This document shows positions 1-64,000 of a stretch of DNA of 64,000 bases, piece after piece. Below the pieces are notes generated by a model, which had not been told where the DNA came from, made no database searches, and saw only the letters and a list, made by a program, of their open reading frames with translations. The translations under genes were made by a program, and so were the position numbers. Source of the stretch: Taibaiella koreensis (lineage in GTDB: Bacteria; Bacteroidota; Bacteroidia; Chitinophagales; Chitinophagaceae); NCBI RefSeq assembly GCF_003545715.1, contig NZ_QVNU01000008.1, positions 62,001 through 126,000 of the forward strand. The letters are read 5' to 3'. The stretch's first letter is position 1; every line of letters begins with the position of its first letter.

Positions 1-1
1 T

Positions 2-451
2 AGAGATATAACCATTAATGCCACAGATAAGGTGTATACAGAAGATTTTCTCAGGTGCCCGGTAGAAAAGATGGGACAGGACACCCCGGAAGACCGTGTC
101 GGGCCTATTCATATTGGCAAGGCAAAGGTTGCTGCTGAATATGCCAGGAACTCACCGCGCATGCTTCCCGCGTTTCCTGGTGGCAATGAGCAGTTGAGGT
201 CCTTTCTGATGAAAAAGATTCACTATAGACGTAATATGAAAGAAGCTGAGATTAAGGGCGAGGTGCAGGCCGGCTTTTTAATAGATACGGCTGGAAAAAT
301 GTCTGACATTCTTGTATTCAGAGACTTAGGGGCCGGTTCTGGAATCGAGCTTATCAACGCCTTTAAAGCATTCCCCCAGTGGAAGCCCTATGAAATTAAT
401 GGTAGGAAGGTACCTTATTTCATGCTGCTATCGGTTCATTATGATGAATAA
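2..451 (+). CDS. TonB C-terminal-domain protein, 5' end outside window
   Basis: The frame is open to the left edge, so the gene is truncated and its start is not visible; the GTG at 32 is only an internal codon. The last ~95 residues look like a TonB C-terminal domain as found in Bacteroidota energy-transducer-like proteins: an FPGGNEQLRSFL opening, then a GEVQAGFLIDTAGKMSD strand region, and a WKPYEINGRKVPY tail close to the usual W.PG..NGKPV. In that family the domain contacts TonB boxes of outer-membrane receptors, but many such proteins are lipoproteins of unknown role. The visible part has no membrane segment. The stop lies next to the following gene, suggesting co-transcription. The domain assignment is fairly secure; the role is not. 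Confidence 0.7.
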   Translation, partial: RDITINATDKVYTEDFLRCPVEKMGQDTPEDRVGPIHIGKAKVAAEYARNSPRMLPAFPGGNEQLRSFLMKKIHYRRNMKEAEIKGEVQAGFLIDTAGKMSDILVFRDLGAGSGIELINAFKAFPQWKPYEINGRKVPYFMLLSVHYDE

Positions 452-464
452 TAAAGAACCAGAC

Positions 465-797
465 ATGTCAAAAAACAAAACAGAAGATTTAACAGGTGTG
501 TTTTTAAAAGCTTACTCGTTTCCGATACAACTAAAGAAAATGCCTGAAATGATAAAGATTTTTGCAGAAACAAATGGCGATTTTATCGATTGGGATTGCG
601 ACGACGGTGAGTTATGGGGTAGCATTCTTAACGGGAATAAAAGGGTAGGGATGTTTCACGTTACATTGCCTATTGTTTTCGTGGACAGTTCACACTTTAA
701 TAGCCTTGACAATTTTCTTCAACAAGCAGGCTCAAAATACGCCATTATTGAAGTTAATAGCTGGAACGATAAAAATTATCTGACTATTCGGATATAG
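465..797 (+). CDS. small hypothetical protein (110 aa)
   Basis: I do not recognise this protein. It is 110 residues, acidic in the middle (WDCDDGELWG), and has no signal peptide or membrane segment. I chose the ATG at 465, 13 bases after the upstream stop; ATGs at 441 and 444 in the same frame overlap the upstream gene end and are possible. It is AT-rich compared with the housekeeping genes in the window. Its last codons (LTIRI and the stop) fall inside the end of a dispersed repeat starting at 781, so the element may have supplied the present C-terminus and the original protein could have been longer. It probably forms an operon with the upstream TonB-domain gene. Confidence 0.5.
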   Translation: MSKNKTEDLTGVFLKAYSFPIQLKKMPEMIKIFAETNGDFIDWDCDDGELWGSILNGNKRVGMFHVTLPIVFVDSSHFNSLDNFLQQAGSKYAIIEVNSWNDKNYLTIRI

Positions 798-1096
798 AAA
801 ACCAGCCGAAAACAGGAGCAATGAAGAAAACATTCTTTGGGTTAATTATTAAAATGTTGATCTATGATCCTACGCCCGGCAATGCTGCATTAAAGTTGCC
901 ATCTGTTTTTAAGCCCGGGTGCGCTGGCCACAAAAAAACAGCGGAGCATTGTTTTTTTGCCGCCTTTTTTCTTTCTTTTTTGGCGGAGCAAAAAAGAAAA
1001 AGGTAGTAACACCCAAATAAAAAGACGAGTAAGCAAAGCGTGCCAACTGGTATTTATAGGCGTACAGAACTTTGTTTTCTTTATCCAGATAGTCAA
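781..1096. repeat. dispersed element with TGACTAT...ATAGTCA ends
   Basis: The left end reads TGACTATTCGGATATAGAAA and the right end (1081-1096) is the degenerate reverse, TTATCCAGATAGTCAA. Similar ends bound shorter elements at 13243, 25193 and 56088. The interior 830-968 matches, in inverted orientation and at roughly 80% by eye, the sequence at 8046-8185 (shared landmarks: TTTGGGTTAATTATT, GCCCGGCAATG, ATCTGTTTTTAA, CCCGGGTGCGCTG). A TGCCGCC / GGCGGAGCA hairpin sits near 960-990. I see no gene from 798 to 1574; the open frames there are short and cross the repeat. Confidence 0.6.
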
Positions 1097-1281
1097 TATA
1101 AATTATTCAATCAACCCTTCTTTGTTAGAAAATATTTTGGAATGGCATTCAACTTTACCAAGTAATTTATTTTCTATAAATGATTTGTGGTTCGCAACGA
1201 TTTAATGCGATGGGAAGCCGCAGTCCTCGATACAGGTATAGCTTTGAATGGTGTCCTGATTAAAATGCAATATAAAAAGCC

Positions 1282-1546
1282 GATGTCGTTATTAAGCAAA
1301 GGGGAAAGGCGTGCGGTTAACCGCTGAGGTCGCCAAGCTGACGCAAAGATTTGGCGCCATTGCTTCATTAGAATTATTTCTCCCGCTAAAGGTATATGCC
1401 GCTAACTGACAGCGGACCTTTATCAGCTGCACCTATTGGGCAATGTCTTCATTTAGATGCTTCCATGGCGCCCGCAGATGTCAGCATGAACTGCGATGTG
1501 TTTACGGTCTGGGCTAACCTAGCAGTAAACGCCCCATTGTCCTACC
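1282..1546 (+). repeat. partial, diverged copy of the element at 2283-2732
   Basis: This is a direct repeat of the left part of the downstream element. Shared landmarks in the same order are ATGTCGTT..TTAAGCA, GGTTAACCGC, ACGCAAAG, GCTAAAG.GATATGCC, GGGCA.TGTCTTCA, AGATGCTTC and GCCCCATTGTC. The left terminus is degenerate and the right terminal repeat is missing. The two copies flank the cyclophilin gene as imperfect direct repeats about 1 kb apart. Confidence 0.6.
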
Positions 1547-1562
1547 GGCGATACAAAAGCAA

Positions 1563-1570
1563 TATCTTTG
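1563..1570 (+). promoter_or_regulatory. -7 box TATCTTTG for the cyclophilin gene
   Basis: This is an exact match to the Bacteroidota TAnnTTTG -7 consensus, with only four bases between its last base and the ATG at 1575. Transcription from it would begin at or beside the start codon. No good TTTG sits at the expected -33 spacing; an ATTG at 1536-1539 is about 23 bases upstream and lies in the repeat copy. Confidence 0.55.
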
Positions 1571-1574
1571 CGCT

Positions 1575-2198
1575 ATGAAACATTGGCATCCTGTTTCCCG
1601 GTACACCGGCATCTTTTTCTGTGTTTTTCTCTTTTGCCAGGCACTTTCCGGCTGCAATAACCATAAGCCGCATACCGGTACATGGGTCGTGATCGAAACC
1701 CGGTTTGGCAATATAGAGGCTGAGCTATACCCCGAAAAAGCGCCGGCCACAGTAGCGGCTTTCCTGCGCAACGTGGACTCGGGCTATTACCGTAATACTT
1801 CATTTTACCGGATCTTAAGCGACGATAACCAGGTTACCGGTGCGCTCCATAGCCACCTGGTACAGGGCGGACTTTGGGAAGCGAAGCCGGCGCTGGCGCA
1901 ACGCCTGCCCCTTATTCCGCATGAACCGACCAGCAAAACGGGTCTGCGGCATGTTACCGGTTCCTTATCGATGGCGCGCAATGCGCCCGGAACGGCCAAC
2001 TCCGAATTCTTCATCTGCCTTAAAGATGAGCCGGGCTTCGATCACGGTGGTGAGAATAATCCCGATGGCGAAGGCTATGCCGTATTTGGTAAGATAGTAT
2101 CGGGTATGAAAACGGTGCAGGAGATCTACCGGCAGCCGGAGCATGAGCAACAGTTTTCGCCCGCTATCACCATTCTGGATATCAAACGGCTGGATTAA
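1575..2198 (+). CDS. cyclophilin-type peptidyl-prolyl cis-trans isomerase lipoprotein
   Basis: Predicted peptidyl-prolyl isomerase that would help extracytoplasmic proteins fold. Residues 1-26 form a lipoprotein signal peptide ending in LSGC, so the mature protein should be lipid-anchored in the periplasm or outer membrane. The rest (about 37-205) is a cyclophilin domain: VIETRFGNIEAELYPEKAPATVAAFL at its start, FYRI, then GSLSMARNAPGTANSEFFICL holding the active-site region, and a late YAVFGKIVSGMKTVQEI. The 207-residue length fits a small cyclophilin plus signal. The gene stands alone between two copies of a repeat, and a -7 box lies four bases before the ATG. The family is secure; the substrates are unknown. 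Confidence 0.88.
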   Translation: MKHWHPVSRYTGIFFCVFLFCQALSGCNNHKPHTGTWVVIETRFGNIEAELYPEKAPATVAAFLRNVDSGYYRNTSFYRILSDDNQVTGALHSHLVQGGLWEAKPALAQRLPLIPHEPTSKTGLRHVTGSLSMARNAPGTANSEFFICLKDEPGFDHGGENNPDGEGYAVFGKIVSGMKTVQEIYRQPEHEQQFSPAITILDIKRLD

Positions 2199-2282
2199 TA
2201 CGGCGTAGTATAGCCTGATATTTCAGGTAGACAGGCCGAGAATTTCACGCCGGTCTTGTTGTCCTTTTTCTGCTGTGCAATA

Positions 2283-2732
2283 CAATGTCGTTTAGTTAAG
2301 CATTTAAGGAAAAAGGCATGTGGTTAACCGCGAAGGACGCTAAGTTGTACGCAAAGGTCACAAAGAATTAGCGTGAAATGCGTCGCTTAGAAGTATTTTA
2401 CTGCTAAAGGGATATGCCGGTAGCTAACAATAGGCCTTGACCATCTGCGCCTTTTAGGGCATTGTCTTCAATTGTTTGAAGGTGTTGAGATGCTTCGGTT
2501 GCTGCGCAGACCTCAGCAAGACAGCGTGATGTTTTTGCGTAGTATCCGATTTCGTAAATGCCCCATTGTCATCCTGAATCGCTTGCGCAGCTTGCGAATG
2601 AAGGATCTCTTCCTGTTGAGAAAGGATATTGGCATACGTTAAAAAAGGCTGTCCCCCTAATTAAGAGATTGCCCTCGCGGGGCGAAATTTTGAAATGCTA
2701 TAGATACCTGGTTTCTTAACTAAACGACATTG
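2283..2732. mobile_element. MITE-like 450-bp element with 18-bp perfect inverted ends
   Basis: CAATGTCGTTTAGTTAAG at 2283-2300 and its exact reverse complement at 2715-2732 bound a 450-base non-coding segment. The interior holds a GGTTAACCGC motif, a CGCAAAGGTCACAAAG stretch, a CATTGTCATCCTGAATCG segment like repeats common in this phylum, and a GGCTGTCCCCCTAATTAAG stretch. No transposase frame is present and I see no clear target duplication. This fits a non-autonomous insertion sequence derivative. Confidence 0.6.
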
Positions 2733-3013
2733 GCCTTGCAACATGTGTTTTTGACACAAAGTATCCTGCCCTTGTATTTCAAAGGTCGCCAAGGGATACG
2801 CAAAGGTCACAAAGACCCGGTTAGGTACACCAATACCCAGGCATAAAAAGAACTAAGTGCCTTTGTACCGTGAGCTATGATAAAGCGCCCCGGATCCTTC
2901 TCTCCACAGGCGCCCGTAAGTTCCGCATCAGGACAATAGTATATTTAGGCCGGAAGCAAGAATTTAAAGCTATTTTTTTCAGCACTGCAGTGCCACTGCG
3001 AGCTTATCCCATA
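2733..3013. other. gene-free stretch with repeat debris
   Basis: No coding signal seen. A further copy of the GGTCGCCAAG..ACGCAAAGGTCACAAAG motif lies at about 2785-2815. The remainder holds nothing I can name. Confidence 0.4.
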
Positions 3014-3069
3014 TCATGATTCGTTGAGAAAACCGCTGATCGCGTTTACGATCTGGCCGGCGCCGTAAA
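3014..3069 (-). pseudogene. 3' remnant of an alpha/beta hydrolase gene
   Basis: Read on the minus strand this encodes GAGQIVNAISGFLNES and a stop, the same C-terminus as the intact hydrolase at 9552-10403, with one six-base deletion. The match continues a little into the 3' flank (CTTATC). Nothing of the rest of the gene is present; the adjoining sequence is the terminator of the next gene. It appears to be the relic of a duplicated or recombined hydrolase gene. Confidence 0.65.
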
Positions 3070-3104
3070 AATAAAGGAGCTGTCCCCTATGAGGGCAGCT
3101 CCTT
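3067..3104 (-). terminator. rho-independent terminator after the small lipoprotein gene
   Basis: On the minus strand AAGGAGCTG pairs with CAGCTCCTT (nine base pairs) around CCC/GGG and a short loop, followed by TTATTTTT. It lies about 29 bases after the stop at 3133. Confidence 0.75.
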
Positions 3105-3132
3105 GTATAGGAGAACTGACGATGAAAATATT

Positions 3133-3345
3133 TTAGTTCAACTGGCAGGTGGTGGTAATATCGCCCCTGACATTATCAAATTGCTTGCATTTTTCTTCAC
3201 TGCCATCTTTAGTGCCGTTGAGCGATTGGGTCTTCACATCTGTTACCGTGCCATTGGGCATCACCGAAGTACAGGTGCAGGTATAGGTTTTCGAGCATGA
3301 AGAAAGGGCTATGACAGCGGCAACGGCAAGCAACATTCTTTTCAT
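3133..3345 (-). CDS. small lipoprotein (70 aa)
   Basis: A short secreted protein of unknown role. MKRMLLAVAAVIALSSC is a lipoprotein signal with the lipobox LSSC, giving a mature peptide of about 54 residues with cysteines in YTCTCTS and near the end (KCKQF, TTCQLN), which could form disulfides. A possible TATATTTT -7 box lies upstream on the minus strand at about 3370-3377, and a good terminator follows, so it is probably a single-gene transcript. Small cysteine-containing lipoproteins like this are common in Bacteroidota but have no assigned function. Confidence 0.7.
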   Translation of the reverse strand: MKRMLLAVAAVIALSSCSKTYTCTCTSVMPNGTVTDVKTQSLNGTKDGSEEKCKQFDNVRGDITTTCQLN

Positions 3346-3406
3346 AATAATACGATCTTTTAGGCCGCTAAAATATACATTTCTGATTAAAAAGGAAATA
3401 TCCCGT

Positions 3407-3793
3407 TTATTTTAAAACGGTATGGATCGTTACCGCCTGGTTCAGGGTTACATGCACCGGGCACTTGTGTGCGATATCGAGCAGGCGTTCCCTTTGTTCC
3501 TGGTCGAGCGGGCCGTCCAGCACAATATCCATTGTCATTTCGGTGCGCCCCGACTCACGGCTCAGGGTTACCGTTGTCTGGACCGATTCCAGGGGCCAGC
3601 CTTTCCGGTCGGCATACATACGCAAGGTAATGCTGGTACAACTGCCCAGCGCCGAAGCCAGCAGCTCATCCGGTGCCGGTCCCAACGCTTTGCCGCCATA
3701 GCCCAAAGGTTCGTCCACAACAAGCTGGTGTGCGCTGGTCCGTACCTCAGTCCGGTAGTGGTCTTTTCCCGTAATTGATGTGATCGTAGCCAT
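3407..3793 (-). CDS. OsmC/Ohr family peroxide-detoxifying protein
   Basis: OsmC-family enzymes reduce organic or inorganic hydroperoxides with a pair of reactive cysteines. Here they are Cys52 in GSCTS and Cys111 in HKCPVH, the expected two positions in a 128-residue protein. The GYGGKALGPAPDELLASALGS segment before the first Cys is typical. The protein should be cytoplasmic and dimeric. It is one base downstream of the pirin gene on the same strand, so both are very likely one operon, which suggests a shared role in redox or electrophile stress. A weak CCGTTT/AAACGG hairpin overlaps the stop (3404-3421). Whether it prefers organic hydroperoxides cannot be told from sequence. Confidence 0.88.
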   Translation of the reverse strand: MATITSITGKDHYRTEVRTSAHQLVVDEPLGYGGKALGPAPDELLASALGSCTSITLRMYADRKGWPLESVQTTVTLSRESGRTEMTMDIVLDGPLDQEQRERLLDIAHKCPVHVTLNQAVTIHTVLK

Positions 3794-3794
3794 T

Positions 3795-4688
3795 TTATTT
3801 CATTTTCAGGTTGGAAGGCTCGGGTGGCAAGGGTACAAAATCCGTTTCGCCCGGTACCGGCTCGAAGGCCTGCGCTTTCCACTTTTCCTTAGCATTATTG
3901 ATGTGTTCATGGTCGGTCGCCACGAAGTTCCAGTAGATCAGGCGGTCTTCGGGCAAGGGCTCTCCACCGAAGATATAAACGGTGGTGCCCGGCGCCATGG
4001 TAAAGGTGCACAATTTGGCATCTTTGGCCACCAACAGCTGTCTGGGCTCAAAAACATGCCCTTCGCCTGTCACGCTGCCTTCGAGGATGTACAGCCCGGC
4101 TTCGCCGTATAGCTGGGAGCCTAGCTGCAGGGTCTGTTCAGTATCGCTTTTGATCTCAAGCAGGTATAGCGGACTGTACACCGGTACCGGCGTGGTTTTG
4201 CCGCCATAGCTACCTGCGATAAGCCGGTAGCGGATGTCTCCTTCTGTCCATTGCGGCAGATCTTCTTCGTCAGCATGAAAGAAGGAGCAGGCCATGTCTT
4301 CATGATCTTTTGGGAGCGCTACCCATATCTGCAGGCCGTGCAGCACCTTATCGGCATGCCGGAGGTATTCCGGTGTGCGCTCGCTGTGCACGATGCCGGC
4401 GCCGGCGGTCATCCAATTGACTTGCCCTGGCTTGATCTCCACCTCGGTGCCAAGACTGTCGCGGTGCATAATGGCGCCTTCAAACAAATACGTAAGCGTT
4501 GACAGGCCGATATGTGGATGCGGCGGGATATCCATATTTTCCCGTTCGCTCATACTGACCGGGCCCATATGATCGATAAAAATAAACGGGCCGACCATAC
4601 GCTTATCCTTAAAGGGAAGCAGGCGGCCGACCATAAAATTGCCGATATTCCTCGGACGTTCTTCAATAATCAGGTTGATGTTGGACAT
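3795..4688 (-). CDS. pirin family protein
   Basis: Two-domain cupin of the pirin family (about 297 residues). Some bacterial members are quercetinases; most have no assigned substrate. The N-terminal cupin carries the metal-site region: GPFIFIDHMGP, then IPPHPHIGLSTLTYLFEGAIMHRDS, with the His residues and Glu expected of pirins, and VNWMTAGAGIVHSERTP. I start it at MSNINLII (4688); an in-frame ATG 42 bases upstream is less likely because a TATATTTG -7 box lies between the two. It is the first gene of a two-gene unit with osmC. The family is certain; the function is open. Confidence 0.88.
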   Translation of the reverse strand: MSNINLIIEERPRNIGNFMVGRLLPFKDKRMVGPFIFIDHMGPVSMSERENMDIPPHPHIGLSTLTYLFEGAIMHRDSLGTEVEIKPGQVNWMTAGAGIVHSERTPEYLRHADKVLHGLQIWVALPKDHEDMACSFFHADEEDLPQWTEGDIRYRLIAGSYGGKTTPVPVYSPLYLLEIKSDTEQTLQLGSQLYGEAGLYILEGSVTGEGHVFEPRQLLVAKDAKLCTFTMAPGTTVYIFGGEPLPEDRLIYWNFVATDHEHINNAKEKWKAQAFEPVPGETDFVPLPPEPSNLKMK

Positions 4689-4717
4689 AAATATATCGGT
4701 TGAATCGGATAGGATTT

Positions 4718-4725
4718 CAAATATA
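4718..4725 (-). promoter_or_regulatory. -7 box TATATTTG for the pirin-osmC operon
   Basis: Exact TAnnTTTG match on the minus strand, 29 bases before the chosen ATG at 4688. It lies after the alternative upstream ATG and so supports the shorter start. No clear -33 element. Confidence 0.5.
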
Positions 4726-4763
4726 AGCATTAAATGCTCCGGCCCGGGTGCACAAGGCGAAGG

Positions 4764-5285
4764 TCAGGGCTTGAACATGACCTGTGGCGCAAAGTCACCA
4801 AAACTTTCTCCGAAAATGACTTCTTTCCGTGCTGTGATTTTGTAGGGATAATAGAAGAGATAGGCAAAGTCGTCATTGGTATGCTCTGCAAATACCAGCA
4901 CGGCTTTGGTTTCTTTCCCATCGGAAGGATCATTGATACGGCCGGCCGAGAAGATCACCACTGCTTTATATGCGCCTTTCAGCGCATCGATGCTCAGCTC
5001 TTCCTTCAGATCATCGGCCGTATACGCTTTGGCGCTGTCTTTAACGGCAATATCGGCTATACTGTCGTTGGCAAGAATCACGGTAGCAAAAGGAAGGAAT
5101 GAGCCCTTCTTCTTAAGCATCGCTTCTACATCGGGCAGCGTGGCATCGATCACACGCTGGATATCGGCCAGCTCTTCGGCAGTGGTATCATAGGCCGGGT
5201 ATTGGGGTTCCTGGGCGTGCAGTGCTGCAGGCGAAAAAAGTAGTAGCAATAAGGCCGCACGGAAAAAGTGAGAGTGGCGCATCAA
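4764..5285 (-). CDS. secreted hypothetical protein (173 aa)
   Basis: I do not recognise the family. Residues 1-25 are a signal peptide (a run of Leu, then ALHAQ), so the protein is exported, probably to the periplasm. The mature part is an acidic alpha/beta domain with DTTAEELADIQRVID, a central AVVIFSAGRINDPSDGKETKAVLV, and a C-terminal YYPYKITARKEVIFGE. Start codons at 5285 and 5282 are equivalent (MM). It lies upstream of the pirin operon on the same strand, about 75 bases away, with a promoter between, so it is probably a separate transcript. It is divergent from pgk. Confidence 0.6.
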   Translation of the reverse strand: MMRHSHFFRAALLLLLFSPAALHAQEPQYPAYDTTAEELADIQRVIDATLPDVEAMLKKKGSFLPFATVILANDSIADIAVKDSAKAYTADDLKEELSIDALKGAYKAVVIFSAGRINDPSDGKETKAVLVFAEHTNDDFAYLFYYPYKITARKEVIFGESFGDFAPQVMFKP

Positions 5286-5409
5286 GATAATTTAAGACAA
5301 AAACGATTTTAAGGTAGTATCCCGTATATCATTTGCGGTCAAAAGTAAGCCAATTCCCGGCTTGCCGGAACAATCCGGTATAAGATGAGAGCCATAAGCA
5401 GCATTGCTT

Positions 5410-5439
5410 GTTGTATCTCGGCGCCTTTCGCTACTTTTG
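5410..5439 (+). promoter_or_regulatory. promoter of pgk
   Basis: TACTTTTG at 5432-5439 matches TAnnTTTG, and GTTG at 5410-5413 stands at the -33 position with an 18-base spacer. The start codon at 5477 leaves a leader of about 34 bases. Confidence 0.6.
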
Positions 5440-5476
5440 CATCCTGTTTCCAAAATATAAAAAAAAGATAACGCAC

Positions 5477-6688
5477 ATGAGTCCATTCGCTGCCTACGAC
5501 TTCAGCAACCAGAAAGCATTGATCAGGGTCGATTTCAACGTACCGATCAAAGAAGGAAAAATTACAGACGACACCCGCATCCGCGCAGCGTTGCCTACTA
5601 TCAATAAGGTGTTGCAGGACGGCGGCAGCGTGATCCTGATGAGCCACTGGGGCCGCCCGATCAAGGACATGGAAAAGAAACCGGAGCTGAAGAAGGAAGA
5701 TTTTTCGCTGAGCCGTATTGTGGATCACCTCTCCAAAGCCTTGAACCGTGAAGTGCAATTTGCCGCGGATTGCATTGGCGAAGACGTCGAACAGAAGGCC
5801 GCTGCATTGCAGCCCGGACAGGTACTACTGCTTGAGAACCTGCGTTATCATAAGGAAGAAGAGAAAGGCGATGCGGCATTTTCCGAAAAGCTGGCTAAGC
5901 TGGGTGATGTTTATGTCAACGATGCCTTCGGCACTGCTCACCGGGCGCATGCGTCTACCGCAGTGATCGCACAATTCTTTCCCACGGGCAAAAAAATGTT
6001 CGGCCTGCTCATGGAGGCCGAGGTTAAAGCCGGCGAAAAGGTGCTGCACAACAACGAAAAGCCGTTTACAGCCATCATCGGCGGCGCCAAAGTATCGGAT
6101 AAGATCATTATCATAGAGAACCTGCTGGATAAGGCTACAGACATCATTATCGGCGGCGGTATGGCTTACACCTTTTTTAAGGCACAGGGCGGACAGATCG
6201 GCAACTCGCTTTGCGAAGACGATCGCCTGGATATGGCTAACGCTTTGCTGGCAAAAGCTAAAGATAAAGGGGTAAACATTCACCTGCCGGCCGATAGTGT
6301 GATCGCCGATAAATTTGCACCGGATGCCAATACCGATACCGCCGATAACAAACAGATCCCCGATGGCTGGATGGGCCTTGATATCGGAGAAAAAGCGATC
6401 GCCGCTTTCAGCAAAGTGATCGAGGCATCGAAGACTATTCTCTGGAATGGCCCTATGGGTGTATTTGAAATGGAAAAGTTCCAGGCCGGCACCAAAGCCA
6501 TAGCCGATGCAGTAGTAGCAGCAACACAACAGGGCGCCTACAGCCTGGTTGGCGGTGGCGACAGCGTTGCGGCGGTCAACAAATTCGGGCTGGCCGATAA
6601 GGTAAGCTACGTGTCCACCGGCGGCGGCGCCATGCTCGAATTTTTTGAAGGTAAAGAGCTGCCGGGTATTGCAGCCATCAACAAATAA
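5477..6688 (+). CDS. pgk: phosphoglycerate kinase
   Basis: Glycolytic enzyme transferring phosphate between 1,3-bisphosphoglycerate and ADP in the cytoplasm. The 403-residue length is normal. Visible signatures are the N-terminal substrate segment [15 protein letters not shown] (about 11-25), RIRAALPTI, the SHWGRP loop, GTAHRAHAS, the hinge region [17 protein letters not shown], the nucleotide-site WNGPMGVFE and the glycine-rich GGGDSVAAV near the C-terminus. I start it at MSPFAAYDF because the longer frame to 5408 runs across the promoter. A strong terminator follows at once, so it is probably monocistronic. Confidence 0.97.
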
Positions 6689-6696
6689 ATTACGGC

Positions 6697-6731
6697 AGGC
6701 TGTCTCCAATGGGACAGCCTGTTTTCTTTTT
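6697..6731 (+). terminator. rho-independent terminator after pgk
   Basis: AGGCTGTC / GACAGCCT with an eight-base loop, followed by GTTTTCTTTTTATT. It ends six bases before the next start codon. Confidence 0.85.
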
Positions 6732-6736
6732 ATTGA

Positions 6737-7846
6737 ATGAACATGTTGCTGACATTGATCCTGCTGATCCTCGTACTGCCGGTTATAGCTACTATGCTTT
6801 TCATGCGGCAGGCCTCCTTTGGCAAACTACCTTCGGGCAAACGCCTGGAACGCATACACCACTCGCCGCAATACCGCAACGGGAGCTTCCACAACCAATC
6901 GCTGACGCCGCCGCTCACAGAAGGCGTGAGCATGCTTACCGTGATGCGGGACTTTTTCTTTGGAAAACATGAACGTAAACGCCCGGCCGAAGCGCTACCC
7001 GTGATCACAACGGATCTGAAGCAGCCGGTACCGGCCCTGCCGCAGCTGACCTGGTTTGGCCATTCGTCTTACCTGTTGCAGGTGAACGGTCTGAATATCC
7101 TTGTCGACCCGGTATTCAGCCAGAGGACTTCGCCGGTACAATATGCCGGTACCAAAGCCTTTGCCGGCGTTAGCGTTTTTACTGTCGCCGACCTGCCGCA
7201 GATCGATATCCTGTTGCTTACGCACGACCATTACGATCACCTGGATTATGGCACCCTGCTACAGCTGAAGGACAAAGCAGGTACGGTTGTTACCTCGCTG
7301 GGGGTAGGCGCTCACCTGGAGTACTGGGGCATTCCGGCAGCAAAGATCCGGGAACTGGACTGGTGGGATACGACGGCGATCAACGATACGACCCGTTTTA
7401 CAGCAACGCCAGCCCGTCATTTTTCCGGCAGGGGATTCAAACGCAACCAGACCCTCTGGTCTTCCTTCGTATTGGAAGCCGGCGACTATCGCTTCTACCT
7501 GGGTGGCGATTCGGGCTATGACAGTCATTTCAAAGCGATCGGGGAGCGCTTCGGTCCCTTCGATTTGGCCATCCTGGAAGACGGGCAATACAATCCTTAC
7601 TGGGCGCATATCCACATGATGCCGGAGGAGACGGCGCAAGCGGCCGTGGACCTGCATGCCAGGGTGCTTTTCCCGGTACATTGGGGTAAATTTGCCCTGG
7701 CAACCCATCCCTGGGACGATTCTATCAGGAGGGTGTTGAAACGTGCCGATACCCTTAAGGTAAAGGTGATCACCCCACAGATCGGTGAGCGTATATCGCT
7801 CGACGGACAGTACCACAGCAGACATTGGTGGGAGGGGCTCGCCTGA
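6737..7846 (+). CDS. membrane-anchored metallo-beta-lactamase-fold hydrolase (NAPE-PLD/UlaG-like)
   Basis: Residues 1-24 form an N-terminal membrane anchor or signal (MNMLLTLILLILVLPVIA). The catalytic domain has the metal motif THDHYDHLDY (His163, His165, Asp167, His168), preceded by LTWFGHSSYLLQVNGLNILVDPVF, and later the metal ligands in ARHFSGRG, GGDSGY and PVHWGKF. This arrangement is that of the N-acylphosphatidylethanolamine phospholipase D / UlaG branch. Bacterial members are commonly annotated only as MBL-fold metallo-hydrolases, so a phospholipid substrate is a guess. At 369 residues it is full length. It follows the pgk terminator by six bases, so it must use a promoter inside or before the pgk end, or rely on read-through. 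Confidence 0.85.
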   Translation: MNMLLTLILLILVLPVIATMLFMRQASFGKLPSGKRLERIHHSPQYRNGSFHNQSLTPPLTEGVSMLTVMRDFFFGKHERKRPAEALPVITTDLKQPVPALPQLTWFGHSSYLLQVNGLNILVDPVFSQRTSPVQYAGTKAFAGVSVFTVADLPQIDILLLTHDHYDHLDYGTLLQLKDKAGTVVTSLGVGAHLEYWGIPAAKIRELDWWDTTAINDTTRFTATPARHFSGRGFKRNQTLWSSFVLEAGDYRFYLGGDSGYDSHFKAIGERFGPFDLAILEDGQYNPYWAHIHMMPEETAQAAVDLHARVLFPVHWGKFALATHPWDDSIRRVLKRADTLKVKVITPQIGERISLDGQYHSRHWWEGLA

Positions 7847-7900
7847 GCGCCGGTGGTTGGTTTTCTGTCGTAGTGCAATAGCACGTAAATTGGAATAAAC

Positions 7901-8185
7901 TGACTATACGGATATAGAAAAACATTAGTTGAGGCGCTTTGCTTTACCTGTCTTTTTATTGAGTGTCAATATCTCTTCCTTTTATTCTCTTATAATGTTT
8001 ATTACCTGTCATGGTGCTCATGAGAAAAATTGCTTCGTCCTCCCAAAAAGGCGGCACAAAAAGAAACCATGCTCCGTCGTTTTTTATAGTCAGCGCACCC
8101 GGGTTTAAAAACAGATCTCAACTTTAATGTACCATTGCCGGGCATATGACCATATACCGACGTTTAAATAATTAACCCAAAGCGT
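7901..8185. repeat. second copy of the 781-1096 element, inverted, one end recognisable
   Basis: Starts with TGACTATACGGATATAGAAA, matching the right end of the 781-1096 element when that is reversed. The segment 8046-8185 is the inverted counterpart of 830-968. The far terminus near 8190 is not recognisable, having been lost or replaced by the promoter of the next gene pair. No gene is visible between 7847 and 8231. Confidence 0.55.
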
Positions 8186-8194
8186 ACAAAGAAA

Positions 8195-8228
8195 CTTTAC
8201 AAAATTTGTAAAGATTATTGTATATTCG
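8195..8228 (+). promoter_or_regulatory. operator palindrome and -7 box of the GNAT/HTH pair
   Basis: CTTTACAAA (8195-8203), one central base, then TTTGTAAAG (8205-8213) form a perfect nine-base inverted repeat. Seven bases later comes TATATTCG (8221-8228), a near match to TAnnTTTG, three bases before the ATG. The palindrome covers the -33 region, the expected place for autorepression by an antitoxin. The sequence pattern is seen directly; the regulator is inferred. Confidence 0.55.
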
Positions 8229-8231
8229 CAT

Positions 8232-8705
8232 ATGGCTTTAATTAAAGTAAAGACCAGGGAAGAGCAGAAAGTAAAAATAGTACCCGTTGAGGAGGAAGAC
8301 TACAAAGCACTCACCAAAAAGCGGTATCATTTTTCGTGGAAATCCTTCAAGGGCCATGCGAATGTAGCGGTATACAAATTGCAAATTCCCGGCGAAGATG
8401 ATATATTGGGGGTAATGGCATTAATTGACTTCCCTCGTGAAAGTAGGATTGAAATTAGCTTATTGGCATGTTCCCTGGAGAATGTGGGAGAAAATAAAAC
8501 CTACGAAGGTATAGCTGGCAATCTCATCGCCTATGCAGGCCGCCTTGCGGTCAAACGATATGGGAAAAACGCTTGCTTATCATTAGTACCCAAAACCAGG
8601 TTAAAAAAACATTACATCGATAAATATGGAATGCTGGATGCGGGTTGGCAATTGTTTTTAGAAGGGAAAGTCTTAAATGATATTATTTTAAAGTATTTGT
8701 TATGA
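8232..8705 (+). CDS. GNAT-like protein, candidate toxin of a toxin-antitoxin pair
   Basis: A 157-residue protein with the layout of a small acetyltransferase fold: an N-terminal substrate-side region, a central strand IEISLLACSLENVG (about 73-86), a helix region GIAGNLIAYAGRLAVKRYG (about 93-111), then ACLSLVPKTRLKKHYIDKYGM (about 114-134), resembling the last GNAT strand/helix where the family reads HY...GF. I cannot point to a canonical Q/RxxGxG/A acetyl-CoA loop; YEGIAGN is the nearest. It overlaps the next gene by four bases (ATGA) and has an operator-like palindrome at its promoter, as in type II modules. It is AT-rich relative to neighbours. An alternative is an unrelated accessory protein with a HTH partner. 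The GNAT fold is probable; toxin activity is inferred. Confidence 0.5.
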   Translation: MALIKVKTREEQKVKIVPVEEEDYKALTKKRYHFSWKSFKGHANVAVYKLQIPGEDDILGVMALIDFPRESRIEISLLACSLENVGENKTYEGIAGNLIAYAGRLAVKRYGKNACLSLVPKTRLKKHYIDKYGMLDAGWQLFLEGKVLNDIILKYLL

Positions 8706-9229
8706 ACACAAAAAAAATAAGCGTAAAGTATACATCCGAGGAATTGGCAGATGCCTATGTACACCCCTCGATCCTAAGCCCCGCACAAAAGAAAGAAGCT
8801 GGTAACCAGCTTAAAGCTGCAAGGGCTAAAGTTCAGGCTGAAATAACTGCAGAGGATAAGCTAACATCCGATATTTTACAACTTAGGTTTCGATTAGAAG
8901 ATTACCTGAGCAACGGAGCGTTTAACCCCAAACTTAAATTCAGTTATTTCTTGAAAGCATATGTCCAACTGCTGAACAAAAAACGGAAAGTGTTTGCCCG
9001 GGAAATTAATATAGACGAAACAGAATTAAGCCAATTGATCAACGATCATAGATCTCCCAGTGAGAACATTATCATCCGTTTAGAATTACATTCCAATAAG
9101 GCCATTCCTGCAATTGCCTGGTATAAGCTCATCGAAAAGGAAAAAGAGCACTACATTATCACCAACAAAACTATAAGGAAACGGGAAGAAAAGAATGTAT
9201 CGAACAGGCTTGCTGTAGCGATTGATTAG
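8702..9229 (+). CDS. HTH protein, candidate antitoxin/regulator of the GNAT-like gene
   Basis: A 175-residue protein. Residues 1-60 are a charged, probably helical arm. Residues 93-135 resemble a Cro/HigA-type helix-turn-helix: KKRKVFAREINIDETELSQL followed by INDHRSPSENIIIRLELHSN, where the LSQLINDHRSPS stretch is the recognition-helix region typical of XRE antitoxins. The C-terminus is basic. Its ATG is embedded in the stop of the preceding gene (ATGA), so the two are translationally coupled. In known GNAT-type and HigBA modules the HTH partner neutralises the toxin and represses the promoter; here that role is inferred from arrangement and from the upstream palindrome. Confidence 0.55.
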   Translation: MNTKKISVKYTSEELADAYVHPSILSPAQKKEAGNQLKAARAKVQAEITAEDKLTSDILQLRFRLEDYLSNGAFNPKLKFSYFLKAYVQLLNKKRKVFAREINIDETELSQLINDHRSPSENIIIRLELHSNKAIPAIAWYKLIEKEKEHYIITNKTIRKREEKNVSNRLAVAID

Positions 9230-9551
9230 GCGGATTCAGAACCAGGCACTTCTAAGGTCCCCAACAGGATCATAGAATTTCCCGTTACAACTACGCCTAC
9301 ACCTACCCAAAATAAAAGCGTCTATCCGTCATTACTACGGCACGCACCCTACGCACAAAACGTTCGCCGGAATAGCTACCACTATCCCTTACGCGCAGGT
9401 GCATTTAATGTATGTGCTTTAGAAAATTTGACCAATTTTAAACCACTCGTTGTCTTTATTTGCCACAAAGGCGCAAAGAAACTTACTGGAACACCTTCAT
9501 AGAGCGCCCGCATTTGCTTTCCCCACAGCGTCGCAGCGGGCTTATCAACTA
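9230..9551. other. gene-free stretch
   Basis: No coding frame or structural RNA seen. A GCCACAAAGGCGCAAAG motif near 9460-9478 resembles the CGCAAAG repeats at 1.3, 2.3 and 2.8 kb. The last bases, CTTATC onward, are the 3' flank shared with the hydrolase relic at 3003. Confidence 0.4.
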
Positions 9552-10403
9552 TTATGATTCGTTGAGGAAACCACTGATCGCATTCACGATCTGGCCGGCG
9601 CCGGCACCGTAAAGCATGGTCTGGTGATTCCCGTCCACACGCACATAGCGTCCGTCGGGCATCAGGGATACGGATTCCCTTGCTTTGAAATCGGGTAATA
9701 TGGGTTCCCCAAGGTTATAAATGTCGGCGCCATTGATCAGCAGCGAGGGTTGCCTTACTTCGCTGAATAAGGAACGCCAGGGCTGATTGGCTACGCCTAT
9801 CGACACTTTGATCATCTTTGTAAGATTGGCGTAAGGCCGCACCCTGCCATCCGGAAGCGTACGGACATCGGCGCGATAATAGGTCGTCATTACCTCATCC
9901 CAGTTACTGTTTTGAGGCGCTGCCTTGGCATAATCCAGGTACTGCTCAAAGGAAGGAAAGGTCCTGTCGAGCCGTTTGAGCACCGGCATCAGCATTAAAG
10001 GCACTTTAGCATTCATTTCCGCCGCAGCATCCAGGATAATTACTTTTTCCACCCGTTCGGGGTAGTAATTGGCCAGGTATACACTCAGCAGACCCCCAAA
10101 AGAGTGGCCGCCGATCAGGGCTTTTTCGATACCAAGATGATCCAGTAGACCTATAATGTCTTTGGCATGATGTTTTAAGCCGTAGTGGAAGGCGGGCTTG
10201 TCGCTATGGCCACGACCACGAAGATCGGGTGCGATCACGCGGAAATGGTTGGCGAGTCCGCGGTACACCAGGCCGTCGAAGGCATGGGCGTTGGCGGTGA
10301 GGCCGTGCAGCAGTACCAGTGTAGGTTTGTTCTTAGAGCACTCGTACTCGATGTAGTGAAGGTTGATCCGGTTGGTGGTAATGAAATGATCTTTATAAGG
10401 CAT
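9552..10403 (-). CDS. alpha/beta hydrolase
   Basis: Single-domain alpha/beta hydrolase (283 residues), cytoplasmic. LVLLHGLTANAHAFDGL gives the oxyanion HG motif, APDLRGRGHSDKP the conserved loop, and GGHSFGG the nucleophile elbow with its Ser at about 102. A late acid in LLINGADIYN and a His in VDGNHQTM complete a plausible triad. The substrate cannot be read from sequence; esterases, C-C hydrolases and haloperoxidase-like enzymes share this layout. A 56-base relic of a second copy of its 3' end lies at 3014-3069. The gene is transcribed away from the GNAT/HTH pair and has no obvious operon partner. Confidence 0.85.
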   Translation of the reverse strand: MPYKDHFITTNRINLHYIEYECSKNKPTLVLLHGLTANAHAFDGLVYRGLANHFRVIAPDLRGRGHSDKPAFHYGLKHHAKDIIGLLDHLGIEKALIGGHSFGGLLSVYLANYYPERVEKVIILDAAAEMNAKVPLMLMPVLKRLDRTFPSFEQYLDYAKAAPQNSNWDEVMTTYYRADVRTLPDGRVRPYANLTKMIKVSIGVANQPWRSLFSEVRQPSLLINGADIYNLGEPILPDFKARESVSLMPDGRYVRVDGNHQTMLYGAGAGQIVNAISGFLNES

Positions 10404-10506
10404 GATACTGATCGGCGCGCGCTTCTTTTAAGGTTACAGGACAATTCCGGCCGTTACGGGATGTTTGTTCAGGTAAAACTACAGGTTTTTGCCTGTTAAT
10501 AAAAGT

Positions 10507-10533
10507 AAAAAATGAATATTGGTTCATTTTTTT
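10507..10533 (-). terminator. terminator after the SIR2-like gene
   Basis: AAAAAATGAA pairs with TTCATTTTTT. On the minus strand it is followed by ACTTTTATT. The stem is AT-rich and therefore moderate. It lies between the SIR2-like gene and the hydrolase gene. Confidence 0.5.
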
Positions 10534-10581
10534 ATCCCCATCAGCAACTCTTGCCTGTTATTAAGCTGTATAACTGCCTTA

Positions 10582-11490
10582 TTATAACCGCCAGGGTATA
10601 TCATAAATATGCTCAAAATGATCTACCTCTACCAATTCAAAACCCATACCCTGCAGGAACTGCATTTTACCCATGGCCCGGTCATCGGGATTTTCCGGCC
10701 TGGGGGCCACATACCATCCTTTCTTTTTCCGCGCCGGGAACTTTTTATAATATTTAGCTCTTTCGATCAGCAGCCAGCGTAGGAATACTTCGTTCTCTTC
10801 CAATCCCAGGCCAAAAATGCAGAGCGAGCGGTGAAAAAGGATATGCAACCAGGTATGCGCGCCCCGCCAATCCTCCGGCGACTCGCCACCAAACAGCCGT
10901 CCATCCCCACCTTTATGCAGGTAGGCCCTGGCTTTTTCTACCGAACCCATATAATGCGACAGTCCCAGCCGGATGCTGCGGGGGTAACGAACGAAGCCAT
11001 TGATATACCAGATGCCAAAGCCTTGTGCCGGGGATGTCAGCCTGCGGTCACTGTAGTAAGTGGTCCAGGGATAAAAATCGGTGAAGTGGTCGGTGCTGGT
11101 ATGTAACAATCGCAGGTTCATCGTTTCCGGCAGTACGAGGTCAAAATTGGTCGTGAGCACAGGCGCGCCGAGCTGGTGCGCTTTACGGATGAAAGCAGCA
11201 TGATGGGGTAGAAAGCTCCAACCGGAAAGGAGCCTGGCTGCTTCTTTTTGTATGGCATAGGGTATGCCGGGCTTATTGCTGTTGGCGATATCGAGCAGAT
11301 CGTAGAACTCGGTAAGCGTAACCCCTTTGGGTATTTTAGTAAAGCGGTCAGGGGCAAACTGTTTCCACAGCTTCAGCAGCAGATCGTCCCAGGAAATGGC
11401 CTTTGGATTGTTGGGAAAACGGTTGATGCCGTTACCGGCGATAAAGGCAATATCGGCAGCATTACGGTCAATCACTTCATTAAGGGTCAT
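10582..11490 (-). CDS. stand-alone SIR2-like domain protein
   Basis: A 302-residue protein that reads as a SIR2-like Rossmann domain without any fused effector or sensor. The nucleotide-binding start is AFIAGNGINRF (about 15-25), followed by SWDDLLLKLW. The second hallmark is TTNFDLVLPE (113-122) with the conserved Asn115, and the last is FGLGLEENEVFLRWLL (226-241). In defence-type SIR2 proteins such as ThsA the catalytic His usually sits in a HG motif before the segment that here reads YINGFVRYPRSIRLGL, so the His position appears to be Asn164. Family members cleave NAD to abort phage infection, often with a partner gene; no partner is visible. A TATCTTTA -7 box lies upstream on the minus strand at 11510-11517. 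The fold is fairly sure; activity is uncertain. Confidence 0.68.
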   Translation of the reverse strand: MTLNEVIDRNAADIAFIAGNGINRFPNNPKAISWDDLLLKLWKQFAPDRFTKIPKGVTLTEFYDLLDIANSNKPGIPYAIQKEAARLLSGWSFLPHHAAFIRKAHQLGAPVLTTNFDLVLPETMNLRLLHTSTDHFTDFYPWTTYYSDRRLTSPAQGFGIWYINGFVRYPRSIRLGLSHYMGSVEKARAYLHKGGDGRLFGGESPEDWRGAHTWLHILFHRSLCIFGLGLEENEVFLRWLLIERAKYYKKFPARKKKGWYVAPRPENPDDRAMGKMQFLQGMGFELVEVDHFEHIYDIPWRL

Positions 11491-11619
11491 AGATTGTTGG
11501 CTTGGCGGGTAAAGATACGTTCCGCAGGATAAAATACGGACTGCAAGCCTCCTTCACCTTGACGTCAAAGCCATTGAACCGTCCGGATGGCCGCTCCGGT
11601 AGCCGTGTTACAGGAACGG

Positions 11620-12837
11620 TCACAAATTATCTATGGCTTTTTGCAGGGTCAGCCTGCCGGCAGAAGTGCTTGTCAGCGCAATGGCTTGTCCATAATGTTG
11701 CCGCGCCAGTTCAGTATCGGCGCCGGTGTAAAGATAACCCAGCAGGGCATGGTAATCGGCCAGCTGTTCCAGGCCCAGCTTCAACGCCTCTGCCAGCGCA
11801 GCTGGCCGTCCCTGCACCTGCGCCAGGGCAAAGGTGCGGTTGAGAGCTGCTGCCGGTGTATAAGCCAGCAGCAGCAAATGGTTATAGAGGTCCAGGATAT
11901 ACCGCCATTTGTTCGTTCCCTCCGGAGTGGTGTGCCAATAGGCAATGCCGGCTTCCAGGTGATAACGGGACAAGGTATTGCCGCTACAGGCGTTTACCAG
12001 GAAAAAATTGCCTTTATGGATCAGTTCCTGATCCCATTGTTGCCGGTCCTGGTCTTCGAAGAGTACCACTTCACCTTCGGCTGTATGACGCGCTTCCAGA
12101 CGGGAAGCCTGGAAGCAGCACAAGGCCAGCAATGCATTGGCTTCCGGGCTGTCGGTGTGTGCGTTTTGGGTAAGCAACAGGGCAAGACGTATCGCTTCGG
12201 AACAAAGTTCTTTGCGGATCAACCCGTCGTTTGACCGGGAATGATACCCCTCGTTGAACAACAGATACAGGGTATTGATGACAGTTGGCCTTCTGGCCTT
12301 TATCGTATGCTCATCCAGGGGACCGATATGGAAATCATCGGCACGCAGGGCAGCGCGGCCCCTTTGCAGGCGTTTCTTGATAGTCTCCCTGGGGACCAGG
12401 AAAGCATTGGCAATCTCCTCCAGGCTGAATCCGCAAAGGATCTGCAGCGCCAGGCATATCTGGGCTTCCGGCGCATTGACAGGATTGCAGACGGCAAAGA
12501 TCATAGCCAGCTGACTATCGGCAATCGCCTGCGGTTCAAAATCGGGTTCGGCCTCACTGTCTGCGGTTGCCCTCCCGATGGCCGGACGGATACGTTCTTC
12601 AAAAAGATGCTGCCGCTTCAGCACATCTTTGGCCCTGTTCTTCGCTACCGTATACAGCCATGCCGGCGGGTTTTCCGGGATACCGTTCAAAGGCCAGGTC
12701 TCAGCGGCTTTCAGAAAGGTATCGCTGACAATATCCTCCGCGATCTCTATATGTTGCAAGCCGAAATGACGGCACAGCACGGCCGTCATTTTCGAATACT
12801 CCTGCCGGAACAGGTGGGGTAACAAAGGCTCGCTCAT
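11620..12837 (-). CDS. ECF sigma factor with long C-terminal domain (ECF42-like)
   Basis: RNA polymerase sigma factor of 405 residues. Region 2 is at the start (LFRQEYSKMTAVLCRHFG, then AEDIVSDTFLKAAETWP and NPPAWLYTVAKNRAKDVLKR), and region 4 is at about 130-170 (LQILCGFSLEEIANAFLVPRETIKKRLQRGR). The remaining 230 residues are a helical extension (NTLYLLFNEGYHS, then TPR-like stretches), characteristic of the ECF42 group with a DUF6596-type tail, which has no classical anti-sigma factor. Three bases separate its ATG from the stop of the upstream YCII-domain gene, the usual genetic partner of this group. Target genes are not known; these sigma factors are often autoregulated. Confidence 0.9.
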   Translation of the reverse strand: MSEPLLPHLFRQEYSKMTAVLCRHFGLQHIEIAEDIVSDTFLKAAETWPLNGIPENPPAWLYTVAKNRAKDVLKRQHLFEERIRPAIGRATADSEAEPDFEPQAIADSQLAMIFAVCNPVNAPEAQICLALQILCGFSLEEIANAFLVPRETIKKRLQRGRAALRADDFHIGPLDEHTIKARRPTVINTLYLLFNEGYHSRSNDGLIRKELCSEAIRLALLLTQNAHTDSPEANALLALCCFQASRLEARHTAEGEVVLFEDQDRQQWDQELIHKGNFFLVNACSGNTLSRYHLEAGIAYWHTTPEGTNKWRYILDLYNHLLLLAYTPAAALNRTFALAQVQGRPAALAEALKLGLEQLADYHALLGYLYTGADTELARQHYGQAIALTSTSAGRLTLQKAIDNL

Positions 12838-12840
12838 CGC

Positions 12841-13176
12841 TTATTTACGAACGAGTACTTCCCTCACTTCAATACTGCCGCCGGTCTTAAAGATCGGGTT
12901 GGCTTTAGCCAGTGCAACGGCCTCTTCGATAGTATCTGTCTTTACGATCACATAGCCGGCAATGAATTCCTTGATCTCGGTGAAGGGACCATCGGAAACC
13001 ACATCGCCGGGCCTTATCGTTTTGGCGCTTACCGGCGACAGACTATTGCCCTTGTCGGCCAGCTTATTCTGCGCAGCGATGCCAGCCATCCAGTTCATTC
13101 TTTCCTGGATCTGCTCGGGCGAGGGTTGGGCATCGGCCATATCGGCCAGCCTGAAGATCAACACAAACTCTTTCAT
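12841..13176 (-). CDS. YCII/DGPF-domain protein, partner of the ECF sigma factor
   Basis: Small YCII-like protein (111 residues) with the signature VSDGPFTEIKEFIAGYVIV at about 62-80, the DGPF motif. N-terminal residues form the ferredoxin-like beta strand KEFVLIFRL. It lies three bases upstream of the ECF sigma gene and is surely co-transcribed. DGPF proteins accompany ECF42-type sigma factors across several phyla, but their biochemical role is unresolved; YCII relatives include enzymes with a His/Asp active site. The family assignment is firm and the role is not. Confidence 0.88.
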   Translation of the reverse strand: MKEFVLIFRLADMADAQPSPEQIQERMNWMAGIAAQNKLADKGNSLSPVSAKTIRPGDVVSDGPFTEIKEFIAGYVIVKTDTIEEAVALAKANPIFKTGGSIEVREVLVRK

Positions 13177-13242
13177 TTTATTTTGATTTTAATGTTCACC
13201 CTATAACGATCGGGTACGCCAAAGGGGGACAAATTTTTTTTT

Positions 13243-13372
13243 AACCGGATATAGAAAACGAAGCCGGTCCTTGAGCATGTCGAAAGGACAGCTATAAATG
13301 TGCTTCGACAGGCTCAGCAACCGTCAAAGGGAAGCAAATTGTATCCTGTTTCCTATATCCGGATAGTCACTT
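13243..13372. repeat. 130-bp element: CCGGATATAG ends around a REP-like hairpin
   Basis: Left end CCGGATATAGAAAACG, right end TTTCCTATATCCGGATAGTCA. Inside are GGTCCTTGAGCATGTCGAAA and CTTCGACAGGCTCAG, which pair as a hairpin. Nearly the same sequence occurs at 25193-25323. It ends six bases before the 3' end of the oxidoreductase gene. Confidence 0.75.
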
Positions 13373-13377
13373 ATTTT

Positions 13378-14457
13378 TTATACCAACCGGCCCAGCATTT
13401 CCGGGTTAAAGGCTTGCAGCTCGGTCATCCGGTTTTCCCTTACCTTCTGTACCCAAAAGGGATCGGCAAGCAACGGTCTGCCTACGGCTACGAGGTCAAA
13501 TTCTTCTTTATCCATCCTGCGCCGTAGCTCATCGATAGGCGCCGGCTTCGCGGCTTCGCCTGTAAATATAGTGGTTACATCTTTATCCAGGCCCACGGAG
13601 CCCACCGTAATGGTCGCTTTGCCCGTAAGCTTTTTGGCCCAGCCGGCAAGATTAAGGTCCGAGTCGTTGAATTCGGGTTCGGAGAAGCGGCGCGTAGAGC
13701 AATGAAAGATGTCGACACCGGCATCGGCAAGGGGCTGCAGCCAGGCTTCCAGTTCCTGCGGTGTTGTTGCCAGCTTGCTTTTGACATCTGTAAACCGCCA
13801 TTGCGACAGGCGAAAGATAAGGGTGAAATCTTCGCCGGTCTGCCGGCGTACTTCCCTGATCACTTCGACGGCAAAGCGGCTACGCATTGCCAAGGTATTA
13901 CCACCAAACCGGTCGGTACGCCTATTGGTATGGTGCCAGAAAAACTGATCGATAAGGTAACCATGCGCCCCCTGGAGCTCTACACAGCTGAAACCCATTT
14001 GCTTTGCTGCTTTCGCTGCCGTGCCGAAAGCGGTTATCGTATCGGCGATGTCGGCGTCGGTCATGGCAACGCCATTGCCCACTCCGGACGGGCCTTCGAA
14101 GGGTGTAGCAGGCAGCCATCCCGAAGCATGGTTGTCCTGGATACCGGCATGCCAGAGCTGTGGCCCCATCTGCCCGCCTGCCCCGCGTACCGCTGTGGCT
14201 ACCTGCTGCCAACCGGCCAATGCCGCATCGCCGTGAAAATGAGGTACCCCGGGATCGTTAACGGCCGCCGGCCTGTCGATCGCCGTGCCTTCCGAAAGAA
14301 TGAGTCCCACGCCTGCCTCCGCCCGCCGCTGGTAATACTGCGCCACTTCGGGTGTGGGAATACCACCCGGCGAAAAGGATCGGGTCATGGGCGACATCAC
14401 AAAACGATTCCTGGTGCTTAACGATTTAAGCTGAAAAGGGCTGAATAAATGATCCAT
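13378..14457 (-). CDS. NADH:flavin oxidoreductase, old yellow enzyme family (NemA-like)
   Basis: FMN-dependent ene-reductase (359 residues) of the old yellow enzyme family, reducing activated C=C bonds or nitro groups with NAD(P)H. Visible parts are LFSPFQLKSLSTRNRFVMSPMTRS at the N-terminus, GPQLWHAG, the substrate-binding ELQGAHGYLIDQFFWHHTNRR segment with the two HxxN residues, DRFGGN, and GSVGLDKD plus VAVGRPLLADP for flavin phosphate binding. N-ethylmaleimide reductase and xenobiotic reductases are the closest type. Detoxification of electrophiles is the likely role. It stands alone, ending against a repeat element. Confidence 0.92.
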   Translation of the reverse strand: MDHLFSPFQLKSLSTRNRFVMSPMTRSFSPGGIPTPEVAQYYQRRAEAGVGLILSEGTAIDRPAAVNDPGVPHFHGDAALAGWQQVATAVRGAGGQMGPQLWHAGIQDNHASGWLPATPFEGPSGVGNGVAMTDADIADTITAFGTAAKAAKQMGFSCVELQGAHGYLIDQFFWHHTNRRTDRFGGNTLAMRSRFAVEVIREVRRQTGEDFTLIFRLSQWRFTDVKSKLATTPQELEAWLQPLADAGVDIFHCSTRRFSEPEFNDSDLNLAGWAKKLTGKATITVGSVGLDKDVTTIFTGEAAKPAPIDELRRRMDKEEFDLVAVGRPLLADPFWVQKVRENRMTELQAFNPEMLGRLV

Positions 14458-14613
14458 AAGATGCTTTTTATCCCATAACGACCGGGAAAGTCAAAAGGGG
14501 ACAAAAGACACCTTATTCATTTTTCGAAAAAGCGCTCCCTGCTTTCAAAAAGGCAGGCAGGGGAAAGGCCAACTATTTACCCATTCCTTTGTAAAACATA
14601 AAAAACAAAGCAG

Positions 14614-15081
14614 ATGTCTTCAACAAGGAACGAAAGGATCATCGCGGCGACGCCTGAACGGCTTTACCGGGCGCTGACTGACCCCGCCGCCCTTTCCGTA
14701 TGGCTGGCGCCGGGTGATATGACAGGGGAAATACATCATTTCGACCTGAGGGAAGGCGGCGGCTACGAAATGTCGCTGTATTACCCCGATACGGAAACCG
14801 GCAGTCCCGGCAAGACCGGTACCCATGAAGACCGCTTCAGCGCAACATTTACGGAGCTGGCTCCCAATAAAAAAGTAGTGCAGGCAATACGGTTTGATTC
14901 GGATGATCCGGCCTTCGGTGGGAAAATGCAGATGACCGTCCTTCTTGAACCCGTAAGGGAAAACATAAGAGTCACATTTCTATTTACGGATATACCGCCT
15001 GGTATACGCCCCGAGGACAACACAGAAGGTACGGAACAAAGCCTGGACAAGCTGGAACGTTATGTGACGCAAGGTTCTTAG
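14614..15081 (+). CDS. SRPBCC (AHSA1-like) domain protein
   Basis: A 155-residue START/SRPBCC protein of the AHSA1 branch. RIIAATPERLYRALTDPAALSVWLAPG is the usual first strand and helix, FDLREGGGYEMSLYYPD the following sheet, and the C-terminal helix is EQSLDKLERYV. These proteins form a hydrophobic ligand cavity; no ligand can be named. The stop overlaps the stop of the convergent DUF72 gene by a few bases. No operon partner on the same strand. Confidence 0.85.
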   Translation: MSSTRNERIIAATPERLYRALTDPAALSVWLAPGDMTGEIHHFDLREGGGYEMSLYYPDTETGSPGKTGTHEDRFSATFTELAPNKKVVQAIRFDSDDPAFGGKMQMTVLLEPVRENIRVTFLFTDIPPGIRPEDNTEGTEQSLDKLERYVTQGS

Positions 15082-15971
15082 TCAAACATGGATTTCTGCG
15101 TCGTCTGCCTGGCTGGTATAGGTAAAGATAGTTTGAATGCCTTGTTCATCTGCTCTATGAAATGCGTGGCCAGCAAAGGCGATTCCAGCTCCACGTTCTG
15201 GTGTACGAAGAAGTACAGCTTTTGCAGCCCTTCTTTCCGCCATTTTTTGATACGATCCATCCAGTCGTCGAGGCGCGCCACATCGCTGGGATGGTTGGCG
15301 CCCACATAGCGAACGAAAGCTACGGGGCTGGTCAGCCGCATGTGTAGCATGTCGCGGCGTCCTGCCGTATCGACAATAATGTTGGCCATGCCCAATTGCT
15401 CGAGCAACTCGCTATAAGCCTTGCTTACCTCTTTATTGGTAAACCATTCTTCGTTGCGCACCTCCAAGGCCAGGGGAATGCCCTTCGGAAACTCCTCCAG
15501 CACCTTTTTCAGGCGCTCAAAATCCTTCGGTTTAAAATTGTCGTGCAGTTGCAGGAAGGCCATGCCCAGGCGGTCGTCAAAGGCAGCGATAGCATTGCAG
15601 AATTGCTCCACCGGCTCCTTTACATCGATCAGGCGTTTGAAATGACTGATGGTATTGGTCAGCTTAGGGAAAAATTTAAATCCTGCCGGCGTCTTGTCCT
15701 TCCAGGTTTCCACTTGTTTCCAATCGGGCATGCCGTAGAAAGTAGCGTTGAGCTCAATGCTGTTGAACTGTGTAGCATAATAGGTCAGCTCATCTTTGGT
15801 GCCTTTAGGGTAAAAACCTTTCAGATCGGTCTTATTCCATTTGGCGCAGCCGACATAGACTTCGAAGGGTGTATCCTGCTGATGGGCTTTCAGCAGCTTT
15901 GCTGTTTCCGGCGCGTCTTTTGGCAGGGTGAAATCGATGGCTCCCGGATCGGCTACTTTTCCGAATTGCAT
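15078..15971 (-). CDS. DUF72 domain protein (TIM-barrel)
   Basis: DUF72-family protein, 297 residues, function unknown. Typical motifs are YVGCAKWNKTDLKGFYP near the N-terminus, YATQFNSIELNATFYGMP, KFFPKLTNTISHFKRL, FLQLHDNFKP, ALEVRNEEWF and a late KLYFFVHQNVE. The family has a TIM-barrel fold related to UV-endonuclease/xylose-isomerase-type barrels. I start it at MQFGKVAD (15971), since homologous proteins begin near this point; the frame continues another 63 codons upstream without homology-like content. It is divergent from the SDR gene and convergent with the SRPBCC gene. Confidence 0.88.
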   Translation of the reverse strand: MQFGKVADPGAIDFTLPKDAPETAKLLKAHQQDTPFEVYVGCAKWNKTDLKGFYPKGTKDELTYYATQFNSIELNATFYGMPDWKQVETWKDKTPAGFKFFPKLTNTISHFKRLIDVKEPVEQFCNAIAAFDDRLGMAFLQLHDNFKPKDFERLKKVLEEFPKGIPLALEVRNEEWFTNKEVSKAYSELLEQLGMANIIVDTAGRRDMLHMRLTSPVAFVRYVGANHPSDVARLDDWMDRIKKWRKEGLQKLYFFVHQNVELESPLLATHFIEQMNKAFKLSLPIPARQTTQKSMFD

Positions 15972-16160
15972 AGTGGCGTGTTTTTTGCGAAAATAAGCGA
16001 AGTAGCGGTATAAACGCACAATACCTGGCTGTCTCTTATCCTTTAACTTGCTATAATGATGAAAAAAACCATTCGTCATTCCGGCTACAACCTTCTGCAT
16101 TTTGGCAACCCGGCGCCTGATCCGGCGCAGCACCTTTGTATTCTTAAAAATACAAGACAA

Positions 16161-16958
16161 ATGAAGACTATTTTCATCACCGGCGCTTCCTCAGGCCTGG
16201 GTAAAGCTACTGCAAAATTATTCGCTGCCAATGGCTGGAACGTGATCGCTACCATGCGTCGACCCGAACAGGAAACCGAATTGGGACAGATCCCCAATAT
16301 TACCCTTTTGCCCCTTGATGTAACCAACCTGCAACAGGTAAGGTCCACCGTACAGCAAGCTATTGCTCTAAGTGATATTGATGTGGTGTTCAACAATGCC
16401 GGCTATGGCCTTATGGGACCATTAGAGGCCATCAGCGATGAGCAGATCGTGCGCCAGTTCGACACCAATCTGCTGGGTGTGATCCGCGTAGCGCAAGCCT
16501 TTATTCCTTATTTCAGGGAAAAGAAAAGAGGCCTTTTCCTTACCACAACCTCCATCGGCGGACACATTACTTTCCCCTTCAGCTCCCTGTATCACGCCAC
16601 CAAGTGGGCGCTCGAAGGCTGGAACGAAAGCATGGCCTTTGAGTTGCGCAAGATAGGCGTGGGTACCAAAACCATAGCTCCCGGCGGTATTCAAACCGAT
16701 TTCATTGGCCGCTCGCTGGATTTCTCACCGCATCCGGCTTACCAGCAATGGACCGATAGCTTGTTTGCCGGCATTGAGCAGCACCAGTTCAGCCCGGTAG
16801 AGGCTATTGCAGCGGTGGTGTATGAAGCGGCCACCGATGGTAAGGACCAATTGGTTTACCTTGCCGGGCCCGATGCCGAGGCAATGCATGCCCGGCGCAG
16901 GGAATTGGGTAACGAAGCTTTTCACCAGCAGATGGAAGCGACATTTTTGGGTGCCTAA
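16161..16958 (+). CDS. short-chain dehydrogenase/reductase
   Basis: Classical SDR of 265 residues with the NAD(P)-binding ITGASSGLGKATAKLF, DVVFNNAGYGLMGP, the active-site Ser in TTTSIGGH, and YHATKWALEGW with Tyr and Lys in the YxxxK arrangement. The ATG at 16161 places the glycine motif at residues 6-14, as usual. It belongs to the cP1 type that often uses NADPH. It is followed after 18 bases by an AraC regulator, a common arrangement in Bacteroidota in which the regulator controls the reductase. The substrate is unknown. Confidence 0.9.
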   Translation: MKTIFITGASSGLGKATAKLFAANGWNVIATMRRPEQETELGQIPNITLLPLDVTNLQQVRSTVQQAIALSDIDVVFNNAGYGLMGPLEAISDEQIVRQFDTNLLGVIRVAQAFIPYFREKKRGLFLTTTSIGGHITFPFSSLYHATKWALEGWNESMAFELRKIGVGTKTIAPGGIQTDFIGRSLDFSPHPAYQQWTDSLFAGIEQHQFSPVEAIAAVVYEAATDGKDQLVYLAGPDAEAMHARRRELGNEAFHQQMEATFLGA

Positions 16959-16964
16959 AAATCC

Positions 16965-16972
16965 TAACTTCG
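16965..16972 (+). promoter_or_regulatory. possible -7 box TAACTTCG for the AraC gene
   Basis: Near match to TAnnTTTG, four bases before the GTG start at 16977. It could give a leaderless transcript in addition to read-through from the SDR gene. Confidence 0.35.
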
Positions 16973-16976
16973 TATC

Positions 16977-17897
16977 GTGAAAAAGGAAACGCATATTCCG
17001 CAAAAGTTTCACGCCATAGCCGATCTGCACCGGTCGCTGGGTTTGTCTAAGCCCCTGCATCCGCTGATCAGCCTGGTGGATAATACCCGCATTTCGGTGG
17101 AGAAGGACCGCCTGCCGGAAGGGTTTGTGTTTGATTTTTACAAAATCTCCTATAAGCAGGGGCAGCCAGGCAAGATCCGGTATGGGCAAAGCTATTACGA
17201 CTTTGACGAGGGCGGGCTGGTATTTACAGCACCCAACCAGGTGCTGGCCGTTACAGATGACACGGAATACAAGGGCTATACCTTATTGATCCATCCCGAT
17301 TTCTTCAGGGGCTATCCCCTGGCAAAGAATATCCGTAATTACGGTTTCTTTTCCTACTCAGCCAACGAAGCCCTGTATCTTTCCGAAAGGGAGCGCAAAA
17401 CGGTATTGGAAGTGTTCCGTCATATCGAAGAGGAGCTGAGCCATACCATCGACGAGTTTAGCCATGAGGTGCTGCTCTCGCAGATCGAAGTGTTGCTCAA
17501 TTACAGCAACCGCTTTTACAAAAGGCAGTTCCTGACGCAGAAGGTCGCGCATCACGATACGCTGATGCAACTTGAGGGCCTGCTGGATGATTATTTCAAC
17601 GATACGCAGGCTTTGATGAAAGGCCTGCCCACCGTACAGTACCTGGCCGATCAGCTGCATTTTTCGCCACGCTACCTCAGCGATATATTGCGCTCCATTA
17701 CCGGGCAGAATACACAGCAACATATTCACGAAAAGGTGATCGAAAAAGCCAAGGAATACCTGACCACGGATAACCTAACGGTGGCCGAAGTAGCCTACCA
17801 GCTGGGCTTTGAGCATCCGCAATCGTTTAACAAGATCTTTAAAAAGAAAACCAGTCTCACGCCACTGGCCTTCAAGCAATCGTTTCATAAAAACTAA
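16977..17897 (+). CDS. AraC family transcriptional regulator
   Basis: A 306-residue regulator with an N-terminal cupin-like sensing domain (HPLISLVDNTRISVEKD, YGQSYYDFDEGGLVFTAPNQVL) and a C-terminal AraC DNA-binding domain. The latter shows both HTH units: VQYLADQLHFSPRYLSDILRSITG at about 222-245, and LTVAEVAYQLGFEHPQSFNKIFKKKTSLTPLAF at about 266-298. The start is a GTG. It probably controls the SDR gene just upstream and perhaps the glycosylase gene two bases downstream; the effector is unknown. Confidence 0.9.
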   Translation: MKKETHIPQKFHAIADLHRSLGLSKPLHPLISLVDNTRISVEKDRLPEGFVFDFYKISYKQGQPGKIRYGQSYYDFDEGGLVFTAPNQVLAVTDDTEYKGYTLLIHPDFFRGYPLAKNIRNYGFFSYSANEALYLSERERKTVLEVFRHIEEELSHTIDEFSHEVLLSQIEVLLNYSNRFYKRQFLTQKVAHHDTLMQLEGLLDDYFNDTQALMKGLPTVQYLADQLHFSPRYLSDILRSITGQNTQQHIHEKVIEKAKEYLTTDNLTVAEVAYQLGFEHPQSFNKIFKKKTSLTPLAFKQSFHKN

Positions 17898-17899
17898 CC

Positions 17900-18451
17900 A
17901 TGTCGTACTGCAGCGTTATCGATACCTTACAGCCCGAAGAAAAAAAGGCTTTGCACCAGAATTATCACGACAACCATTATGGTTTTCCTATTCACGACGA
18001 CAATGAGCTGTTTGGCCGTCTAATTATGGAGATCAACCAGGCCGGCCTCAGCTGGGAAACGATATTGAAGAAAGAAGCCTCATTTCGCAAGGCTTATCAC
18101 AACTTTAATATTAAGAAGGTAGCAGCTTATGGTGAAAAGGATATTGAGCGGCTGATGAACGATGCCGGCATTATCAGGAACAAGCTGAAGGTGAATGCGG
18201 CCATAGAAAATGCAAAGACCATCCTGGCCTTGCAGAAAGAATATGGTTCCTTTGAAAAATGGCTGGCGCATCATCATCCCAAAACGAAAGAGGAGTGGGT
18301 AAAGCTGTTCAAAAAAACCTTCCGCTTCACCGGCGGCGAGATCGTGAACGAATTCCTGATGAGCACCGGCTACCTTCCGGGGGCACATACGCCGCAATGC
18401 CGCATCTATAGCGAAGTAATGAAGCAAAAGCCCATGTGGGCAGCGAAATAA
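17900..18451 (+). CDS. tag: DNA-3-methyladenine glycosylase I
   Basis: Base-excision repair enzyme removing 3-methyladenine from alkylated DNA. The 183-residue length and motifs fit Tag: Cys4 near the start, the YHDNHYGFPIHDD segment, LIMEINQAGLSWETILKKEASFRKAYHNFN, and the C-terminal GAHTPQC, where His and Cys complete the zinc site known from E. coli Tag. It begins two bases after the AraC stop, so SDR, regulator and glycosylase may form one transcript. This would link alkylation repair with a reductase, though the linkage may be incidental. Confidence 0.93.
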   Translation: MSYCSVIDTLQPEEKKALHQNYHDNHYGFPIHDDNELFGRLIMEINQAGLSWETILKKEASFRKAYHNFNIKKVAAYGEKDIERLMNDAGIIRNKLKVNAAIENAKTILALQKEYGSFEKWLAHHHPKTKEEWVKLFKKTFRFTGGEIVNEFLMSTGYLPGAHTPQCRIYSEVMKQKPMWAAK

Positions 18452-18554
18452 TGTACCTAAGGTGATGGTTTATTTTCTTGCGGCGCCGCTACGATGCGGC
18501 GTCGCTTTCAGTTAATCGATTTCCTACGGCTACTCCTTGGCTTTGCGATTACGG

Positions 18555-19076
18555 TCAGCTACGTGTTTCTATGGGATGACCCAGCAGCAGCAAAAGCTGC
18601 CTGAGACGGTCAAATGTCTTAATGTCGGTACTGACCGGCCTCCCATATATGGATTCAATGCTGTCGCATTCGAAACATATATTGATCCCTTCGATCAGCT
18701 CATCCTGCTCATTGTAAAATAATATCGCATCGCGATATACAGGCAGGCACATCCACAATGCTTCCTCCTGTACTGTTGTTCGGAGCCCTTCGATCAAAGC
18801 CTGGCCGGCACTTTCGGAGCGATAAATCTTGCTGACCAACCTGGCTGTTTGGCTTATATTTCCCTGTGTATCGATAATCCGTTCAGCATGCCGATTGGCC
18901 GTTACCTCATCGAGGCGTTTGTATTCCTGCCGTTCTTCAGGCGTCAACATTCCTTTTGCGCTGGCTAATGCGAATAGATCCCTGAAAGCCTGATGCGCCG
19001 CCGTTCTTTGAAAGGAATAGCTGAGAAAATAGCTGAAGGCAATGTCCTCGATATAGGCCGCCGATGTTCTTTCCAT
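18555..19076 (-). CDS. hypothetical protein (173 aa), second gene of a two-gene unit
   Basis: Unrecognised. I start it at MERTSAAYIED (19076), 19 bases after the stop of the upstream gene on the same strand. It has no signal or membrane segment. The centre is helical and charged (LTPEERQEYKRLDEVTANRH). The end has YRDAILFYNEQDELIEGINICFECDSIESIYGR, a strand-turn-strand with two Cys that resembles the IVFYD..G..V..LNICFEC motif of many uncharacterised Bacteroidota proteins, often found in single-domain or immunity-like genes. No function is offered. It is probably co-expressed with the gene at 19096-19515. Confidence 0.55.
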   Translation of the reverse strand: MERTSAAYIEDIAFSYFLSYSFQRTAAHQAFRDLFALASAKGMLTPEERQEYKRLDEVTANRHAERIIDTQGNISQTARLVSKIYRSESAGQALIEGLRTTVQEEALWMCLPVYRDAILFYNEQDELIEGINICFECDSIESIYGRPVSTDIKTFDRLRQLLLLLGHPIETRS

Positions 19077-19095
19077 AAAGCGTTTGCAGGCTGTT

Positions 19096-19515
19096 CTAGT
19101 CTTCGTCTTTAATTTCCGTAGGCCAGTGGTTGAAAATCCGGAAGATCTCATCCAGGTCGAGTGGGCAGTTTACAGGCAGGCTTACCGAAGCGATGCCACC
19201 CATATCGACCTGCCAATAGCCACCCTGGCGGGTAATCTCATCACCCAGCAGCTGGTAGTCTGCAGCAGGAACACTCTGACTTAAGAGAAAACGACGGGTA
19301 GTATAGGGCGACATTTTCGTAATCTTTACGATTTCGTGATGACCGTCCTGGTTGAAGCGGGTCAGGAATTCTGTCCCTATGGTAATGGTGGGATTGAACA
19401 ACTCATTTTCGACAGCCCTGAAGGTATGCGCATCCAGCTGCTCCACATACATGCTGCCGGTCATATCCACGCGTTTATCATGCACCATAATGCTAACCAT
19501 CTTCGGTTCTTCCAT
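19096..19515 (-). CDS. hypothetical protein (139 aa), first gene of a two-gene unit
   Basis: Unrecognised small soluble protein. I start it at MEEPKMVSIMVHD (19515); the longer frame overlaps the leader of the divergent AraC gene. It contains strand-rich stretches (TFRAVENELFNPTITIGTEFLTRF, HEIVKITKMSPYTTRRF) and an acidic C-terminus ending HWPTEIKDED. Size, solubility, acidity and pairing with another small soluble protein are reminiscent of immunity or accessory genes, but this is only a resemblance. It is divergent from the AraC regulator at 19631, which might control it. Confidence 0.55.
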   Translation of the reverse strand: MEEPKMVSIMVHDKRVDMTGSMYVEQLDAHTFRAVENELFNPTITIGTEFLTRFNQDGHHEIVKITKMSPYTTRRFLLSQSVPAADYQLLGDEITRQGGYWQVDMGGIASVSLPVNCPLDLDEIFRIFNHWPTEIKDED

Positions 19516-19630
19516 GGCAATTAGTTTTATCGAAGGACAAATGTAGAAATTTATGTGTTTGGATAACACCATGTTCACTAGCTTTACCCGGTATTTTACA
19601 GGTTTGATATTTACAATACCTTATGAACCG

Positions 19631-20566
19631 ATGAAACGTATCAAAAGCACTTCTCTGGAGGAATTCTATAAGCAGGCAGCCGATTTTACGGGCCAGGAAA
19701 TAGATGCCTTGCTGCCACCGGGAATTAACAAAGAGGTAGGGCATTTTAATGTATTTGATCTCGCGAAAACGATAGCGGAGGTAAAACGCAAATCAGTAAT
19801 GCCCTATAACCGCCGGGCTTATTATAAGATCAGTCTCATACGGGGTAAGAACCGGGCCGAATATGCCGACAAGGTGATCAATATCGAGAGGAATGCCTTA
19901 CTGTTTGCCACGCCCAAGGTGCCTTATCACTGGCTGCCGCAGGACCCTGAGCAGGCGGGCTATTTCTGTGTCTTTACCGATAGCTTCCTCATCCGTAACA
20001 AGAGTGGGGTAGTACTTGACGACCTGCCCATTTTCCGGTCCGGCGGCTACCCGGTATTCGAGATCAGCGATGCGGAAGCAGATGAGATCGCGCAGGTATT
20101 TGAAAAGATGCAGAAAGAGATCGCTTCTGACTATGCGTATAAGTACGACTTGCTGCGCAATTATGTGCTGGAGCTGATCCATTACGGACAGAAGCTGCAG
20201 CCGGCTGCAGCACTGTACACCGAGCACAATGCCTCGGCCAGGGTCACTTCGCTGTTTATCGAGCTGCTGGAACGCCAGTTCCCCATTGAGCTGCCCAGTC
20301 AGAAAGTGAGCCTCCGTACAGCAAAGGATTATGCCGACCGGCTGGCGATCCATGTCAATTACCTCAACAAAGTGCTCAAAGAGAATACCGGGAAAACGAC
20401 CACGCACCTGATCAGCACCCGCATTGCACAGGAGGCCAAGATCCTGCTGAAACAGACCGACTGGAATATTTCGGAGATCGCCTGGTGCCTGGGGTTTGAG
20501 GAACTCGCGCACTTTTCCAATTTTTTCAAAAAGCAGACCTCCGTATCGCCTTTACAGTTCCGGTAG
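19631..20566 (+). CDS. AraC family transcriptional regulator
   Basis: A 311-residue AraC regulator. The N-terminal part (GHFNVFDLAKTIAEVKRKSVMPYNRRAYYKISLIRG) is a cupin-type ligand domain; the DNA-binding domain occupies the last ~100 residues with RTAKDYADRLAIHVNYLNKVLKENTGK and WNISEIAWCLGFEELAHFSNFFKKQTSVSPLQFR as the two helix-turn-helix units. I start it at MKRIKSTSLEEF because upstream in-frame codons read as non-coding leader. The nearest candidate target is the divergent two-gene unit. The effector is unknown. Confidence 0.9.
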   Translation: MKRIKSTSLEEFYKQAADFTGQEIDALLPPGINKEVGHFNVFDLAKTIAEVKRKSVMPYNRRAYYKISLIRGKNRAEYADKVINIERNALLFATPKVPYHWLPQDPEQAGYFCVFTDSFLIRNKSGVVLDDLPIFRSGGYPVFEISDAEADEIAQVFEKMQKEIASDYAYKYDLLRNYVLELIHYGQKLQPAAALYTEHNASARVTSLFIELLERQFPIELPSQKVSLRTAKDYADRLAIHVNYLNKVLKENTGKTTTHLISTRIAQEAKILLKQTDWNISEIAWCLGFEELAHFSNFFKKQTSVSPLQFR

Positions 20567-20695
20567 CTTGTTGCTGTATGCAAGAGGTATGACTTTAGTC
20601 CTCATCTTTACAGGGGAGCCAACTTCCGCCGTTCCGACCGGCGGATGGCACTGTCTGCACTTGCAGGAGATAGCAAGTGACTGCCGGTAAAGCCC

Positions 20696-20703
20696 TATCT
20701 TTG
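20696..20703 (+). promoter_or_regulatory. -7 box TATCTTTG for the Omp85-like gene
   Basis: Exact TAnnTTTG match lying inside the longest open frame of the next gene, so the start codon must be downstream of it. No good -33 partner found. Confidence 0.5.
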
Positions 20704-20727
20704 CCCCTTCCTGAAAAACAGCCCGTT

Positions 20728-22113
20728 TTGAGACTGTCTTTACTGACCCTGTTCTGCCTTTGTACGCTTGCTACTTTTGCCCAGCCGGAAACGCCCGGGA
20801 AGGGTACTGACAGCGTTTTCCTAAAGACAATTATCATTTCCGGGCAGCGGAAGACAAAGGATCGCATCATTCTTCGTGAACTGAGCGTACAGCAAGGCGA
20901 CCGTTTACCAAAGGCGGACCTTGCTATACTACAGGAGAAGAACCGGCTGCGCCTGGTCAACCTGCGTCTATTTACTGACGTAAAGGTCAGTTGGGAGCCC
21001 ATTGCCGGCGATACCTTCAGCATGGCTGTTTTTGTGCTGGACCGTTTCCCCATCATGCCAGATCCCAATTTTGAATTTGCCGACCGTAATTTCAATGTCT
21101 GGTGGACGGAACAGAACCGGGATCTCCGTCGTATCAACCTGGGGCTTACCCTAAACCACAATAATTTCAGGGGCAATCATGAAACGGTGGGTATTACCGG
21201 GCAGGTCGGCTATACGCAAAAAATAGGCCTTACCTATGCCCGGCCTTTTGCCGATAAGGATCAGCGTCACGGCTACGGCGTATCTGTCTTCGGCTTGCAG
21301 AACCGGGAGATCGCCTATATGACCGATACCAACAAGCTGAAATTCCTGCGCAGCAGCAATAATTTTATGCAGCGCCGCTTTGATGTTGCTGTGTGGTACA
21401 CTTACCGCCCCCGGTATGCCGCCACACACCTGGTCGAGCTATCGTTCCATCACTATTGGATCAGCGATACGATTGCCGAGCTCAATCCCTCGTATCTGGG
21501 CGGTGGCCGTACCCAGGAAAATGTATTGAAATTGCTCTACCGCTATGAGTACAACGGCGTCGATAACTGGAATTATCCCCTCACCGGGCGCCGCTTTGTG
21601 GGCGTTTTTGAGCAGAAGCTGGCGTTGCAGAGCGGGCAGTGGCAAACCTGCATTAACCTGCATTATGATCATTTTATTAATCCCTGGAAAAAATGGTATG
21701 GCTCGCTCATCCTGAGGGGTAGGGTCTCGCTGCCGCAGGACCAGCCTTATATTTTCCGGCAAAACCTGGGTTACGAGTTTGACTATATCCGCGGGTATGA
21801 GTACTATGTGATCGATGGCTCCTGCTTCGGCATTGTAAGGGCCAATTTTAAGCGCGAGCTCGTCAACTGGCACATCAACCTGCCCATCCGTTTCTTCGAG
21901 GTCATTCCCATCAGGGTGTATGGCAAAGTGTATGGCGATGCGGGGGCAGGATACAACAAGTACCCGGTCAACGATCGCCTGTACAACCGTGCTTTATACT
22001 CGGCCGGGGTAGGCCTCGATATCGTTACCCTATATGATATCAAGGTGCGTATCGAGTATACGATCAATCACCTCAATGAAAAAGGGCTATATTTACACCG
22101 CAATGGCGAGTAA
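20728..22113 (+). CDS. Omp85-family outer membrane barrel (BamA/TamA-like) with one POTRA
   Basis: Outer-membrane protein of about 461 residues. A TTG start at 20728 gives a good signal peptide (LRLSLLTLFCLCTLATFAQ); the upstream GTG at 20677 precedes the promoter and is rejected. One POTRA-like domain follows: FLKTIIISGQRKTKDRIILRELSVQQGD, then LRLVNLRLFTDVKVSW. From about residue 120 the protein is a beta barrel in the surface-antigen family, with alternating strands, YGVSVFGLQNREIAYMTD, YNYPLTGRRF-like turns and a terminal IEYTINHLNEKGLYLHRNGE. With one POTRA it resembles small BamA-like or TpsB-like proteins rather than BamA itself (five POTRAs). nadK follows after 78 bases. Confidence 0.82.
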   Translation: MRLSLLTLFCLCTLATFAQPETPGKGTDSVFLKTIIISGQRKTKDRIILRELSVQQGDRLPKADLAILQEKNRLRLVNLRLFTDVKVSWEPIAGDTFSMAVFVLDRFPIMPDPNFEFADRNFNVWWTEQNRDLRRINLGLTLNHNNFRGNHETVGITGQVGYTQKIGLTYARPFADKDQRHGYGVSVFGLQNREIAYMTDTNKLKFLRSSNNFMQRRFDVAVWYTYRPRYAATHLVELSFHHYWISDTIAELNPSYLGGGRTQENVLKLLYRYEYNGVDNWNYPLTGRRFVGVFEQKLALQSGQWQTCINLHYDHFINPWKKWYGSLILRGRVSLPQDQPYIFRQNLGYEFDYIRGYEYYVIDGSCFGIVRANFKRELVNWHINLPIRFFEVIPIRVYGKVYGDAGAGYNKYPVNDRLYNRALYSAGVGLDIVTLYDIKVRIEYTINHLNEKGLYLHRNGE

Positions 22114-22191
22114 GGGTCCTGCAAAGCCGGCTACGGGCGGCTCTTGACAAAAAAATGCTATTATTCATCTCCTTTCCCATTGCCTGATATC

Positions 22192-23070
22192 ATGCTGATC
22201 GCTTTATACAATCGTGTGTTTGAAGAGGCAGACATTCCGCTGCTGCAGCACACCTTTCACCTGCTGAAGGAAAACAACGTACGCGTCACTGTTTTTAAGG
22301 ACTTTTACGAACGGATGCTGCCCCATATCGATTTTGAGCAGGAGCCATTGTTGTTTACCGGCTACGACGATCTGAGCCGCAATACCAATTTTATGATCAG
22401 CCTGGGTGGCGATGGCACCATGCTGGATACCGTATGCTTCATAGGCGATACCAATATCCCCATTATCGGCATCAACCTGGGACGGTTGGGCTTCCTTGCG
22501 GCCATACCGGAAAATGAGATCGACATTGCACTCAATGGTCTCATCCGCGGCTCTTATACCATCGACAAACGTACACTGGTGCATCTCGATTCCAGTATAC
22601 CCTTGTTCGGAGAAAGCCCTTTTGCCCTTAACGAGTTCACGCTCCATCGCAAGGATACTTCTTCGATGATCAAGATCCATACCTATCTCAATGGGGAATT
22701 CCTCAATACGTATTGGGCCGACGGCCTTATCGTATCTACGCCTACCGGCAGCACCGGCTATTCGCTCAGTTGCAGCGGGCCCTTGGTATTTCCGCAGACG
22801 TCCAGCTTCGTGATTACGCCGGTAGCCCCGCATAACCTGAACATACGGCCTATTGTGGTACCGGACGACAATGTGATCTCTTTCGAGATAGAAGGACGTA
22901 CCGATAATTTCCTCTGCACGCTGGATTCCCGGGTGGAGACCATTACCCGCGAAGTGCAGCTGGCCATCAAGAGGGAACGCTTTACCATTTCCCTGGTACG
23001 GCTCGATGAGCACAATTTCCTGAAGACGATACGGCAAAAGCTGTACTGGGGCATCGACAGCCGCAACTAA
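22192..23070 (+). CDS. nadK: NAD kinase
   Basis: Cytoplasmic enzyme phosphorylating NAD to NADP. Motifs are LGGDGTMLDT at 71-80, NLGRLGFLA, NEFTLHR, and STPTGSTGYSLS, the second glycine-rich site; the C-terminus has VPDDNVISFE. At 292 residues it is full length. I start at MLIALYNRVF (22192), as NadK proteins in this phylum begin directly with the first beta strand; the longer frame from a TTG at 22144 adds nothing recognisable. It is downstream of the Omp85-like gene and ahead of an independent LemA promoter. Confidence 0.95.
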   Translation: MLIALYNRVFEEADIPLLQHTFHLLKENNVRVTVFKDFYERMLPHIDFEQEPLLFTGYDDLSRNTNFMISLGGDGTMLDTVCFIGDTNIPIIGINLGRLGFLAAIPENEIDIALNGLIRGSYTIDKRTLVHLDSSIPLFGESPFALNEFTLHRKDTSSMIKIHTYLNGEFLNTYWADGLIVSTPTGSTGYSLSCSGPLVFPQTSSFVITPVAPHNLNIRPIVVPDDNVISFEIEGRTDNFLCTLDSRVETITREVQLAIKRERFTISLVRLDEHNFLKTIRQKLYWGIDSRN

Positions 23071-23101
23071 GCGTGCATTTGCCGAAAATTGGCCGTATAT
23101 A

Positions 23102-23132
23102 TTGCGTCATCAACTAAATAGTTTTATTTTTG
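23102..23132 (+). promoter_or_regulatory. promoter of the LemA gene
   Basis: TATTTTTG at 23125-23132 fits TAnnTTTG; TTG at 23102-23104 stands 20 bases upstream as the -33 element. The ATG is at 23163. Confidence 0.6.
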
Positions 23133-23162
23133 AACAAATAACGCTAACAAAAACAACAACAC

Positions 23163-23762
23163 ATGAAAAAGGGACTCATCGTTATTCTTGTACTTGTCGC
23201 TATCGTACTGATTGGCGGCTGCCAGGCCTGCAACCTGCAACGCAGCATGGTGCAGCTGGACGAAAACGTAAAAAATAAATGGGGTACGGTGCAAACCCAA
23301 TACCAGCGCCGTGCCGACCTAATCCCCAACCTGGTGGCTACGGTAAAGGGCGCTGCCGATTTTGAGCGCAGCACTTACGTACAAGTGGCACAAGCCAGGG
23401 CCGGAGAGCTGAAACAGGCTACCAATGTGCCTGCCGATAGCCTGAACGCACAAAAGATTGCCCAGATACAGAAAGCCAGCAACGCTACCCAGGAGGCTGC
23501 CAGGAGCATGATCAACATTATGGTGGAACGTTACCCCGACCTCAAAGCCAACCAGAATTTTCTGGGTCTGCAGGATGAGCTTTCCGGTACTGAAAACCGC
23601 ATTAATACTGCACGTATCGGTTACAACGATGCTGTACAGGACTACAATGTAAAGGTAAGGTCGTTCCCCAACAACCTTTTTGCCGGTATGCTGGGCTTTA
23701 AGCAGAAAGAAGTGTTCCAGGCAGAGGCCGGAGCGGAAAAAAGGCCTGAAGTTAAATTTTAA
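23163..23762 (+). CDS. LemA family protein
   Basis: LemA-family membrane-anchored helical protein, 199 residues. The first 22 residues are a hydrophobic anchor ending in GGC, perhaps lipidated. The body is a long helical bundle with LDENVKNKWGTVQTQYQRRADLIPNLVATVKGAADFE, ERYPDLKANQNFLGLQDELSGTENRI and ARIGYNDAVQDYNVKVRSFPNNLFAGMLGF, all typical of LemA. The family has no defined biochemical role, but members often neighbour TPM-domain (YgcG-like) genes, as they do here: two follow. A terminator separates lemA from the first TPM gene, so read-through or a second promoter is needed for co-expression. Confidence 0.93.
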   Translation: MKKGLIVILVLVAIVLIGGCQACNLQRSMVQLDENVKNKWGTVQTQYQRRADLIPNLVATVKGAADFERSTYVQVAQARAGELKQATNVPADSLNAQKIAQIQKASNATQEAARSMINIMVERYPDLKANQNFLGLQDELSGTENRINTARIGYNDAVQDYNVKVRSFPNNLFAGMLGFKQKEVFQAEAGAEKRPEVKF

Positions 23763-23781
23763 TACAAGAACGTTCTTAATG

Positions 23782-23806
23782 AAAAAGCGGGTAACACCGC
23801 TTTTTT
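23782..23806 (+). terminator. terminator after the LemA gene
   Basis: AAAAAGCGG, loop GTAACA, CCGCTTTTTT, followed by AATTT. It lies 14 bases before the next ATG and may act as an attenuator within the LemA-TPM cluster. Confidence 0.75.
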
Positions 23807-23819
23807 AATTTATTACTAT

Positions 23820-24281
23820 ATGTTCGGCTTATTCAAATCGAAAAAAGCACCGCTGATCGCCGATGCAGACCAGCGGGTGATCGTAGCGGCCATCAAGGCG
23901 GCAGAACGCAGCACTTCGGGCGAGGTACGGGTATATGTTGAATCGCGCTGCAGCTATGTCGATCCCATGGACCGGGCCAAAGAAGTTTTTTTTAAACTGA
24001 AAATGGAACGGACCGAGGCGCATAATGCTGTGCTGATCTATGTAGCCCTGACCGACCGGCAAATGGCCCTTTATGGCGATGAAGGCATTTTTAAAAAAAC
24101 CGGCGGTGATCCTTACTGGAAATATGAGCTGAGCCTGATGCGCCGTTTTTTCCAGGAGGGCCGCGTTGCCGATGGTATTGCCTCCTGCGCGATCAATATC
24201 GGCAAAGCCCTGGCCACGCATTTTCCCCATAGCGGCGATGATAAGAATGAATTACCCGACGATATCGTTTTTGGCCACTGA
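23820..24281 (+). CDS. TPM domain protein, cytoplasmic or peripheral
   Basis: TPM-domain protein of 153 residues without signal peptide. The domain spans most of the protein: VIVAAIKAAERSTSGEVRVYVESRC near the N-terminus, AHNAVLIYVALTDRQMALYGDEGIF in the middle, and FQEGRVADGIASCAINIGKAL. The TPM fold was first described in thylakoid protein TLP18.3, where acid phosphatase activity was reported; bacterial roles are unclear. A companion TPM protein with signal and glycine-rich tail follows after 12 bases. LemA plus two TPM genes in this order is a common Bacteroidota cluster. Confidence 0.88.
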   Translation: MFGLFKSKKAPLIADADQRVIVAAIKAAERSTSGEVRVYVESRCSYVDPMDRAKEVFFKLKMERTEAHNAVLIYVALTDRQMALYGDEGIFKKTGGDPYWKYELSLMRRFFQEGRVADGIASCAINIGKALATHFPHSGDDKNELPDDIVFGH

Positions 24282-24293
24282 TAACTACCGATC

Positions 24294-25118
24294 ATGAAAC
24301 GGACCGCATTTTTTAGTTTTTTCCTTTCCCTTCTCCTGGCCCTGCCGGGCCTTAGCCCGGTATGGAGCGCCACCAATACCAAAGATTTTCCGCCCAAACC
24401 CTCGCCCCCACGCCTGGTCAACGACCTGGCTGGTATTATGACCCCGGCGCAGCAAGATGAGCTGGAGCGTCAGCTGGTCGAGTTTGACCGCAGTACCTCT
24501 ACGCAGATCACTATCGTTACCGTAAAAAGCCTGGGCGATTATGAGCCGGCCGATTATGCCACTCAGCTGGGTAATTACTGGGGCGTAGGGCGCAAAGAAA
24601 AGAACAACGGCGTCATTATCCTGGTGTCTTCGGAAGACCGTAAGATCAATATCTCTCCTGGACAAGGCCTGGAAGGCGTGCTCACTGATGCCATGTGCGG
24701 CCGCATCATCCGCAACGAGATGGCGCCCGACTTCCGCAGCAGCAATTACTACGGCGGGCTGGATAAAGCCGCAAAGGCTGTGATTGCTGCTACCAAAGGC
24801 GAATATACGGCCGAAGCTCCGCCCGATGCCGGGCAGGAAGGTGGTTGGGGCGTCCCGCTCCTTATTTTCGCGGTAATCATCATTGTCATCGTCATTGCCG
24901 CTATCAGAGGCGGCGGTGGCAAAGGTGGCGGCAGGGGCAACTATATGAGCCGCCGTGGCAGCGATTTCCTCACTGGCGCCATTCTGGGCAGCATCTTTAA
25001 CAGCGGCGGCGGTAGTGGCGGCAGCGGTTGGGGAGGGGGCGGAAGCAATGGTGGTGGTGGTTTCGGAGGCTTTGGCGGCGGCAGCTTTGGCGGTGGTGGC
25101 GCCAGCGGTAGCTGGTAA
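24294..25118 (+). CDS. TPM domain protein with membrane anchor and Gly-rich tail (YgcG-like)
   Basis: Exported TPM protein, 274 residues. Signal peptide 1-26 ends at WSA. The TPM domain runs from about 38 to 165: RLVNDLAGIMTPAQQDELERQLVEFDRSTSTQITIVTV, then GVGRKEKNNGVIILVSSEDRKINISPGQGLEG. A transmembrane helix at about 186-202 (PLLIFAVIIIVIVIAAI) would leave the domain outside the cytoplasm, and the last ~70 residues are Gly/Ser-rich repeats (GGGSGGSGWGGGG...), usual for YgcG proteins. It is the last gene of the LemA cluster and is followed by a long hairpin. Function unknown. Confidence 0.9.
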   Translation: MKRTAFFSFFLSLLLALPGLSPVWSATNTKDFPPKPSPPRLVNDLAGIMTPAQQDELERQLVEFDRSTSTQITIVTVKSLGDYEPADYATQLGNYWGVGRKEKNNGVIILVSSEDRKINISPGQGLEGVLTDAMCGRIIRNEMAPDFRSSNYYGGLDKAAKAVIAATKGEYTAEAPPDAGQEGGWGVPLLIFAVIIIVIVIAAIRGGGGKGGGRGNYMSRRGSDFLTGAILGSIFNSGGGSGGSGWGGGGSNGGGGFGGFGGGSFGGGGASGSW

Positions 25119-25134
25119 AATGTTCTTCTGTTTT

Positions 25135-25179
25135 CCCCCTGACGCTATAAGCGTTTGAAACTCTTATAGCGTTAGGGGG
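25135..25179 (+). terminator. long hairpin after the TPM genes
   Basis: CCCCCTGACGCTATAAG pairs with CTTATAGCGTTAGGGGG with one mismatch and an 11-base loop. No real T-run follows on the plus strand (AATAAATAAAT), so it may stabilise the 3' end rather than terminate by itself. Confidence 0.6.
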
Positions 25180-25192
25180 AATAAATAAATCT

Positions 25193-25323
25193 GAGTATCC
25201 GGATATAAGAAACAAAGCCAGTCCTTAAGCCTGTCGAAAGGACAAAGATGGTGCTTCGACAAGCTCAGCAACCGTTATTTAGAAACAAATTGTATCCTGT
25301 TGCCTATATCCGGATAGCCACTT
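25193..25323. repeat. 131-bp element: CCGGATATA ends around a REP-like hairpin
   Basis: Near-duplicate of 13243-13372. Left end GAGTATCCGGATATAAGAAA, right end CCTATATCCGGATAGCCA; interior CCTTAAGCCTGTCGAAAGGA and GCTTCGACAAGCTCAGCAAC. Intergenic. Confidence 0.75.
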
Positions 25324-25386
25324 AAATAAAATGCAAAAAGTTCCCGGTCCGGCGTTTGCAAAAATCGAACCGCCTAACTTTACGGG

Positions 25387-25869
25387 ATGAAGAAAGGATT
25401 ATTATTCCCGGCACTGTTCCTTTTTGCCGGTCTCTATACAGCGCAGGCGCAAAAGATTGCTTCCTATAATGCAGACGATCTGGTTGCCCGTACCGCCAAT
25501 AAAGATACCCTTTACATCGTCAATTTCTGGGCTACCTGGTGTGTGCCCTGCGTCAAGGAGCTACCCTCATTTAATATGGTCCACGACCTGTACAAAGATA
25601 AACCTGTGAAGGTATTGCTGGTGAGCTTCGACTTCAAGGAGCAATACCCGGCTAAGCTCCAGAGCTGGGTGTCTAAGAAAAAGCTGCGCCCCGAAGTGGC
25701 CTGGTTCAACGAGACCAATCCCACCAGCTATATTCCCAAGATCGCGCCCGAATGGGAAGGCGGCCTGCCGGCGACCTTATTCATCAACAACAAGACCGGA
25801 GAAAGGAAGCTGCATGCTGATGAGATCAGCGTAGACGAGCTGAAAAGCTGGGTCGATAAGCAATTGTAA
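25387..25869 (+). CDS. periplasmic TlpA/ResA-like thioredoxin
   Basis: Secreted thioredoxin-fold protein, 160 residues. Signal peptide of 21 residues ends at AQA. The redox motif is WATWCVPC (Cys52, Cys55), the cis-Pro loop is GGLPATLF, and the insert after the active site (VLLVSFDFKEQYPAKLQSWVSKKK) is as in TlpA/ResA proteins. It should work as a thiol reductant in the periplasm, for cytochrome or exported-protein maturation, but no cytochrome genes are nearby. It stands alone between a repeat element and the arginase gene. Confidence 0.9.
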   Translation: MKKGLLFPALFLFAGLYTAQAQKIASYNADDLVARTANKDTLYIVNFWATWCVPCVKELPSFNMVHDLYKDKPVKVLLVSFDFKEQYPAKLQSWVSKKKLRPEVAWFNETNPTSYIPKIAPEWEGGLPATLFINNKTGERKLHADEISVDELKSWVDKQL

Positions 25870-25961
25870 GCAGGCAAAGTTTCTATAACCTTTAAATAGT
25901 GCTATAAGGTTATGTTTCAGGCAAAAAGCGGCCTGTTTTCGGAAAGCTGTGCCCTTTTTTG

Positions 25962-25969
25962 TACTTTTG
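25962..25969 (+). promoter_or_regulatory. -7 box TACTTTTG for the arginase gene
   Basis: Exact TAnnTTTG match, six bases before the ATG at 25976, implying a leader of only a few bases or none. Confidence 0.5.
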
Positions 25970-25975
25970 GAGCCT

Positions 25976-26923
25976 ATGCGTAATATCAAAATCATAGAAG
26001 TACGATCGGAAATAGGCGCCGGCACAAGAGGCGCCAGTCTTGGTGTAGATGCCATCAAAGTAGCGGCGCTCGACTTTATGAGCAGCCTTTTCGTAAATAT
26101 TCCTACCGAGGTGATCCCCGATGAAAATAAGCTGTTGTACGAGCCGGTAGAATCGCCATATGCCAAGCGTATCAAAGGAATTTACACGATGTATGAACGG
26201 ATCGCGGCATCGGTAACCGAGACTTTGAAATCGGGTCTGTTTCCCATCGTATTGTCCGGCGATCACAGCACTGCAGGTGGTACCATAGCCGGTATCAAAA
26301 TGGCTAAGCCTAAAAGCCGCCTTGGGGTGATCTGGATCGACGCGCATGCCGATATGCATACGCCTTATACCACGCCTTCGGGCAATATGCATGGCATGCC
26401 CCTGGCTGCCTCCCTGGGCGAGGACAATACAGAGAACAAAACACATAAGCTGGACGCCGTTACCGTCGACTGGTGGAATAAGCTGAAGGGTATAGGAAAA
26501 ATACAGCCTAAGGTACTACCCGAGGACCTGGTATTTATTGCCTTGCGCGACTATGAGAAAGAAGAGGAGGCCCTGCTGAAGAAATACAATATCAAAGTGA
26601 TCCCCGTGCAGGAGGTACGTAAAAAAGGCGTGGAGAACGTAGTACGCCAAACCCTGCTGCACCTGAGCAATTGCGAGGAGATCTATGTGTCCTTCGATGT
26701 GGACAGCATGGACAGCTCTATTTCGCGTGGTACCGGCACACCGGTAAGTAATGGCCTCCGGGAAAGGGAGGCTGAGGATATTATGGCTACGCTGATGCAG
26801 AACCATAAGATCTGCTGCTTCGAGATCACCGAGGTAAACCCCACGCTGGATAAGGAGAACCTGATGGCAGAGATCGCTTTCAACATTCTTCAGCGAAGCG
26901 TGAACCTATTGCTGGTGAATTAA
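25976..26923 (+). CDS. arginase
   Basis: Ureohydrolase family, most like arginase: hydrolyses L-arginine to ornithine and urea with a binuclear manganese site. The metal ligands are visible in SGDHST, WIDAHADMHT and SFDVDSMD, and the C-terminus has FEITEVNP. The N-terminal SEIGAGTRGASLGVDAI matches bacterial arginases. I start at MRNIKIIEVR (25976), giving 315 residues; the longer frame would place the promoter inside the coding region. There is no arginine-catabolism partner nearby; proC, 21 kb away, would use a later product. Agmatinase or formimidoylglutamase are less likely alternatives. Confidence 0.9.
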   Translation: MRNIKIIEVRSEIGAGTRGASLGVDAIKVAALDFMSSLFVNIPTEVIPDENKLLYEPVESPYAKRIKGIYTMYERIAASVTETLKSGLFPIVLSGDHSTAGGTIAGIKMAKPKSRLGVIWIDAHADMHTPYTTPSGNMHGMPLAASLGEDNTENKTHKLDAVTVDWWNKLKGIGKIQPKVLPEDLVFIALRDYEKEEEALLKKYNIKVIPVQEVRKKGVENVVRQTLLHLSNCEEIYVSFDVDSMDSSISRGTGTPVSNGLREREAEDIMATLMQNHKICCFEITEVNPTLDKENLMAEIAFNILQRSVNLLLVN

Positions 26924-26929
26924 AACACC

Positions 26930-27213
26930 TGATTCATAGCCCATCGAAAGGATAAATGGGCTGAGTGTCGCTTCGACAAGCTCAGCGACCGTCACTAACT
27001 GGTCCTTGAGCCCGTCGGAAGGACAAATGAGCTGAGTGTCGCTTCGACAAGCTCAGCGACCGTCACTAACTGGTCCTTGAGCCCGTCGGAAGGACAAATG
27101 AGATGAGTGTCGCTTCGACGGGCTCAGCGACCGTCAACCAACCGGTCCTTGAGCCCGTCGAAAGGACAAATGAGATGAGTGCCGCTTCGACAAGCTCAGC
27201 GACTGTCCGAAGA
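26930..27213. repeat. REP-like tandem array, four units of 71-72 bp
   Basis: Unit starts GGTCCTTGAGCCCGTC at 27001, 27072 and 27144, with a diverged first unit at about 26930. Each unit contains TGAGCCCGTCGAA and TTCGACAAGCTCA, which pair as a 13-base imperfect hairpin with a loop of about 22 bases. The same unit resumes after the GIY-YIG gene at 27546. Single units occur inside the elements at 13243, 25193 and 56088. Confidence 0.85.
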
Positions 27214-27227
27214 CAAAGTAATATACT

Positions 27228-27527
27228 ATGAAAGCCTATGTATATATTTTGAAATGTTCAAATGGTATGTACTATACAGGAAGTACCACTAATATGGAGA
27301 GAAGGCTGGAACAACATCACCAAGGTATCGGTGCTCAATTTACGAGTAAGTTCTTACCAGTAACATTAGTTTATCTGGAAAGCTTTACAAGGATTGTTGA
27401 CGCCTTTGCACGTGAGAAGCAAATACAAGGTTGGAGCCGAAAGAAGAAGGAAGCGTTAATCAAGGGCCGCTATGATCAATTACCGGAATTGGCCAAAAGT
27501 TATACCAAAAAGAATAAACAAAACTAA
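27228..27527 (+). CDS. single-domain GIY-YIG endonuclease
   Basis: A 99-residue GIY-YIG nuclease of the UPF0213/YhbQ-like type. The signature is AYVYILKCSNGMYYTGSTTN (Tyr4-Tyr16), then the catalytic-type Arg in MERRLEQHHQG and the metal-binding Glu63 in FAREKQIQGWSRKKKEALI. No DNA-binding domain is attached. The gene is AT-richer than its neighbours and sits between two blocks of one palindromic repeat array, 14 bases after the left block and 18 before the right. In this phylum such nucleases are often near structured repeats, so a role in repeat spread or repair is a reasonable guess but not shown. Confidence 0.88.
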   Translation: MKAYVYILKCSNGMYYTGSTTNMERRLEQHHQGIGAQFTSKFLPVTLVYLESFTRIVDAFAREKQIQGWSRKKKEALIKGRYDQLPELAKSYTKKNKQN

Positions 27528-27545
27528 GTTAGAGAGCAAACGTTT

Positions 27546-27643
27546 GTCGCTTCGACAAGCTCAGCAACCGTCAACTAACAGGTCCTTGAGCCCGTCGAAA
27601 GGATAAATGAGCTGAGTATCGCTTCGACAAGCTCAGCGACCAT
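27546..27643. repeat. continuation of the REP-like array after the GIY-YIG gene
   Basis: Half a unit (GTCGCTTCGACAAGCTCAGC onward), then one whole unit from GGTCCTTGAG at 27581. Same orientation as the left block. Confidence 0.8.
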
Positions 27644-27652
27644 CGGAATACC

Positions 27653-28207
27653 ATGGATAAGGAAAGAGCAATCATTACCGATAAGCTGGTGAAAGCACAG
27701 ACCGGCAAGACGATGGAAGAGTGGTTCCTTAAGCTCGACAAGCTGGGAGCCAAAGCGATGAAACATGCAGAGATCTTCAGCCTGGTAGGCGCTACCAAAG
27801 GCCTGGAACCCCTGGGACAGTGGAATCAGAATCTCCTGACCACTTCCTACGAATGGAGCCGCGGCCTGAAGCAAAGAGGAGAGAAAGAGAACGGTTTCGA
27901 GATCAGTGTGAGCAAAACAATGAACGTGCCGGTACAATTGCTGTACCAAAGCTGGACGGACAGCAAACTAAGCGCCCGCTGGCTGCCCGGCGAAACGTTT
28001 ACCATCAGGAAAGCGACCGAAAATAAATCGTTACGGATTACCTGGAGCGATGACACGACCAGCGTGAGCGTGGAATTGTATATCAAGACGCCGGAGAAAA
28101 CACAAATCGTCGTACAGCATATGAAGCTGCCGGACGCGGAACAAGCCGCTGCGCGGAAGGAGTACTGGTCTGGCCGGCTGGAGGCCCTGAAAGCGTTGAT
28201 CGCATAA
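27653..28207 (+). CDS. DUF4287 + SRPBCC two-domain protein
   Basis: A 184-residue fusion. The first ~75 residues match DUF4287 (VKAQTGKTMEEWFLKLDKLGAKAMKHAEIFSLVG, then NLLTTSYEWSRGLKQRG); the rest is an SRPBCC/AHSA1 domain (FEISVSKTMNVPVQLLYQSWTDSKLSARWLPG, then SLRITWSDDTTSVSVELYIKTPEKTQIVVQHMKL, ending in a helix). The combination is recurrent in bacteria but has no assigned function; ligand binding is expected from the fold. It lies between the repeat array and ispH, 10 bases before the latter, and is probably in the same transcript. Confidence 0.85.
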   Translation: MDKERAIITDKLVKAQTGKTMEEWFLKLDKLGAKAMKHAEIFSLVGATKGLEPLGQWNQNLLTTSYEWSRGLKQRGEKENGFEISVSKTMNVPVQLLYQSWTDSKLSARWLPGETFTIRKATENKSLRITWSDDTTSVSVELYIKTPEKTQIVVQHMKLPDAEQAAARKEYWSGRLEALKALIA

Positions 28208-28217
28208 TACTACAAAG

Positions 28218-29453
28218 ATGAAGACATTTGATGTTCCTGTCCATTACCGCAGTCCCCTGATTACGGCAATCAAGAACCAACGCAGGAAAGAAGACAAGCT
28301 GAAGAAAGATTTTAGTCCGACCATATTGGATATCGGTAGCCTGGAGATCATACTGGCCCGGCATTTCGGGTTTTGCTACGGCGTGGAGAACGCGATTGAG
28401 ATCGCTTTTAAGGCGGTGACGGAAAACCCGGGCAAACGGATCTTCCTGCTGAGCGAAATGATCCATAATCCGCAGGTAAATGCCGATCTTATCGCCGAAG
28501 GGGTACAATTTATTATGGATACCTATGGCAGGCAGCTGATCAGCTGGGACGAGCTCAGCAACGAGGATATCGTTATCATACCGGCTTTCGGCACCACGCT
28601 GGAAATAGAAGAGATACTGAAGGAAAAGCATATCGAACCCACAAAGTATAATACCACTTGCCCCTTTGTAGAAAAAGTATGGAACCGCAGCGAGAAGATC
28701 GGCAAAGACGGCTATACCATCGTGGTGCATGGTAAGCCCAGGCACGAAGAGACCCGCGCCACCTTTTCGCACAGCAAGGCGCATACGCCTACCGTAGTGG
28801 TAAAGGATATGCAGCAGGCGCAACGGCTGGCCCGGTATATTACCGGAGAGGAACAGCCGGAGCATTTTTACGATGAATTCGAAGGCCAGTATTCAAAAGG
28901 CTTTGACGTTGCTACCGATCTTAACCGTATCGGTGTCGTGAACCAGACCACCATGCTCGCCAGCGATACGCAAGGCATTGCCGACTACCTGAAGCAGGTA
29001 ATGATCGCGCATTTCGATCTCGACGAGCAATCGGTGAAAGCACGTTTTGCCGATACCCGCGATACGCTATGCTATGCGACCAACGACAACCAGACTGCCG
29101 TTAGCGGTATGTTGCAACAGCAGGCCGATCTGGCCCTGGTGATCGGTGGGTACAACAGCAGCAATACTTCGCATCTCGTGGAGCTATGCGAAGAAAACCT
29201 GCCCACCTATTTTATCAACCATGAGGAATGTCTTATCGATAACGGGCAAATACGGCATTACGATCTGCACGAACGTAAGGAAAAAATGACACAGGACTTT
29301 TTGCCGGCGCACCGGCCATTAAAAGTGTTGATTACCTCGGGCGCCAGCTGCCCGGATGCCCTGGTAGAACGGGTGGTAGAGCGGCTGAGCCGGTTGACGG
29401 GAAATGCGGAGAAGCTGGAAGAGGTAAGACTTCAGCTGGAAGAGCGTTCCTGA
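28218..29453 (+). CDS. ispH: 4-hydroxy-3-methylbut-2-enyl diphosphate reductase, long form
   Basis: Last enzyme of the MEP isoprenoid pathway, an iron-sulfur protein making IPP and DMAPP. The three cluster cysteines are visible: Cys53 in FGFCYGV, Cys148 in TTCPFVEKV and Cys285 in DTLCYATN. Other IspH motifs are SEMIHNPQVN, VVHGKPRHEETRATFS, VNQTTMLASDT, VIGGYNSSNTSHLVELC and SGASCPDALVE. With 411 residues it is the long type with an N-terminal extension of about 40 residues, as in cyanobacteria, plants and many Bacteroidota. Its 3' end overlaps the convergent glycosyltransferase gene by 22 bases. Confidence 0.95.
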   Translation: MKTFDVPVHYRSPLITAIKNQRRKEDKLKKDFSPTILDIGSLEIILARHFGFCYGVENAIEIAFKAVTENPGKRIFLLSEMIHNPQVNADLIAEGVQFIMDTYGRQLISWDELSNEDIVIIPAFGTTLEIEEILKEKHIEPTKYNTTCPFVEKVWNRSEKIGKDGYTIVVHGKPRHEETRATFSHSKAHTPTVVVKDMQQAQRLARYITGEEQPEHFYDEFEGQYSKGFDVATDLNRIGVVNQTTMLASDTQGIADYLKQVMIAHFDLDEQSVKARFADTRDTLCYATNDNQTAVSGMLQQQADLALVIGGYNSSNTSHLVELCEENLPTYFINHEECLIDNGQIRHYDLHERKEKMTQDFLPAHRPLKVLITSGASCPDALVERVVERLSRLTGNAEKLEEVRLQLEERS

Positions 29454-30229
29454 TACATTTCGGCCAGGTAAGCATATTTCCAACGGGTATACAGCATGTT
29501 GATCCGGGCAACCCTACAGCCTGCTGCGCCATCCAGGAAGCCTCCCAGGAACAGGTATTCCCGTATAAACGTGAACAGGGGCGAACCAATACGTTTCCAG
29601 ACCGGGCTTTTCTTTCCCTTTTGAAAATATTTTTCGGCCGACAGCCGGGCATAACGCCGGTTTTTTTCCAGGAAAGTCGCGTAATCGTCGGCGGTATAAT
29701 GCAATAGTGTGCCCTCCAGCAATTGCAGCTTCATGCCGGGATGCAGTATCAGTGCCTCATGCACGATGGCATTGTCCCAGGCCGTAGTTTCCCTGTGATA
29801 CAGGCGTATCACCCGGTCGCGGCCCCAGGCGCCATGTACTATCTTTTTCCCCTCAAAATAAGATAGCCGCCGGAAGGTGTAGATATGTTCTTTGGGCAGA
29901 CCGGCAAACGGTAAGGCCGCTATGGACCGGAACAATTGGTCGTCGGGGAGCTCGTCGCTGTCAAGCGACAATATCCAGGGATAGGCCGCCAGTGCGGCCA
30001 GCTTGTTTTTGGTAGCGCTGAAACCTTCCCAGCTCACAGGCACCAGGCGCAGGTTGGGGGCGGCTGATAGAAAGGACTCCGGTACAGCTTCCGCTTTGCC
30101 GTCGTAGCCGATCAATATTTCCGAAAACCAACCCGATGCTGCCTTTACGATCCTTTCCAGCAGGCTGTTCAGCTGGTTAGATACGATGCAAAGGCTTACG
30201 GGCGTCGGTATATTTTGTTCGGAAGGCAT
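29432..30229 (-). CDS. family 2 glycosyltransferase (WaaE/KdtX-like)
   Basis: Cytoplasmic or membrane-associated GT-A glycosyltransferase, 265 residues. LCIVSNQLNSLLERIV opens the nucleotide-sugar fold, WILSLDSDELPDD holds the DxD metal motif, and RRLSYFEGKKIVHGAWGRDRVIRLYHR with HEALIL is characteristic of the WaaE/KdtX group that adds sugars to the lipopolysaccharide core. The C-terminus is amphipathic. Its 3' end overlaps ispH. LPS or other surface glycan assembly is likely, but no other glycan genes are adjacent. Confidence 0.86.
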   Translation of the reverse strand: MPSEQNIPTPVSLCIVSNQLNSLLERIVKAASGWFSEILIGYDGKAEAVPESFLSAAPNLRLVPVSWEGFSATKNKLAALAAYPWILSLDSDELPDDQLFRSIAALPFAGLPKEHIYTFRRLSYFEGKKIVHGAWGRDRVIRLYHRETTAWDNAIVHEALILHPGMKLQLLEGTLLHYTADDYATFLEKNRRYARLSAEKYFQKGKKSPVWKRIGSPLFTFIREYLFLGGFLDGAAGCRVARINMLYTRWKYAYLAEMYQERSSS

Positions 30230-30275
30230 AAGTGGGCAACAAGGTTAAATCAGGTATGGATGATTATAATCGGCA

Positions 30276-30710
30276 TTACTCAGCCGGTTTTTTCAATATA
30301 GCCATAGTCAGCCGGCTGACACAGACCAATTTCCCGGCCTCATCCGTAATCCTGATATCCCATATATGCGAGGTAGCGCCGAGGTGCAGTGCCGTGGCAG
30401 TAGCCGTCACTATGCCGCTCCGCTTGCCCCGTACATGATTACAATTGATTTCCATACCCACGCATATCTGTTTTTCCCTGTCTATAACGAGCCAGCTGGC
30501 GACACTGCCCACGGTTTCGGCCAAAGCCGCTGAAGCGCCGCCATGCAAGAGGCCATAGGGTTGATGGGTACGCTCGTCGACGGGCATTTGCAGCCGTAGG
30601 AAATCGTCGCCGATCTCGGTAAAGTTCATATCCAATACCCCGGCGAGCGTCTTGTGCCGCAAGGCGTTCAGCTCTTCCAGGCTTACGATTTCCTTGTTCC
30701 AGATTGCCAT
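30276..30710 (-). CDS. hotdog-fold thioesterase (PaaI/MenI-like)
   Basis: A 144-residue hotdog-fold acyl-CoA thioesterase. THQPYGLLHGGASAALAETVGS is the helix with the HGG motif and the catalytic Glu of the PaaI/YdiI group; VGMEINCNHVRGKRSG and the C-terminal WDIRITDEAGKLVCVSRLTMAIL complete the fold. This branch includes 1,4-dihydroxy-2-naphthoyl-CoA hydrolase (MenI) of menaquinone synthesis and phenylacetate-pathway PaaI; without men or paa genes nearby the substrate is open. It lies about 45 bases upstream of the glycosyltransferase on the same strand, so the two may be co-transcribed. Confidence 0.86.
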   Translation of the reverse strand: MAIWNKEIVSLEELNALRHKTLAGVLDMNFTEIGDDFLRLQMPVDERTHQPYGLLHGGASAALAETVGSVASWLVIDREKQICVGMEINCNHVRGKRSGIVTATATALHLGATSHIWDIRITDEAGKLVCVSRLTMAILKKPAE

Positions 30711-30824
30711 TCAAATGAATTGAGCGGTCAAAGTTAATGCTTAAACGATTTATTTATACTTTAAAAAGTGCGCAATTAAAACAAACCTTTTTTTTTAAAT
30801 GTAAAAAAATGTGCACCGGTTGAC

Positions 30825-30832
30825 TATATTTG
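30825..30832 (+). promoter_or_regulatory. -7 box TATATTTG for the saccharopine dehydrogenase-like gene
   Basis: Exact consensus, 34 bases before the ATG, in an AT-rich stretch between two divergent genes. A T-run at about 30788-30796 is the nearest -33-like sequence. Confidence 0.55.
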
Positions 30833-30866
30833 CATTGCACTTACTAACCAATTAACAATTTGTACT

Positions 30867-32195
30867 ATGCTTACAGTTCTCATCGCAGGAGCCGGCAAGT
30901 CGTCTGCTCACTTAATTGACTATATGCTCTCCAACGCTAAACAAAAATGGAGAGTGGTGGTAATGGACGCCAATCCGGAGATGGTTGCAGAAAAGCTTAA
31001 CGGGCATCCTAAAGGCGAAGCCGCGGTGATCGACATTATGGACGAGCAGGCCCGGCAGCAGCTGGTCAAAAATGCGGATATCGTATTGTCCCTCATGCCG
31101 CCTCACCTGCACTACCTGCTGGCCAAAGACTGCCTGAAATTCAAGAAGAACCTCATCACCTCGTCTTACGTATCCGATGAGATCAAAGCGCTGGATGCTG
31201 AAGCCAGGAAAGCAGGCATCACCATGATGTGTGAAATGGGCCTTGATCCCGGGATCGACCATATGTCGGCCAATGCGATCATTCATGGCGTGCAGCGCAT
31301 CGCAGGCACCATCCAGAGCTTTAAGAGCTATTGCGGTGGCCTGGTGGCGCCGGAAAGCGACGATAATCCCTGGCATTATAAGATCAGTTGGAACCCACGT
31401 AACATTGTGCTGGCTGGCAAGCAGGGCGCTGTATGGCTGGAAAACGGCAAGCAGCATGAAGCCAAATACGAGCAGCTGTTCTCGGCCAGCAAAAAGATCA
31501 AGGTGGCCGAGCTGGGCTCTCTTAGCTATTATCCCAACCGGGACTCGCTAAAGTACCTGGAGCTGTACAGTCTGCCCGATATCAAAACCTTTGTGCGCGC
31601 TACCTTGCGTCATCCGGCCTTTATGAAGGGCTGGGACCTGGTGATCAAAGCCGGCCTGGTCAATGAAGAGGATAAGTTCCACGCCGATAACAGCTCTTAT
31701 GCCGACTGGACAGCTAAAGTTGTTGGCGTTGCCAATGATGATAAGCTGCGGGAGCAGTTCAAGAAAAAATTCGGCGCCGACGAAAAAGAAATGAAGCAGA
31801 TGGATTGGCTGGGCCTGTTTGACAACCGCCGGATCAATGGTGTAGGGCAACTTTCTTCGGCCGATATCCTGCAGACATTGCTGGAAGAGCGCTGGAAAAT
31901 GAAAGCCCTGGACAAGGATATGGTCGTGATGCAGCATCAGATCGACTACGAAAGAAAGGGTGTGCTGGTAAAGCTTACCAGCTCTATGATCGTAACCGGC
32001 GACAACCGCCAGTACAGCGCCATGTCCAAGACGGTAGGCTTACCCATGGCGATCCTGGCCAAAAAAATATTGCTGCAAGAGATCAGCACCAAGAACTTTA
32101 CCGGTGTACAGATCCCTGTAATGCCCGAGGTCTATGTGCCGGTCTTGAAAGAGCTGAAGAAGAACGGTATCGAATTTATCGAGATCATCGATTAA
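30867..32195 (+). CDS. saccharopine dehydrogenase family protein
   Basis: A 442-residue Rossmann-fold protein of the saccharopine dehydrogenase / homospermidine synthase-like family. VLIAGAGKSSAHLIDYML is the dinucleotide site; MDEQARQQLVKNADIVLSLMPPHLHYLLAKDCLKFKKNLITSSY and CEMGLDPGIDHMSANAIIHGV are typical for the lysine-ketoglutarate reductase/saccharopine dehydrogenase group, with YCGGLVAPESDDNPWHYKISWNPRN for the substrate domain. It may take part in lysine degradation or in making a related amino acid conjugate; no lysine-pathway partner is present. A bidirectional terminator separates it from hppD. Confidence 0.9.
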   Translation: MLTVLIAGAGKSSAHLIDYMLSNAKQKWRVVVMDANPEMVAEKLNGHPKGEAAVIDIMDEQARQQLVKNADIVLSLMPPHLHYLLAKDCLKFKKNLITSSYVSDEIKALDAEARKAGITMMCEMGLDPGIDHMSANAIIHGVQRIAGTIQSFKSYCGGLVAPESDDNPWHYKISWNPRNIVLAGKQGAVWLENGKQHEAKYEQLFSASKKIKVAELGSLSYYPNRDSLKYLELYSLPDIKTFVRATLRHPAFMKGWDLVIKAGLVNEEDKFHADNSSYADWTAKVVGVANDDKLREQFKKKFGADEKEMKQMDWLGLFDNRRINGVGQLSSADILQTLLEERWKMKALDKDMVVMQHQIDYERKGVLVKLTSSMIVTGDNRQYSAMSKTVGLPMAILAKKILLQEISTKNFTGVQIPVMPEVYVPVLKELKKNGIEFIEIID

Positions 32196-32210
32196 AGCGC
32201 ATAAGCACAT

Positions 32211-32255
32211 AAAAAAAGAGAAGTCAAGTTTTTAAAACTTGACTTCTCTTTTTTT
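32211..32255. terminator. bidirectional terminator between convergent genes
   Basis: AAAAAAAGAGAAGTCAAGTT and AACTTGACTTCTCTTTTTTT form a stem of 18 or more bases with a T-run on both strands. Confidence 0.9.
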
Positions 32256-32270
32256 ATCATTGGAAATACC

Positions 32271-33410
32271 TTACAGATTGCCGCGCCTAGCCTGCTCCCT
32301 TTCGATACTTTCAAATAGGGCTTTAAAGTTGCCCGCGCCGAAGCTTTGCGCGCCATGGCGTTCGATGATCTCGAAGAAAAGGGTAGGGCGGTCTTCCACC
32401 GGTTTGGTGAAGATCTGCAGCAGGTAGCCCTCCTCGTCGCGGTCGACCAGGATGCCCAGTCCCTGCAGCTTCTTGATGTCTTCATCGATAGTGCCTACGC
32501 GCTCCGGCAACATTTCGTAGTAAGCATCGGGCGGTGCGGTCAGGAACTCTACGCCACGCGCCTTCAGATCGGTCACTGTTTTTACGATGTCTTTAGTCGC
32601 TACGGCAATATGCTGCACGCCTTCGCCTTCGTAGAAATCCAGGTATTCTTCGATCTGGGATTTCTTCTTGCCTTCTGCCGGCTCGTTGATAGGGAATTTG
32701 GAATAGCCGTTGCCATTGCTCATCACCTTACTCATAAGAGCCGAATATTCGGTATTGATCTGTTTATCGTCGAAAGAAAGGATGTTCACAAAGCCCATTA
32801 CCTCTTCGTACCATTGTACGGTAGGCAACATGCGGTTCCAGCCTACATTGCCTACACAATGGTCGACGTACAGCAGTCCGGCATCAGCAGGGTTATAAGC
32901 GCTTTCCCAGGCCTCGTAGCCGGGCATGAAAGCACCTTTATAATTTTTGCGCTCGATAAACATGTGTATGGTCTCACCATAAGTATAGATACCGGACATA
33001 CGCACTTCGCCGAATTCGTCGGTCATGGTAACCGGCTCCTGGTAAGGCTTACCGCCGCGTTTGGTAGTCTCTTCAAAAGCGCTGTAGGCATCATCTACCC
33101 AAAGGGCCAGCACCTTTACGCCATCGCCATGCTTTTTAACATGCTCGGAAATAGGATGATCTGAATTGAGTGCGGTGGTGAGCACCAGGCGTATCTTGCC
33201 TTGCTGCAGCACATAAGAAGCACGGTCCCGCACACCGGTTTCGGGACCGGCATAGGCCACCGACTGGAAGCCGAAAGCGGTTTTGTAATAGTGCGCTGCC
33301 TGCTTCGCATTGCCTACATAAAATTCGATATAGTCGGTTCCGTTGATGGGTAGGAAATCCTGGGCCTGGGCTATTTTCTCTGCAAATGTTTTTCCGGTTA
33401 CTGTTGACAT
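32271..33410 (-). CDS. hppD: 4-hydroxyphenylpyruvate dioxygenase
   Basis: Non-haem iron enzyme converting 4-hydroxyphenylpyruvate to homogentisate in tyrosine degradation. The 379 residues form two glyoxalase-like domains. Iron ligands are in LLYVDHCVGNV (first His), EGVQHIAVAT (second His) and LFFEIIERHGAQSFGAGNFKALFESIE (Glu and the gating helix). DYIEFYVGNAKQAAHYYKTAFGFQ marks the N-terminal domain. It is on the same strand as hmgA, the next enzyme, with one unrelated gene between them, so all three may be one transcriptional unit, although 187 bases precede this gene. Confidence 0.97.
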   Translation of the reverse strand: MSTVTGKTFAEKIAQAQDFLPINGTDYIEFYVGNAKQAAHYYKTAFGFQSVAYAGPETGVRDRASYVLQQGKIRLVLTTALNSDHPISEHVKKHGDGVKVLALWVDDAYSAFEETTKRGGKPYQEPVTMTDEFGEVRMSGIYTYGETIHMFIERKNYKGAFMPGYEAWESAYNPADAGLLYVDHCVGNVGWNRMLPTVQWYEEVMGFVNILSFDDKQINTEYSALMSKVMSNGNGYSKFPINEPAEGKKKSQIEEYLDFYEGEGVQHIAVATKDIVKTVTDLKARGVEFLTAPPDAYYEMLPERVGTIDEDIKKLQGLGILVDRDEEGYLLQIFTKPVEDRPTLFFEIIERHGAQSFGAGNFKALFESIEREQARRGNL

Positions 33411-33448
33411 GATATTAGATATTAGAAGTTAGATATTAGCTATTAGAT
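33411..33448. repeat. short ATTAGA-type direct repeats before hppD
   Basis: GATATTAGAT, ATTAGAAGTTAGATATTAGC and TATTAGA follow one another just upstream of the hppD start on the minus strand. AT-rich tandem hexamer-like units, possibly in the 5' leader. Confidence 0.45.
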
Positions 33449-33597
33449 TTTTCTGCAGATACGGCATCCTGCCGTCTGCGCAATGCAATAGCTCCTAATG
33501 CCACATCGCCATCACCAGCTTTTTAAGCCGCTTCTTTACCCTGATGTAAGAAGAGTTATGATATTCTCTTTCCACTATTGATTTTCTTTAAACAATT

Positions 33598-34479
33598 TTA
33601 AGGACAGTTATAAACAGTTGCAAAAGGCTTGTTTACGGTGCGCACTTCATGACCTGGAAATTTCTCCCCAAAGATAAAGCTACTGATCAACAGATTTGTC
33701 AACTTCAGCTCTTTACCATTTTTCATCCGGATAACGTACACATAACAATCGTTCCATGGGACTCTTTGTCCCTGGCAGGAATATTCTTTAACCCATTCTA
33801 TATCCTGCTTGCTGTACTGTTCCATTTTGCCAAGCGTACCGAACGCAAACGTATCAATGCCCCTGGATATTTTCAGGTAAAGCTTTCTGCTGTACCAGTA
33901 ATAATTAAAGAACAAAAGCAGCTTAATTCCTACGAGCAATATAAACACAAGCGTCAGGGCGGCGATCATTCCTATATCGACCTTACTACGGTTAAAACCC
34001 AAGAGCAGCGCAGGTGAGGTCAAGATCGTAAAACCCAAAGGCAATGCTAAAAACCTCAATATCCGTTTACCACTAACCTTATACCCAAAGTCTTTTGTCA
34101 CAAAATACCGCGATGGCTTTCTCACCCATTCCAGATATTTTACAAAATCATGATCCGGAACGTTCTCGTAAAAATCCCTGACGGCCAACTCCAGTTCGTT
34201 CCAGGTATCGACAATCTTTAGAAAGAGCTTTTTCCGTTCATTCAGCAAATACAGTATGAACTTTCCATGATAATACAGTCCCGCCTTCAAAAACCTGCCC
34301 GAATGGCCTTCTATGGTTACAGAAGCACCATTGAGACCAACAAAGGAACTTCTTCGCTGCTCGTCCCAGGGATAGTTGCGTAGCAGGTCCATCGTTTGCT
34401 CCAGGCTTCTCCGCTCGATATCACTGAATTCTCCTATCTCGTAATAGAAGTATTGCAATTTTGAAACCAGCTGCTTCAC
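33598..34479 (-). CDS. hypothetical two-helix membrane protein in the tyrosine operon
   Basis: Unrecognised 293-residue protein. Residues 1-140 are soluble and charged, with IVDTWNELELAVRDFYENVPDHDF. Two transmembrane helices follow, at about 139-160 (ILRFLALPLGFTILTSPALLLGF) and 168-192 (GMIAALTLVFILLVGIKLLLFF), then a C-terminal domain (KLYLKISRGIDTFAFGTLGKMEQYSKQDIEWVKEY...YVYVIRMKNGKELKLTNLLIS) that reads like a bacterial PH-like or YcxB-like sheet. Its ATG is one base after the hmgA stop, so it is translationally coupled to hmgA, yet it is AT-richer than either enzyme gene. It looks like a later insertion into the pathway; no role can be named. Confidence 0.6.
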   Translation of the reverse strand: MKQLVSKLQYFYYEIGEFSDIERRSLEQTMDLLRNYPWDEQRRSSFVGLNGASVTIEGHSGRFLKAGLYYHGKFILYLLNERKKLFLKIVDTWNELELAVRDFYENVPDHDFVKYLEWVRKPSRYFVTKDFGYKVSGKRILRFLALPLGFTILTSPALLLGFNRSKVDIGMIAALTLVFILLVGIKLLLFFNYYWYSRKLYLKISRGIDTFAFGTLGKMEQYSKQDIEWVKEYSCQGQRVPWNDCYVYVIRMKNGKELKLTNLLISSFIFGEKFPGHEVRTVNKPFATVYNCP

Positions 34480-34480
34480 C

Positions 34481-35641
34481 TTATTCCGCCCAGCTCATCA
34501 CATAATGCTCATCTTCGATCCCCTTGGCCGCATCGGTCATCATCAGTGGGTGGAAGGTGTCTACCATTACCGCCAGCTCCGGCGTCTCGGTCTTACCGAT
34601 GCTCTTTTCTACGGCGCCGGGATGCGGGCCATGCGGGATACCGCCGGGATGCAGCGTTATCATACCGCGTTCTACATGCTTACGGCTCATAAACTCGCCG
34701 TCTACATAGTACAGCACTTCATCGCTGTCGATATTGCTATGATTATAAGGCGCCGGTATCGCCAGCGGATGGTAATCGTATTTACGGGGTACAAAGGAGC
34801 AGATCACGAAGTTGTGCGCATCAAAGGTCTGGTGTACAGGCGGCGGCTGGTGCACGCGGCCGGTAATGGGTTCAAAGTCGTGGATGCTGAGCGCATAGGG
34901 ATATTCGTAACCATCCCAGCCTACCACATCAAAAGGATGCGTGCCATACCAGATGGGATACATGAGGCCCTTTTTGCGAATATTGATGACGAATTCACCC
35001 TGCTCGTCGAAGGTCTGCAGGTCGGCCGGCTTACGGATATCCCTTTCGCAGTAGGGGGCATGCTCCAGCAATTGACCATATTTACTCAGGTATCTTTTAG
35101 GGTAGGTGACCGGGCTGAAAGAGTCGACGATGAACAGCCTGTTGGCCTCTGTATCGAACTCGATCTGGTAAATGGTGCCGCGCGGGATTACCAGGTAGTC
35201 GCCGTAGCCAAACTTGAGCAGGCCATACTGGGTCTTGAGTACGCCGCTGCCTTCGTGTACGAAGATGACCTCGTCGGAATCGGCATTCTTATAAAAGACA
35301 TTACCGGTAAGTCCTTTTTGTGGCGCAGCCAACGAAAGATGAACGTCATTATTGAACAGCACGGTCTTCTTGCTCTTCAGAAAATCGGCCTCGGGCTTGA
35401 TCTTAAAGCCCTGGTAGCTGCGATGCTTCAGGATATTGTCGGTAGAGGCCTTGGGCGATACATCGAAAGGCTCCTCAGTTTTGATGATCTTCGTAGGTGG
35501 ATGCACATGATACAGCAGCGAATAATTGGATGAAAAACCTTCGGTGCTGAACAGTTGCTCGGAATACAGCCCGCCATCGGGCTTCCGGAACTGTGTATGT
35601 CTTTTGTGGGGAATATTTCCCAGACTATAATAGTGAGCCAT
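34481..35641 (-). CDS. hmgA: homogentisate 1,2-dioxygenase
   Basis: Iron-dependent ring-cleaving enzyme turning homogentisate into maleylacetoacetate, the step after HppD. The 386-residue protein has the HGD cupin features: FSSNYSLLYHVHPPTKI in the N-terminal half, DEVIFVHEGSGVLKTQYG, YLVIPRGTIYQIEFD, and the C-terminal metal region HNFVICSFVPRKYDYHPLAIPAPYNHSNIDSDEVLYYVDGEF with GMITLHPGGIPHGPHPG. It is the first gene of the tyrosine-degradation segment. Fumarylacetoacetase and maleylacetoacetate isomerase are not in this window. Confidence 0.95.
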   Translation of the reverse strand: MAHYYSLGNIPHKRHTQFRKPDGGLYSEQLFSTEGFSSNYSLLYHVHPPTKIIKTEEPFDVSPKASTDNILKHRSYQGFKIKPEADFLKSKKTVLFNNDVHLSLAAPQKGLTGNVFYKNADSDEVIFVHEGSGVLKTQYGLLKFGYGDYLVIPRGTIYQIEFDTEANRLFIVDSFSPVTYPKRYLSKYGQLLEHAPYCERDIRKPADLQTFDEQGEFVINIRKKGLMYPIWYGTHPFDVVGWDGYEYPYALSIHDFEPITGRVHQPPPVHQTFDAHNFVICSFVPRKYDYHPLAIPAPYNHSNIDSDEVLYYVDGEFMSRKHVERGMITLHPGGIPHGPHPGAVEKSIGKTETPELAVMVDTFHPLMMTDAAKGIEDEHYVMSWAE

Positions 35642-35728
35642 GTCGTTTTGAAATGTACCGGTAAAGGTAAAACTATTTGGTTAAATAGCATGGGAACAAG
35701 GCGTTAAACCCATTCCAACTGATAGCAC

Positions 35729-38700
35729 TCATCGTATGCTGATCTTTTTTGGAGGTGTACAACCGTAGAATACAGGAAAATACATTAACTCGGCTTTCGC
35801 GGGATTGCAGGTGTAGGTGCCGTCAAATTTAGGCAAAAGATCTACGGTAAAAGTATGATGACCTTTGGCCATAATTTCGCAAAAAATGCTCACACGATCT
35901 TTATGGTATTCGCGGTGTGTCTCTCCCGGATAGTATCCACTCTTCTGCTCAAAGGTGCATCCCGCTGGGATAGGGATATCGATCTGAACAAAATCTGCGG
36001 CTTTTATTGCGGTTACATCCACCATCATCGTAACAGGAACGCCCGCCGAAAGCTGTGATACGACCTTAGCTTCCTGTCTGAAGGTCGTACTCAGGACGAA
36101 ATGCTTGCCATCATTCTTCCCGCTCGTGTCCCAATAATTGCAATACCAGGATAGGTAGGCCGGTATCCGGCCCTTTTTCTCAACCACGATCTCAGCTGGA
36201 CCGTAAATAGTTTTCCGGTAAGGAAATGTGGTCACTGCTTCTTCAATATTGCCGCTGAACCGTAGCCGTGGTTTCAAAGCAGCGCTATCGCTCAGGTTTA
36301 GCGCAGGAGCCAAAGCCTCGATGATCTGTGCGCTCTCATAAGTATTGCGCCAGCCCCTGGCGCTCCTTTGCTGTAACAGCCAGCCGATCACTTTGTTATG
36401 ATCAATAGCGATCGTACTATCGGATAGCAATATTTTCAACGCAGTGGTAGTAGCCATCACTTCATTGCCGAAGACGGTTCGGCTGCTGTCTTGCCAAAAG
36501 ATATTGCCCAAAAGATCGCTTTGCATCGAAGCCAGCAGCGGCTGTATGGCGTAAGGTAATCCCAATTGTTGCCGCAGCCGTATCAGCTCCAGGCGCAAGG
36601 ATACCTGAAGCTGCTTTTGCCGCTCTATACGGGAAACATATTTTTCATAGTTGACCTTTAATCCGGCCTGGTACATCAATTGAAGGCTATGGATATCCCG
36701 GTAAGTGCTATCCCTTTCCCATATATATTGTATAGGTTGCACCCATTTCTCAATAGCGTCCTGTTCAAGAGTATAACCCCGTTCTTTTGCGGTAACCAAT
36801 GCTTGCAGCACATGTTGCGAAACCCATTGGATGGTAGCGCCGTTTTCCCACCAACCCCACAGCTTATCCCCGTTTTGCCGTTGTAACAGCAGGGCGATCA
36901 TATCCTGGACTTTCTTCTGATCCCTTTTTGCCCATTTCTGTCCGAGCGCTTCCATGATATGCTGCTGTTGCAGCGCGGCAATAATCTTCGATGCCAATTG
37001 CTCGTTGCATAAATAGGGATAATCTTGTATGAAACCGATCTCTTCCCGGACAATATCCAGCAGAGATGCATTGGCTGTGAGGTAGGTGGTATCATGCGGT
37101 TGGCAGCGGATGGTAAAGGTCGTATCTCCGGCCCTGAGCGCGGTGAATCTACCGCGGGCTATGGAAACGCCGATGGGTATGACGGGTAGCTTTGTCTGCT
37201 CTCCATCGAAGTAACCTTCGTCCCTTGCGATCTGGTATTTCAACCTGACCGAATCCATAGCAGGGGCGATTACCTGCTGAATGTGATTGTGAAACCGGTT
37301 CAACGCTATTGGCTGCCGGCCTACCAACTGGTCCTGCAGAAAGAAGGAGCCAGTAATCTGTTGTGTATCGGGAAGATAACTGACTGATTTACCCAGTATA
37401 AAAGCAGTATCTCCCTTAACCAGGAAGGACGGTGCATATAAAGATGCTGAAAGTGGCTTATAGGATTTAACCAGGCCGGTATGACTGCCGGTTCGCCTGC
37501 CGCCATCCGTAGCAAATACAAAGGTCTTCCAGGCCGTAATGTCGTCAGGGTAGATTACTTTAAAGCTCACCTTACCCTGCTTGTCCGTTTTGAGATGCGG
37601 ATACCAGTAAGCATCATCACGAAAGCGATGACGCAGCCCGCTTGCCATCAATGTTTCGGGCATAGCAGCTGGTGGCTGCTCCAGACCTTTTCTTATCTTT
37701 TCGGGGAGTGTCGCTCCTTTCCTGATAGTGATCTGCAACACCCCGTTAGCGGCTCTGGCGCCGTAGAGGCTGGTTGTAGCCTTATCCTTAACCAGCGTAA
37801 TAGAAGCGATGGCCGACAGATCAATAAGCCCCAAGGGACCTGAAAAGATCAAACCGTCGATGACGATAAGCGGAGCATGCGCCTCGTCTGGTTTGAGTTC
37901 GAGTTGGGGACTTGTGTTACTATAAGTGATACCTATGCCCATCGCTTGCCCCGAAAGGCTGTTCACGGTGTTGAGCAAAGACGAAAGCGGGTAGGCGCCG
38001 GTGGAAGTAATTATGCTGACAGCGCCGGTATAGGACCTCTTATCAACTTTCTGTCCGTAAACTTGTACTTCGCCGATGCTCTGAGAACGACTTTCTTCAA
38101 GGGTGATAGCAAACATCTGGGGTGTCGCCGCTATTTCTTTTGTCTCGCAGCCCAGAGCCTTGATTACTAAACGGGGATTCTTAATAGCTTCCGGTATCGC
38201 CAGCTGGAAATGGCCGTCGGCATCGCTTACGGTACCAATAGCCGTTGTCGCTACTGTGATCGAGGCGCCGGGAACAGGTTCGCCGAGGCTGTCTATGAGT
38301 GTTCCTTCTATCTGCATTGAAGGCCCGTTATAGGTGGCTCTAATATAAGTGTTCAATACCTCATCGACCCCGGGTATGATTCTTCCTTCAGGCTGTTCAT
38401 AGATATCGGACAACAGCGAATCCATCTTGACTGTATATTTTCCACTTAGTGTATCCAGGCGCCGGAAACGGTAAAAATTGGTGTAGTTGTTCCGGGCCAG
38501 TAGCTTACCACTTTTAAGGTAAACATTATGGCTGCTGACAACAATGAGTTCATAAATACCCTCTGGAAGTTTGTTCATCAGGGTTGTCTCGCCCGGGTAG
38601 ACACGGATAAAGCTGAAATCTCCGGGTTTAATTAAAATGAGATTCAAAGGCTGCCTGAAGGACGTATCAAGATCCAGGGTGATCGTCGCTTTGCCAACCG

Positions 38701-41539
38701 ATTGTTCTCCTGTGAGCTTTATAGGATCACGACGTCTTTTGCGAAGAAGTTCCCGCCGGTAGTCCTTCTCAAGCTGCTCTTCCGTCAATACTTCATCGTT
38801 GAGTTGTGGCACCGGTGCATTTATCCTTGGCGGGATAGCCTTTACCCGTGATAGTTCTTTTTGCTTTACGAGGCCGGGAGCAAAATTATAGAGACTGAAA
38901 GGCTCAAATTCGAAATTGACAGCGAAACGACCAGCCTGTTTAAATATCCAATACTTCCATACCAGCGGCCCAACTGTTCTGGCAGAATAGCTGTTGGTAA
39001 GCCGGATAGCGCTGTGAGACGCCCCATTGCTAAGGCAGGCATTGGTGAAGTATCCGTTACGTGGGTCATAGCCCATTACAAAAGGAGACAATACACTGCG
39101 TTCATTGATTGTAAGTGTATCGGGATAGTCTGTTATCGTCAGGGCCGGCGCTTTGGCATCCACGTCAATACTGAAGACATTCCTGACAAAGGGTCTCGCA
39201 CGAAATTGTGGTATCGTGATCAAATGGCGGCTGGTCCTTACTGTGATCTGGTGCGCGTTGGTATCCGTTTCGAAACTATATGGCAGCTTATCATCAGTAA
39301 ATCCGTAGTAGACGGGAATGTTATCAATCAGCACGTACAGCACTGGAAGCAGCTTACCACTCTGAACAATAAAAGGAGCGACCTGTGTGATGCTATCTGC
39401 AGAAGGCAAATGAAACCGGGGGATAACGCCGGGAGCAGGATAAAGCAATTGGTAATAGGCACCGGTATCGAGTCCCCACCGGCTATGCCAGAACGGGAAG
39501 CTTAGCCCTCCTGTACGAGGATAGTTTTCCACCTCTTCAAGAGAAAACCGGCTGAGCGGCTCCCGCTCTTTCAGATATGGTCCCAGGTAGGGCAGGTAAG
39601 GCTCTCTTATATGATCTTCATGATCAAATCTCCTGGTATAAGCATACGCTAGTATATCCATGCCTGCGGCAGGCTTGTGTTCCGCATCCGTTGCCGTAAT
39701 CGTGATCTCCGTTTCTTTACCGGGATAAACCACTGCTGGCTGCGCTACTTCCAGGTTGACCAGTGAGGATGCCAGACCAATATACCTGCTTTTAGATAGC
39801 ATACGGCCCGACCAGATGTAGCTAATAATCCATTTGTAAGCAATGTTTCTTTTGACCGGAAGTTGTACCGATAACGTTTGGCCGTAGCCTCTTGCTATTT
39901 CCTTATTCCCCTCATATAAGTGATAGATCGCCGGTAGCTTCCTCGGGTTGTGTAAGGTAACCAGAAATGAATCTGCCACCTGGTACCAGTCCAGATCCAG
40001 GCCATCTTCTTCCTTTTCTGTTTCGAGAAATGTTTCGCCGCAGCTATATTCATAGGCATGAGGGTTAAGGGGAAGCACGCAAGGCAGGTATATAGCAGTG
40101 TCCAAAAGTAAATTATCGGATCTGTCAAAAGCCGATACACGCATTTTGTGATCGGGGGACTTCTCCGGACAACTGAACATCACGGAATCATCTAAAAGAT
40201 CAATGTTTATTTCCTGGTCCATGAAATTGACCCAGTGTTGCTCCACTGTTCTTTCATGTTCACTGTTTTGCATTACCGCATATAGGTTATAGCTGATATT
40301 CGCATTGGGAAAAATGCTGTCCGGTATGGCTACTATTTTTTCTCCGTTTTCAATCGCTGTTTGGTAATGCCAAAAGGTATCGGGTAGAAGAAGCGTATCC
40401 TGTTCGATTCCGGTTACCCTTTCTGCGATAAGGAATAATTCGGCCTGTGCATCGGGAACAGGCAATTCGTTAGCATCCTTTGCGGTAAGCTTTAGCCGGA
40501 ATGGCTTTCCTCTTACCTGTTTGCCCTCTTCCATAAGTTCGGCCTTAAAGGCACACCGTTTCAACTCATATTCTTCATAGGCGAACCTGCCCCAGGCAAT
40601 TGTTGCTGAATCCTTATTTTTTAATTCAATTTTATGGTCCCGGTCTAATCTGATATTCATGCTATCCTGTATCACAAACTGAAATGAATAACCTTCTCCC
40701 GGCGCAGCAGGCTTTACTTTTCCCAGATAATAACTATGGTCATTTTCGTCATTTAGCGTTACCCATAAGGCTTTATCCAGCCACTTGTTTTTCCTTTTGT
40801 TCAGTACCTGCGCCTTAAATCTTATGGTGTCTCCGGGGCGGTATATAGGCTTACTGAAAAAGAAGTAGCTACCAAACCTGCGCTGCATTTCCCATTCTTG
40901 ATCCCGATCCTCTTTACGTTTCCGTGCAAACAGGCCTGCTATTGCCCTGACCGGTGTAGCCAGGTATTGGATCGTTGTTTTAGCGGGTGGCTTATCACTC
41001 CATCTCCAGTCTTCGGATTTGTTCCGCTCCCGCTTAACGGTATAATAATAGGTCTCACCTTTGAAGCTTACAGCCAGCAAGCCTTTCCGTTTTGTCTTGC
41101 CGTGCTTATAGGCTGCTGTTCTAAGATCATAAGGAATAGGCTTCCCTTTCAGCGTAATTACCGCTGTAGTTACGGGCTGGCGCGTCGCTCTGGACGTGAG
41201 CTGTATCAACAGATCATCGCCGTCTTCGGGTATATAAATGAGCCATGGCTCCGATGCAATGTAGCGGTACCGTAAAGTATTACCCTCAGCATATACCTGG
41301 AGGTAGTGACCATAGGGAAGCGGCAAACTGTCTGAATACTTGGGTACCTGACCTACTAGGTCGTGGAAGAAAGTGGTGTCTCCTGTCTTCAACGGATGCT
41401 CCAAAAGATATAAGGCTTCCGCTGAGGTGATGCGGTATAAATAATCAGGTCCGGGTTTGGGTGTAGCGATACTAATGGGCTGAGCCGTGGCAAAGCAATA
41501 GCCGAGCAGCAGCGCGAGACTTATCAGGCTGGCTTTCAT
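35729..41539 (-). CDS. giant alpha-2-macroglobulin-like protein with inserted carboxypeptidase-regulatory and TonB-plug modules
   Basis: About 1936 residues. MKASLISLALLLGYCFATAQ is a signal peptide; I prefer this ATG (41539) to one 33 bases upstream. Positions below are from the upstream ATG. MG-type sheets begin early, with the MG2 motif SKPIYRPGDTIRFKAQVL at about 238. At 1084-1121 a CarboxypepD_reg-like module reads IEGTLIDSLGEPVPGASITV. At 1162-1282 follows a TonB-receptor plug: AHAPLIVIDGLIF, then TSLYGARAANGVLQITI, with no barrel after it. The A2M family segment YWYPHLKTDKQGKVSFKVIYPDDITAWKTFVFATD lies at about 1310-1355. The thioester-type motif is YLCNEQLASK (about 1520), keeping Cys and Gln, and helical repeats follow. 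Bacterial macroglobulins are thought to trap proteases. The plug inside such a protein is unusual. Confidence 0.85.
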   Translation of the reverse strand: MKASLISLALLLGYCFATAQPISIATPKPGPDYLYRITSAEALYLLEHPLKTGDTTFFHDLVGQVPKYSDSLPLPYGHYLQVYAEGNTLRYRYIASEPWLIYIPEDGDDLLIQLTSRATRQPVTTAVITLKGKPIPYDLRTAAYKHGKTKRKGLLAVSFKGETYYYTVKRERNKSEDWRWSDKPPAKTTIQYLATPVRAIAGLFARKRKEDRDQEWEMQRRFGSYFFFSKPIYRPGDTIRFKAQVLNKRKNKWLDKALWVTLNDENDHSYYLGKVKPAAPGEGYSFQFVIQDSMNIRLDRDHKIELKNKDSATIAWGRFAYEEYELKRCAFKAELMEEGKQVRGKPFRLKLTAKDANELPVPDAQAELFLIAERVTGIEQDTLLLPDTFWHYQTAIENGEKIVAIPDSIFPNANISYNLYAVMQNSEHERTVEQHWVNFMDQEINIDLLDDSVMFSCPEKSPDHKMRVSAFDRSDNLLLDTAIYLPCVLPLNPHAYEYSCGETFLETEKEEDGLDLDWYQVADSFLVTLHNPRKLPAIYHLYEGNKEIARGYGQTLSVQLPVKRNIAYKWIISYIWSGRMLSKSRYIGLASSLVNLEVAQPAVVYPGKETEITITATDAEHKPAAGMDILAYAYTRRFDHEDHIREPYLPYLGPYLKEREPLSRFSLEEVENYPRTGGLSFPFWHSRWGLDTGAYYQLLYPAPGVIPRFHLPSADSITQVAPFIVQSGKLLPVLYVLIDNIPVYYGFTDDKLPYSFETDTNAHQITVRTSRHLITIPQFRARPFVRNVFSIDVDAKAPALTITDYPDTLTINERSVLSPFVMGYDPRNGYFTNACLSNGASHSAIRLTNSYSARTVGPLVWKYWIFKQAGRFAVNFEFEPFSLYNFAPGLVKQKELSRVKAIPPRINAPVPQLNDEVLTEEQLEKDYRRELLRKRRRDPIKLTGEQSVGKATITLDLDTSFRQPLNLILIKPGDFSFIRVYPGETTLMNKLPEGIYELIVVSSHNVYLKSGKLLARNNYTNFYRFRRLDTLSGKYTVKMDSLLSDIYEQPEGRIIPGVDEVLNTYIRATYNGPSMQIEGTLIDSLGEPVPGASITVATTAIGTVSDADGHFQLAIPEAIKNPRLVIKALGCETKEIAATPQMFAITLEESRSQSIGEVQVYGQKVDKRSYTGAVSIITSTGAYPLSSLLNTVNSLSGQAMGIGITYSNTSPQLELKPDEAHAPLIVIDGLIFSGPLGLIDLSAIASITLVKDKATTSLYGARAANGVLQITIRKGATLPEKIRKGLEQPPAAMPETLMASGLRHRFRDDAYWYPHLKTDKQGKVSFKVIYPDDITAWKTFVFATDGGRRTGSHTGLVKSYKPLSASLYAPSFLVKGDTAFILGKSVSYLPDTQQITGSFFLQDQLVGRQPIALNRFHNHIQQVIAPAMDSVRLKYQIARDEGYFDGEQTKLPVIPIGVSIARGRFTALRAGDTTFTIRCQPHDTTYLTANASLLDIVREEIGFIQDYPYLCNEQLASKIIAALQQQHIMEALGQKWAKRDQKKVQDMIALLLQRQNGDKLWGWWENGATIQWVSQHVLQALVTAKERGYTLEQDAIEKWVQPIQYIWERDSTYRDIHSLQLMYQAGLKVNYEKYVSRIERQKQLQVSLRLELIRLRQQLGLPYAIQPLLASMQSDLLGNIFWQDSSRTVFGNEVMATTTALKILLSDSTIAIDHNKVIGWLLQQRSARGWRNTYESAQIIEALAPALNLSDSAALKPRLRFSGNIEEAVTTFPYRKTIYGPAEIVVEKKGRIPAYLSWYCNYWDTSGKNDGKHFVLSTTFRQEAKVVSQLSAGVPVTMMVDVTAIKAADFVQIDIPIPAGCTFEQKSGYYPGETHREYHKDRVSIFCEIMAKGHHTFTVDLLPKFDGTYTCNPAKAELMYFPVFYGCTPPKKISIR

Positions 41540-41598
41540 AGTGGTAGCATTTAAGAGATGCCTCGTATGCATCCTGCTATGAGGACAAGCTGTAACAA

Positions 41599-41630
41599 AA
41601 AAAATACCACATTGTCGTGTGGTATTTTTT
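41599..41630 (-). terminator. terminator after porX
   Basis: AAAAATACCACA, loop TTGTCG, TGTGGTATTTTTT. T-runs on both strands. Separates porX from the macroglobulin gene downstream on the same strand. Confidence 0.85.
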
Positions 41631-41648
41631 GCTATTGTTAGTTATGTC

Positions 41649-43202
41649 TTACTTACTTTGCATCCGTATTACCGGTACGATCATTTCCTCCAGCGATACG
41701 CCTCCGTGCTGGAAGGTATTGCGGTAGTAGTTCACGTAGTAGTTGTAGTTGTTGGGATAGCAAAGGAATACATCTTCTTTGGCAAAGATATACTTGGAGT
41801 TGACGTTGGGTTGCGGCAAACCGGCATCATGCGGTGTGGTGATCGCAAACACATCTTTCTCCTCATATTGAATATTACGGCCGTGTTTATAACGCAGGTT
41901 AGTAGTGGTCGATTTGTCCCCCACACATTTGCTGGGCGTCTTCACGCGCATGGTGCCATGATCGGTGGTAAAGATCACCTGTATATCCTTTTCGGCGATC
42001 TTCTTCAGGGCGCGGAACAGCGGCGAATGCTCAAACCAGCTTACGGTAAGCGAGCGGTACGATTGTTCGTCGCCGGCCAGCTCCTTCAGCACTTCCATCT
42101 CGGTGCGGGCATGGGAAAGCATATCCACAAAGTTGTAGACGATCACGGTCAGATCATTCTTCAGGTAATTGTGAATATTATCTTCCATAGTCTTACCATC
42201 ATCATTATTGGTGATCTTCAGGTACTCCCAGCGAATGTTGCCCATGTTCAGGCTTTTGATCTGGTCGCCCAGGAACTGCCGCTCATACAGGTTCTTACCG
42301 CCTTGCTCATCGTCGTTCTTCCATTCGAGCGGATAGCGCCTTTCGATCTCGACAGGCAGCATGCCTGAGAAGATCGAATTACGGCTGTACTGCGTCGAGG
42401 TAGGCAATATAGCATAGAACATATCTTCTTCCTGTACGCGGAAGAACTGGCTTACGATGGGTTCTATAGATTTCCATTGATCATAGCGCAGGTTGTCGAT
42501 GAGCACCATAAAGGTGGATTTGCCTTTTTTAACGTGTGGTGCGATCATCTGGCTGAACAAAGTATGCGACATCACCGGGGTATCGTCGCGCTTGTTTTTG
42601 ATCCAGTCGATATAGTTGCGGGAAACAAATTTGAAAAACTCGGTATTAGCTTCCGACTTCTGTGTATTGAATACCTCCTGCATTTCGGGACTGTCGCTCT
42701 TGCTCATTTCTACTTCCCAATACACCAGTTTTTTGTACAGGTCTTTCCATTCTTCTACATTGGGGCTGCTGTTGAGCGCCATGAAAAGATTGCGGAAGTC
42801 TTTCTGGTATTCGACTGTAGTCTTTTCCGATACCAGGCGTTTGCCATCCATGATCTTCTTCAGGGAGAGCAGCACCTGGTTGGGGTTTACCGGCTTAATG
42901 AGATAATCGGTGATCTGCGAGCCGATCGCTTCTTCCATAATGTTCTCCGCTTCGTTCTTGGTCACCATTACCACCGGTACGGTGGGATAGGTTTCCTTGA
43001 TGCGGGAAAGGGTTTCCAGGCCGGTCATGCCGGGCATGCTTTCATCCAGCAAGATCACGTCGGCCTGGTTGCTCTTCAGGTGCTCGAGCACATCATAACC
43101 ATTGGTGAAAGGCTTTACTTCATAACCTTTGTTTTTCAGGAAAAGGATCTGTGATTTCAACGATTCTATTTCATCGTCTACCCATAAAATTTCTGCTTGC
43201 AT
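41649..43202 (-). CDS. porX: response regulator with PglZ domain, PorX-like regulator of type IX secretion
   Basis: A 517-residue fusion of a receiver domain (1-~120: ILWVDDEIESL with the acidic pair, VILLDESMPGMTG with the phosphoacceptor Asp, and YLIKPVNPNQ with the conserved Lys) and a PglZ / alkaline-phosphatase-superfamily domain (~215-517: FMVLIDNLRYDQWKSI, YAILPTSTQYSRNSIFSGMLP, FVDMLSHAR, IFTTDHGTMRV). This is the PorX architecture. In Porphyromonas and Flavobacterium, PorX works with the histidine kinase PorY and the sigma factor SigP in controlling type IX secretion. The cognate kinase is not in view. Its presence predicts a type IX system elsewhere in this genome. A terminator follows the gene. 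Confidence 0.92.
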   Translation of the reverse strand: MQAEILWVDDEIESLKSQILFLKNKGYEVKPFTNGYDVLEHLKSNQADVILLDESMPGMTGLETLSRIKETYPTVPVVMVTKNEAENIMEEAIGSQITDYLIKPVNPNQVLLSLKKIMDGKRLVSEKTTVEYQKDFRNLFMALNSSPNVEEWKDLYKKLVYWEVEMSKSDSPEMQEVFNTQKSEANTEFFKFVSRNYIDWIKNKRDDTPVMSHTLFSQMIAPHVKKGKSTFMVLIDNLRYDQWKSIEPIVSQFFRVQEEDMFYAILPTSTQYSRNSIFSGMLPVEIERRYPLEWKNDDEQGGKNLYERQFLGDQIKSLNMGNIRWEYLKITNNDDGKTMEDNIHNYLKNDLTVIVYNFVDMLSHARTEMEVLKELAGDEQSYRSLTVSWFEHSPLFRALKKIAEKDIQVIFTTDHGTMRVKTPSKCVGDKSTTTNLRYKHGRNIQYEEKDVFAITTPHDAGLPQPNVNSKYIFAKEDVFLCYPNNYNYYVNYYRNTFQHGGVSLEEMIVPVIRMQSK

Positions 43203-43361
43203 ATAATAAAGCGGTCCTGCGACGCAGGGTTAGATGTTAATTGAAAAAATGTATGAGGTAAAGTTACTGAATAGAAAACAGTTGGGTTATTGTGCTAAAC
43301 TACAACGAAATAACTGGCTTCTTGTTGCCTTTAACACAAGTTTTTATTTGCAAGCGGCTGG

Positions 43362-44072
43362 CTATGCGGGTAGGGCAGGGCGCACTTCTATCTTACTGGG
43401 AAGCGTACGCGCCGGCATGCGGATGATATCGGCCACGATCTGCCCGATATCTTCCGGCTGTATTTTCCAGGCGTCCTGCGCCGTAACGGTATGGTCGTTG
43501 AATTGCGTAGCTACCGATCCCGGCATAATGGTGGTTACCTTAATACCTTCTTTGCGTACATCGAGCATCATGGCCTGGGTAAAGCCCACGAGGCCAAACT
43601 TGCTGGCATTGTATGCGGTGCCTTCGGGCAAAAAATTGGCGCCGGCAAGACTGGCGATGGTAATGAAGTAGCCCTGGCTTTGGCCGAGCGAGGGCAGGGT
43701 GGCCTTAGCGGTATAAAAAACGCCGGTAAGATTGGTATCGATGGTTTCTTTCCAGGTATCGATAGCGATAGTCTGGATAGGTGCGAAATGGCCCACGCCG
43801 GCATTAGCGATCACGTAGTCGATGCGGCCCCATTGCTGCAGGACCTTATCTACTGCCTGCTGTTGTGATGCCAGGTCGCGTACATCGGCTTCCAGGCCGA
43901 GCGCATAGCCTTGCCTGATGGCATTAAGCTTTGCAGCGGCTTCCGCCGCATTAGCGCCGGAGCGACTGGTGATGGCTACCTGTATGCCCTGGCGGATGAG
44001 GGTTTCGGCCACACCGTAGCCGATGCCTTTGGAACCGCCGGTAATGAATGCTGTTTTTATTGTCTCTGACAT
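43362..44072 (-). CDS. short-chain dehydrogenase/reductase
   Basis: Classical SDR, 236 residues: ITGGSKGIGYGVAETL cofactor site, DYVIANAGVGHFAP, catalytic Ser in ITIASLAG, and YNASKFGLVGF with the YxxxK pair. It resembles 3-oxoacyl-reductase/FabG-like or sepiapterin-type reductases, but the substrate cannot be fixed. It precedes porX on the same strand by 160 bases. It is probably a single gene. Confidence 0.9.
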   Translation of the reverse strand: MSETIKTAFITGGSKGIGYGVAETLIRQGIQVAITSRSGANAAEAAAKLNAIRQGYALGLEADVRDLASQQQAVDKVLQQWGRIDYVIANAGVGHFAPIQTIAIDTWKETIDTNLTGVFYTAKATLPSLGQSQGYFITIASLAGANFLPEGTAYNASKFGLVGFTQAMMLDVRKEGIKVTTIMPGSVATQFNDHTVTAQDAWKIQPEDIGQIVADIIRMPARTLPSKIEVRPALPA

Positions 44073-44315
44073 TGTTCCTGTAAAAATGGCTTTGATTGAA
44101 TATTGCTGGTTGCCGGCGTTATTGATGTATTGCCGGCTTAGCTCCTTATGGGCAGATATTGTACTACAAGGATGCTCAAATGTCGCTATTTTTTTTCCGA
44201 AGTTTCAGGAAAAAGAAGATAAAATATTTTTATCCCGGATCAGGAGAAATGTGTGCGGGAAAAGAGGATGCCTATATTGATGCGGCAGCGAGATTTTTTT
44301 CAGACGAGGCGCCGG

Positions 44316-44549
44316 TCAATTTTTACTTTTGTCTCCCATTTTGTCTTTAAAATCCTCCAGGAATTTGTCCAGCTTCTTCATCAATTGCTCATCGGTGCGC
44401 GCCTGATAATTATTGTGCTTGAGAAATGGCGCCAGCACATAAGTTCTATTGATGTAGCCGGGTAGTATCCTGAAAGAAGTATACTTGGCGAAGTCTATTG
44501 TTTTCAATAGAGCCAATAACCTGCACGAGTCCTTCAAGTAGTCTAGCAT
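44316..44549 (-). CDS. small hypothetical protein (77 aa)
   Basis: Unrecognised, basic at the end, with a helical C-terminus (RTDEQLMKKLDKFLEDFKDKMGDKSKN). A TATTTTCG -7 box on the minus strand at 44562-44569 lies 12 bases upstream of the ATG, which supports real expression. It is AT-rich, as is the whole 44.1-44.9 kb segment. No membrane segment or signal. It could be a small regulatory or stress protein; no family is offered. Confidence 0.45.
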   Translation of the reverse strand: MLDYLKDSCRLLALLKTIDFAKYTSFRILPGYINRTYVLAPFLKHNNYQARTDEQLMKKLDKFLEDFKDKMGDKSKN

Positions 44550-44607
44550 TCTTACAAGGTACGAAAATATTTTTAAAAAATTTAATATTTTTTCGTAACT
44601 TTACCAA

Positions 44608-44718
44608 ATGATAGTAAATAGATGGTACAGTATAATTTTAGTTTGGATTCGTAGATTTTTTAGCAATAATTCGCTTTACGACAAATCTTTCGCCGACATT
44701 TTGAAACATATACAATAG
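44608..44718 (+). CDS. possible 36-residue peptide
   Basis: A very short frame starting MIVNRWYSIILVWIRRFF and ending ILKHIQ, with a hydrophobic stretch flanked by Arg. It is divergent from the gene at 44316-44549 across an AT-rich promoter region and is followed eight bases after its stop by a strong terminator. The terminator shows that something is transcribed here; it may be this peptide or a small RNA. Confidence 0.35.
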   Translation: MIVNRWYSIILVWIRRFFSNNSLYDKSFADILKHIQ

Positions 44719-44725
44719 CAATGAA

Positions 44726-44750
44726 GCTACTCGAAAGAGTAGCTTTTTTT
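44726..44750 (+). terminator. rho-independent terminator
   Basis: GCTACTC, GAAA tetraloop, GAGTAGC, then seven T. Ends the short transcript at about 44.6-44.7 kb. Confidence 0.85.
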
Positions 44751-44938
44751 ATTGGTTTCGATTAGGACAGGTTGCTTTGCACGCAAGGAAATGCACTAAA
44801 AAATAAAAGCCTGCTTGTGGAAAAAATTGATTATCTTCACTTGTATTCATTGGCATCTGTCCATCCTGATCCGAACGATTCTTTCCCTTCAGATTTTGCT
44901 TCCCTTGCCTCTTTTCGGTTCATCTTTTATCTGGTTCC

Positions 44939-45190
44939 ATGAACATTTTAATCCGTAACCTGGCTGCAATCGCCATACCTAAGCAACTTAGGTATCTATT
45001 CGCAGAATTCGGTCTCGTTAATCATGCATTGATCATCCGGGAGGGAATGCTTGCTGCACCCCGCATCTTTGGCCTGGTCATCATGACAAATGAAGCCGAT
45101 GGTCTGAATGCTATAAAAAAACTGGATCAAAGTAAGTTCATGCAACAAATCATACTGGTCAATCGGGCGCTCCTGATGCCAGCCCTATAA
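44939..45190 (+). CDS. RRM-type RNA-binding protein
   Basis: An 83-residue protein that is one RRM domain. MNILIRNL stands at the RNP2 strand, LRYLFAEFGLVNHALIIRE at the first helix and second strand, RIFGLVIMTNEADGLNAIKKLDQ at the RNP1 strand (IFGLVIM in place of the usual GFGFVEM) and the second helix, and IILVNRALLM at the last strand. Single-RRM proteins are common in Bacteroidota and bind RNA; some alter mRNA stability. The RNP1 aromatics are partly lost (one Phe left), so binding may be weaker or different. A small unknown gene follows after four bases. Confidence 0.75.
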   Translation: MNILIRNLAAIAIPKQLRYLFAEFGLVNHALIIREGMLAAPRIFGLVIMTNEADGLNAIKKLDQSKFMQQIILVNRALLMPAL

Positions 45191-45194
45191 CACT

Positions 45195-45443
45195 ATGCCC
45201 ATAAAAATAACTACCGATCAACAGATAACCCAATTGCTTAAGGGCGATGTTTTACTCAAATGCTTTCCGGAAGGAAAGCCGGATGAAGCTTATGAGATCC
45301 GCAATATCAATAGTGCCAACAATATGATAGAGCTGGTAGCACCTGCAGGTATGCGTCCACGGTTTACTTCGCCGGGCGACGTAGCACGCCTTTTTATCAA
45401 GTCCGGCCATCTTATTACCGAAGGCGCCTGGTGGCTGCAGTAA
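45195..45443 (+). CDS. small hypothetical protein (82 aa), operon with the RRM gene
   Basis: Unrecognised. It starts MPIKITTDQQITQLLKGDVLLKCFPEG and ends TEGAWWLQ; strands predominate (YEIRNINSANNMIELVAP). Four bases separate it from the RRM gene, so they are co-translated. Proteins with a similar MPIK.TTD...GD beginning and WW ending seem to occur in Chitinophagaceae, but I cannot give a family name. Confidence 0.6.
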   Translation: MPIKITTDQQITQLLKGDVLLKCFPEGKPDEAYEIRNINSANNMIELVAPAGMRPRFTSPGDVARLFIKSGHLITEGAWWLQ

Positions 45444-45639
45444 CGGGACACCCGCGCCGGTCCGATGATTCAAATGCTACGGCCTTCTATAGCTGGAAAG
45501 AAAGAGGGCTTATATCCCCTTTCTCATCTCACTGCATGACTATTGTACAGGTTTGCCCGGCCAATGTTTTAAAGTCAGGCAGTAGTTGCGTCCTGTACGC
45601 TTTACTCCGGGAAGGGGGTTGCCAAAAATCAAAACAAAT

Positions 45640-45912
45640 ATGATGATAAAGAAACTGGAATTCCGGTACAATATTTTAAATAGGTTAACATCCAATGCCC
45701 ATACAGCCACGTATATGAAAGTGACTTTTGAAGCTATGGTAATAGCCGTACTCGCAGACAAGCTGGCTTTTGTAATAGACAATGGTGGCCACTGCTCGGT
45801 ACATGTAGACCGGTCGGGGAATCGCTTTACCGGCAATATCATAGGGAGTCCTGCTGTTCGCGATAAGTTCAGGGAAGAAGGATTCAGCAACAAATTTGAT
45901 CTTAATTTTTAA
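45640..45912 (+). CDS. small hypothetical protein (90 aa)
   Basis: Unrecognised. It begins MMIKKLEFRYNILNRLTSN; the middle TYMKVTFEAMVIAVLADKLAFVIDNGGHCSVHVDRSGNRFTGNII reads as a small beta-rich domain. Start chosen at the ATG pair 45640/45643 because upstream in-frame sequence is low in coding character. No clear promoter or partner. Confidence 0.4.
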   Translation: MMIKKLEFRYNILNRLTSNAHTATYMKVTFEAMVIAVLADKLAFVIDNGGHCSVHVDRSGNRFTGNIIGSPAVRDKFREEGFSNKFDLNF

Positions 45913-46119
45913 TAGTCGTTATGCTGTGATGGTGCTATGTTCCCATAAAGAACAACTATCATAAGAAACGCCGCCAGTAAAGCAAACAAAGGATTTATAG
46001 CTTATCTTTACCGTTCACGAATTCAGTATTCCAATCTTCCGGTTTCCACTTACCAACCCTTCATGAAGTGGCCTAGTAATTAATCCTGTATTCAATTTTC
46101 TCATTCATAAATTGATCAA

Positions 46120-46878
46120 ATGATTATCCTCATTTTTTTTGGTGGGCTATGGTATTTATCGCTATTCTCACAAACGTTCTTTCAGCACCGTTATGCGGCA
46201 CATGCTTCCTTTAAGATGAATAAATTCTGGGAGCGTTTCTTCTTTATTTTCGCTTATATCACACAGGGATCTTCGTATATGAGTCCCAGAGCTTATGCCA
46301 TCATGCACCGGATGCACCATGCCTACACCGATACGGAAAAAGATCCGCACTCGCCCAGCTTTTCCTCCAATATCTTTACCATGATGTGGCGGACCAAAAA
46401 GATCTATGCGGGTATCGTAAAGGGAACATTCCCTGTCGAAGAGCGATTTACCAAGCATCTTCCGGAATGGCCCTGGTTTGACAAGTGGGCGAATTCGGGA
46501 TTATCCAAAGTAGTATGGGCCATAGCCTATACGACCTTCTTTGTTTTATTTGCCCCTTCACCCTGGTTCTACCTGTTATTGCCTAACGTTATATTGATGG
46601 GCGCTTTTCACGGGGCATTGATCAATTGGTTTGCTCATAAATATGGCTACATCAATTTCAAACTGAAAAATACATCCCACAACCTGATCTTTGTCGATCT
46701 TCTGATGCTTGGTGAGTCTTACCATAACAATCATCATAAGCGCCCTTCTGCCATAAATTTTGGCAACCGCTGGCATGAAATCGATCCCGTATACCCGATA
46801 ATACTCTTTCTCAAGTGGCTCGGTATAATAAAGGTGGCCAAAATGCAAACCGTAGGTATCGCACATACGGAGCATTAA
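46120..46878 (+). CDS. membrane fatty-acid desaturase (acyl-CoA/acyl-lipid delta-9 type)
   Basis: Integral membrane di-iron desaturase, 252 residues. The three histidine boxes are present: HRYAAH (about 23-28), HRMHHAY (about 63-69) and YHNNHHKRP (about 201-209). Hydrophobic segments lie at the N-terminus and around 125-165. Introduction of a double bond into membrane acyl chains is the expected role, helping fluidity at low temperature. An electron donor such as ferredoxin is not nearby. The gene is single and is followed by a bidirectional terminator. Confidence 0.92.
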   Translation: MIILIFFGGLWYLSLFSQTFFQHRYAAHASFKMNKFWERFFFIFAYITQGSSYMSPRAYAIMHRMHHAYTDTEKDPHSPSFSSNIFTMMWRTKKIYAGIVKGTFPVEERFTKHLPEWPWFDKWANSGLSKVVWAIAYTTFFVLFAPSPWFYLLLPNVILMGAFHGALINWFAHKYGYINFKLKNTSHNLIFVDLLMLGESYHNNHHKRPSAINFGNRWHEIDPVYPIILFLKWLGIIKVAKMQTVGIAHTEH

Positions 46879-46926
46879 TACCGCCCGTTGCTATAGGTTC
46901 CGGTAAATTTTGAGTTATGTAAAAAG

Positions 46927-46976
46927 AAAAGGACTGTCTCCTATGCTTGCGTAAGCATAAAGAGACAGTTTTTTTT
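46927..46976. terminator. bidirectional terminator between desaturase and lanthipeptide genes
   Basis: ACTGTCTC pairs with GAGACAGT, with an inner TATGCTT / AAGCATA stem and T-runs at both sides. Confidence 0.8.
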
Positions 46977-47005
46977 ACGGTATGTGCTCCCCCGTTAAAC
47001 GGAGA

Positions 47006-47185
47006 TCAACACATGCCTTCGCAACTTACAAAGCCGGTATTTTGCGGCGCGCAGGTCCTGTTGGTCTGGCAGCGGCTAAGTGTGCCGCCTCCGGCTACTA
47101 CCGCCTGCTGGCGCTGGTTCAATTGGGCCAATGTTTCTTTGTTCAGCGTAAGCTTTGCTTTCAGCGAAATGCCTTTCTTTTTCAT
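47006..47185 (-). CDS. class I lanthipeptide-like precursor peptide (59 aa)
   Basis: A short gene easily missed. The first part of the leader is MKKKGISLKAKLTLNKETLA, then QLNQRQQAVVAGGG; this matches the Bacteroidota class I lanthipeptide leader pattern (LxLNKETLA.L...Q..V.GG). The core after the GG site is TLSRCQTNRTCAPQNTGFVSCEGMC with four Cys (39, 45, 55, 59) and several Ser/Thr in ring-forming spacing. Cleavage would follow the double glycine. No LanB dehydratase, LanC cyclase or peptidase-transporter gene is in this window, so modification would have to occur in trans. It could otherwise be an unmodified secreted peptide. The leader match is strong; the product is inferred. Confidence 0.72.
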   Translation of the reverse strand: MKKKGISLKAKLTLNKETLAQLNQRQQAVVAGGGTLSRCQTNRTCAPQNTGFVSCEGMC

Positions 47186-47253
47186 AAAAAATAGATGAGT
47201 CTGGTAGGCTTCCCTGTCTTTAAACAGATGCTATGCCATGGGAAGATTGTTCA

Positions 47254-47280
47254 GCATTGTCCGTATCAGCCGGACAATGC
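47254..47280. other. 10-bp perfect hairpin between proC and the lanthipeptide gene
   Basis: GCATTGTCCG, seven-base loop, CGGACAATGC. No T-run follows on either strand, so it is more likely an RNA-structure or protein site in the peptide gene's leader than a terminator. Confidence 0.45.
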
Positions 47281-47360
47281 CAAAGGTAGCTGGCCGATGT
47301 AAAATATAGCATACCGTCTTTCCTGTATATTGAATTACCTGCTTCGCCTGCCGCTTTGCT

Positions 47361-48161
47361 TTACATATCCGATTGGATCTTTTTATAGCTGGTCACCACG
47401 CCGCGGATAAGCGAGGAGCTGAATCCCTGATGCTCCATCTCGTTCAGGCCTGCAATGGTACAGCCCTTGGGCGTAGTTACCTTATCGATCTCCTGTTCGG
47501 GGTGGGTATTGCGCGTCAGTAGCAACTCTGCTGCGCCTTTTACTGTTTGCGCGGCGATGAGCGCAGCTGTACGTGCATCGAAGCCGATCTCGATACCACC
47601 CTGGATATTGGCCCTGATATAACGCATCGCATAGGCGGTACCACAAGCGCCAAGCACGGTGGCAGCATCCATCAGCTTCTCGTCGATAAAAACGGTCTTA
47701 CCCAGCTGTCCAAACAATGCCTGCACATAATCGACCTGCCCGTCGCTGGCGCCATCGGCGCAAATGCAGGTCATGCTTTCCCTTATCGCAATCGCGGTAT
47801 TGGGCATAGCCCTGAAGAGGCTGAAGCCCTCACCCAGCATGCCGCGCAGGTCATGAAGCCATACACCGGTCATTACGCTCACGATCACGTGGCGGCCGGG
47901 ATCCAATACGGGTTGCAATGTTGCCAGTATCTCTTTGATCTGGAAGGGCTTCACGGCAAAGATCAGCCAGCTTGCCTGCCGTACGGCGGCCAGGTTGTCG
48001 TTGGTAATGGTCACGCCTTGCCCGGCCAGGTTGGCCAGGCTCTCGGTATTGCGTTTGGTAACGATCAGCTCCCGGGCGGGTATAAAGCCGCTGCTGATGA
48101 GGCCCTCGGCTATGGCAACGCCAAGGTTGCCACCGCCGATAACGGCAACTGTAGTGCTCAT
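47361..48161 (-). CDS. proC: pyrroline-5-carboxylate reductase
   Basis: Last enzyme of proline synthesis, NAD(P)H-dependent. AVIGGGNLGVAIAEGLISSG is the nucleotide site at the N-terminus, VKPFQIKEIL and VSVMTGV mark the Rossmann domain, RAMPNTAIAI and the C-terminal dimerisation segment AQTVKGAAELLL...VTTPKGCTIAGLNEMEHQGF are diagnostic for P5CR. I start at MSTTVAVIGGG (48161), giving 266 residues; the frame upstream is non-coding. It follows an unknown gene by 32 bases on the same strand. Confidence 0.95.
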   Translation of the reverse strand: MSTTVAVIGGGNLGVAIAEGLISSGFIPARELIVTKRNTESLANLAGQGVTITNDNLAAVRQASWLIFAVKPFQIKEILATLQPVLDPGRHVIVSVMTGVWLHDLRGMLGEGFSLFRAMPNTAIAIRESMTCICADGASDGQVDYVQALFGQLGKTVFIDEKLMDAATVLGACGTAYAMRYIRANIQGGIEIGFDARTAALIAAQTVKGAAELLLTRNTHPEQEIDKVTTPKGCTIAGLNEMEHQGFSSSLIRGVVTSYKKIQSDM

Positions 48162-48193
48162 AGAAAAATAATTATCGGATAAAGTGTGTGGTG

Positions 48194-49066
48194 TTACCGC
48201 GAGAGGCCGGGCATAATGGCATTGGTAATTTCCCAGTAGCCGTTTACCCATGCCATAACGATCTTAAATGGTCCCTCGATCGTTTCTGTCTCTTTGCTTT
48301 CCAACGTGGCATCGTAGCGGATCATACCTTCGGCATAGCCCGGTCCCTGTGGCGCTCCGTCTGCTCCCAGGTCGAAGACAATATTGGTGATCTTGTAGCC
48401 CCCATTCTCAAAAGAAAGGTAAGATGCGAAGATATTGCGGATATGCGCTATGAACTGCTCTTTGGTATAAACCACGTTGTTGTCCGAAACGAATTCGTCT
48501 GCAAGAATAAAACTCTCCTCGTCCACATGCCGGTCCAGCCACATTTCCAGGAAGTCTTCGGCAATACCCTCAATCGTTAGCCGGTGATTGGGATGGAACT
48601 CTTCGTAAATGAAGTGGTTCACCATTTCGGGAATGTCAAACTGCTGGGTCTCGTGCAGGAACAGCTCTTCGGTAATGAATTTGTATTTAAGGCGCGCAGG
48701 GTAGCTGTCGCCGTAGTCCACTTCGATATTTTTGTCCCGCATAAATGTTTCCAGGCGCTCAAGCTCCTTTTCGATCTGTTCATCGTTCAGCACTGCGGCA
48801 TCCTTAAAGTCCTTTGGTTCTCCCAATATCTTATAGATGCTTACCTCTGCGACGCTGTCCAGCTGGCGCTCAAAGGCCAGGATATTGTTGAGAAAGGCAT
48901 TTTCGACCTCGGGTGGTACATCCTCCAGCCGGTGGATATCGGCGCCGGTCTCGGCCTGTAGCTTGAGCCGCAGCAATTCGTTCTCGATCCTCAGCTGTTC
49001 TTCCGGATCGTCACTGAACCGTTCCTCTTCCCCCCCAGGTTCTTTGTACTCATCGTCTGCATTCAT
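48194..49066 (-). CDS. acidic hypothetical protein (290 aa)
   Basis: Unrecognised soluble protein. It starts with a very acidic, probably coiled segment (MNADDEYKEPGGEEERFSDDPEEQLRIENELLRLKLQAETG). The middle is helical (LNDEQIEKELERLETFMRDKNIEVDYG, ARLKYKFITEELFLHET). The C-terminal ~110 residues (FILADEFVSDNNVVYTKEQFIAHIRNIFASYLSFENGGYKI...KIVMAWVNGYWEITNAIMPG) could be a small alpha+beta domain of the NTF2-like sort. It is upstream of proC by 32 bases, so an operon is likely. I start at 49066 as the next upstream ATG adds a non-acidic stretch. Confidence 0.6.
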   Translation of the reverse strand: MNADDEYKEPGGEEERFSDDPEEQLRIENELLRLKLQAETGADIHRLEDVPPEVENAFLNNILAFERQLDSVAEVSIYKILGEPKDFKDAAVLNDEQIEKELERLETFMRDKNIEVDYGDSYPARLKYKFITEELFLHETQQFDIPEMVNHFIYEEFHPNHRLTIEGIAEDFLEMWLDRHVDEESFILADEFVSDNNVVYTKEQFIAHIRNIFASYLSFENGGYKITNIVFDLGADGAPQGPGYAEGMIRYDATLESKETETIEGPFKIVMAWVNGYWEITNAIMPGLSR

Positions 49067-49200
49067 AAAGGCGTAATTTAGATGATTGTTGTGTTGCAAC
49101 GGTTCTGCACAGCATAAAGCTAAAGCATTTGCTTTGCAAATGAAAATTTTCTTTCCGTTAAAAAAGGTTAATCCATACCGGAAGAAAGCCGGATAAGAAA

Positions 49201-49237
49201 TCCGCCGTATGCCCCTGTTATAAGGCCATACGGCGGA
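49201..49237 (-). terminator. terminator after the biotin carboxylase gene
   Basis: TCCGCCGTATG pairs perfectly with CATACGGCGGA (11 bp), followed on the minus strand by TTTCTTAT. It lies 48 bases after the accC stop. Confidence 0.75.
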
Positions 49238-49284
49238 ATATGGGTTCTAAGAGATACCGGTTGTGCCAGCTCTTTCTACCGGGA

Positions 49285-50763
49285 TCAGTTGCGTTGCATT
49301 TTCCATTGCGACACCTTACCACCGCTTGCCGGAGCTTGCGTTTCTTTCTTGCCCTTCTCCCACAGGATGCCTGCCAGCGCCGCGGCTACGGCAGCTTCCT
49401 CTTCGGTTTCATGCACAAGGTATTCGGGCTTGAAATATTTGGCAATAAAGTTGGTGTCAAACTTGCCTTCTACAAAGGCTGGCTGGCGTACTGCCCATTT
49501 GCCAAAAGCCAACGTTGTCTGGATGCCTTGTATCCGGTACTCGTCTACGGCGCGGCACAGGCGGTCTATCGCTTCATTCCGGTCGCGTCCCCATACGACC
49601 AGCTTGGCGATCATCGGATCGTAAAAAATGGGAATATCCATACCTTGCTCATAGCCGTCGTCCACGCGTACACCTGGGCCCTGCGGGCGTATATAGATAT
49701 TGAGCCTTCCGGTATCGGGCATGAAATTGTCCATAGGGTCTTCGGCGCACACGCGCAGTTCGATAGCATGGCCATTGATATGAAGGTCTTCCTGGCTAAA
49801 GGAAAGTTTTTCACCACGGGCTACACGTATCTGCTCTTTCACCAGGTCGATGCCGCTGATCATCTCTGTTACACAGTGCTCCACCTGAAGGCGGGTATTC
49901 ATTTCCAGGAAGTAAAAGTTAAGCTCCTCGTCTACCAGGAACTCTACAGTACCGGCGCCGTAATAGTTACAGGCCCTGGCTACATCCACGGCACACTTAC
50001 CCATGGCTTCGCGAATATCCGGCGTGAGGCAGGAAGACGGCGCTTCCTCGATCAGCTTCTGATGGCGGCGTTGTATGGAGCATTCGCGTTCGAACAGGTA
50101 TACACAATTGCCATGCTGGTCGCCCATCAGCTGGATCTCGATATGTTTGGGCGAGCCCACATATTTTTCAATAAAAACGTCGTCGTTGCTAAAGGCGCTC
50201 AGGGCCTCGCTTTTGGCCATGCGCATCTGTTCTTCCAGTTCCTCTGCGCCGTTGACCACACGCATACCTTTACCGCCGCCACCGGCCGAGGCCTTGATCA
50301 GGATGGGATAGCCCACCTTCTCGGCAATGGTACGCGCCTCCTCATAGCTTTCCAGGGGCTTGTCGGTACCAGGTACCATGGGTACATTGAATTTCTGTGC
50401 TGCCTGTTTGGCGGCGATCTTGCTACCCATGATCTCGATCGAGTGAGCCGAAGGGCCGATGAAGGTAAGCCCGGCATCTGCTACCGACTTTGAAAAGGCA
50501 GCATTCTCGCTCAGGAAGCCATAGCCGGGATGTATGGCGTCGGCGCCATAGGCTTTGGCCACTTCAATTATTTTATCGGCGCGAAGATAAGACTGCGCCG
50601 AGGGGGCGGGCCCAATGCAGACCGCTTCATCGGCATAGGCCACAAAAGGCATATTGCGGTCCGCTTCAGAAAAAACAGCCAGCGTTTTTATTCCCATCTC
50701 TTTTGCAGAGCGCATTACCCGCAGGGCAATTTCACCACGATTGGCAACTAAGATTTTATTCAT
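49285..50763 (-). CDS. accC: biotin carboxylase subunit of an acyl-CoA carboxylase
   Basis: ATP-grasp enzyme carboxylating biotin on a carrier protein. ILVANRGEIALRVMRSAKEMGIKTLAVFSEAD is the N-terminal signature; IKASAGGGGKGMRVV is the glycine-rich ATP loop; YLFERECSIQRRHQKLIEEAPS, FLEMNTRLQVEHCVTEMISGIDLV and GHAIELRVCAEDP are also diagnostic. At 492 residues it is longer than AccC of E. coli (about 450) but has no biotinyl domain, as for separate biotin carboxylase subunits of acetyl- or propionyl-CoA carboxylases in Bacteroidota. The carboxyltransferase and carrier genes are not beside it. Mpl lies 42 bases upstream on the same strand. Confidence 0.92.
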   Translation of the reverse strand: MNKILVANRGEIALRVMRSAKEMGIKTLAVFSEADRNMPFVAYADEAVCIGPAPSAQSYLRADKIIEVAKAYGADAIHPGYGFLSENAAFSKSVADAGLTFIGPSAHSIEIMGSKIAAKQAAQKFNVPMVPGTDKPLESYEEARTIAEKVGYPILIKASAGGGGKGMRVVNGAEELEEQMRMAKSEALSAFSNDDVFIEKYVGSPKHIEIQLMGDQHGNCVYLFERECSIQRRHQKLIEEAPSSCLTPDIREAMGKCAVDVARACNYYGAGTVEFLVDEELNFYFLEMNTRLQVEHCVTEMISGIDLVKEQIRVARGEKLSFSQEDLHINGHAIELRVCAEDPMDNFMPDTGRLNIYIRPQGPGVRVDDGYEQGMDIPIFYDPMIAKLVVWGRDRNEAIDRLCRAVDEYRIQGIQTTLAFGKWAVRQPAFVEGKFDTNFIAKYFKPEYLVHETEEEAAVAAALAGILWEKGKKETQAPASGGKVSQWKMQRN

Positions 50764-50805
50764 TGATCGTTATTGTTGTATAGTATGCTTAAAAAGATAA
50801 CCGGA

Positions 50806-52152
50806 TCAGAAAGATGCGAGGTCCATGCCTTCAAAGGTACCCGAGCTCATCAGCAGCAGGCACACGGGCCGGTGGCTATTGCCAACCGCACTCCTGATCC
50901 AGGCTTCCAACGCAGCCCGGTCTTCGAATACGGAAAGGCGTTCATTGGCAAAATGGCGGCGCACCTCGGCCGGATCGAGCGAAGGCAGCCCTTTGAGCTG
51001 CAGCGCATGCGCGCTGAAAAATACGGCGCCCTCATCGGCAGGGTCCATGGTATGGGCATACTCGCTGAGGAAAGTGCTATTGAGGCTGCTGAAGGTATGC
51101 AGCTCAAAACAGGCCACCAGCTTATGCTCCGGGAAGCGGTCCCGTACAGCGCTCAGCGTTGCTTTCAGCTTGGAGGGTGCATGGGCAAAATCGCGGTAGG
51201 CGATAAATTCCTCTCTTTCCACGATCTTTTCCAGCCGGCGGGCGGCGCCGCTGAAGCCTGCGATGGACCGGTAAAAGGCGGCATCCGAAACACCCAGCGT
51301 ATTGCACACTTTACGGGCGGCTTCCATATTCTGCAGGTTATGGCTGCCAAAGATCTGCAGGTTTACCTTTCCCTCCGAAGTGGTGAGCACAACGGCATTG
51401 TCGGTTATCCTGAAATTGGGCGTTACATAGGGCATCAGCTTGAGATGGGCCGCTTCCTTTCCCACCAGGGAAACGACCTCTTTATCTTCTGCGTTATAGA
51501 TCAATACGCTGCCCTCATCCATTTCCCTCAGGTAGATCGCAAATTGCTCTTTATATTGTTCAAAAGTCGGAAATACATTTACATGATCCCAGGCAATACC
51601 GGTGAGTACCGAAATCTGGGGATGATAGAAGTGGATTTTTGGACGCTTCTCGATCACCGAGGCAGGATATTCGTCGCCTTCCAGGATAATGACCGGCGCG
51701 TCTGATATGCGCACGGAATGATCGAAGCCCTCTACACGGGCGCCCACCAGGTAGTCAAAATCCACTTCCTGGTCGCGCAGCACGTGCATGATCATGGAGG
51801 TGGTAGTGGTTTTACCATGGCTACCGGCAACCACAACCCGCTTTTTATCCCGGGAAACTTCGTACATATACTCGGGAAATGAGTAAACTGCTATACCGGC
51901 TTCCCTTGCTTTTTTCAATTCCGGGTTGTCTTCTTTAGCGTGCATACCCAGAATAACGGCATCGAGCGCGGTAGTTATCTTTTCGGGAAACCAGCCCTGG
52001 GCCGGGGGGAGAAGGCCATAGTGGCTGAGATTGGTGCGGGCAGGATCGGTAATCTCGTCGTCGCTTCCGGTAACAGTATAACCTTTCCGGTGCAGGGCTA
52101 TTGCCAGTTGATGCATAATAGCCCCACCCACAGCAATAAAATGTATGTGCAT
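50806..52152 (-). CDS. mpl: Mur ligase family protein, UDP-MurNAc-tripeptide ligase (Mpl-like)
   Basis: Mur ligase of 448 residues. The N-terminal domain begins IHFIAVGGAIMHQLAIALHRKGYTVTGSDDEI, as in MurC and Mpl; the ATP loop is VVVAGSHGKTTTTSM (about 106-120), then ILEGDEYPASVIEKRPKIHFYHPQISVLTGIAWDHVNVFPT, which is closer to Mpl (recycling of L-Ala-gamma-D-Glu-meso-Dap onto UDP-MurNAc) than to MurC. The C-terminal domain has YRDFAHAPSKLKATLSAVRDRFP. It would work in cytoplasmic peptidoglycan recycling. MurC is the alternative. Confidence 0.88.
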   Translation of the reverse strand: MHIHFIAVGGAIMHQLAIALHRKGYTVTGSDDEITDPARTNLSHYGLLPPAQGWFPEKITTALDAVILGMHAKEDNPELKKAREAGIAVYSFPEYMYEVSRDKKRVVVAGSHGKTTTTSMIMHVLRDQEVDFDYLVGARVEGFDHSVRISDAPVIILEGDEYPASVIEKRPKIHFYHPQISVLTGIAWDHVNVFPTFEQYKEQFAIYLREMDEGSVLIYNAEDKEVVSLVGKEAAHLKLMPYVTPNFRITDNAVVLTTSEGKVNLQIFGSHNLQNMEAARKVCNTLGVSDAAFYRSIAGFSGAARRLEKIVEREEFIAYRDFAHAPSKLKATLSAVRDRFPEHKLVACFELHTFSSLNSTFLSEYAHTMDPADEGAVFFSAHALQLKGLPSLDPAEVRRHFANERLSVFEDRAALEAWIRSAVGNSHRPVCLLLMSSGTFEGMDLASF

Positions 52153-52266
52153 TATTAAATTTTGTATTAATTTCGTGCAAAAATAATAACCGTTTACCTA
52201 AACGGGATTTTTATTTATTATTGCAGCAAAGTACCAACAACAATTTTATATAAAATTATTCTGGAA

Positions 52267-52410
52267 ATGAAAAAAATGAACAAATTCTGGAGCGCGGCCA
52301 TAGTGGGTGCCCTGTTATGTTTGATGATGCAATCCTGCGCTTCCTCCCGCAATAAATACGGATGTCCCGAAAGGATCCAGTCATTTGTATCGTTGCTTTC
52401 CGTCAAGTAA
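52267..52410 (+). CDS. tiny lipoprotein (47 aa)
   Basis: A short gene with its own promoter-like AT-rich leader and a good terminator. MKKMNKFWSAAIVGALLCLMMQSC is a lipoprotein signal with lipobox MQSC; the mature peptide has only 24 residues, beginning CASSRNKYGCPERIQ. Tiny lipoproteins with an SSRNKYGCP-like stretch seem recurrent in Bacteroidota and have unknown function. It is divergent from the Mpl gene. Confidence 0.6.
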   Translation: MKKMNKFWSAAIVGALLCLMMQSCASSRNKYGCPERIQSFVSLLSVK

Positions 52411-52451
52411 CGTTTATACCATACCCTGTCTGTACAATACTAAAGAAGCTG

Positions 52452-52485
52452 ATGCTGTTTTCCGTTAGGGAAAGCAGCATTTTTC
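52452..52485 (+). terminator. terminator after the tiny lipoprotein gene
   Basis: ATGCTGTTTTCC pairs with GGGAAAGCAGCAT with one mismatch, then TTTTC. Confidence 0.75.
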
Positions 52486-52580
52486 ATTGTATTACGGCCA
52501 ATTTGTTAATTAGTGCAAATAAAGAATCCTACACCCTTGAATTCAATAAAACGGTGTGAAGCTTAATTTCCTTATTCTGT

Positions 52581-52588
52581 TATCTTTG
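52581..52588 (+). promoter_or_regulatory. -7 box TATCTTTG for the M16 protease operon
   Basis: Exact TAnnTTTG match, 26 bases before the ATG at 52615. Confidence 0.6.
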
Positions 52589-52614
52589 CGTGAATTAAAA
52601 CAAAATCAAATTAC

Positions 52615-53934
52615 ATGAAACGTTTTTTCTTCAGTGCTGTTCTTCTCGCGGCCGGCACGTTCTCGGCCTCTGCGCAAGAGGGGAATATCAAGTTCACCGA
52701 GTACGATCTGCCCAACGGGCTGCACGTGATCCTGCACGAGGATCATACGGTGCCCATTGTATCGGTATCGGTGATGTACCACGTAGGCTCCAAGAACGAA
52801 GACCCTTCCCGTACCGGGTTCGCCCACTTTTTTGAGCACCTGCTTTTTGAGGGCTCCGAAAACATACAGCGGGGAGAATACAGCAAGCTGGTCCAGAACA
52901 ACGGCGGGGTACTGAACGCCAATACTTCCCAGGACAGGACCTACTACTTCGAAGTGTTGCCTTCCAACCAGCTGGAGCTGGGCCTGTGGATGGAATCGGA
53001 GCGTATGCTGCATGCCAAGATCGACAGCACCGGCATCGAGACGCAACGTAAAGTAGTGAAAGAGGAAAAAAAGATGCGCTACGACAACAGCCCGTACGGT
53101 ATGTGGCAATCGCTGATATTCGAGAACGCTTATACCAAGCATCCCTACCGCTGGACACCCATAGGCAAGGAGCAATACATCGACCAGGCGAAGGCCAGCG
53201 AGTTCATGGATTTCTATAAAACGTTTTATGTACCCAATAATGCCGTACTGGTAATTGCCGGCGACATTAAGCCCGAGCAGGCCAAAGAATGGATCGGTAA
53301 ATACTTCAGCGATATTCCCAAAGGCACCGGTACCATACCCCGTCCCACCGCAGTGGAACCGCAGCAGACCAAGGAGAAGCGTGTGCGTTACAATGCCAAT
53401 GTACAGTTGCCGATGGTGGTGCTGGCTTACCACGCTCCTAAAATGGGCACAGACGATATGTATGCGCTCGAGCTGCTGAACCAATTGCTGTCGCAGGGCG
53501 CCAGCTCCCGTCTGCAGAAACAGGTAGTAGATAAGGATCACAAAGCTGTACAGGTGGCTGCCTTTAACTTCCCGCTGGAAGATCCGGGCCTGGTGATTAC
53601 CCTGGGCATCGCCGCGCAGGGCGTAGACGCCTCCGACCTGGAAAAGGCGATGAAAAACGAGATCGATAAAGTAAGGGAAAACCTGATCAGCGAAGCGGAA
53701 TTCAAGAAGCTGCAGAACCAGGCCGAAAACGGCTTTGTATCGCAGAATGCCCGCATCTCCGGCATTGCCGAATCGCTGGCCACCAATTATACTTATTTCC
53801 ACGATGCCAATCTTATCAATACCGAGTTGGGCCGTTATCAGAAGATCACGCGCGAGGACCTGAAGAGGGTAGCGGGAAAATACTTAACCAAAGATAATTG
53901 CGTGGTGCTTCAATATGTGCCGAAAGGACAGTAA
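52615..53934 (+). CDS. M16 family zinc peptidase, catalytic partner
   Basis: Exported pitrilysin-family metallopeptidase, 439 residues. Signal peptide 1-20 (ends ASA). The inverted zinc motif is HFFEH (71-75), with the distal Glu in KVVKEEKKMRYDNSPYGMW; the C-terminal half is the second M16 domain (VRYNANVQLPMVVLAYHAPKMGTDDMYALELLNQLLS). The family folds into clam-like halves and degrades peptides. The next gene encodes a homologue lacking the zinc motif, the usual split-subunit arrangement of periplasmic M16B pairs. It is driven from its own promoter. The substrate is unknown. Confidence 0.93.
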   Translation: MKRFFFSAVLLAAGTFSASAQEGNIKFTEYDLPNGLHVILHEDHTVPIVSVSVMYHVGSKNEDPSRTGFAHFFEHLLFEGSENIQRGEYSKLVQNNGGVLNANTSQDRTYYFEVLPSNQLELGLWMESERMLHAKIDSTGIETQRKVVKEEKKMRYDNSPYGMWQSLIFENAYTKHPYRWTPIGKEQYIDQAKASEFMDFYKTFYVPNNAVLVIAGDIKPEQAKEWIGKYFSDIPKGTGTIPRPTAVEPQQTKEKRVRYNANVQLPMVVLAYHAPKMGTDDMYALELLNQLLSQGASSRLQKQVVDKDHKAVQVAAFNFPLEDPGLVITLGIAAQGVDASDLEKAMKNEIDKVRENLISEAEFKKLQNQAENGFVSQNARISGIAESLATNYTYFHDANLINTELGRYQKITREDLKRVAGKYLTKDNCVVLQYVPKGQ

Positions 53935-54019
53935 GCGCGATAAGCAACCGATATATCAGAATCAGGGGGAAAACAGGAATGCATCCTTCCCTTATATTTT
54001 AAAAAATGATCCTTTAAAA

Positions 54020-56080
54020 ATGAAAAAGATATTTTTCTCTATAGCCGCTTTATCGCTGTTCACTGCCGTGCAGGCGCAGAAGCTGGACAGAAGCATTCGC
54101 CCGAAGCCGGGCATCGCACCGGAGATCAAGCTGGGCGACGCGGAAACGTTTACCCTGGACAACGGGCTGAAAGTATTTGTGGTAGAAAACCATAAGCTGC
54201 CCGCTGTTACCTATTCCATCATCCTTGACATACATCCCGAGTCTGAAGGAAATAAAAGCGGCATGCATGATATGGTGGGTGAGCTGATCACCAGCGGCAC
54301 CCAGGGCCGTTCCAAAGACAAGTTTGACGAAGAGACCGATATGATCAGCGCCAACATCGGCGCCAGCAACGAAAGCATCTATGGCCGCTCGCTCACCAAA
54401 TACCAGGACCAGATGCTGGACCTTATGAGCGATGCCCTGCTGAATGCCAATTTTCAGCAGAAAGAGCTGGAGAACCTTAAAAAAAGGGCGCTTTCAGGCC
54501 TGGACGTAAGCAAGACCGATCCCGATGATATGCTACACAATGTAAGCAGCGTGGTGAATTACGGTACCAACCATCCTTACGGACAGGTGACTACCGAAGA
54601 AACGATCAACAACATTACGCTGGCCGACTGCAACGGCTATTATAAGAAATATTTCAGGCCCAATGTGGCTTACATGGCTATCGTAGGCGATATCAACCTG
54701 GCGAAAGCAAAGGAAATGGCCGAGAAATATTTTAGTAAATGGCAGAAAGGTGAGGTGCCCCGCAGCGAATATCCATCTGTTACAGCGCCGGCCAAAACCC
54801 AGGTAGACTTCGTACCCCGCGACGGCGCCGTTCAGAGCACTGTAAGCATTACTTACCCGGTCGACCTTATGATAGGCACACCCGATGTGATCAAGACCCG
54901 TGTAATGAACCAGGTGCTTGGCGGCAGCTTCCAGCGCCTCGACCACAACCTGCGCGAAACCCACGCCTGGACCTATGGCTCCAATTCGTCGATCTCATCC
55001 GACGACATTGTGGGTAATGTAGATGTGAATGTACAATGCCGTAATGAAGTAACCGACAGCTCAATTGTTGAGATGATGAAAGAGATGGAGACCATGCGCA
55101 GCACACCACTGACGCAGGACGAGCTGCAAGGTGCCGTTAACTTCATCAGCGGCGTATTTGCCCTCGGCCTGGAAAATCCGCAGACCATAGCCCAGTACGC
55201 GATCAATATCGAGCGCTATAAAATGCCGAAGGATTACTACAAGAATTACCTGAAGAACGTGAGCGCCACCACTACAGGCGATATACAGACAACCGCCCAG
55301 AAATACCTGAAGCCCGGGAATGCACATATTGTTGTGGTGGGTAATAAAAGCGAAATACCCAAGCTGAAGAAATTTGGTGAAGTAAAATTCTATGACAATT
55401 ACGGCAATCCCACTACCGTTACCGAGTCCAAAGTGATCGACGGCGTGGGCATCGACCAGGTGCTGGACAAATACATCAACGCAATTGGTGGTAAAGCGGC
55501 CATCGAAGGCCTGAAAGACCTCTCTGTGGTTTCGGCCGTTAACGATGGCGGACGGGAATATACCCAGAGTGTAGTGGTGCTTTCTCCCGGCCGTATCAAG
55601 CAAACTATGTCGGTTGATGGACAGGTGATGCAGAAAGCGGTGATCAATGGCGAGAGTGGATATGTGGAAGGCGGCGGCCAAAGGCAAAATCTTCCTGCAG
55701 AAGCCATAAAGGAATTCAAGCCCGATGCTGATCTGCAAATGCTGCTGCATCCCACGCAACTTGGCGTTTCTTTTACCCTGCTAGGTAAGGAAATGGTCGA
55801 TGGCAAAGAAGCCTACAGTGTAGAGCGTATCGAAAATGACGGACACAAAAAGACGGTACAGTCCTACGATGCCGCTACAGGATTACTGTTCAAAGAAGTG
55901 GTAAGTACTAACGAAGGCGTTAAGTCCAAAGTGGAGATCAAGGTCCTTTCCGATTACCGCGAGGTAAAAAATGGCAACGGCTTCAAAATTCCTTTTGAAA
56001 CCAAGAGCCTGACCGGCGGCGGCGAAAAGGTAGCGACTGCAAAAGCCAACAGCGGCGTGAAAGAAAGCGAGTTTAAATAA
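54020..56080 (+). CDS. M16 family homologue lacking the zinc motif, with C-terminal extension
   Basis: A 686-residue exported M16 subunit. Start at MKKIFFSIAALSLFTAVQAQ (54020), a signal peptide; the frame extends upstream over the previous gene's stop without sense. Where active enzymes have HxxEH this one reads HDMVG (83-87), so it is probably the non-catalytic half pairing with the upstream protease. Two M16 domains fill residues 35-470. The last ~210 residues (LDKYINAIGGKAAIEGLKDLSVVSAVNDGGREYTQSVVVLSPGRIKQTM..., DYREVKNGNGFKIPFETKSL) resemble a LolA/outer-membrane-lipoprotein-sorting-like beta sheet. The extension distinguishes it from plain M16B subunits. It is 85 bases after the catalytic gene. 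Confidence 0.88.
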   Translation: MKKIFFSIAALSLFTAVQAQKLDRSIRPKPGIAPEIKLGDAETFTLDNGLKVFVVENHKLPAVTYSIILDIHPESEGNKSGMHDMVGELITSGTQGRSKDKFDEETDMISANIGASNESIYGRSLTKYQDQMLDLMSDALLNANFQQKELENLKKRALSGLDVSKTDPDDMLHNVSSVVNYGTNHPYGQVTTEETINNITLADCNGYYKKYFRPNVAYMAIVGDINLAKAKEMAEKYFSKWQKGEVPRSEYPSVTAPAKTQVDFVPRDGAVQSTVSITYPVDLMIGTPDVIKTRVMNQVLGGSFQRLDHNLRETHAWTYGSNSSISSDDIVGNVDVNVQCRNEVTDSSIVEMMKEMETMRSTPLTQDELQGAVNFISGVFALGLENPQTIAQYAINIERYKMPKDYYKNYLKNVSATTTGDIQTTAQKYLKPGNAHIVVVGNKSEIPKLKKFGEVKFYDNYGNPTTVTESKVIDGVGIDQVLDKYINAIGGKAAIEGLKDLSVVSAVNDGGREYTQSVVVLSPGRIKQTMSVDGQVMQKAVINGESGYVEGGGQRQNLPAEAIKEFKPDADLQMLLHPTQLGVSFTLLGKEMVDGKEAYSVERIENDGHKKTVQSYDAATGLLFKEVVSTNEGVKSKVEIKVLSDYREVKNGNGFKIPFETKSLTGGGEKVATAKANSGVKESEFK

Positions 56081-56087
56081 GCAGAGC

Positions 56088-56222
56088 TGACTGTCCGTAT
56101 ATAGGAAACATTGGATCAGCCTGCCTTTCTTTGCGGTTGCTGAGCCTGTCAAGGCATCATTGCATTGTTGCCCTTTCGACAGGCTCAAGGGCCGGAAATA
56201 ATTGGTTTCCTATATGCGGATG
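56088..56222. repeat. 135-bp element, inner hairpin in the opposite orientation
   Basis: Left end TGACTGTCCGTATATAGGAA, right end GGTTTCCTATATGCGGAT. The inner part carries GGTTGCTGAGCCTGTCAAGG and CTTTCGACAGGCTCAAGGGC, that is the REP-like core reversed with respect to the copies at 13243 and 25193. Intergenic. Confidence 0.65.
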
Positions 56223-56248
56223 TTTATGAAGCATATATCATTTTTTCA

Positions 56249-56285
56249 AAAGAGTGGTGGTATCTTTGCCACCACTCTTTTTTTT
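56249..56285 (+). terminator. 12-bp perfect hairpin terminator whose loop is TATCTTTG
   Basis: AAAGAGTGGTGG, loop TATCTTTG, CCACCACTCTTT then more T. It ends the M16 transcript. The loop equals the -7 consensus, but no -33 element stands at the right distance, so this may be chance. Confidence 0.8.
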
Positions 56286-56311
56286 ATGATCAGCCAGGCA
56301 AATCGCCAGGT

Positions 56312-57598
56312 GTGGGTCACTTCAACCGGAAAATCGTGTTTGCTACCCTTCGAAAAGAACTTTTGTTACTCCTGCGCGACCCGGGCGGTCTGCTCCTGCT
56401 GGTATTGATGCCGGCGGCGCTTATCATTGTTATGGCTGTGGTGCAGGATGCGCCATACCGGGATTACCAGGAAATGAAGTTTGAGATACTGGTGGCCAAC
56501 AAGGATAAGGGAAATACAGGCACGCGGCTTATTGAAGGTTTGAAGAAGAATAAAAGCTTTATTGTCGTCGACAGGCTGGACGGCAGGGCAGTAAGCGATA
56601 TGCAGCTTAAAGCCGCCCTGCGCAACGGAAAATACAAGATGGGCATTGTGATCCCGAAAGAGGCCACCGCTTCCCTGGTCAATACTTCCAATAAGCTGGC
56701 CAACGAAATGGCCGGCGCCATGGGTCTTCCCGCAGGATTGCCGGTGCAGGAGCGCCAGGACAGCGCTGCGATCCAGCTGCTGTTTGATCCCGTGGTAAAG
56801 CCTTCGTTCCGCAGCGCTCTTGGCTTTGCCCTTAACCAGTACCTGACGCAGGTGAAGACTGAGATCCTGCTGCAGCGGCTGAGCCGGGTCAATGGCGGTA
56901 CCGGCGACAAGCATATCGACCTGGAAAGTATGAACGTGCTGGCCGTAGCCGAAAAAAGCCTGGACGATGGCCCTGCGGTCAATCCTTCCATGAACTCGAC
57001 CCAGCACAATGTGCCGGCCTGGGCTATCTTTGGTATGTTCCTCATCGTAGTGCCTATTTCGGGCAATATGATCCGTGAGCGGGATGAGGGCAGCGCCCTG
57101 CGCATACGGCTTATACCCACGGCCAATAAAAGAGTAGGGCTGGGCAAGATCGTCTTTTACATCCTGGTGTGCATGCTCCAGTTTTTCGTCATGATGCTGG
57201 TAGGCATCTTTATTCTGCCATTCTTCGGCCTGCAGCGGCTTACGCTGGGGCAACATGCACTCAACCTGATCCCGATGGCCTTTGCCATATCTTTTGCTGC
57301 CGTGAACTATGGCTATTTTATCGGCAGCATTTTCAAAACGGCCAACCAGGCCATGCCCTTCGGCGCCATTTCCATCGTGCTGTTCTCTGCTATCGGCGGC
57401 GTATGGGTACCTATCGAGATATTGCCGGAGGCGATGAAGAAGATTGCGTTGTTTTCTCCTTTGCACTGGAGCCTTGAAGGGGTAAACGAGGTAATCCTCC
57501 GTAACAATGGCTGGAGCGGCATTTTCAAATCCTTTTCCATACTCGTGGGCTCGGGTATGCTGCTGGGTGTGATGCCAGTATTCCTGGGTAAAAAATAA
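56312..57598 (+). CDS. ABC-2 type transporter permease
   Basis: Membrane permease of an ABC-2-type exporter. One transmembrane helix near the N-terminus (LLLLVLMPAALIIVMAVV), a periplasmic domain of about 220 residues (KFEILVANKDKGNTGTRLIEGLKKNKSFIVVDRL...), then about five helices from VPAWAIFGMFLIVVPISGNMIRERDEGS to the end. RDEGSALRIRLIPTANKR is the coupling-helix region typical of this family. No ATG fits; I take the GTG at 56312, while the GTG at 56336 is equally possible. No ATPase gene is adjacent, so the partner must lie elsewhere. It is preceded by a terminator and convergent with exbD. Confidence 0.82.
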   Translation: MGHFNRKIVFATLRKELLLLLRDPGGLLLLVLMPAALIIVMAVVQDAPYRDYQEMKFEILVANKDKGNTGTRLIEGLKKNKSFIVVDRLDGRAVSDMQLKAALRNGKYKMGIVIPKEATASLVNTSNKLANEMAGAMGLPAGLPVQERQDSAAIQLLFDPVVKPSFRSALGFALNQYLTQVKTEILLQRLSRVNGGTGDKHIDLESMNVLAVAEKSLDDGPAVNPSMNSTQHNVPAWAIFGMFLIVVPISGNMIRERDEGSALRIRLIPTANKRVGLGKIVFYILVCMLQFFVMMLVGIFILPFFGLQRLTLGQHALNLIPMAFAISFAAVNYGYFIGSIFKTANQAMPFGAISIVLFSAIGGVWVPIEILPEAMKKIALFSPLHWSLEGVNEVILRNNGWSGIFKSFSILVGSGMLLGVMPVFLGKK

Positions 57599-57612
57599 GA
57601 TGCGCAACCATG

Positions 57613-58128
57613 TTACCGGAGCGCTGTATTGATTACCGCGGCTTCTTCGGGGCCGATATCGACCATTCCTACCTGCCGTACCCCAAGGATATTCATTTCG
57701 TCGAATAAACCTATAATATCGGCTACCGTGGCCGTGCTATGCGCCTTGATCAGGACCTGTAGCTGCCGTTCGCTTGCTACGGGTCTGGTACGGAGCGCCT
57801 GTTGCTTATGCTGGAGCAGTGAGCGCAAGGTGGCCTCAGTATGTACTTCTTTAAGGGGCGTTCCCGGTTGAAATAGCCCCTCATAATAATAGATCCGGTG
57901 GTCCTTGGCGGGCATCAGGGTAATCGCCGATGACTCGTAGAAAGCCGTGGTGCTCTTTGCCGGCGTAAAGGGCATCTGGATATCCATAGCTTTGGGCTTT
58001 GTCATAGTCGTTGTCAGCATAAAGAAAGTGATGAGGAGAAAGCCCAGGTCTACCATAGGGGTGAGATCGATACGCGGATTGCTTCTTTGCCGGCGTCCCC
58101 GTCCGGCAGTGATCAATAGCTCTGCCAT
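57613..58128 (-). CDS. ExbD/TolR family biopolymer transporter
   Basis: Inner-membrane protein of the ExbD/TolR family, 171 residues. Start at MAELLITAGRGRRQRSNPRIDLTPMVDLGFLLITFFML: a basic N-terminus then one membrane helix containing the conserved Asp of the proton channel (DLTPMVDLGFLL). The remainder is a periplasmic domain ending GVRQVGMVDIGPEEAAVINTAL. ExbD works with ExbB and TonB to energise outer-membrane transport; neither ExbB nor TonB is next to it. The frame runs another 100 codons upstream through a tandem repeat, which I reject as coding. Confidence 0.88.
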   Translation of the reverse strand: MAELLITAGRGRRQRSNPRIDLTPMVDLGFLLITFFMLTTTMTKPKAMDIQMPFTPAKSTTAFYESSAITLMPAKDHRIYYYEGLFQPGTPLKEVHTEATLRSLLQHKQQALRTRPVASERQLQVLIKAHSTATVADIIGLFDEMNILGVRQVGMVDIGPEEAAVINTALR

Positions 58129-58184
58129 AATCTTTGCTTTATCATGAGACTTCGCGGTACCGGAATTCCATAAAGCATGCCTGA

Positions 58185-58415
58185 CATTGCTCCGTAGGAG
58201 CAACATGTCTGTAGACAAATACAAGCAACTTGCAATTGCTCCGTAGGAGCAACATGTCTGTAGACAAATACAAGCAACCTTGCAATTGCTCCGTAGGAGC
58301 AAAATGTCTGTAGACAAATACAAGCAACCTTGCCATTGCTCCGTAGGAGCAAAATGTTTGTAGACAAATACAAGCAACCTTGTAATTGCTCCGTAGGAGC
58401 AAAATGCCTGTAGCC
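58185..58415. repeat. tandem array, five units of 49-50 bp with a 17-bp palindrome
   Basis: TTGCTCCGTAGGAGCAA recurs at 58187, 58236, 58286, 58336 and 58386. The inter-palindrome sequence (TGTCTGTAGACAAATACAAG and so on) is also conserved, so it is a tandem repeat and not a CRISPR array. It lies upstream of exbD. The palindrome can form a short hairpin with a GTA-type loop. Confidence 0.88.
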
Positions 58416-58437
58416 CAAATTTAGCCACCGGACAAAA

Positions 58438-58471
58438 AGAAAGCTATCTTCCAAAAAGGAAAATAGCTTTC
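58438..58471 (-). terminator. hairpin terminator between the lanthipeptide gene and the repeat array
   Basis: AAGAAAGCTATCTTCC with GGAAAATAGCTTTCT; on the minus strand followed by TTTTTGTCC. It probably ends the transcript of the gene at 58614-58820. Confidence 0.7.
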
Positions 58472-58613
58472 TATTCATTTATGGCGTAAAGGATAATACA
58501 AATGCTTTAATGATCTCCTTTAATCCATTAGCTTATTCTACAAATACGAAACAGGTATGTTGATTAAAAAAGCCCCGAACCTAAGAACACTGGTTGCTTT
58601 TTAAGGCTTGGTG

Positions 58614-58820
58614 CTAGCCTCCCTGGGTAATGGTGGTGATGCAGACAACAACAGACAGTACACCGATACAGATGGGCGTACGGGTGTGGCAAGCCCCGTT
58701 AGTAATGCAGGCGATGCCCAAAAAACTTTCTCCGCCTTGCACCGCTTTTTGAGCGTCTGGTTGCAGAGGAGATATGGTTGATTTCGAAAGCATCAGCTTT
58801 TTAGCAGTTTTCTTTTTCAT
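58614..58820 (-). CDS. class I lanthipeptide-like precursor peptide (68 aa)
   Basis: Start at MKKKTAKKLMLSKSTISPLQ (58820). The leader KKLMLSKSTISPLQPDAQKAVQGG follows the same class I pattern as the peptide at 47006-47185 (KKL.L.K.TI..L......V.GG). The core after the double Gly has Cys 38, 44, 51 and 60 among Thr/Ser (IACITNGACHTRTPICIG) and a hydrophobic stretch VLSVVVCITTITQGG. The GG cleavage site is residues 29-30. No dehydratase or cyclase is in the window. The frame can be extended by 16 codons upstream but the leader pattern begins here. The leader match is strong; processing is inferred. Confidence 0.72.
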   Translation of the reverse strand: MKKKTAKKLMLSKSTISPLQPDAQKAVQGGESFLGIACITNGACHTRTPICIGVLSVVVCITTITQGG

Positions 58821-59184
58821 AAAATTGGTTTTGGTTTTACAATCGTGAATAACAAAAATCGGGGGCAATAAATTGTTAGCAATGATTGAACGCCAGGTCC
58901 GGGGTCAAAAGAAACGCGTAATTGGTTGAAATAAGCTTCGGTAAAATTACATCCTAAATAAGCTAAAACGAACCATACGCTATGCGTAATTTAAGTACAA
59001 TCATCCAATTAAATATTAGCCGCAATATCAGGCTGATCTGGCATACAACTGCAGCCTGTCCTTGCTCGAATCACCGGGTCGATAAGCATGATATTCCGGA
59101 CTTTATTGTCTGTTTTGTATCAGGCATAAAGACGGGTTGCTACCCTTTATGCGCCCTGCCCGGTGTAGCGACTTAGTGGATTAC
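58821..59184. other. gene-free stretch upstream of the lanthipeptide gene
   Basis: Contains the leader of the peptide gene and the 3' flank of the YihY gene. One short open frame (58982-59176) has no recognisable content. I see no other feature. Confidence 0.4.
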
Positions 59185-60120
59185 CTATAATTTATGTTCT
59201 TCCTTCAGGTGTTTGAGCAACCGTTTGTCACTGTACTCGGCATAGCTGCTGGGAATAATACGTTTGCCGTGGTATTCAATATAAGCCCGGGTAAACTCGG
59301 CGCCGAAGTAGAGAATAGCAGCAGAAAAATAGATCCATAGCAGCAGCACGATAACAGAGCTGGCTGCCCCATAAAGGCTTACCGTATTGGTTTTGCTGAT
59401 GTATAGGCCGATGAGGAACTTGCCGATCATGAACAAGGCAGAAGTAACGAAGGCACCCGGCCATACCTGTTTCCAGCGGATACGCACGTCGGGCAGCATT
59501 TTAAAAATGACCGAAAACAGGAAGCTGATCACGAAAAAGATTACGGTGGTATTGATCAGGCTTAGTACATTGATCGGCAGATCGGGCAGCAGCCGGAGCA
59601 GGTAAGTGCTCATGGCGATCAGCAACGCGTTGACAATGAGCGAAACGATCAATAGAAAACCCAGCCCTATGATCATCGAAAAAGAAAGCGCCCGGTTGAG
59701 CAGTAGCTTGATAAAGCCCTTCTTGGCTCTGGGGCGTACGCCCCATATCATGTTGAGGGAATCCTGTATTTCCACGAAAATACCCGTAGCGCCGATCACC
59801 AGCGCTATCGCGCCGATAATGGTAGCCGTCAGGCTGTTCTTTTGCGATTGCAATGCCCTGATCACATCCTGTACCTGCTTGGCTGTCGCCTGGCCCAGCA
59901 CATCTTTTAGCTCGGTAAAAATACGGCCCTGTATAGCATCCTGCCCATAAACAGCGCCACCGAAAATGATGATGAGCAACAGCATGGGGGGGAGCGAAAA
60001 AATGGTGCTGTAGGCCAGTGCTGAGCTGAGCTTCATGCCTTTATCGTCAGCAAAACCGGTTGCTGCATCCACCAAAATTCTCCAATATTTATTGCTAATT
60101 TGTTTTACTTTCGTTGCCAT
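59185..60120 (-). CDS. YihY/virulence factor BrkB family membrane protein
   Basis: Polytopic inner-membrane protein, 311 residues, with about six helices. The N-terminal GMKLSSALAYSTIFSLPPMLLLIIIFGGAVYG, the LTATIIGAIALVIGATGIFVEIQDSLNMIWGVRPRAKKG segment and the later VRIRWKQVWPGAFVTSALFMIGKFLIGLYISKTNTVSLYGAASSVIVLLLWIYFSAAILYFGAEFTRAY are the family hallmarks. Once annotated as ribonuclease BN, the family has no confirmed activity. It is divergent from the MarR gene. Confidence 0.92.
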   Translation of the reverse strand: MATKVKQISNKYWRILVDAATGFADDKGMKLSSALAYSTIFSLPPMLLLIIIFGGAVYGQDAIQGRIFTELKDVLGQATAKQVQDVIRALQSQKNSLTATIIGAIALVIGATGIFVEIQDSLNMIWGVRPRAKKGFIKLLLNRALSFSMIIGLGFLLIVSLIVNALLIAMSTYLLRLLPDLPINVLSLINTTVIFFVISFLFSVIFKMLPDVRIRWKQVWPGAFVTSALFMIGKFLIGLYISKTNTVSLYGAASSVIVLLLWIYFSAAILYFGAEFTRAYIEYHGKRIIPSSYAEYSDKRLLKHLKEEHKL

Positions 60121-60247
60121 ACAAATAAAATGATTAGCGGCATCAGCCGCCTGGCGCTAACGAGCCTATGGTCTGGCAGGCCACCGGCCAGGCGATCATT
60201 TAAGCCCCGATCACATACCTATGTACTGTTTATTATAAACGCCTGCC

Positions 60248-60730
60248 ATGAGACTTGAAGACGAATTAAAAATGCAACAATTTACGGATAATTTCCAAAG
60301 AGCCTATTTAAACATTATTTTTACGGCCAGCTGGATGGAGACCTCCATGCAACAGCGATTGAAGCATTACAACATCACCACGCCCCAATTCAACGTTTTA
60401 CGCATTTTAAGAGGTCAGAAAGGAAAGCCCATGAGCGCTTTCGCGATACAGGAACGGATGATCCACCGCACCTCCAATGTAACCCGCATCCTGGAAAAAT
60501 TGGTAGAGAAGAACCTAGTTACCCGCGAGAGCAGCCCGGTTAACCGGCGTATGATCGACGTACGGCTTACGAGCGAAGGACTCGACCTGGTCAACAGTAC
60601 CGACACCATGGCTATTGATGCTTATAAGCAAATGGCCTGTGCCATGAATGAAGAGGAAGCAAGGCTGATGGGCGACTGGCTGGATAAGATCAGGGAGCAG
60701 GAGCCCGGCTGTGGCTGCGATAAAGACTAA
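60248..60730 (+). CDS. MarR family transcriptional regulator
   Basis: Winged-helix dimeric repressor, 160 residues. LKHYNITTPQFNVLRILRGQKGKPMSAFAIQERMIHRTSNVTRILEKLVEKNLVTRESSPVNRRMIDVRLTSEG covers the recognition helix and wing; flanking helices form the dimer interface. The last residues contain Cys (PGCGCDKD) and could sense oxidants or metal, though this is speculation. It is followed by xerD, whose start is 26 bases downstream of its stop. The target may be its own promoter or the divergent YihY gene. Confidence 0.9.
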   Translation: MRLEDELKMQQFTDNFQRAYLNIIFTASWMETSMQQRLKHYNITTPQFNVLRILRGQKGKPMSAFAIQERMIHRTSNVTRILEKLVEKNLVTRESSPVNRRMIDVRLTSEGLDLVNSTDTMAIDAYKQMACAMNEEEARLMGDWLDKIREQEPGCGCDKD

Positions 60731-60755
60731 CCTTGCCCCTTTTTCCAAACTTAAT

Positions 60756-61661
60756 ATGTGGAGTGCCTATATCAAAGGCTTTAAGGCCTTTTTACAGCTG
60801 GAGAAATCATTGTCCCGGCATTCGGTCGACGCGTACCTGCACGATGTGCAGCTGCTGGCGCGCTTCCTGGAGCAACACCATGCGGCCATTGCTTTTGAGG
60901 ACATCAAACTGCAACACCTGCAGCAATTTCTCCAATCGATACATGAGCAGGAGCTGGCTGCGGCTTCCCAGGCCAGGATCATCTCGGGGGTAAAAGCCTT
61001 TTTTCATTACCTGATTGCTGAAGAGGTGATCGCACAAAACCCCACGGAACTGCTGGAAGCCCCTAAGCTGAAGCGAAAGCTGCCTGATGTGCTGGGGGTT
61101 ACCGAGGTAGAGCAGCTCTTTAGCGGCCTCGACCACAGCACGCCCGAAGGGCAGCGCAACCGCGCAATACTGGAAACCATGTACAGCTCAGGCCTGCGCG
61201 TCAGCGAGCTGATTGCCCTGGAGCTTACCAATCTTTATCTCGATGTAGGCTTTATTCGCGTGATCGGGAAAGGGAACAAGGAACGCCTGGTACCCATAGG
61301 CGACGAAGCCGTAAAGTATATCGAACTTTACCGGGAGCACATCCGCAATCACATTGTACCCAAAAAGGGACAGGAAAACATCCTGTTCCTCAACCGGAGA
61401 GGCAGCGGGCTTTCCCGTGTCATGATATTTTATATCATTAAGGAAGCGGCGCAGCGTGCCGGTATTACCAAAAATATCCACCCGCATACGTTGCGGCATA
61501 GCTTTGCCACGCACCTGGTGGAAGGCGGCGCCGATCTGAGAGCCGTGCAGGAAATGCTGGGCCACGAAAGCATTACCACTACCGAGATCTATACGCACCT
61601 CGACAGGGGCTTCCTGAGGCAGACCCTGGAAAAATACCACCCACGCTTCCATAACCGATAA
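60756..61661 (+). CDS. xerD: site-specific tyrosine recombinase XerD
   Basis: Chromosome dimer resolution recombinase, 301 residues from MWSAYIKGFKAFLQLEKSLS. The catalytic set is complete: Arg148 (SSGLRVSEL), Lys172 (GKGNKERLVP), His244 and Arg247 (HPHTLRHSFATHL), His270 (MLGHES) and the nucleophile Tyr279 (TTTEIYTHL). The N-terminal SAM-like DNA-binding domain is intact. The earlier in-frame ATG at 60711 lies inside marR. The dif site and XerC are not in view. A housekeeping role rather than a phage integrase is supported by the chromosomal context. Confidence 0.94.
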   Translation: MWSAYIKGFKAFLQLEKSLSRHSVDAYLHDVQLLARFLEQHHAAIAFEDIKLQHLQQFLQSIHEQELAAASQARIISGVKAFFHYLIAEEVIAQNPTELLEAPKLKRKLPDVLGVTEVEQLFSGLDHSTPEGQRNRAILETMYSSGLRVSELIALELTNLYLDVGFIRVIGKGNKERLVPIGDEAVKYIELYREHIRNHIVPKKGQENILFLNRRGSGLSRVMIFYIIKEAAQRAGITKNIHPHTLRHSFATHLVEGGADLRAVQEMLGHESITTTEIYTHLDRGFLRQTLEKYHPRFHNR

Positions 61662-61699
61662 CTTCTGTACCTTCGCCATCGAATTGCAGGAAGATCATT

Positions 61700-62362
61700 A
61701 TGCAGACATATAAGACATCAAAGGCCAGGGAAAACGTCCTGAGGAAGATCAGGATGGCCCTGCAGGAAGAGGCCGTTCCCATGCCGTTTCCGGAAGCAGA
61801 GAAAGTAGCGGTATCTTCGGTATTCAGCGCGCTATCGGAAGGTACACCGGAGGAAACCTTTGCCGCAGAATTTTCCCATATCGGGGGACACTTCGTTTTT
61901 TGCAACAACCAGGATGAGCTGCTGGCCAATCTGAAGCTGCTGGCCGAGAGCAGGGGCTGGACCGAAGTACTGTGCGCCCACAAATCATTGTTTTCTTTCC
62001 TGGTCAACAATAAGCTCTCTTTTGTTAGGGAATTCAATCCCAGTCATGAGCAAGCCCAGGTATGCATTACCGACTGTGAAGCAGCAGTGGCCCGTACGGG
62101 CAGCTTCCTGTTCAGCAGCAGGCAGAACCATGGCAGGGTTGCCCCGGTCTATTTTCCCATACATATTATCGTGGTACAGCCACACCAGGTAGTGCCGGAT
62201 ATTGCCGACGGTCTAAAATTGCTCAGACAAAAATACAATGACCAGCTACCCTCGATGATCAGCCTCAATACCGGCCCCAGCCGTACGGCCGATATAGAGA
62301 AGACCCTGGTTACCGGTGTGCATGGTCCCAAAGAAGTATTCTGTTTTTTCCTGAACCAATAA
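61700..62362 (+). CDS. LUD domain protein (LutC/YkgG-like)
   Basis: LUD-domain protein, 220 residues: SKARENVLRKIRMALQEE at the N-terminus, HFVFCNNQDELLANLKLLAESRGW, VCITDCEAAVARTGSFLFSSRQNHGRVAPVYFPIHIIVV and SMISLNTGPSRTADIEKTLVTGVHGPKEVFCFFL, the latter two being diagnostic. In Bacillus, LutC works with LutA and LutB in lactate oxidation; those genes are absent here, as for many single LUD genes of Bacteroidota. It is 38 bases after xerD. Confidence 0.9.
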   Translation: MQTYKTSKARENVLRKIRMALQEEAVPMPFPEAEKVAVSSVFSALSEGTPEETFAAEFSHIGGHFVFCNNQDELLANLKLLAESRGWTEVLCAHKSLFSFLVNNKLSFVREFNPSHEQAQVCITDCEAAVARTGSFLFSSRQNHGRVAPVYFPIHIIVVQPHQVVPDIADGLKLLRQKYNDQLPSMISLNTGPSRTADIEKTLVTGVHGPKEVFCFFLNQ

Positions 62363-62448
62363 AGGCAAGTCAGGTCTTTGCCTGAAATTATCGCTGCACC
62401 CGCATCGGAACATGCCTTGCGTGCGGCAACAACAATTCTTTACCCAGC

Positions 62449-63681
62449 ATGCACCCTTCCCGGCTACAGATAAAAGATTTTACCTACGAACTACCCGAGG
62501 ACCGCATTGCCCGCTATCCTTTGCCCCAACGGGACCAATCACGGCTATTGGTATTCCGCGACGGGCAACTTAGCGAGAGCCGGTACCGGGATATTGCGCA
62601 GCAATTGCCTGCCGGTACACTGTTGATCTTTAACCAGACCAAGGTGATCTATGCGCGTTTGCTGTTCCAAAAGCCTACCGGCGGCCGCATAGAAGTTTTT
62701 TGCCTGGAACCCGATGAACGCTATGCTGAAGTGCAGCAGGCTATGCTGCAGAAAGGATCGGTATACTGGAAATGCCTGGTGGGCGGTGCAGCCAAATGGA
62801 AGGAGGGACAAGTCCTTTCGCTTGAGGTAAACGAACAGCTTGCCATGAAGGCTGCGGTAGCGGAAAAAAGAGAAGGTTACTTTATCCTGGAGCTGAGTTG
62901 GGAACCGGCCATGACCTTTGCCGAAGCCTTGCAGCTGGCCGGTCGTGTGCCATTGCCTCCTTACCTGAACCGGGAAGCAGAAGAAAGCGACGAGCAGCGG
63001 TACCAGACTATATTTGCCAAAGAAGAGGGTAGTGTGGCGGCGCCTACGGCCGCGCTGCATTTTACGGAAGCTATACTGGCGGAACTGCCGGGGCGGAATA
63101 TCGATACGGGCCTGGTGACCCTGCACGTTGGCGCCGGCACTTTTAAGCCGGTGAAGAGCGATACTATGGAAGGGCACGATATGCATGCAGAATGGATAGA
63201 GGCAGATCCGCTGGTATTGCAGCAGTTGATCGACCGGCTCAGGCGGGGCTTACCGGTGGTAGCCGTAGGCACCACTTCGGCCCGTACATTGGAAAGCCTG
63301 TACTGGATAGGTGTACAGCTGCTGCAGAACCCGGATTTTGTACCCTCAGCCGGTGTAGCCGTGCCGCAATGGTATCCCTATGAGCAGGAGACCATTACTG
63401 ATCCTATTACGGCCCTGGAAGCCCTGTCGGATTATCTTCACCGCCATAAGACCAATAAGCTGGTGACCCGTACGCGCATCATCATTGCTCCGGGTTACCG
63501 GTTCAGAGTGATCAAGGGTCTTATTACTAATTTTCATCAGCCCCAATCGACCTTATTACTGCTGGTATCTGCCCTGGTAGGAACAGCCTGGCGCGATATT
63601 TACGATTATGCGCTGGAGCAGGGCTTCCGGTTTCTCAGCTATGGCGATGGATGCCTGCTGTGGCATAAGGAGCTGAACTGA
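62449..63681 (+). CDS. queA: S-adenosylmethionine:tRNA ribosyltransferase-isomerase
   Basis: Queuosine pathway enzyme transferring the ribosyl part of SAM to 7-aminomethyl-7-deazaguanine in tRNA. Length 410. Signatures are FTYELPEDRIARYPLPQRDQSRLLVF at the N-terminus, LLIFNQTKVIYARL, VPLPPYLNREAEESDEQRYQTIFAKEEGSVAAPTAALHFT, VTLHVGAGTFKPV, HAEWIE and TNFHQPQSTLLLLVSAL. It appears intact. Other queuosine genes are not adjacent. It follows the LUD gene by 86 bases. Confidence 0.96.
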   Translation: MHPSRLQIKDFTYELPEDRIARYPLPQRDQSRLLVFRDGQLSESRYRDIAQQLPAGTLLIFNQTKVIYARLLFQKPTGGRIEVFCLEPDERYAEVQQAMLQKGSVYWKCLVGGAAKWKEGQVLSLEVNEQLAMKAAVAEKREGYFILELSWEPAMTFAEALQLAGRVPLPPYLNREAEESDEQRYQTIFAKEEGSVAAPTAALHFTEAILAELPGRNIDTGLVTLHVGAGTFKPVKSDTMEGHDMHAEWIEADPLVLQQLIDRLRRGLPVVAVGTTSARTLESLYWIGVQLLQNPDFVPSAGVAVPQWYPYEQETITDPITALEALSDYLHRHKTNKLVTRTRIIIAPGYRFRVIKGLITNFHQPQSTLLLLVSALVGTAWRDIYDYALEQGFRFLSYGDGCLLWHKELN

Positions 63682-64000
63682 TCATCACACACAAACCACC
63701 CACCACTTTATTTTCCTCATTGCCTAACCCATCGGGCTCACATCGGCGATATTGCTATGTCCCTGCCTTTATCCTGTTGATCTGTAAAAAGCTTTTGCCT
63801 GCAGACAGCGATACAGGCAAGAAAGGCAGGCCAGGGTGGACACTATGCGCCTTATTGCATATAAGTATGTTTTAATGTCATAAAAAAATGAGCAACATTT
63901 AGGATGATACAATGGATATAGCGTATATGATACATCTATACCAGACAAAGGCATCTTGGTTTATACTTTAGCATAAAAAATACTGGAGAAAACATAACGA
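63682..64000. other. gene-free stretch at the right edge
   Basis: No supported gene. A minus-strand frame of 61 codons (63769-63954) has no promoter and an unconvincing composition. The AT-rich end (63850-64000) may hold the promoter of a gene beyond the window. Confidence 0.4.

Follow-up and report, generated by a model that had tools for sequence, protein, structure and literature searches.

Class I lanthipeptide systems of the Bacteroidetes combine precursors whose leaders follow the pattern LxLxKx5L...GG with a C39 protease, a LanB and a LanC (Walker et al. 2020, PMC7268733). The survey that describes them limited the distance between a LanC-domain protein and its precursor to seven genes, so that dispersed precursor genes could not be counted in it, and it names the pinensins as the sole class I lanthipeptide isolated from the phylum. 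A different layout is described for the prochlorosins and synechococsins, in which one promiscuous enzyme (ProcM or SyncM) serves many precursors that can be scattered over the genome (PMC10783134, PMC9872173). The highest numbers of prochlorosin-type precursors per strain are given as 83 and 79, and these sets are described as hypervariable (PMC10783134).

The locus described here lies in a 64,000-nucleotide stretch of the Taibaiella koreensis genome (the window), and belongs to a gene family that resembles both kinds of system. Its leader motif, GG site, C39 protease, LanB and LanC are like those of the Bacteroidetes class I lanthipeptides as characterized in PMC7268733. With the prochlorosins it has in common many scattered precursors and few enzymes; however, prochlorosins are of class II, with leaders of the Nif11 family and one LanM, whereas the predicted T. 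koreensis system is of class I, with separate LanB and LanC and another leader, and comprises about 140 precursors against the 83 that PMC10783134 gives as the highest prochlorosin number, with cores that are conserved between two close species. The pinensins are class I lanthipeptides from the same phylum as this family; we take them to have been described from a compact gene cluster, with no dispersed library. No dispersed class I library was found among the listed titles and abstracts of the open-licence literature, including that on lanthipeptides of Taibaiella and the Chitinophagaceae. What appears to be new is the pairing of a predicted class I chemistry with the layout known from prochlorosins, on a larger scale and with each core conserved individually, the last being a statement about one close species pair (T. 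koreensis and its congener G001).

The window gene had been noticed in a first-pass annotation as a small open reading frame at 47006-47185. We find the same coordinates exactly, with an ATG start and 59 codons plus a stop; the annotation gave no strand, and the gene is read from the minus strand, the plus strand over this interval being an unrelated frame. The features of the window that are used below are as follows (NF038153 is a curated NCBI leader model):

46120-46878, plus strand: gene convergent with the window gene, presumably desaturase-like, as named from its His boxes
46921..46969, minus strand: hairpin and T-rich tail (by eye), probable terminator of the window gene
47006..47185, minus strand: precursor gene of the class I lanthipeptide type, product of 59 aa (open reading frame, NF038153 match, syntenic orthologue)
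47009..47086, minus strand: core, 26 aa (residues 34-59), 4 Cys and 6 Ser/Thr (open reading frame and orthologue comparison)
47087..47185, minus strand: leader, residues 1-33, LxLxK motif, GG at its end (NF038153 match G000:C22:109087-109185)
47254..47280, minus strand: perfect inverted repeat with a 10-bp stem, in the presumed 5' untranslated region
47281..47288, minus strand: possible -7 promoter box TACCTTTG (in the orthologue TAACTTTG), by the consensus TAnnTTTG
47361-48251, minus strand: gene on the other flank, whose product we take to resemble pyrroline-5-carboxylate reductase
58614-58820, minus strand: another precursor of this family, with 68 aa counted from its ATG and 4 core Cys (NF038153, 38 bits)

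The translated peptide is MKKKGISLKAKLTLNKETLAQLNQRQQAVVAGGGTLSRCQTNRTCAPQNTGFVSCEGMC, and its core is GTLSRCQTNRTCAPQNTGFVSCEGMC. Its leader had been likened to those of Bacteroidota class I lanthipeptides, and the profile search proposed at the time bears this out: the independently curated NF038153 (lant_leader_L1a) matches model positions 1-32 of 32 and scores 48 bits, where its cut-off is 22. Because the leader ends in a double-Gly motif and the genome encodes a C39-peptidase exporter, cleavage would be expected after GG. The core had been credited with four Cys and several Thr/Ser and indeed holds 4 Cys and 6 Ser/Thr, the residues needed for (methyl)lanthionines. A Pfam search of the 59-aa peptide returned no family at E<=10, and with it no Nif11-type leader of the kind that marks prochlorosins proper; a search of plasmids with the peptide gave no result, and among genome contigs 598 pattern matches were returned, 0 of them confirmed. 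An orthologue with similar flanking context is present in the congener G001 (G001:C6:49131), and since it is syntenic and 81% identical, with a dN/dS of about 0.10 across the whole gene, the window gene is more than a chance reading frame. All 4 Cys and all 6 Ser/Thr of the core are conserved in this related genome, where the annotation had left Cys conservation to be looked for, as are 10 of the 16 other residues; all six core substitutions thus fall outside Cys, Ser and Thr.

The annotation had also called the gene an orphan, with no LanB, LanC or exporter nearby. As regards the enzymes this holds over the whole 190-kb contig (C22), where neither Lant_dehydr_N nor LANC_like (E<=0.001) nor Peptidase_C39 (E<=1e-4) finds a match, so that the usual clustering of a precursor with LanB and LanC, which is a matter of layout and not a chemical requirement, is absent here. 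What the annotation could not show is that the gene belongs to a dispersed set of about 140 paralogues. Used as a query, the window peptide has 69 matches in its own genome (E<=1, itself counted), and NF038153 has 124 at E<=1, with 93 above the curated cut-off and 98 at E<=0.01; nearly all of the 124 extracted matches read MKK...LxLxK...L...GG, followed by a Cys-/Thr-rich core. A profile built from 92 of these leaders (A1) gave 142 matches at E<=1, of which 135 also pass E<=1e-3, adding 18 places beyond those of NF038153, 16 of them with at least 3 Cys after residue 25; since A1 was trained on this very genome, 98 should be read as the independent count and 142 as an upper working number. An ATG start is present in 141 of the 142 precursors, a frame that stays open over 45 aa or more and includes a GG-like site likewise in 141, and at least 3 Cys after residue 25 in 137. 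They form 102 clusters (3-kb limit), 73 of them singletons, on 12 contigs, and paralogues share on average 40% identity in their leaders and 18% in their cores. The layout is thus prochlorosin-like: many scattered precursors with a common leader, diverse cores and few modifying enzymes. The distance to a LanB, a LanC or the exporter on contig C16 is no more than 10 kb for 10/142 precursors and no more than 20 kb for 14/142.

The genome search for LanB and LanC that had been suggested found both, LanB on contigs C16 and C20 and LanC on C18, C10, C19 and C2, and these, together with a C39-peptidase exporter, lie on contigs other than that of the window gene, as the earlier remark that the peptide may be modified by enzymes encoded elsewhere would require. 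Neither half of the refuting condition set in the annotation, a genome devoid of dehydratase and cyclase and core Cys that vary between related strains, applies here. On C16 a LanB carrying the Lant_dehydr_N and Lant_dehydr_C domains overlaps the gene of a C39-peptidase ABC exporter (PCAT), in which C39, membrane and ATPase domains are all present; HlyD follows, and one precursor lies upstream. The second LanB is divergent (922 aa, both dehydratase domains; L215:8703-11471, equivalent to G000:C20:115702-118470), and a search for a precursor within about 20 kb of it found none. Each of the four LanC genes lies beside one or more precursors. The motifs LAHG, WCYGD and CHG, to which we ascribe a zinc-ligand role, are present in all four, and the LANC_like matches sit in open frames of 407-448 aa; LanM proteins are longer. 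A second C39 match of the genome, on C10, sits in a frame of 164 aa. The divergent LanB on C20 adjoins a LytTR regulator gene.

We therefore regard the window gene, with a probability of roughly 0.8, as one of about 140 class I lanthipeptide precursors that are modified in trans by shared enzymes. Modification in trans is possible since the enzymes are encoded elsewhere, and it is backed by the joint occurrence of leader and LanB across genomes and by the pattern in which Cys, Ser and Thr are conserved; from these we infer that the central enzymes act on the dispersed precursors, close rings in them and export them. The common leader would bring each precursor to the LanB encoded in the LanB-PCAT-HlyD operon on C16, which would dehydrate Ser and Thr of the core; one or more of the four LanCs would then close thioether rings onto Cys, and PCAT would cut after GG and export the product with the HlyD adaptor. 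As to their role, we can only guess at secreted peptides with separate tasks, in competition with neighbours or in signalling. A further step, which we offer tentatively as doubtful but possible, is that about 140 scattered class I precursors, one LanB-PCAT operon and four LanCs make up a lanthipeptide library larger than any other with one enzyme set in the papers cited here, and that its products, in contrast to a shifting random library of the prochlorosin kind, are separately selected molecules, perhaps secreted signals in a network where every sensor is served by a ring peptide of its own; it is suggested by the fact that about a fifth of the precursors lie near LytTR two-component systems.

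That association also gives rise to a different emphasis, compatible with modification in trans, under which the precursors would be mainly pheromone-like peptide signals for the adjacent LytTR systems. Clustering of neighbouring open reading frames in 91 T. koreensis stretches (L075-L154 and L215-L225) placed a sensor-kinase-like family in 23 and a regulator-like family in 22, and a stricter search with one member per family found them in about 18 and about 17; one such kinase has Reg_prop, Y_Y_Y and His_kinase domains, one such regulator Response_reg and LytTR. At several loci the sensor-kinase-like frame lies a few hundred bases from the precursor. LytTR genes total 47 in T. koreensis, 27 in G001 and 18 in the leader-less congener G101, and 22 of the 47 have a precursor no farther than 6 kb away, where about 9 would be expected (22 was reached in 3 of 20000 rotations); in G001 this is so for 9 of the 27, with 3.8 expected. 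But a limit of 2 kb leaves a slight excess (7 where 3.3 are expected in T. koreensis, 2 where 1.4 are expected in G001), the test was picked after the neighbours had been seen, with 6 kb one of four limits tried, and 31/142 precursors have a LytTR gene within 6 kb while 111/142 do not, so that proximity to LytTR genes explains at most a part of the family. The LytTR systems may, moreover, rather control precursor expression. We consider this emphasis rather unlikely to be the right one. The window gene's own contig, C22, has no LytTR match. Further recurrent neighbours, apart from LanC and named by eye, are an ABC-ATPase-like family (7 stretches) and a Crp-like family (5 stretches).

Less likely still, and in our view improbable, is that the leader serves export only, such that PCAT would cut and export Cys-rich disulphide peptides while LanB and LanC modify just the precursors adjacent to them. 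C39 domains of ABC exporters are described as cutting double-Gly leaders (PMC6363468), 128/142 precursors stand more than 20 kb from any LanB, LanC or PCAT, and the cores are very rich in Cys (13.3% of residues). Across genomes, however, the leaders track LanB and not C39 exporters. Among 147 family genomes (LanB at E<=1e-10, leader at E<=0.001), LanB is present in 20, the leader in 10 and both in 9 (Fisher P 2e-8). The congener G101 encodes a C39 exporter, which is merely 38% identical to that of T. koreensis, and has no LanB match and 0 leaders, by NF038153 as by A1; the four genomes of the genus have 98 (T. koreensis), 71, 60 and 0 (G101) leaders by NF038153 at E<=0.01, and A1 at E<=0.05 finds 77 leaders in G001 against 0 in G101. 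The link is not absolute, given that G140, a fragmented assembly, has 3 leaders and no LanB match and that in 11 of the 20 genomes with LanB no leader reaches E<=0.001; some LanBs therefore probably serve other precursors. Of the nine genomes with both, two are of this genus and seven are not, and six of these seven have their 1-7 precursors no more than about 16 kb away from LanB, the exception being G065 (3 precursors). Two LanBs are present in the fetched stretches of G147 (inferred to be T. chishuiensis), and among 14 Bacteroidota loci picked by LanB similarity, two of them of this genus, A1 has matches in 12 (11 at E<=1e-3).

The cores themselves also speak against export alone. Between T. 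koreensis and G001 there are 62 reciprocal best core pairs, of which 8 with a score margin of <=25 were dropped and 54 kept, precursors of <=40 aa (1/142 in T. koreensis, 1/77 in G001) being excluded from the comparisons; 44 of the 54 have similar flanking DNA. Pooled dN/dS is 0.090 for cores and 0.147 for leaders, the exact core value being soft because core dS is near saturation (1.5); it could be computed singly in 41 of the 54 pairs (the others having saturated or zero dS) and is below 1 in all 41. Purifying selection on the cores is accompanied by retention of the residues that a lanthipeptide would need: 319 of 327 core Cys are kept, and 405 of 472 core Ser/Thr (85.8%) against 70.9% of other residues, an odds ratio for Ser/Thr of 2.48 (95% 1.89-3.47). 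The same ratio is 0.51 in the leaders and 0.58 in ordinary orthologues (47 control pairs restricted to 70-88% identity), which indicates that Ser and Thr are normally the less conserved. The result is similar for the 44 syntenic pairs (odds ratio 2.83; Cys kept 253/257) and for 48 pairs picked from the leader alone (2.50; 273/286). Of 141 cores, 76 have an odd and 65 an even number of Cys, odd numbers thus being as common as even ones, and 137 contain no fewer Ser/Thr than Cys; both would fit thioether rings, and full intrachain disulphide pairing predicts neither. At a larger distance the precursor set turns over, as judged from the few pairs with T. chishuiensis: comparison of 64 precursors from 32 fetched stretches (against 71 matches genome-wide) gave 12 clear pairs, with 54/66 Cys, 63/108 Ser/Thr and 151/374 other residues kept, and none of these 64 proved to be an orthologue of the window gene.

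Two further accounts can be set aside with little hesitation. Action of another maturase on these leaders, such as a TIGR04149-type radical SAM enzyme, is very improbable: the match to TIGR04149 is weak (17.1 bits against a cut-off of 25, for which membership in that RiPP group was rejected) beside the 48 bits of NF038153, and no radical-SAM-like family was seen, by eye, among 12 recurrent neighbour families. That the genes are non-functional relics, spread and decaying copies of a leader gene, as one truncated frame of the 142 (C16:155127) and the low identity of paralogous cores might hint, deserves next to no credence and was rejected, being contradicted by the selection test as well as by the 141 open frames and the syntenic pairs.

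If modification in trans by shared enzymes is the true account, class I enzymes would take their place beside ProcM and SyncM among the natural systems with many substrates, and since LanB and LanC are separate proteins, dehydration and the choice of cyclase could be examined one at a time. The roughly 140 natural substrates, many of which have orthologues at known distances, would provide a direct test of substrate discrimination by LanB and four LanCs; they also bear on the purpose of large lanthipeptide sets, the function of prochlorosins being described as still open (PMC10783134). Genome mining for class I lanthipeptides is commonly done beside the enzymes (within seven genes in PMC7268733); in this genome a limit widened to 20 kb would still catch just 14/142 of the precursors.

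Around the window gene itself, the probable terminator is possibly bidirectional, shared with the convergent desaturase-like gene, because a T-run is present on the plus side too. TAnnTTTG, which we take to be the Bacteroidota -7 promoter box consensus, shows no enrichment in front of the family's genes (a fraction of 0.213 among 141 precursors, 0.298 among 282 controls). A search for a shared promoter or operator upstream of the precursors brought out just the weak k-mers ACACCA and ACTGCA. Nor are upstream hairpins such as the inverted repeat a family feature (14/141 precursors against 39/282 control genes). The G001 orthologue has, by eye, a hairpin of other sequence at roughly the same position, which could be a conserved structure.

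The second precursor of the window (58614-58820) is missing from the first-pass annotation; its frame could also begin at an upstream TTG, and it has a syntenic orthologue at G001:C6:37681. About 200 bp from it lies a tandem array of 4.6 copies of a 50-bp unit (58186-58413), which overlaps the long alternative start of a frame that we take to be ExbD-like, and a tandem array of 3.8 copies of a 71-bp unit occupies 26938-27207 of the window.
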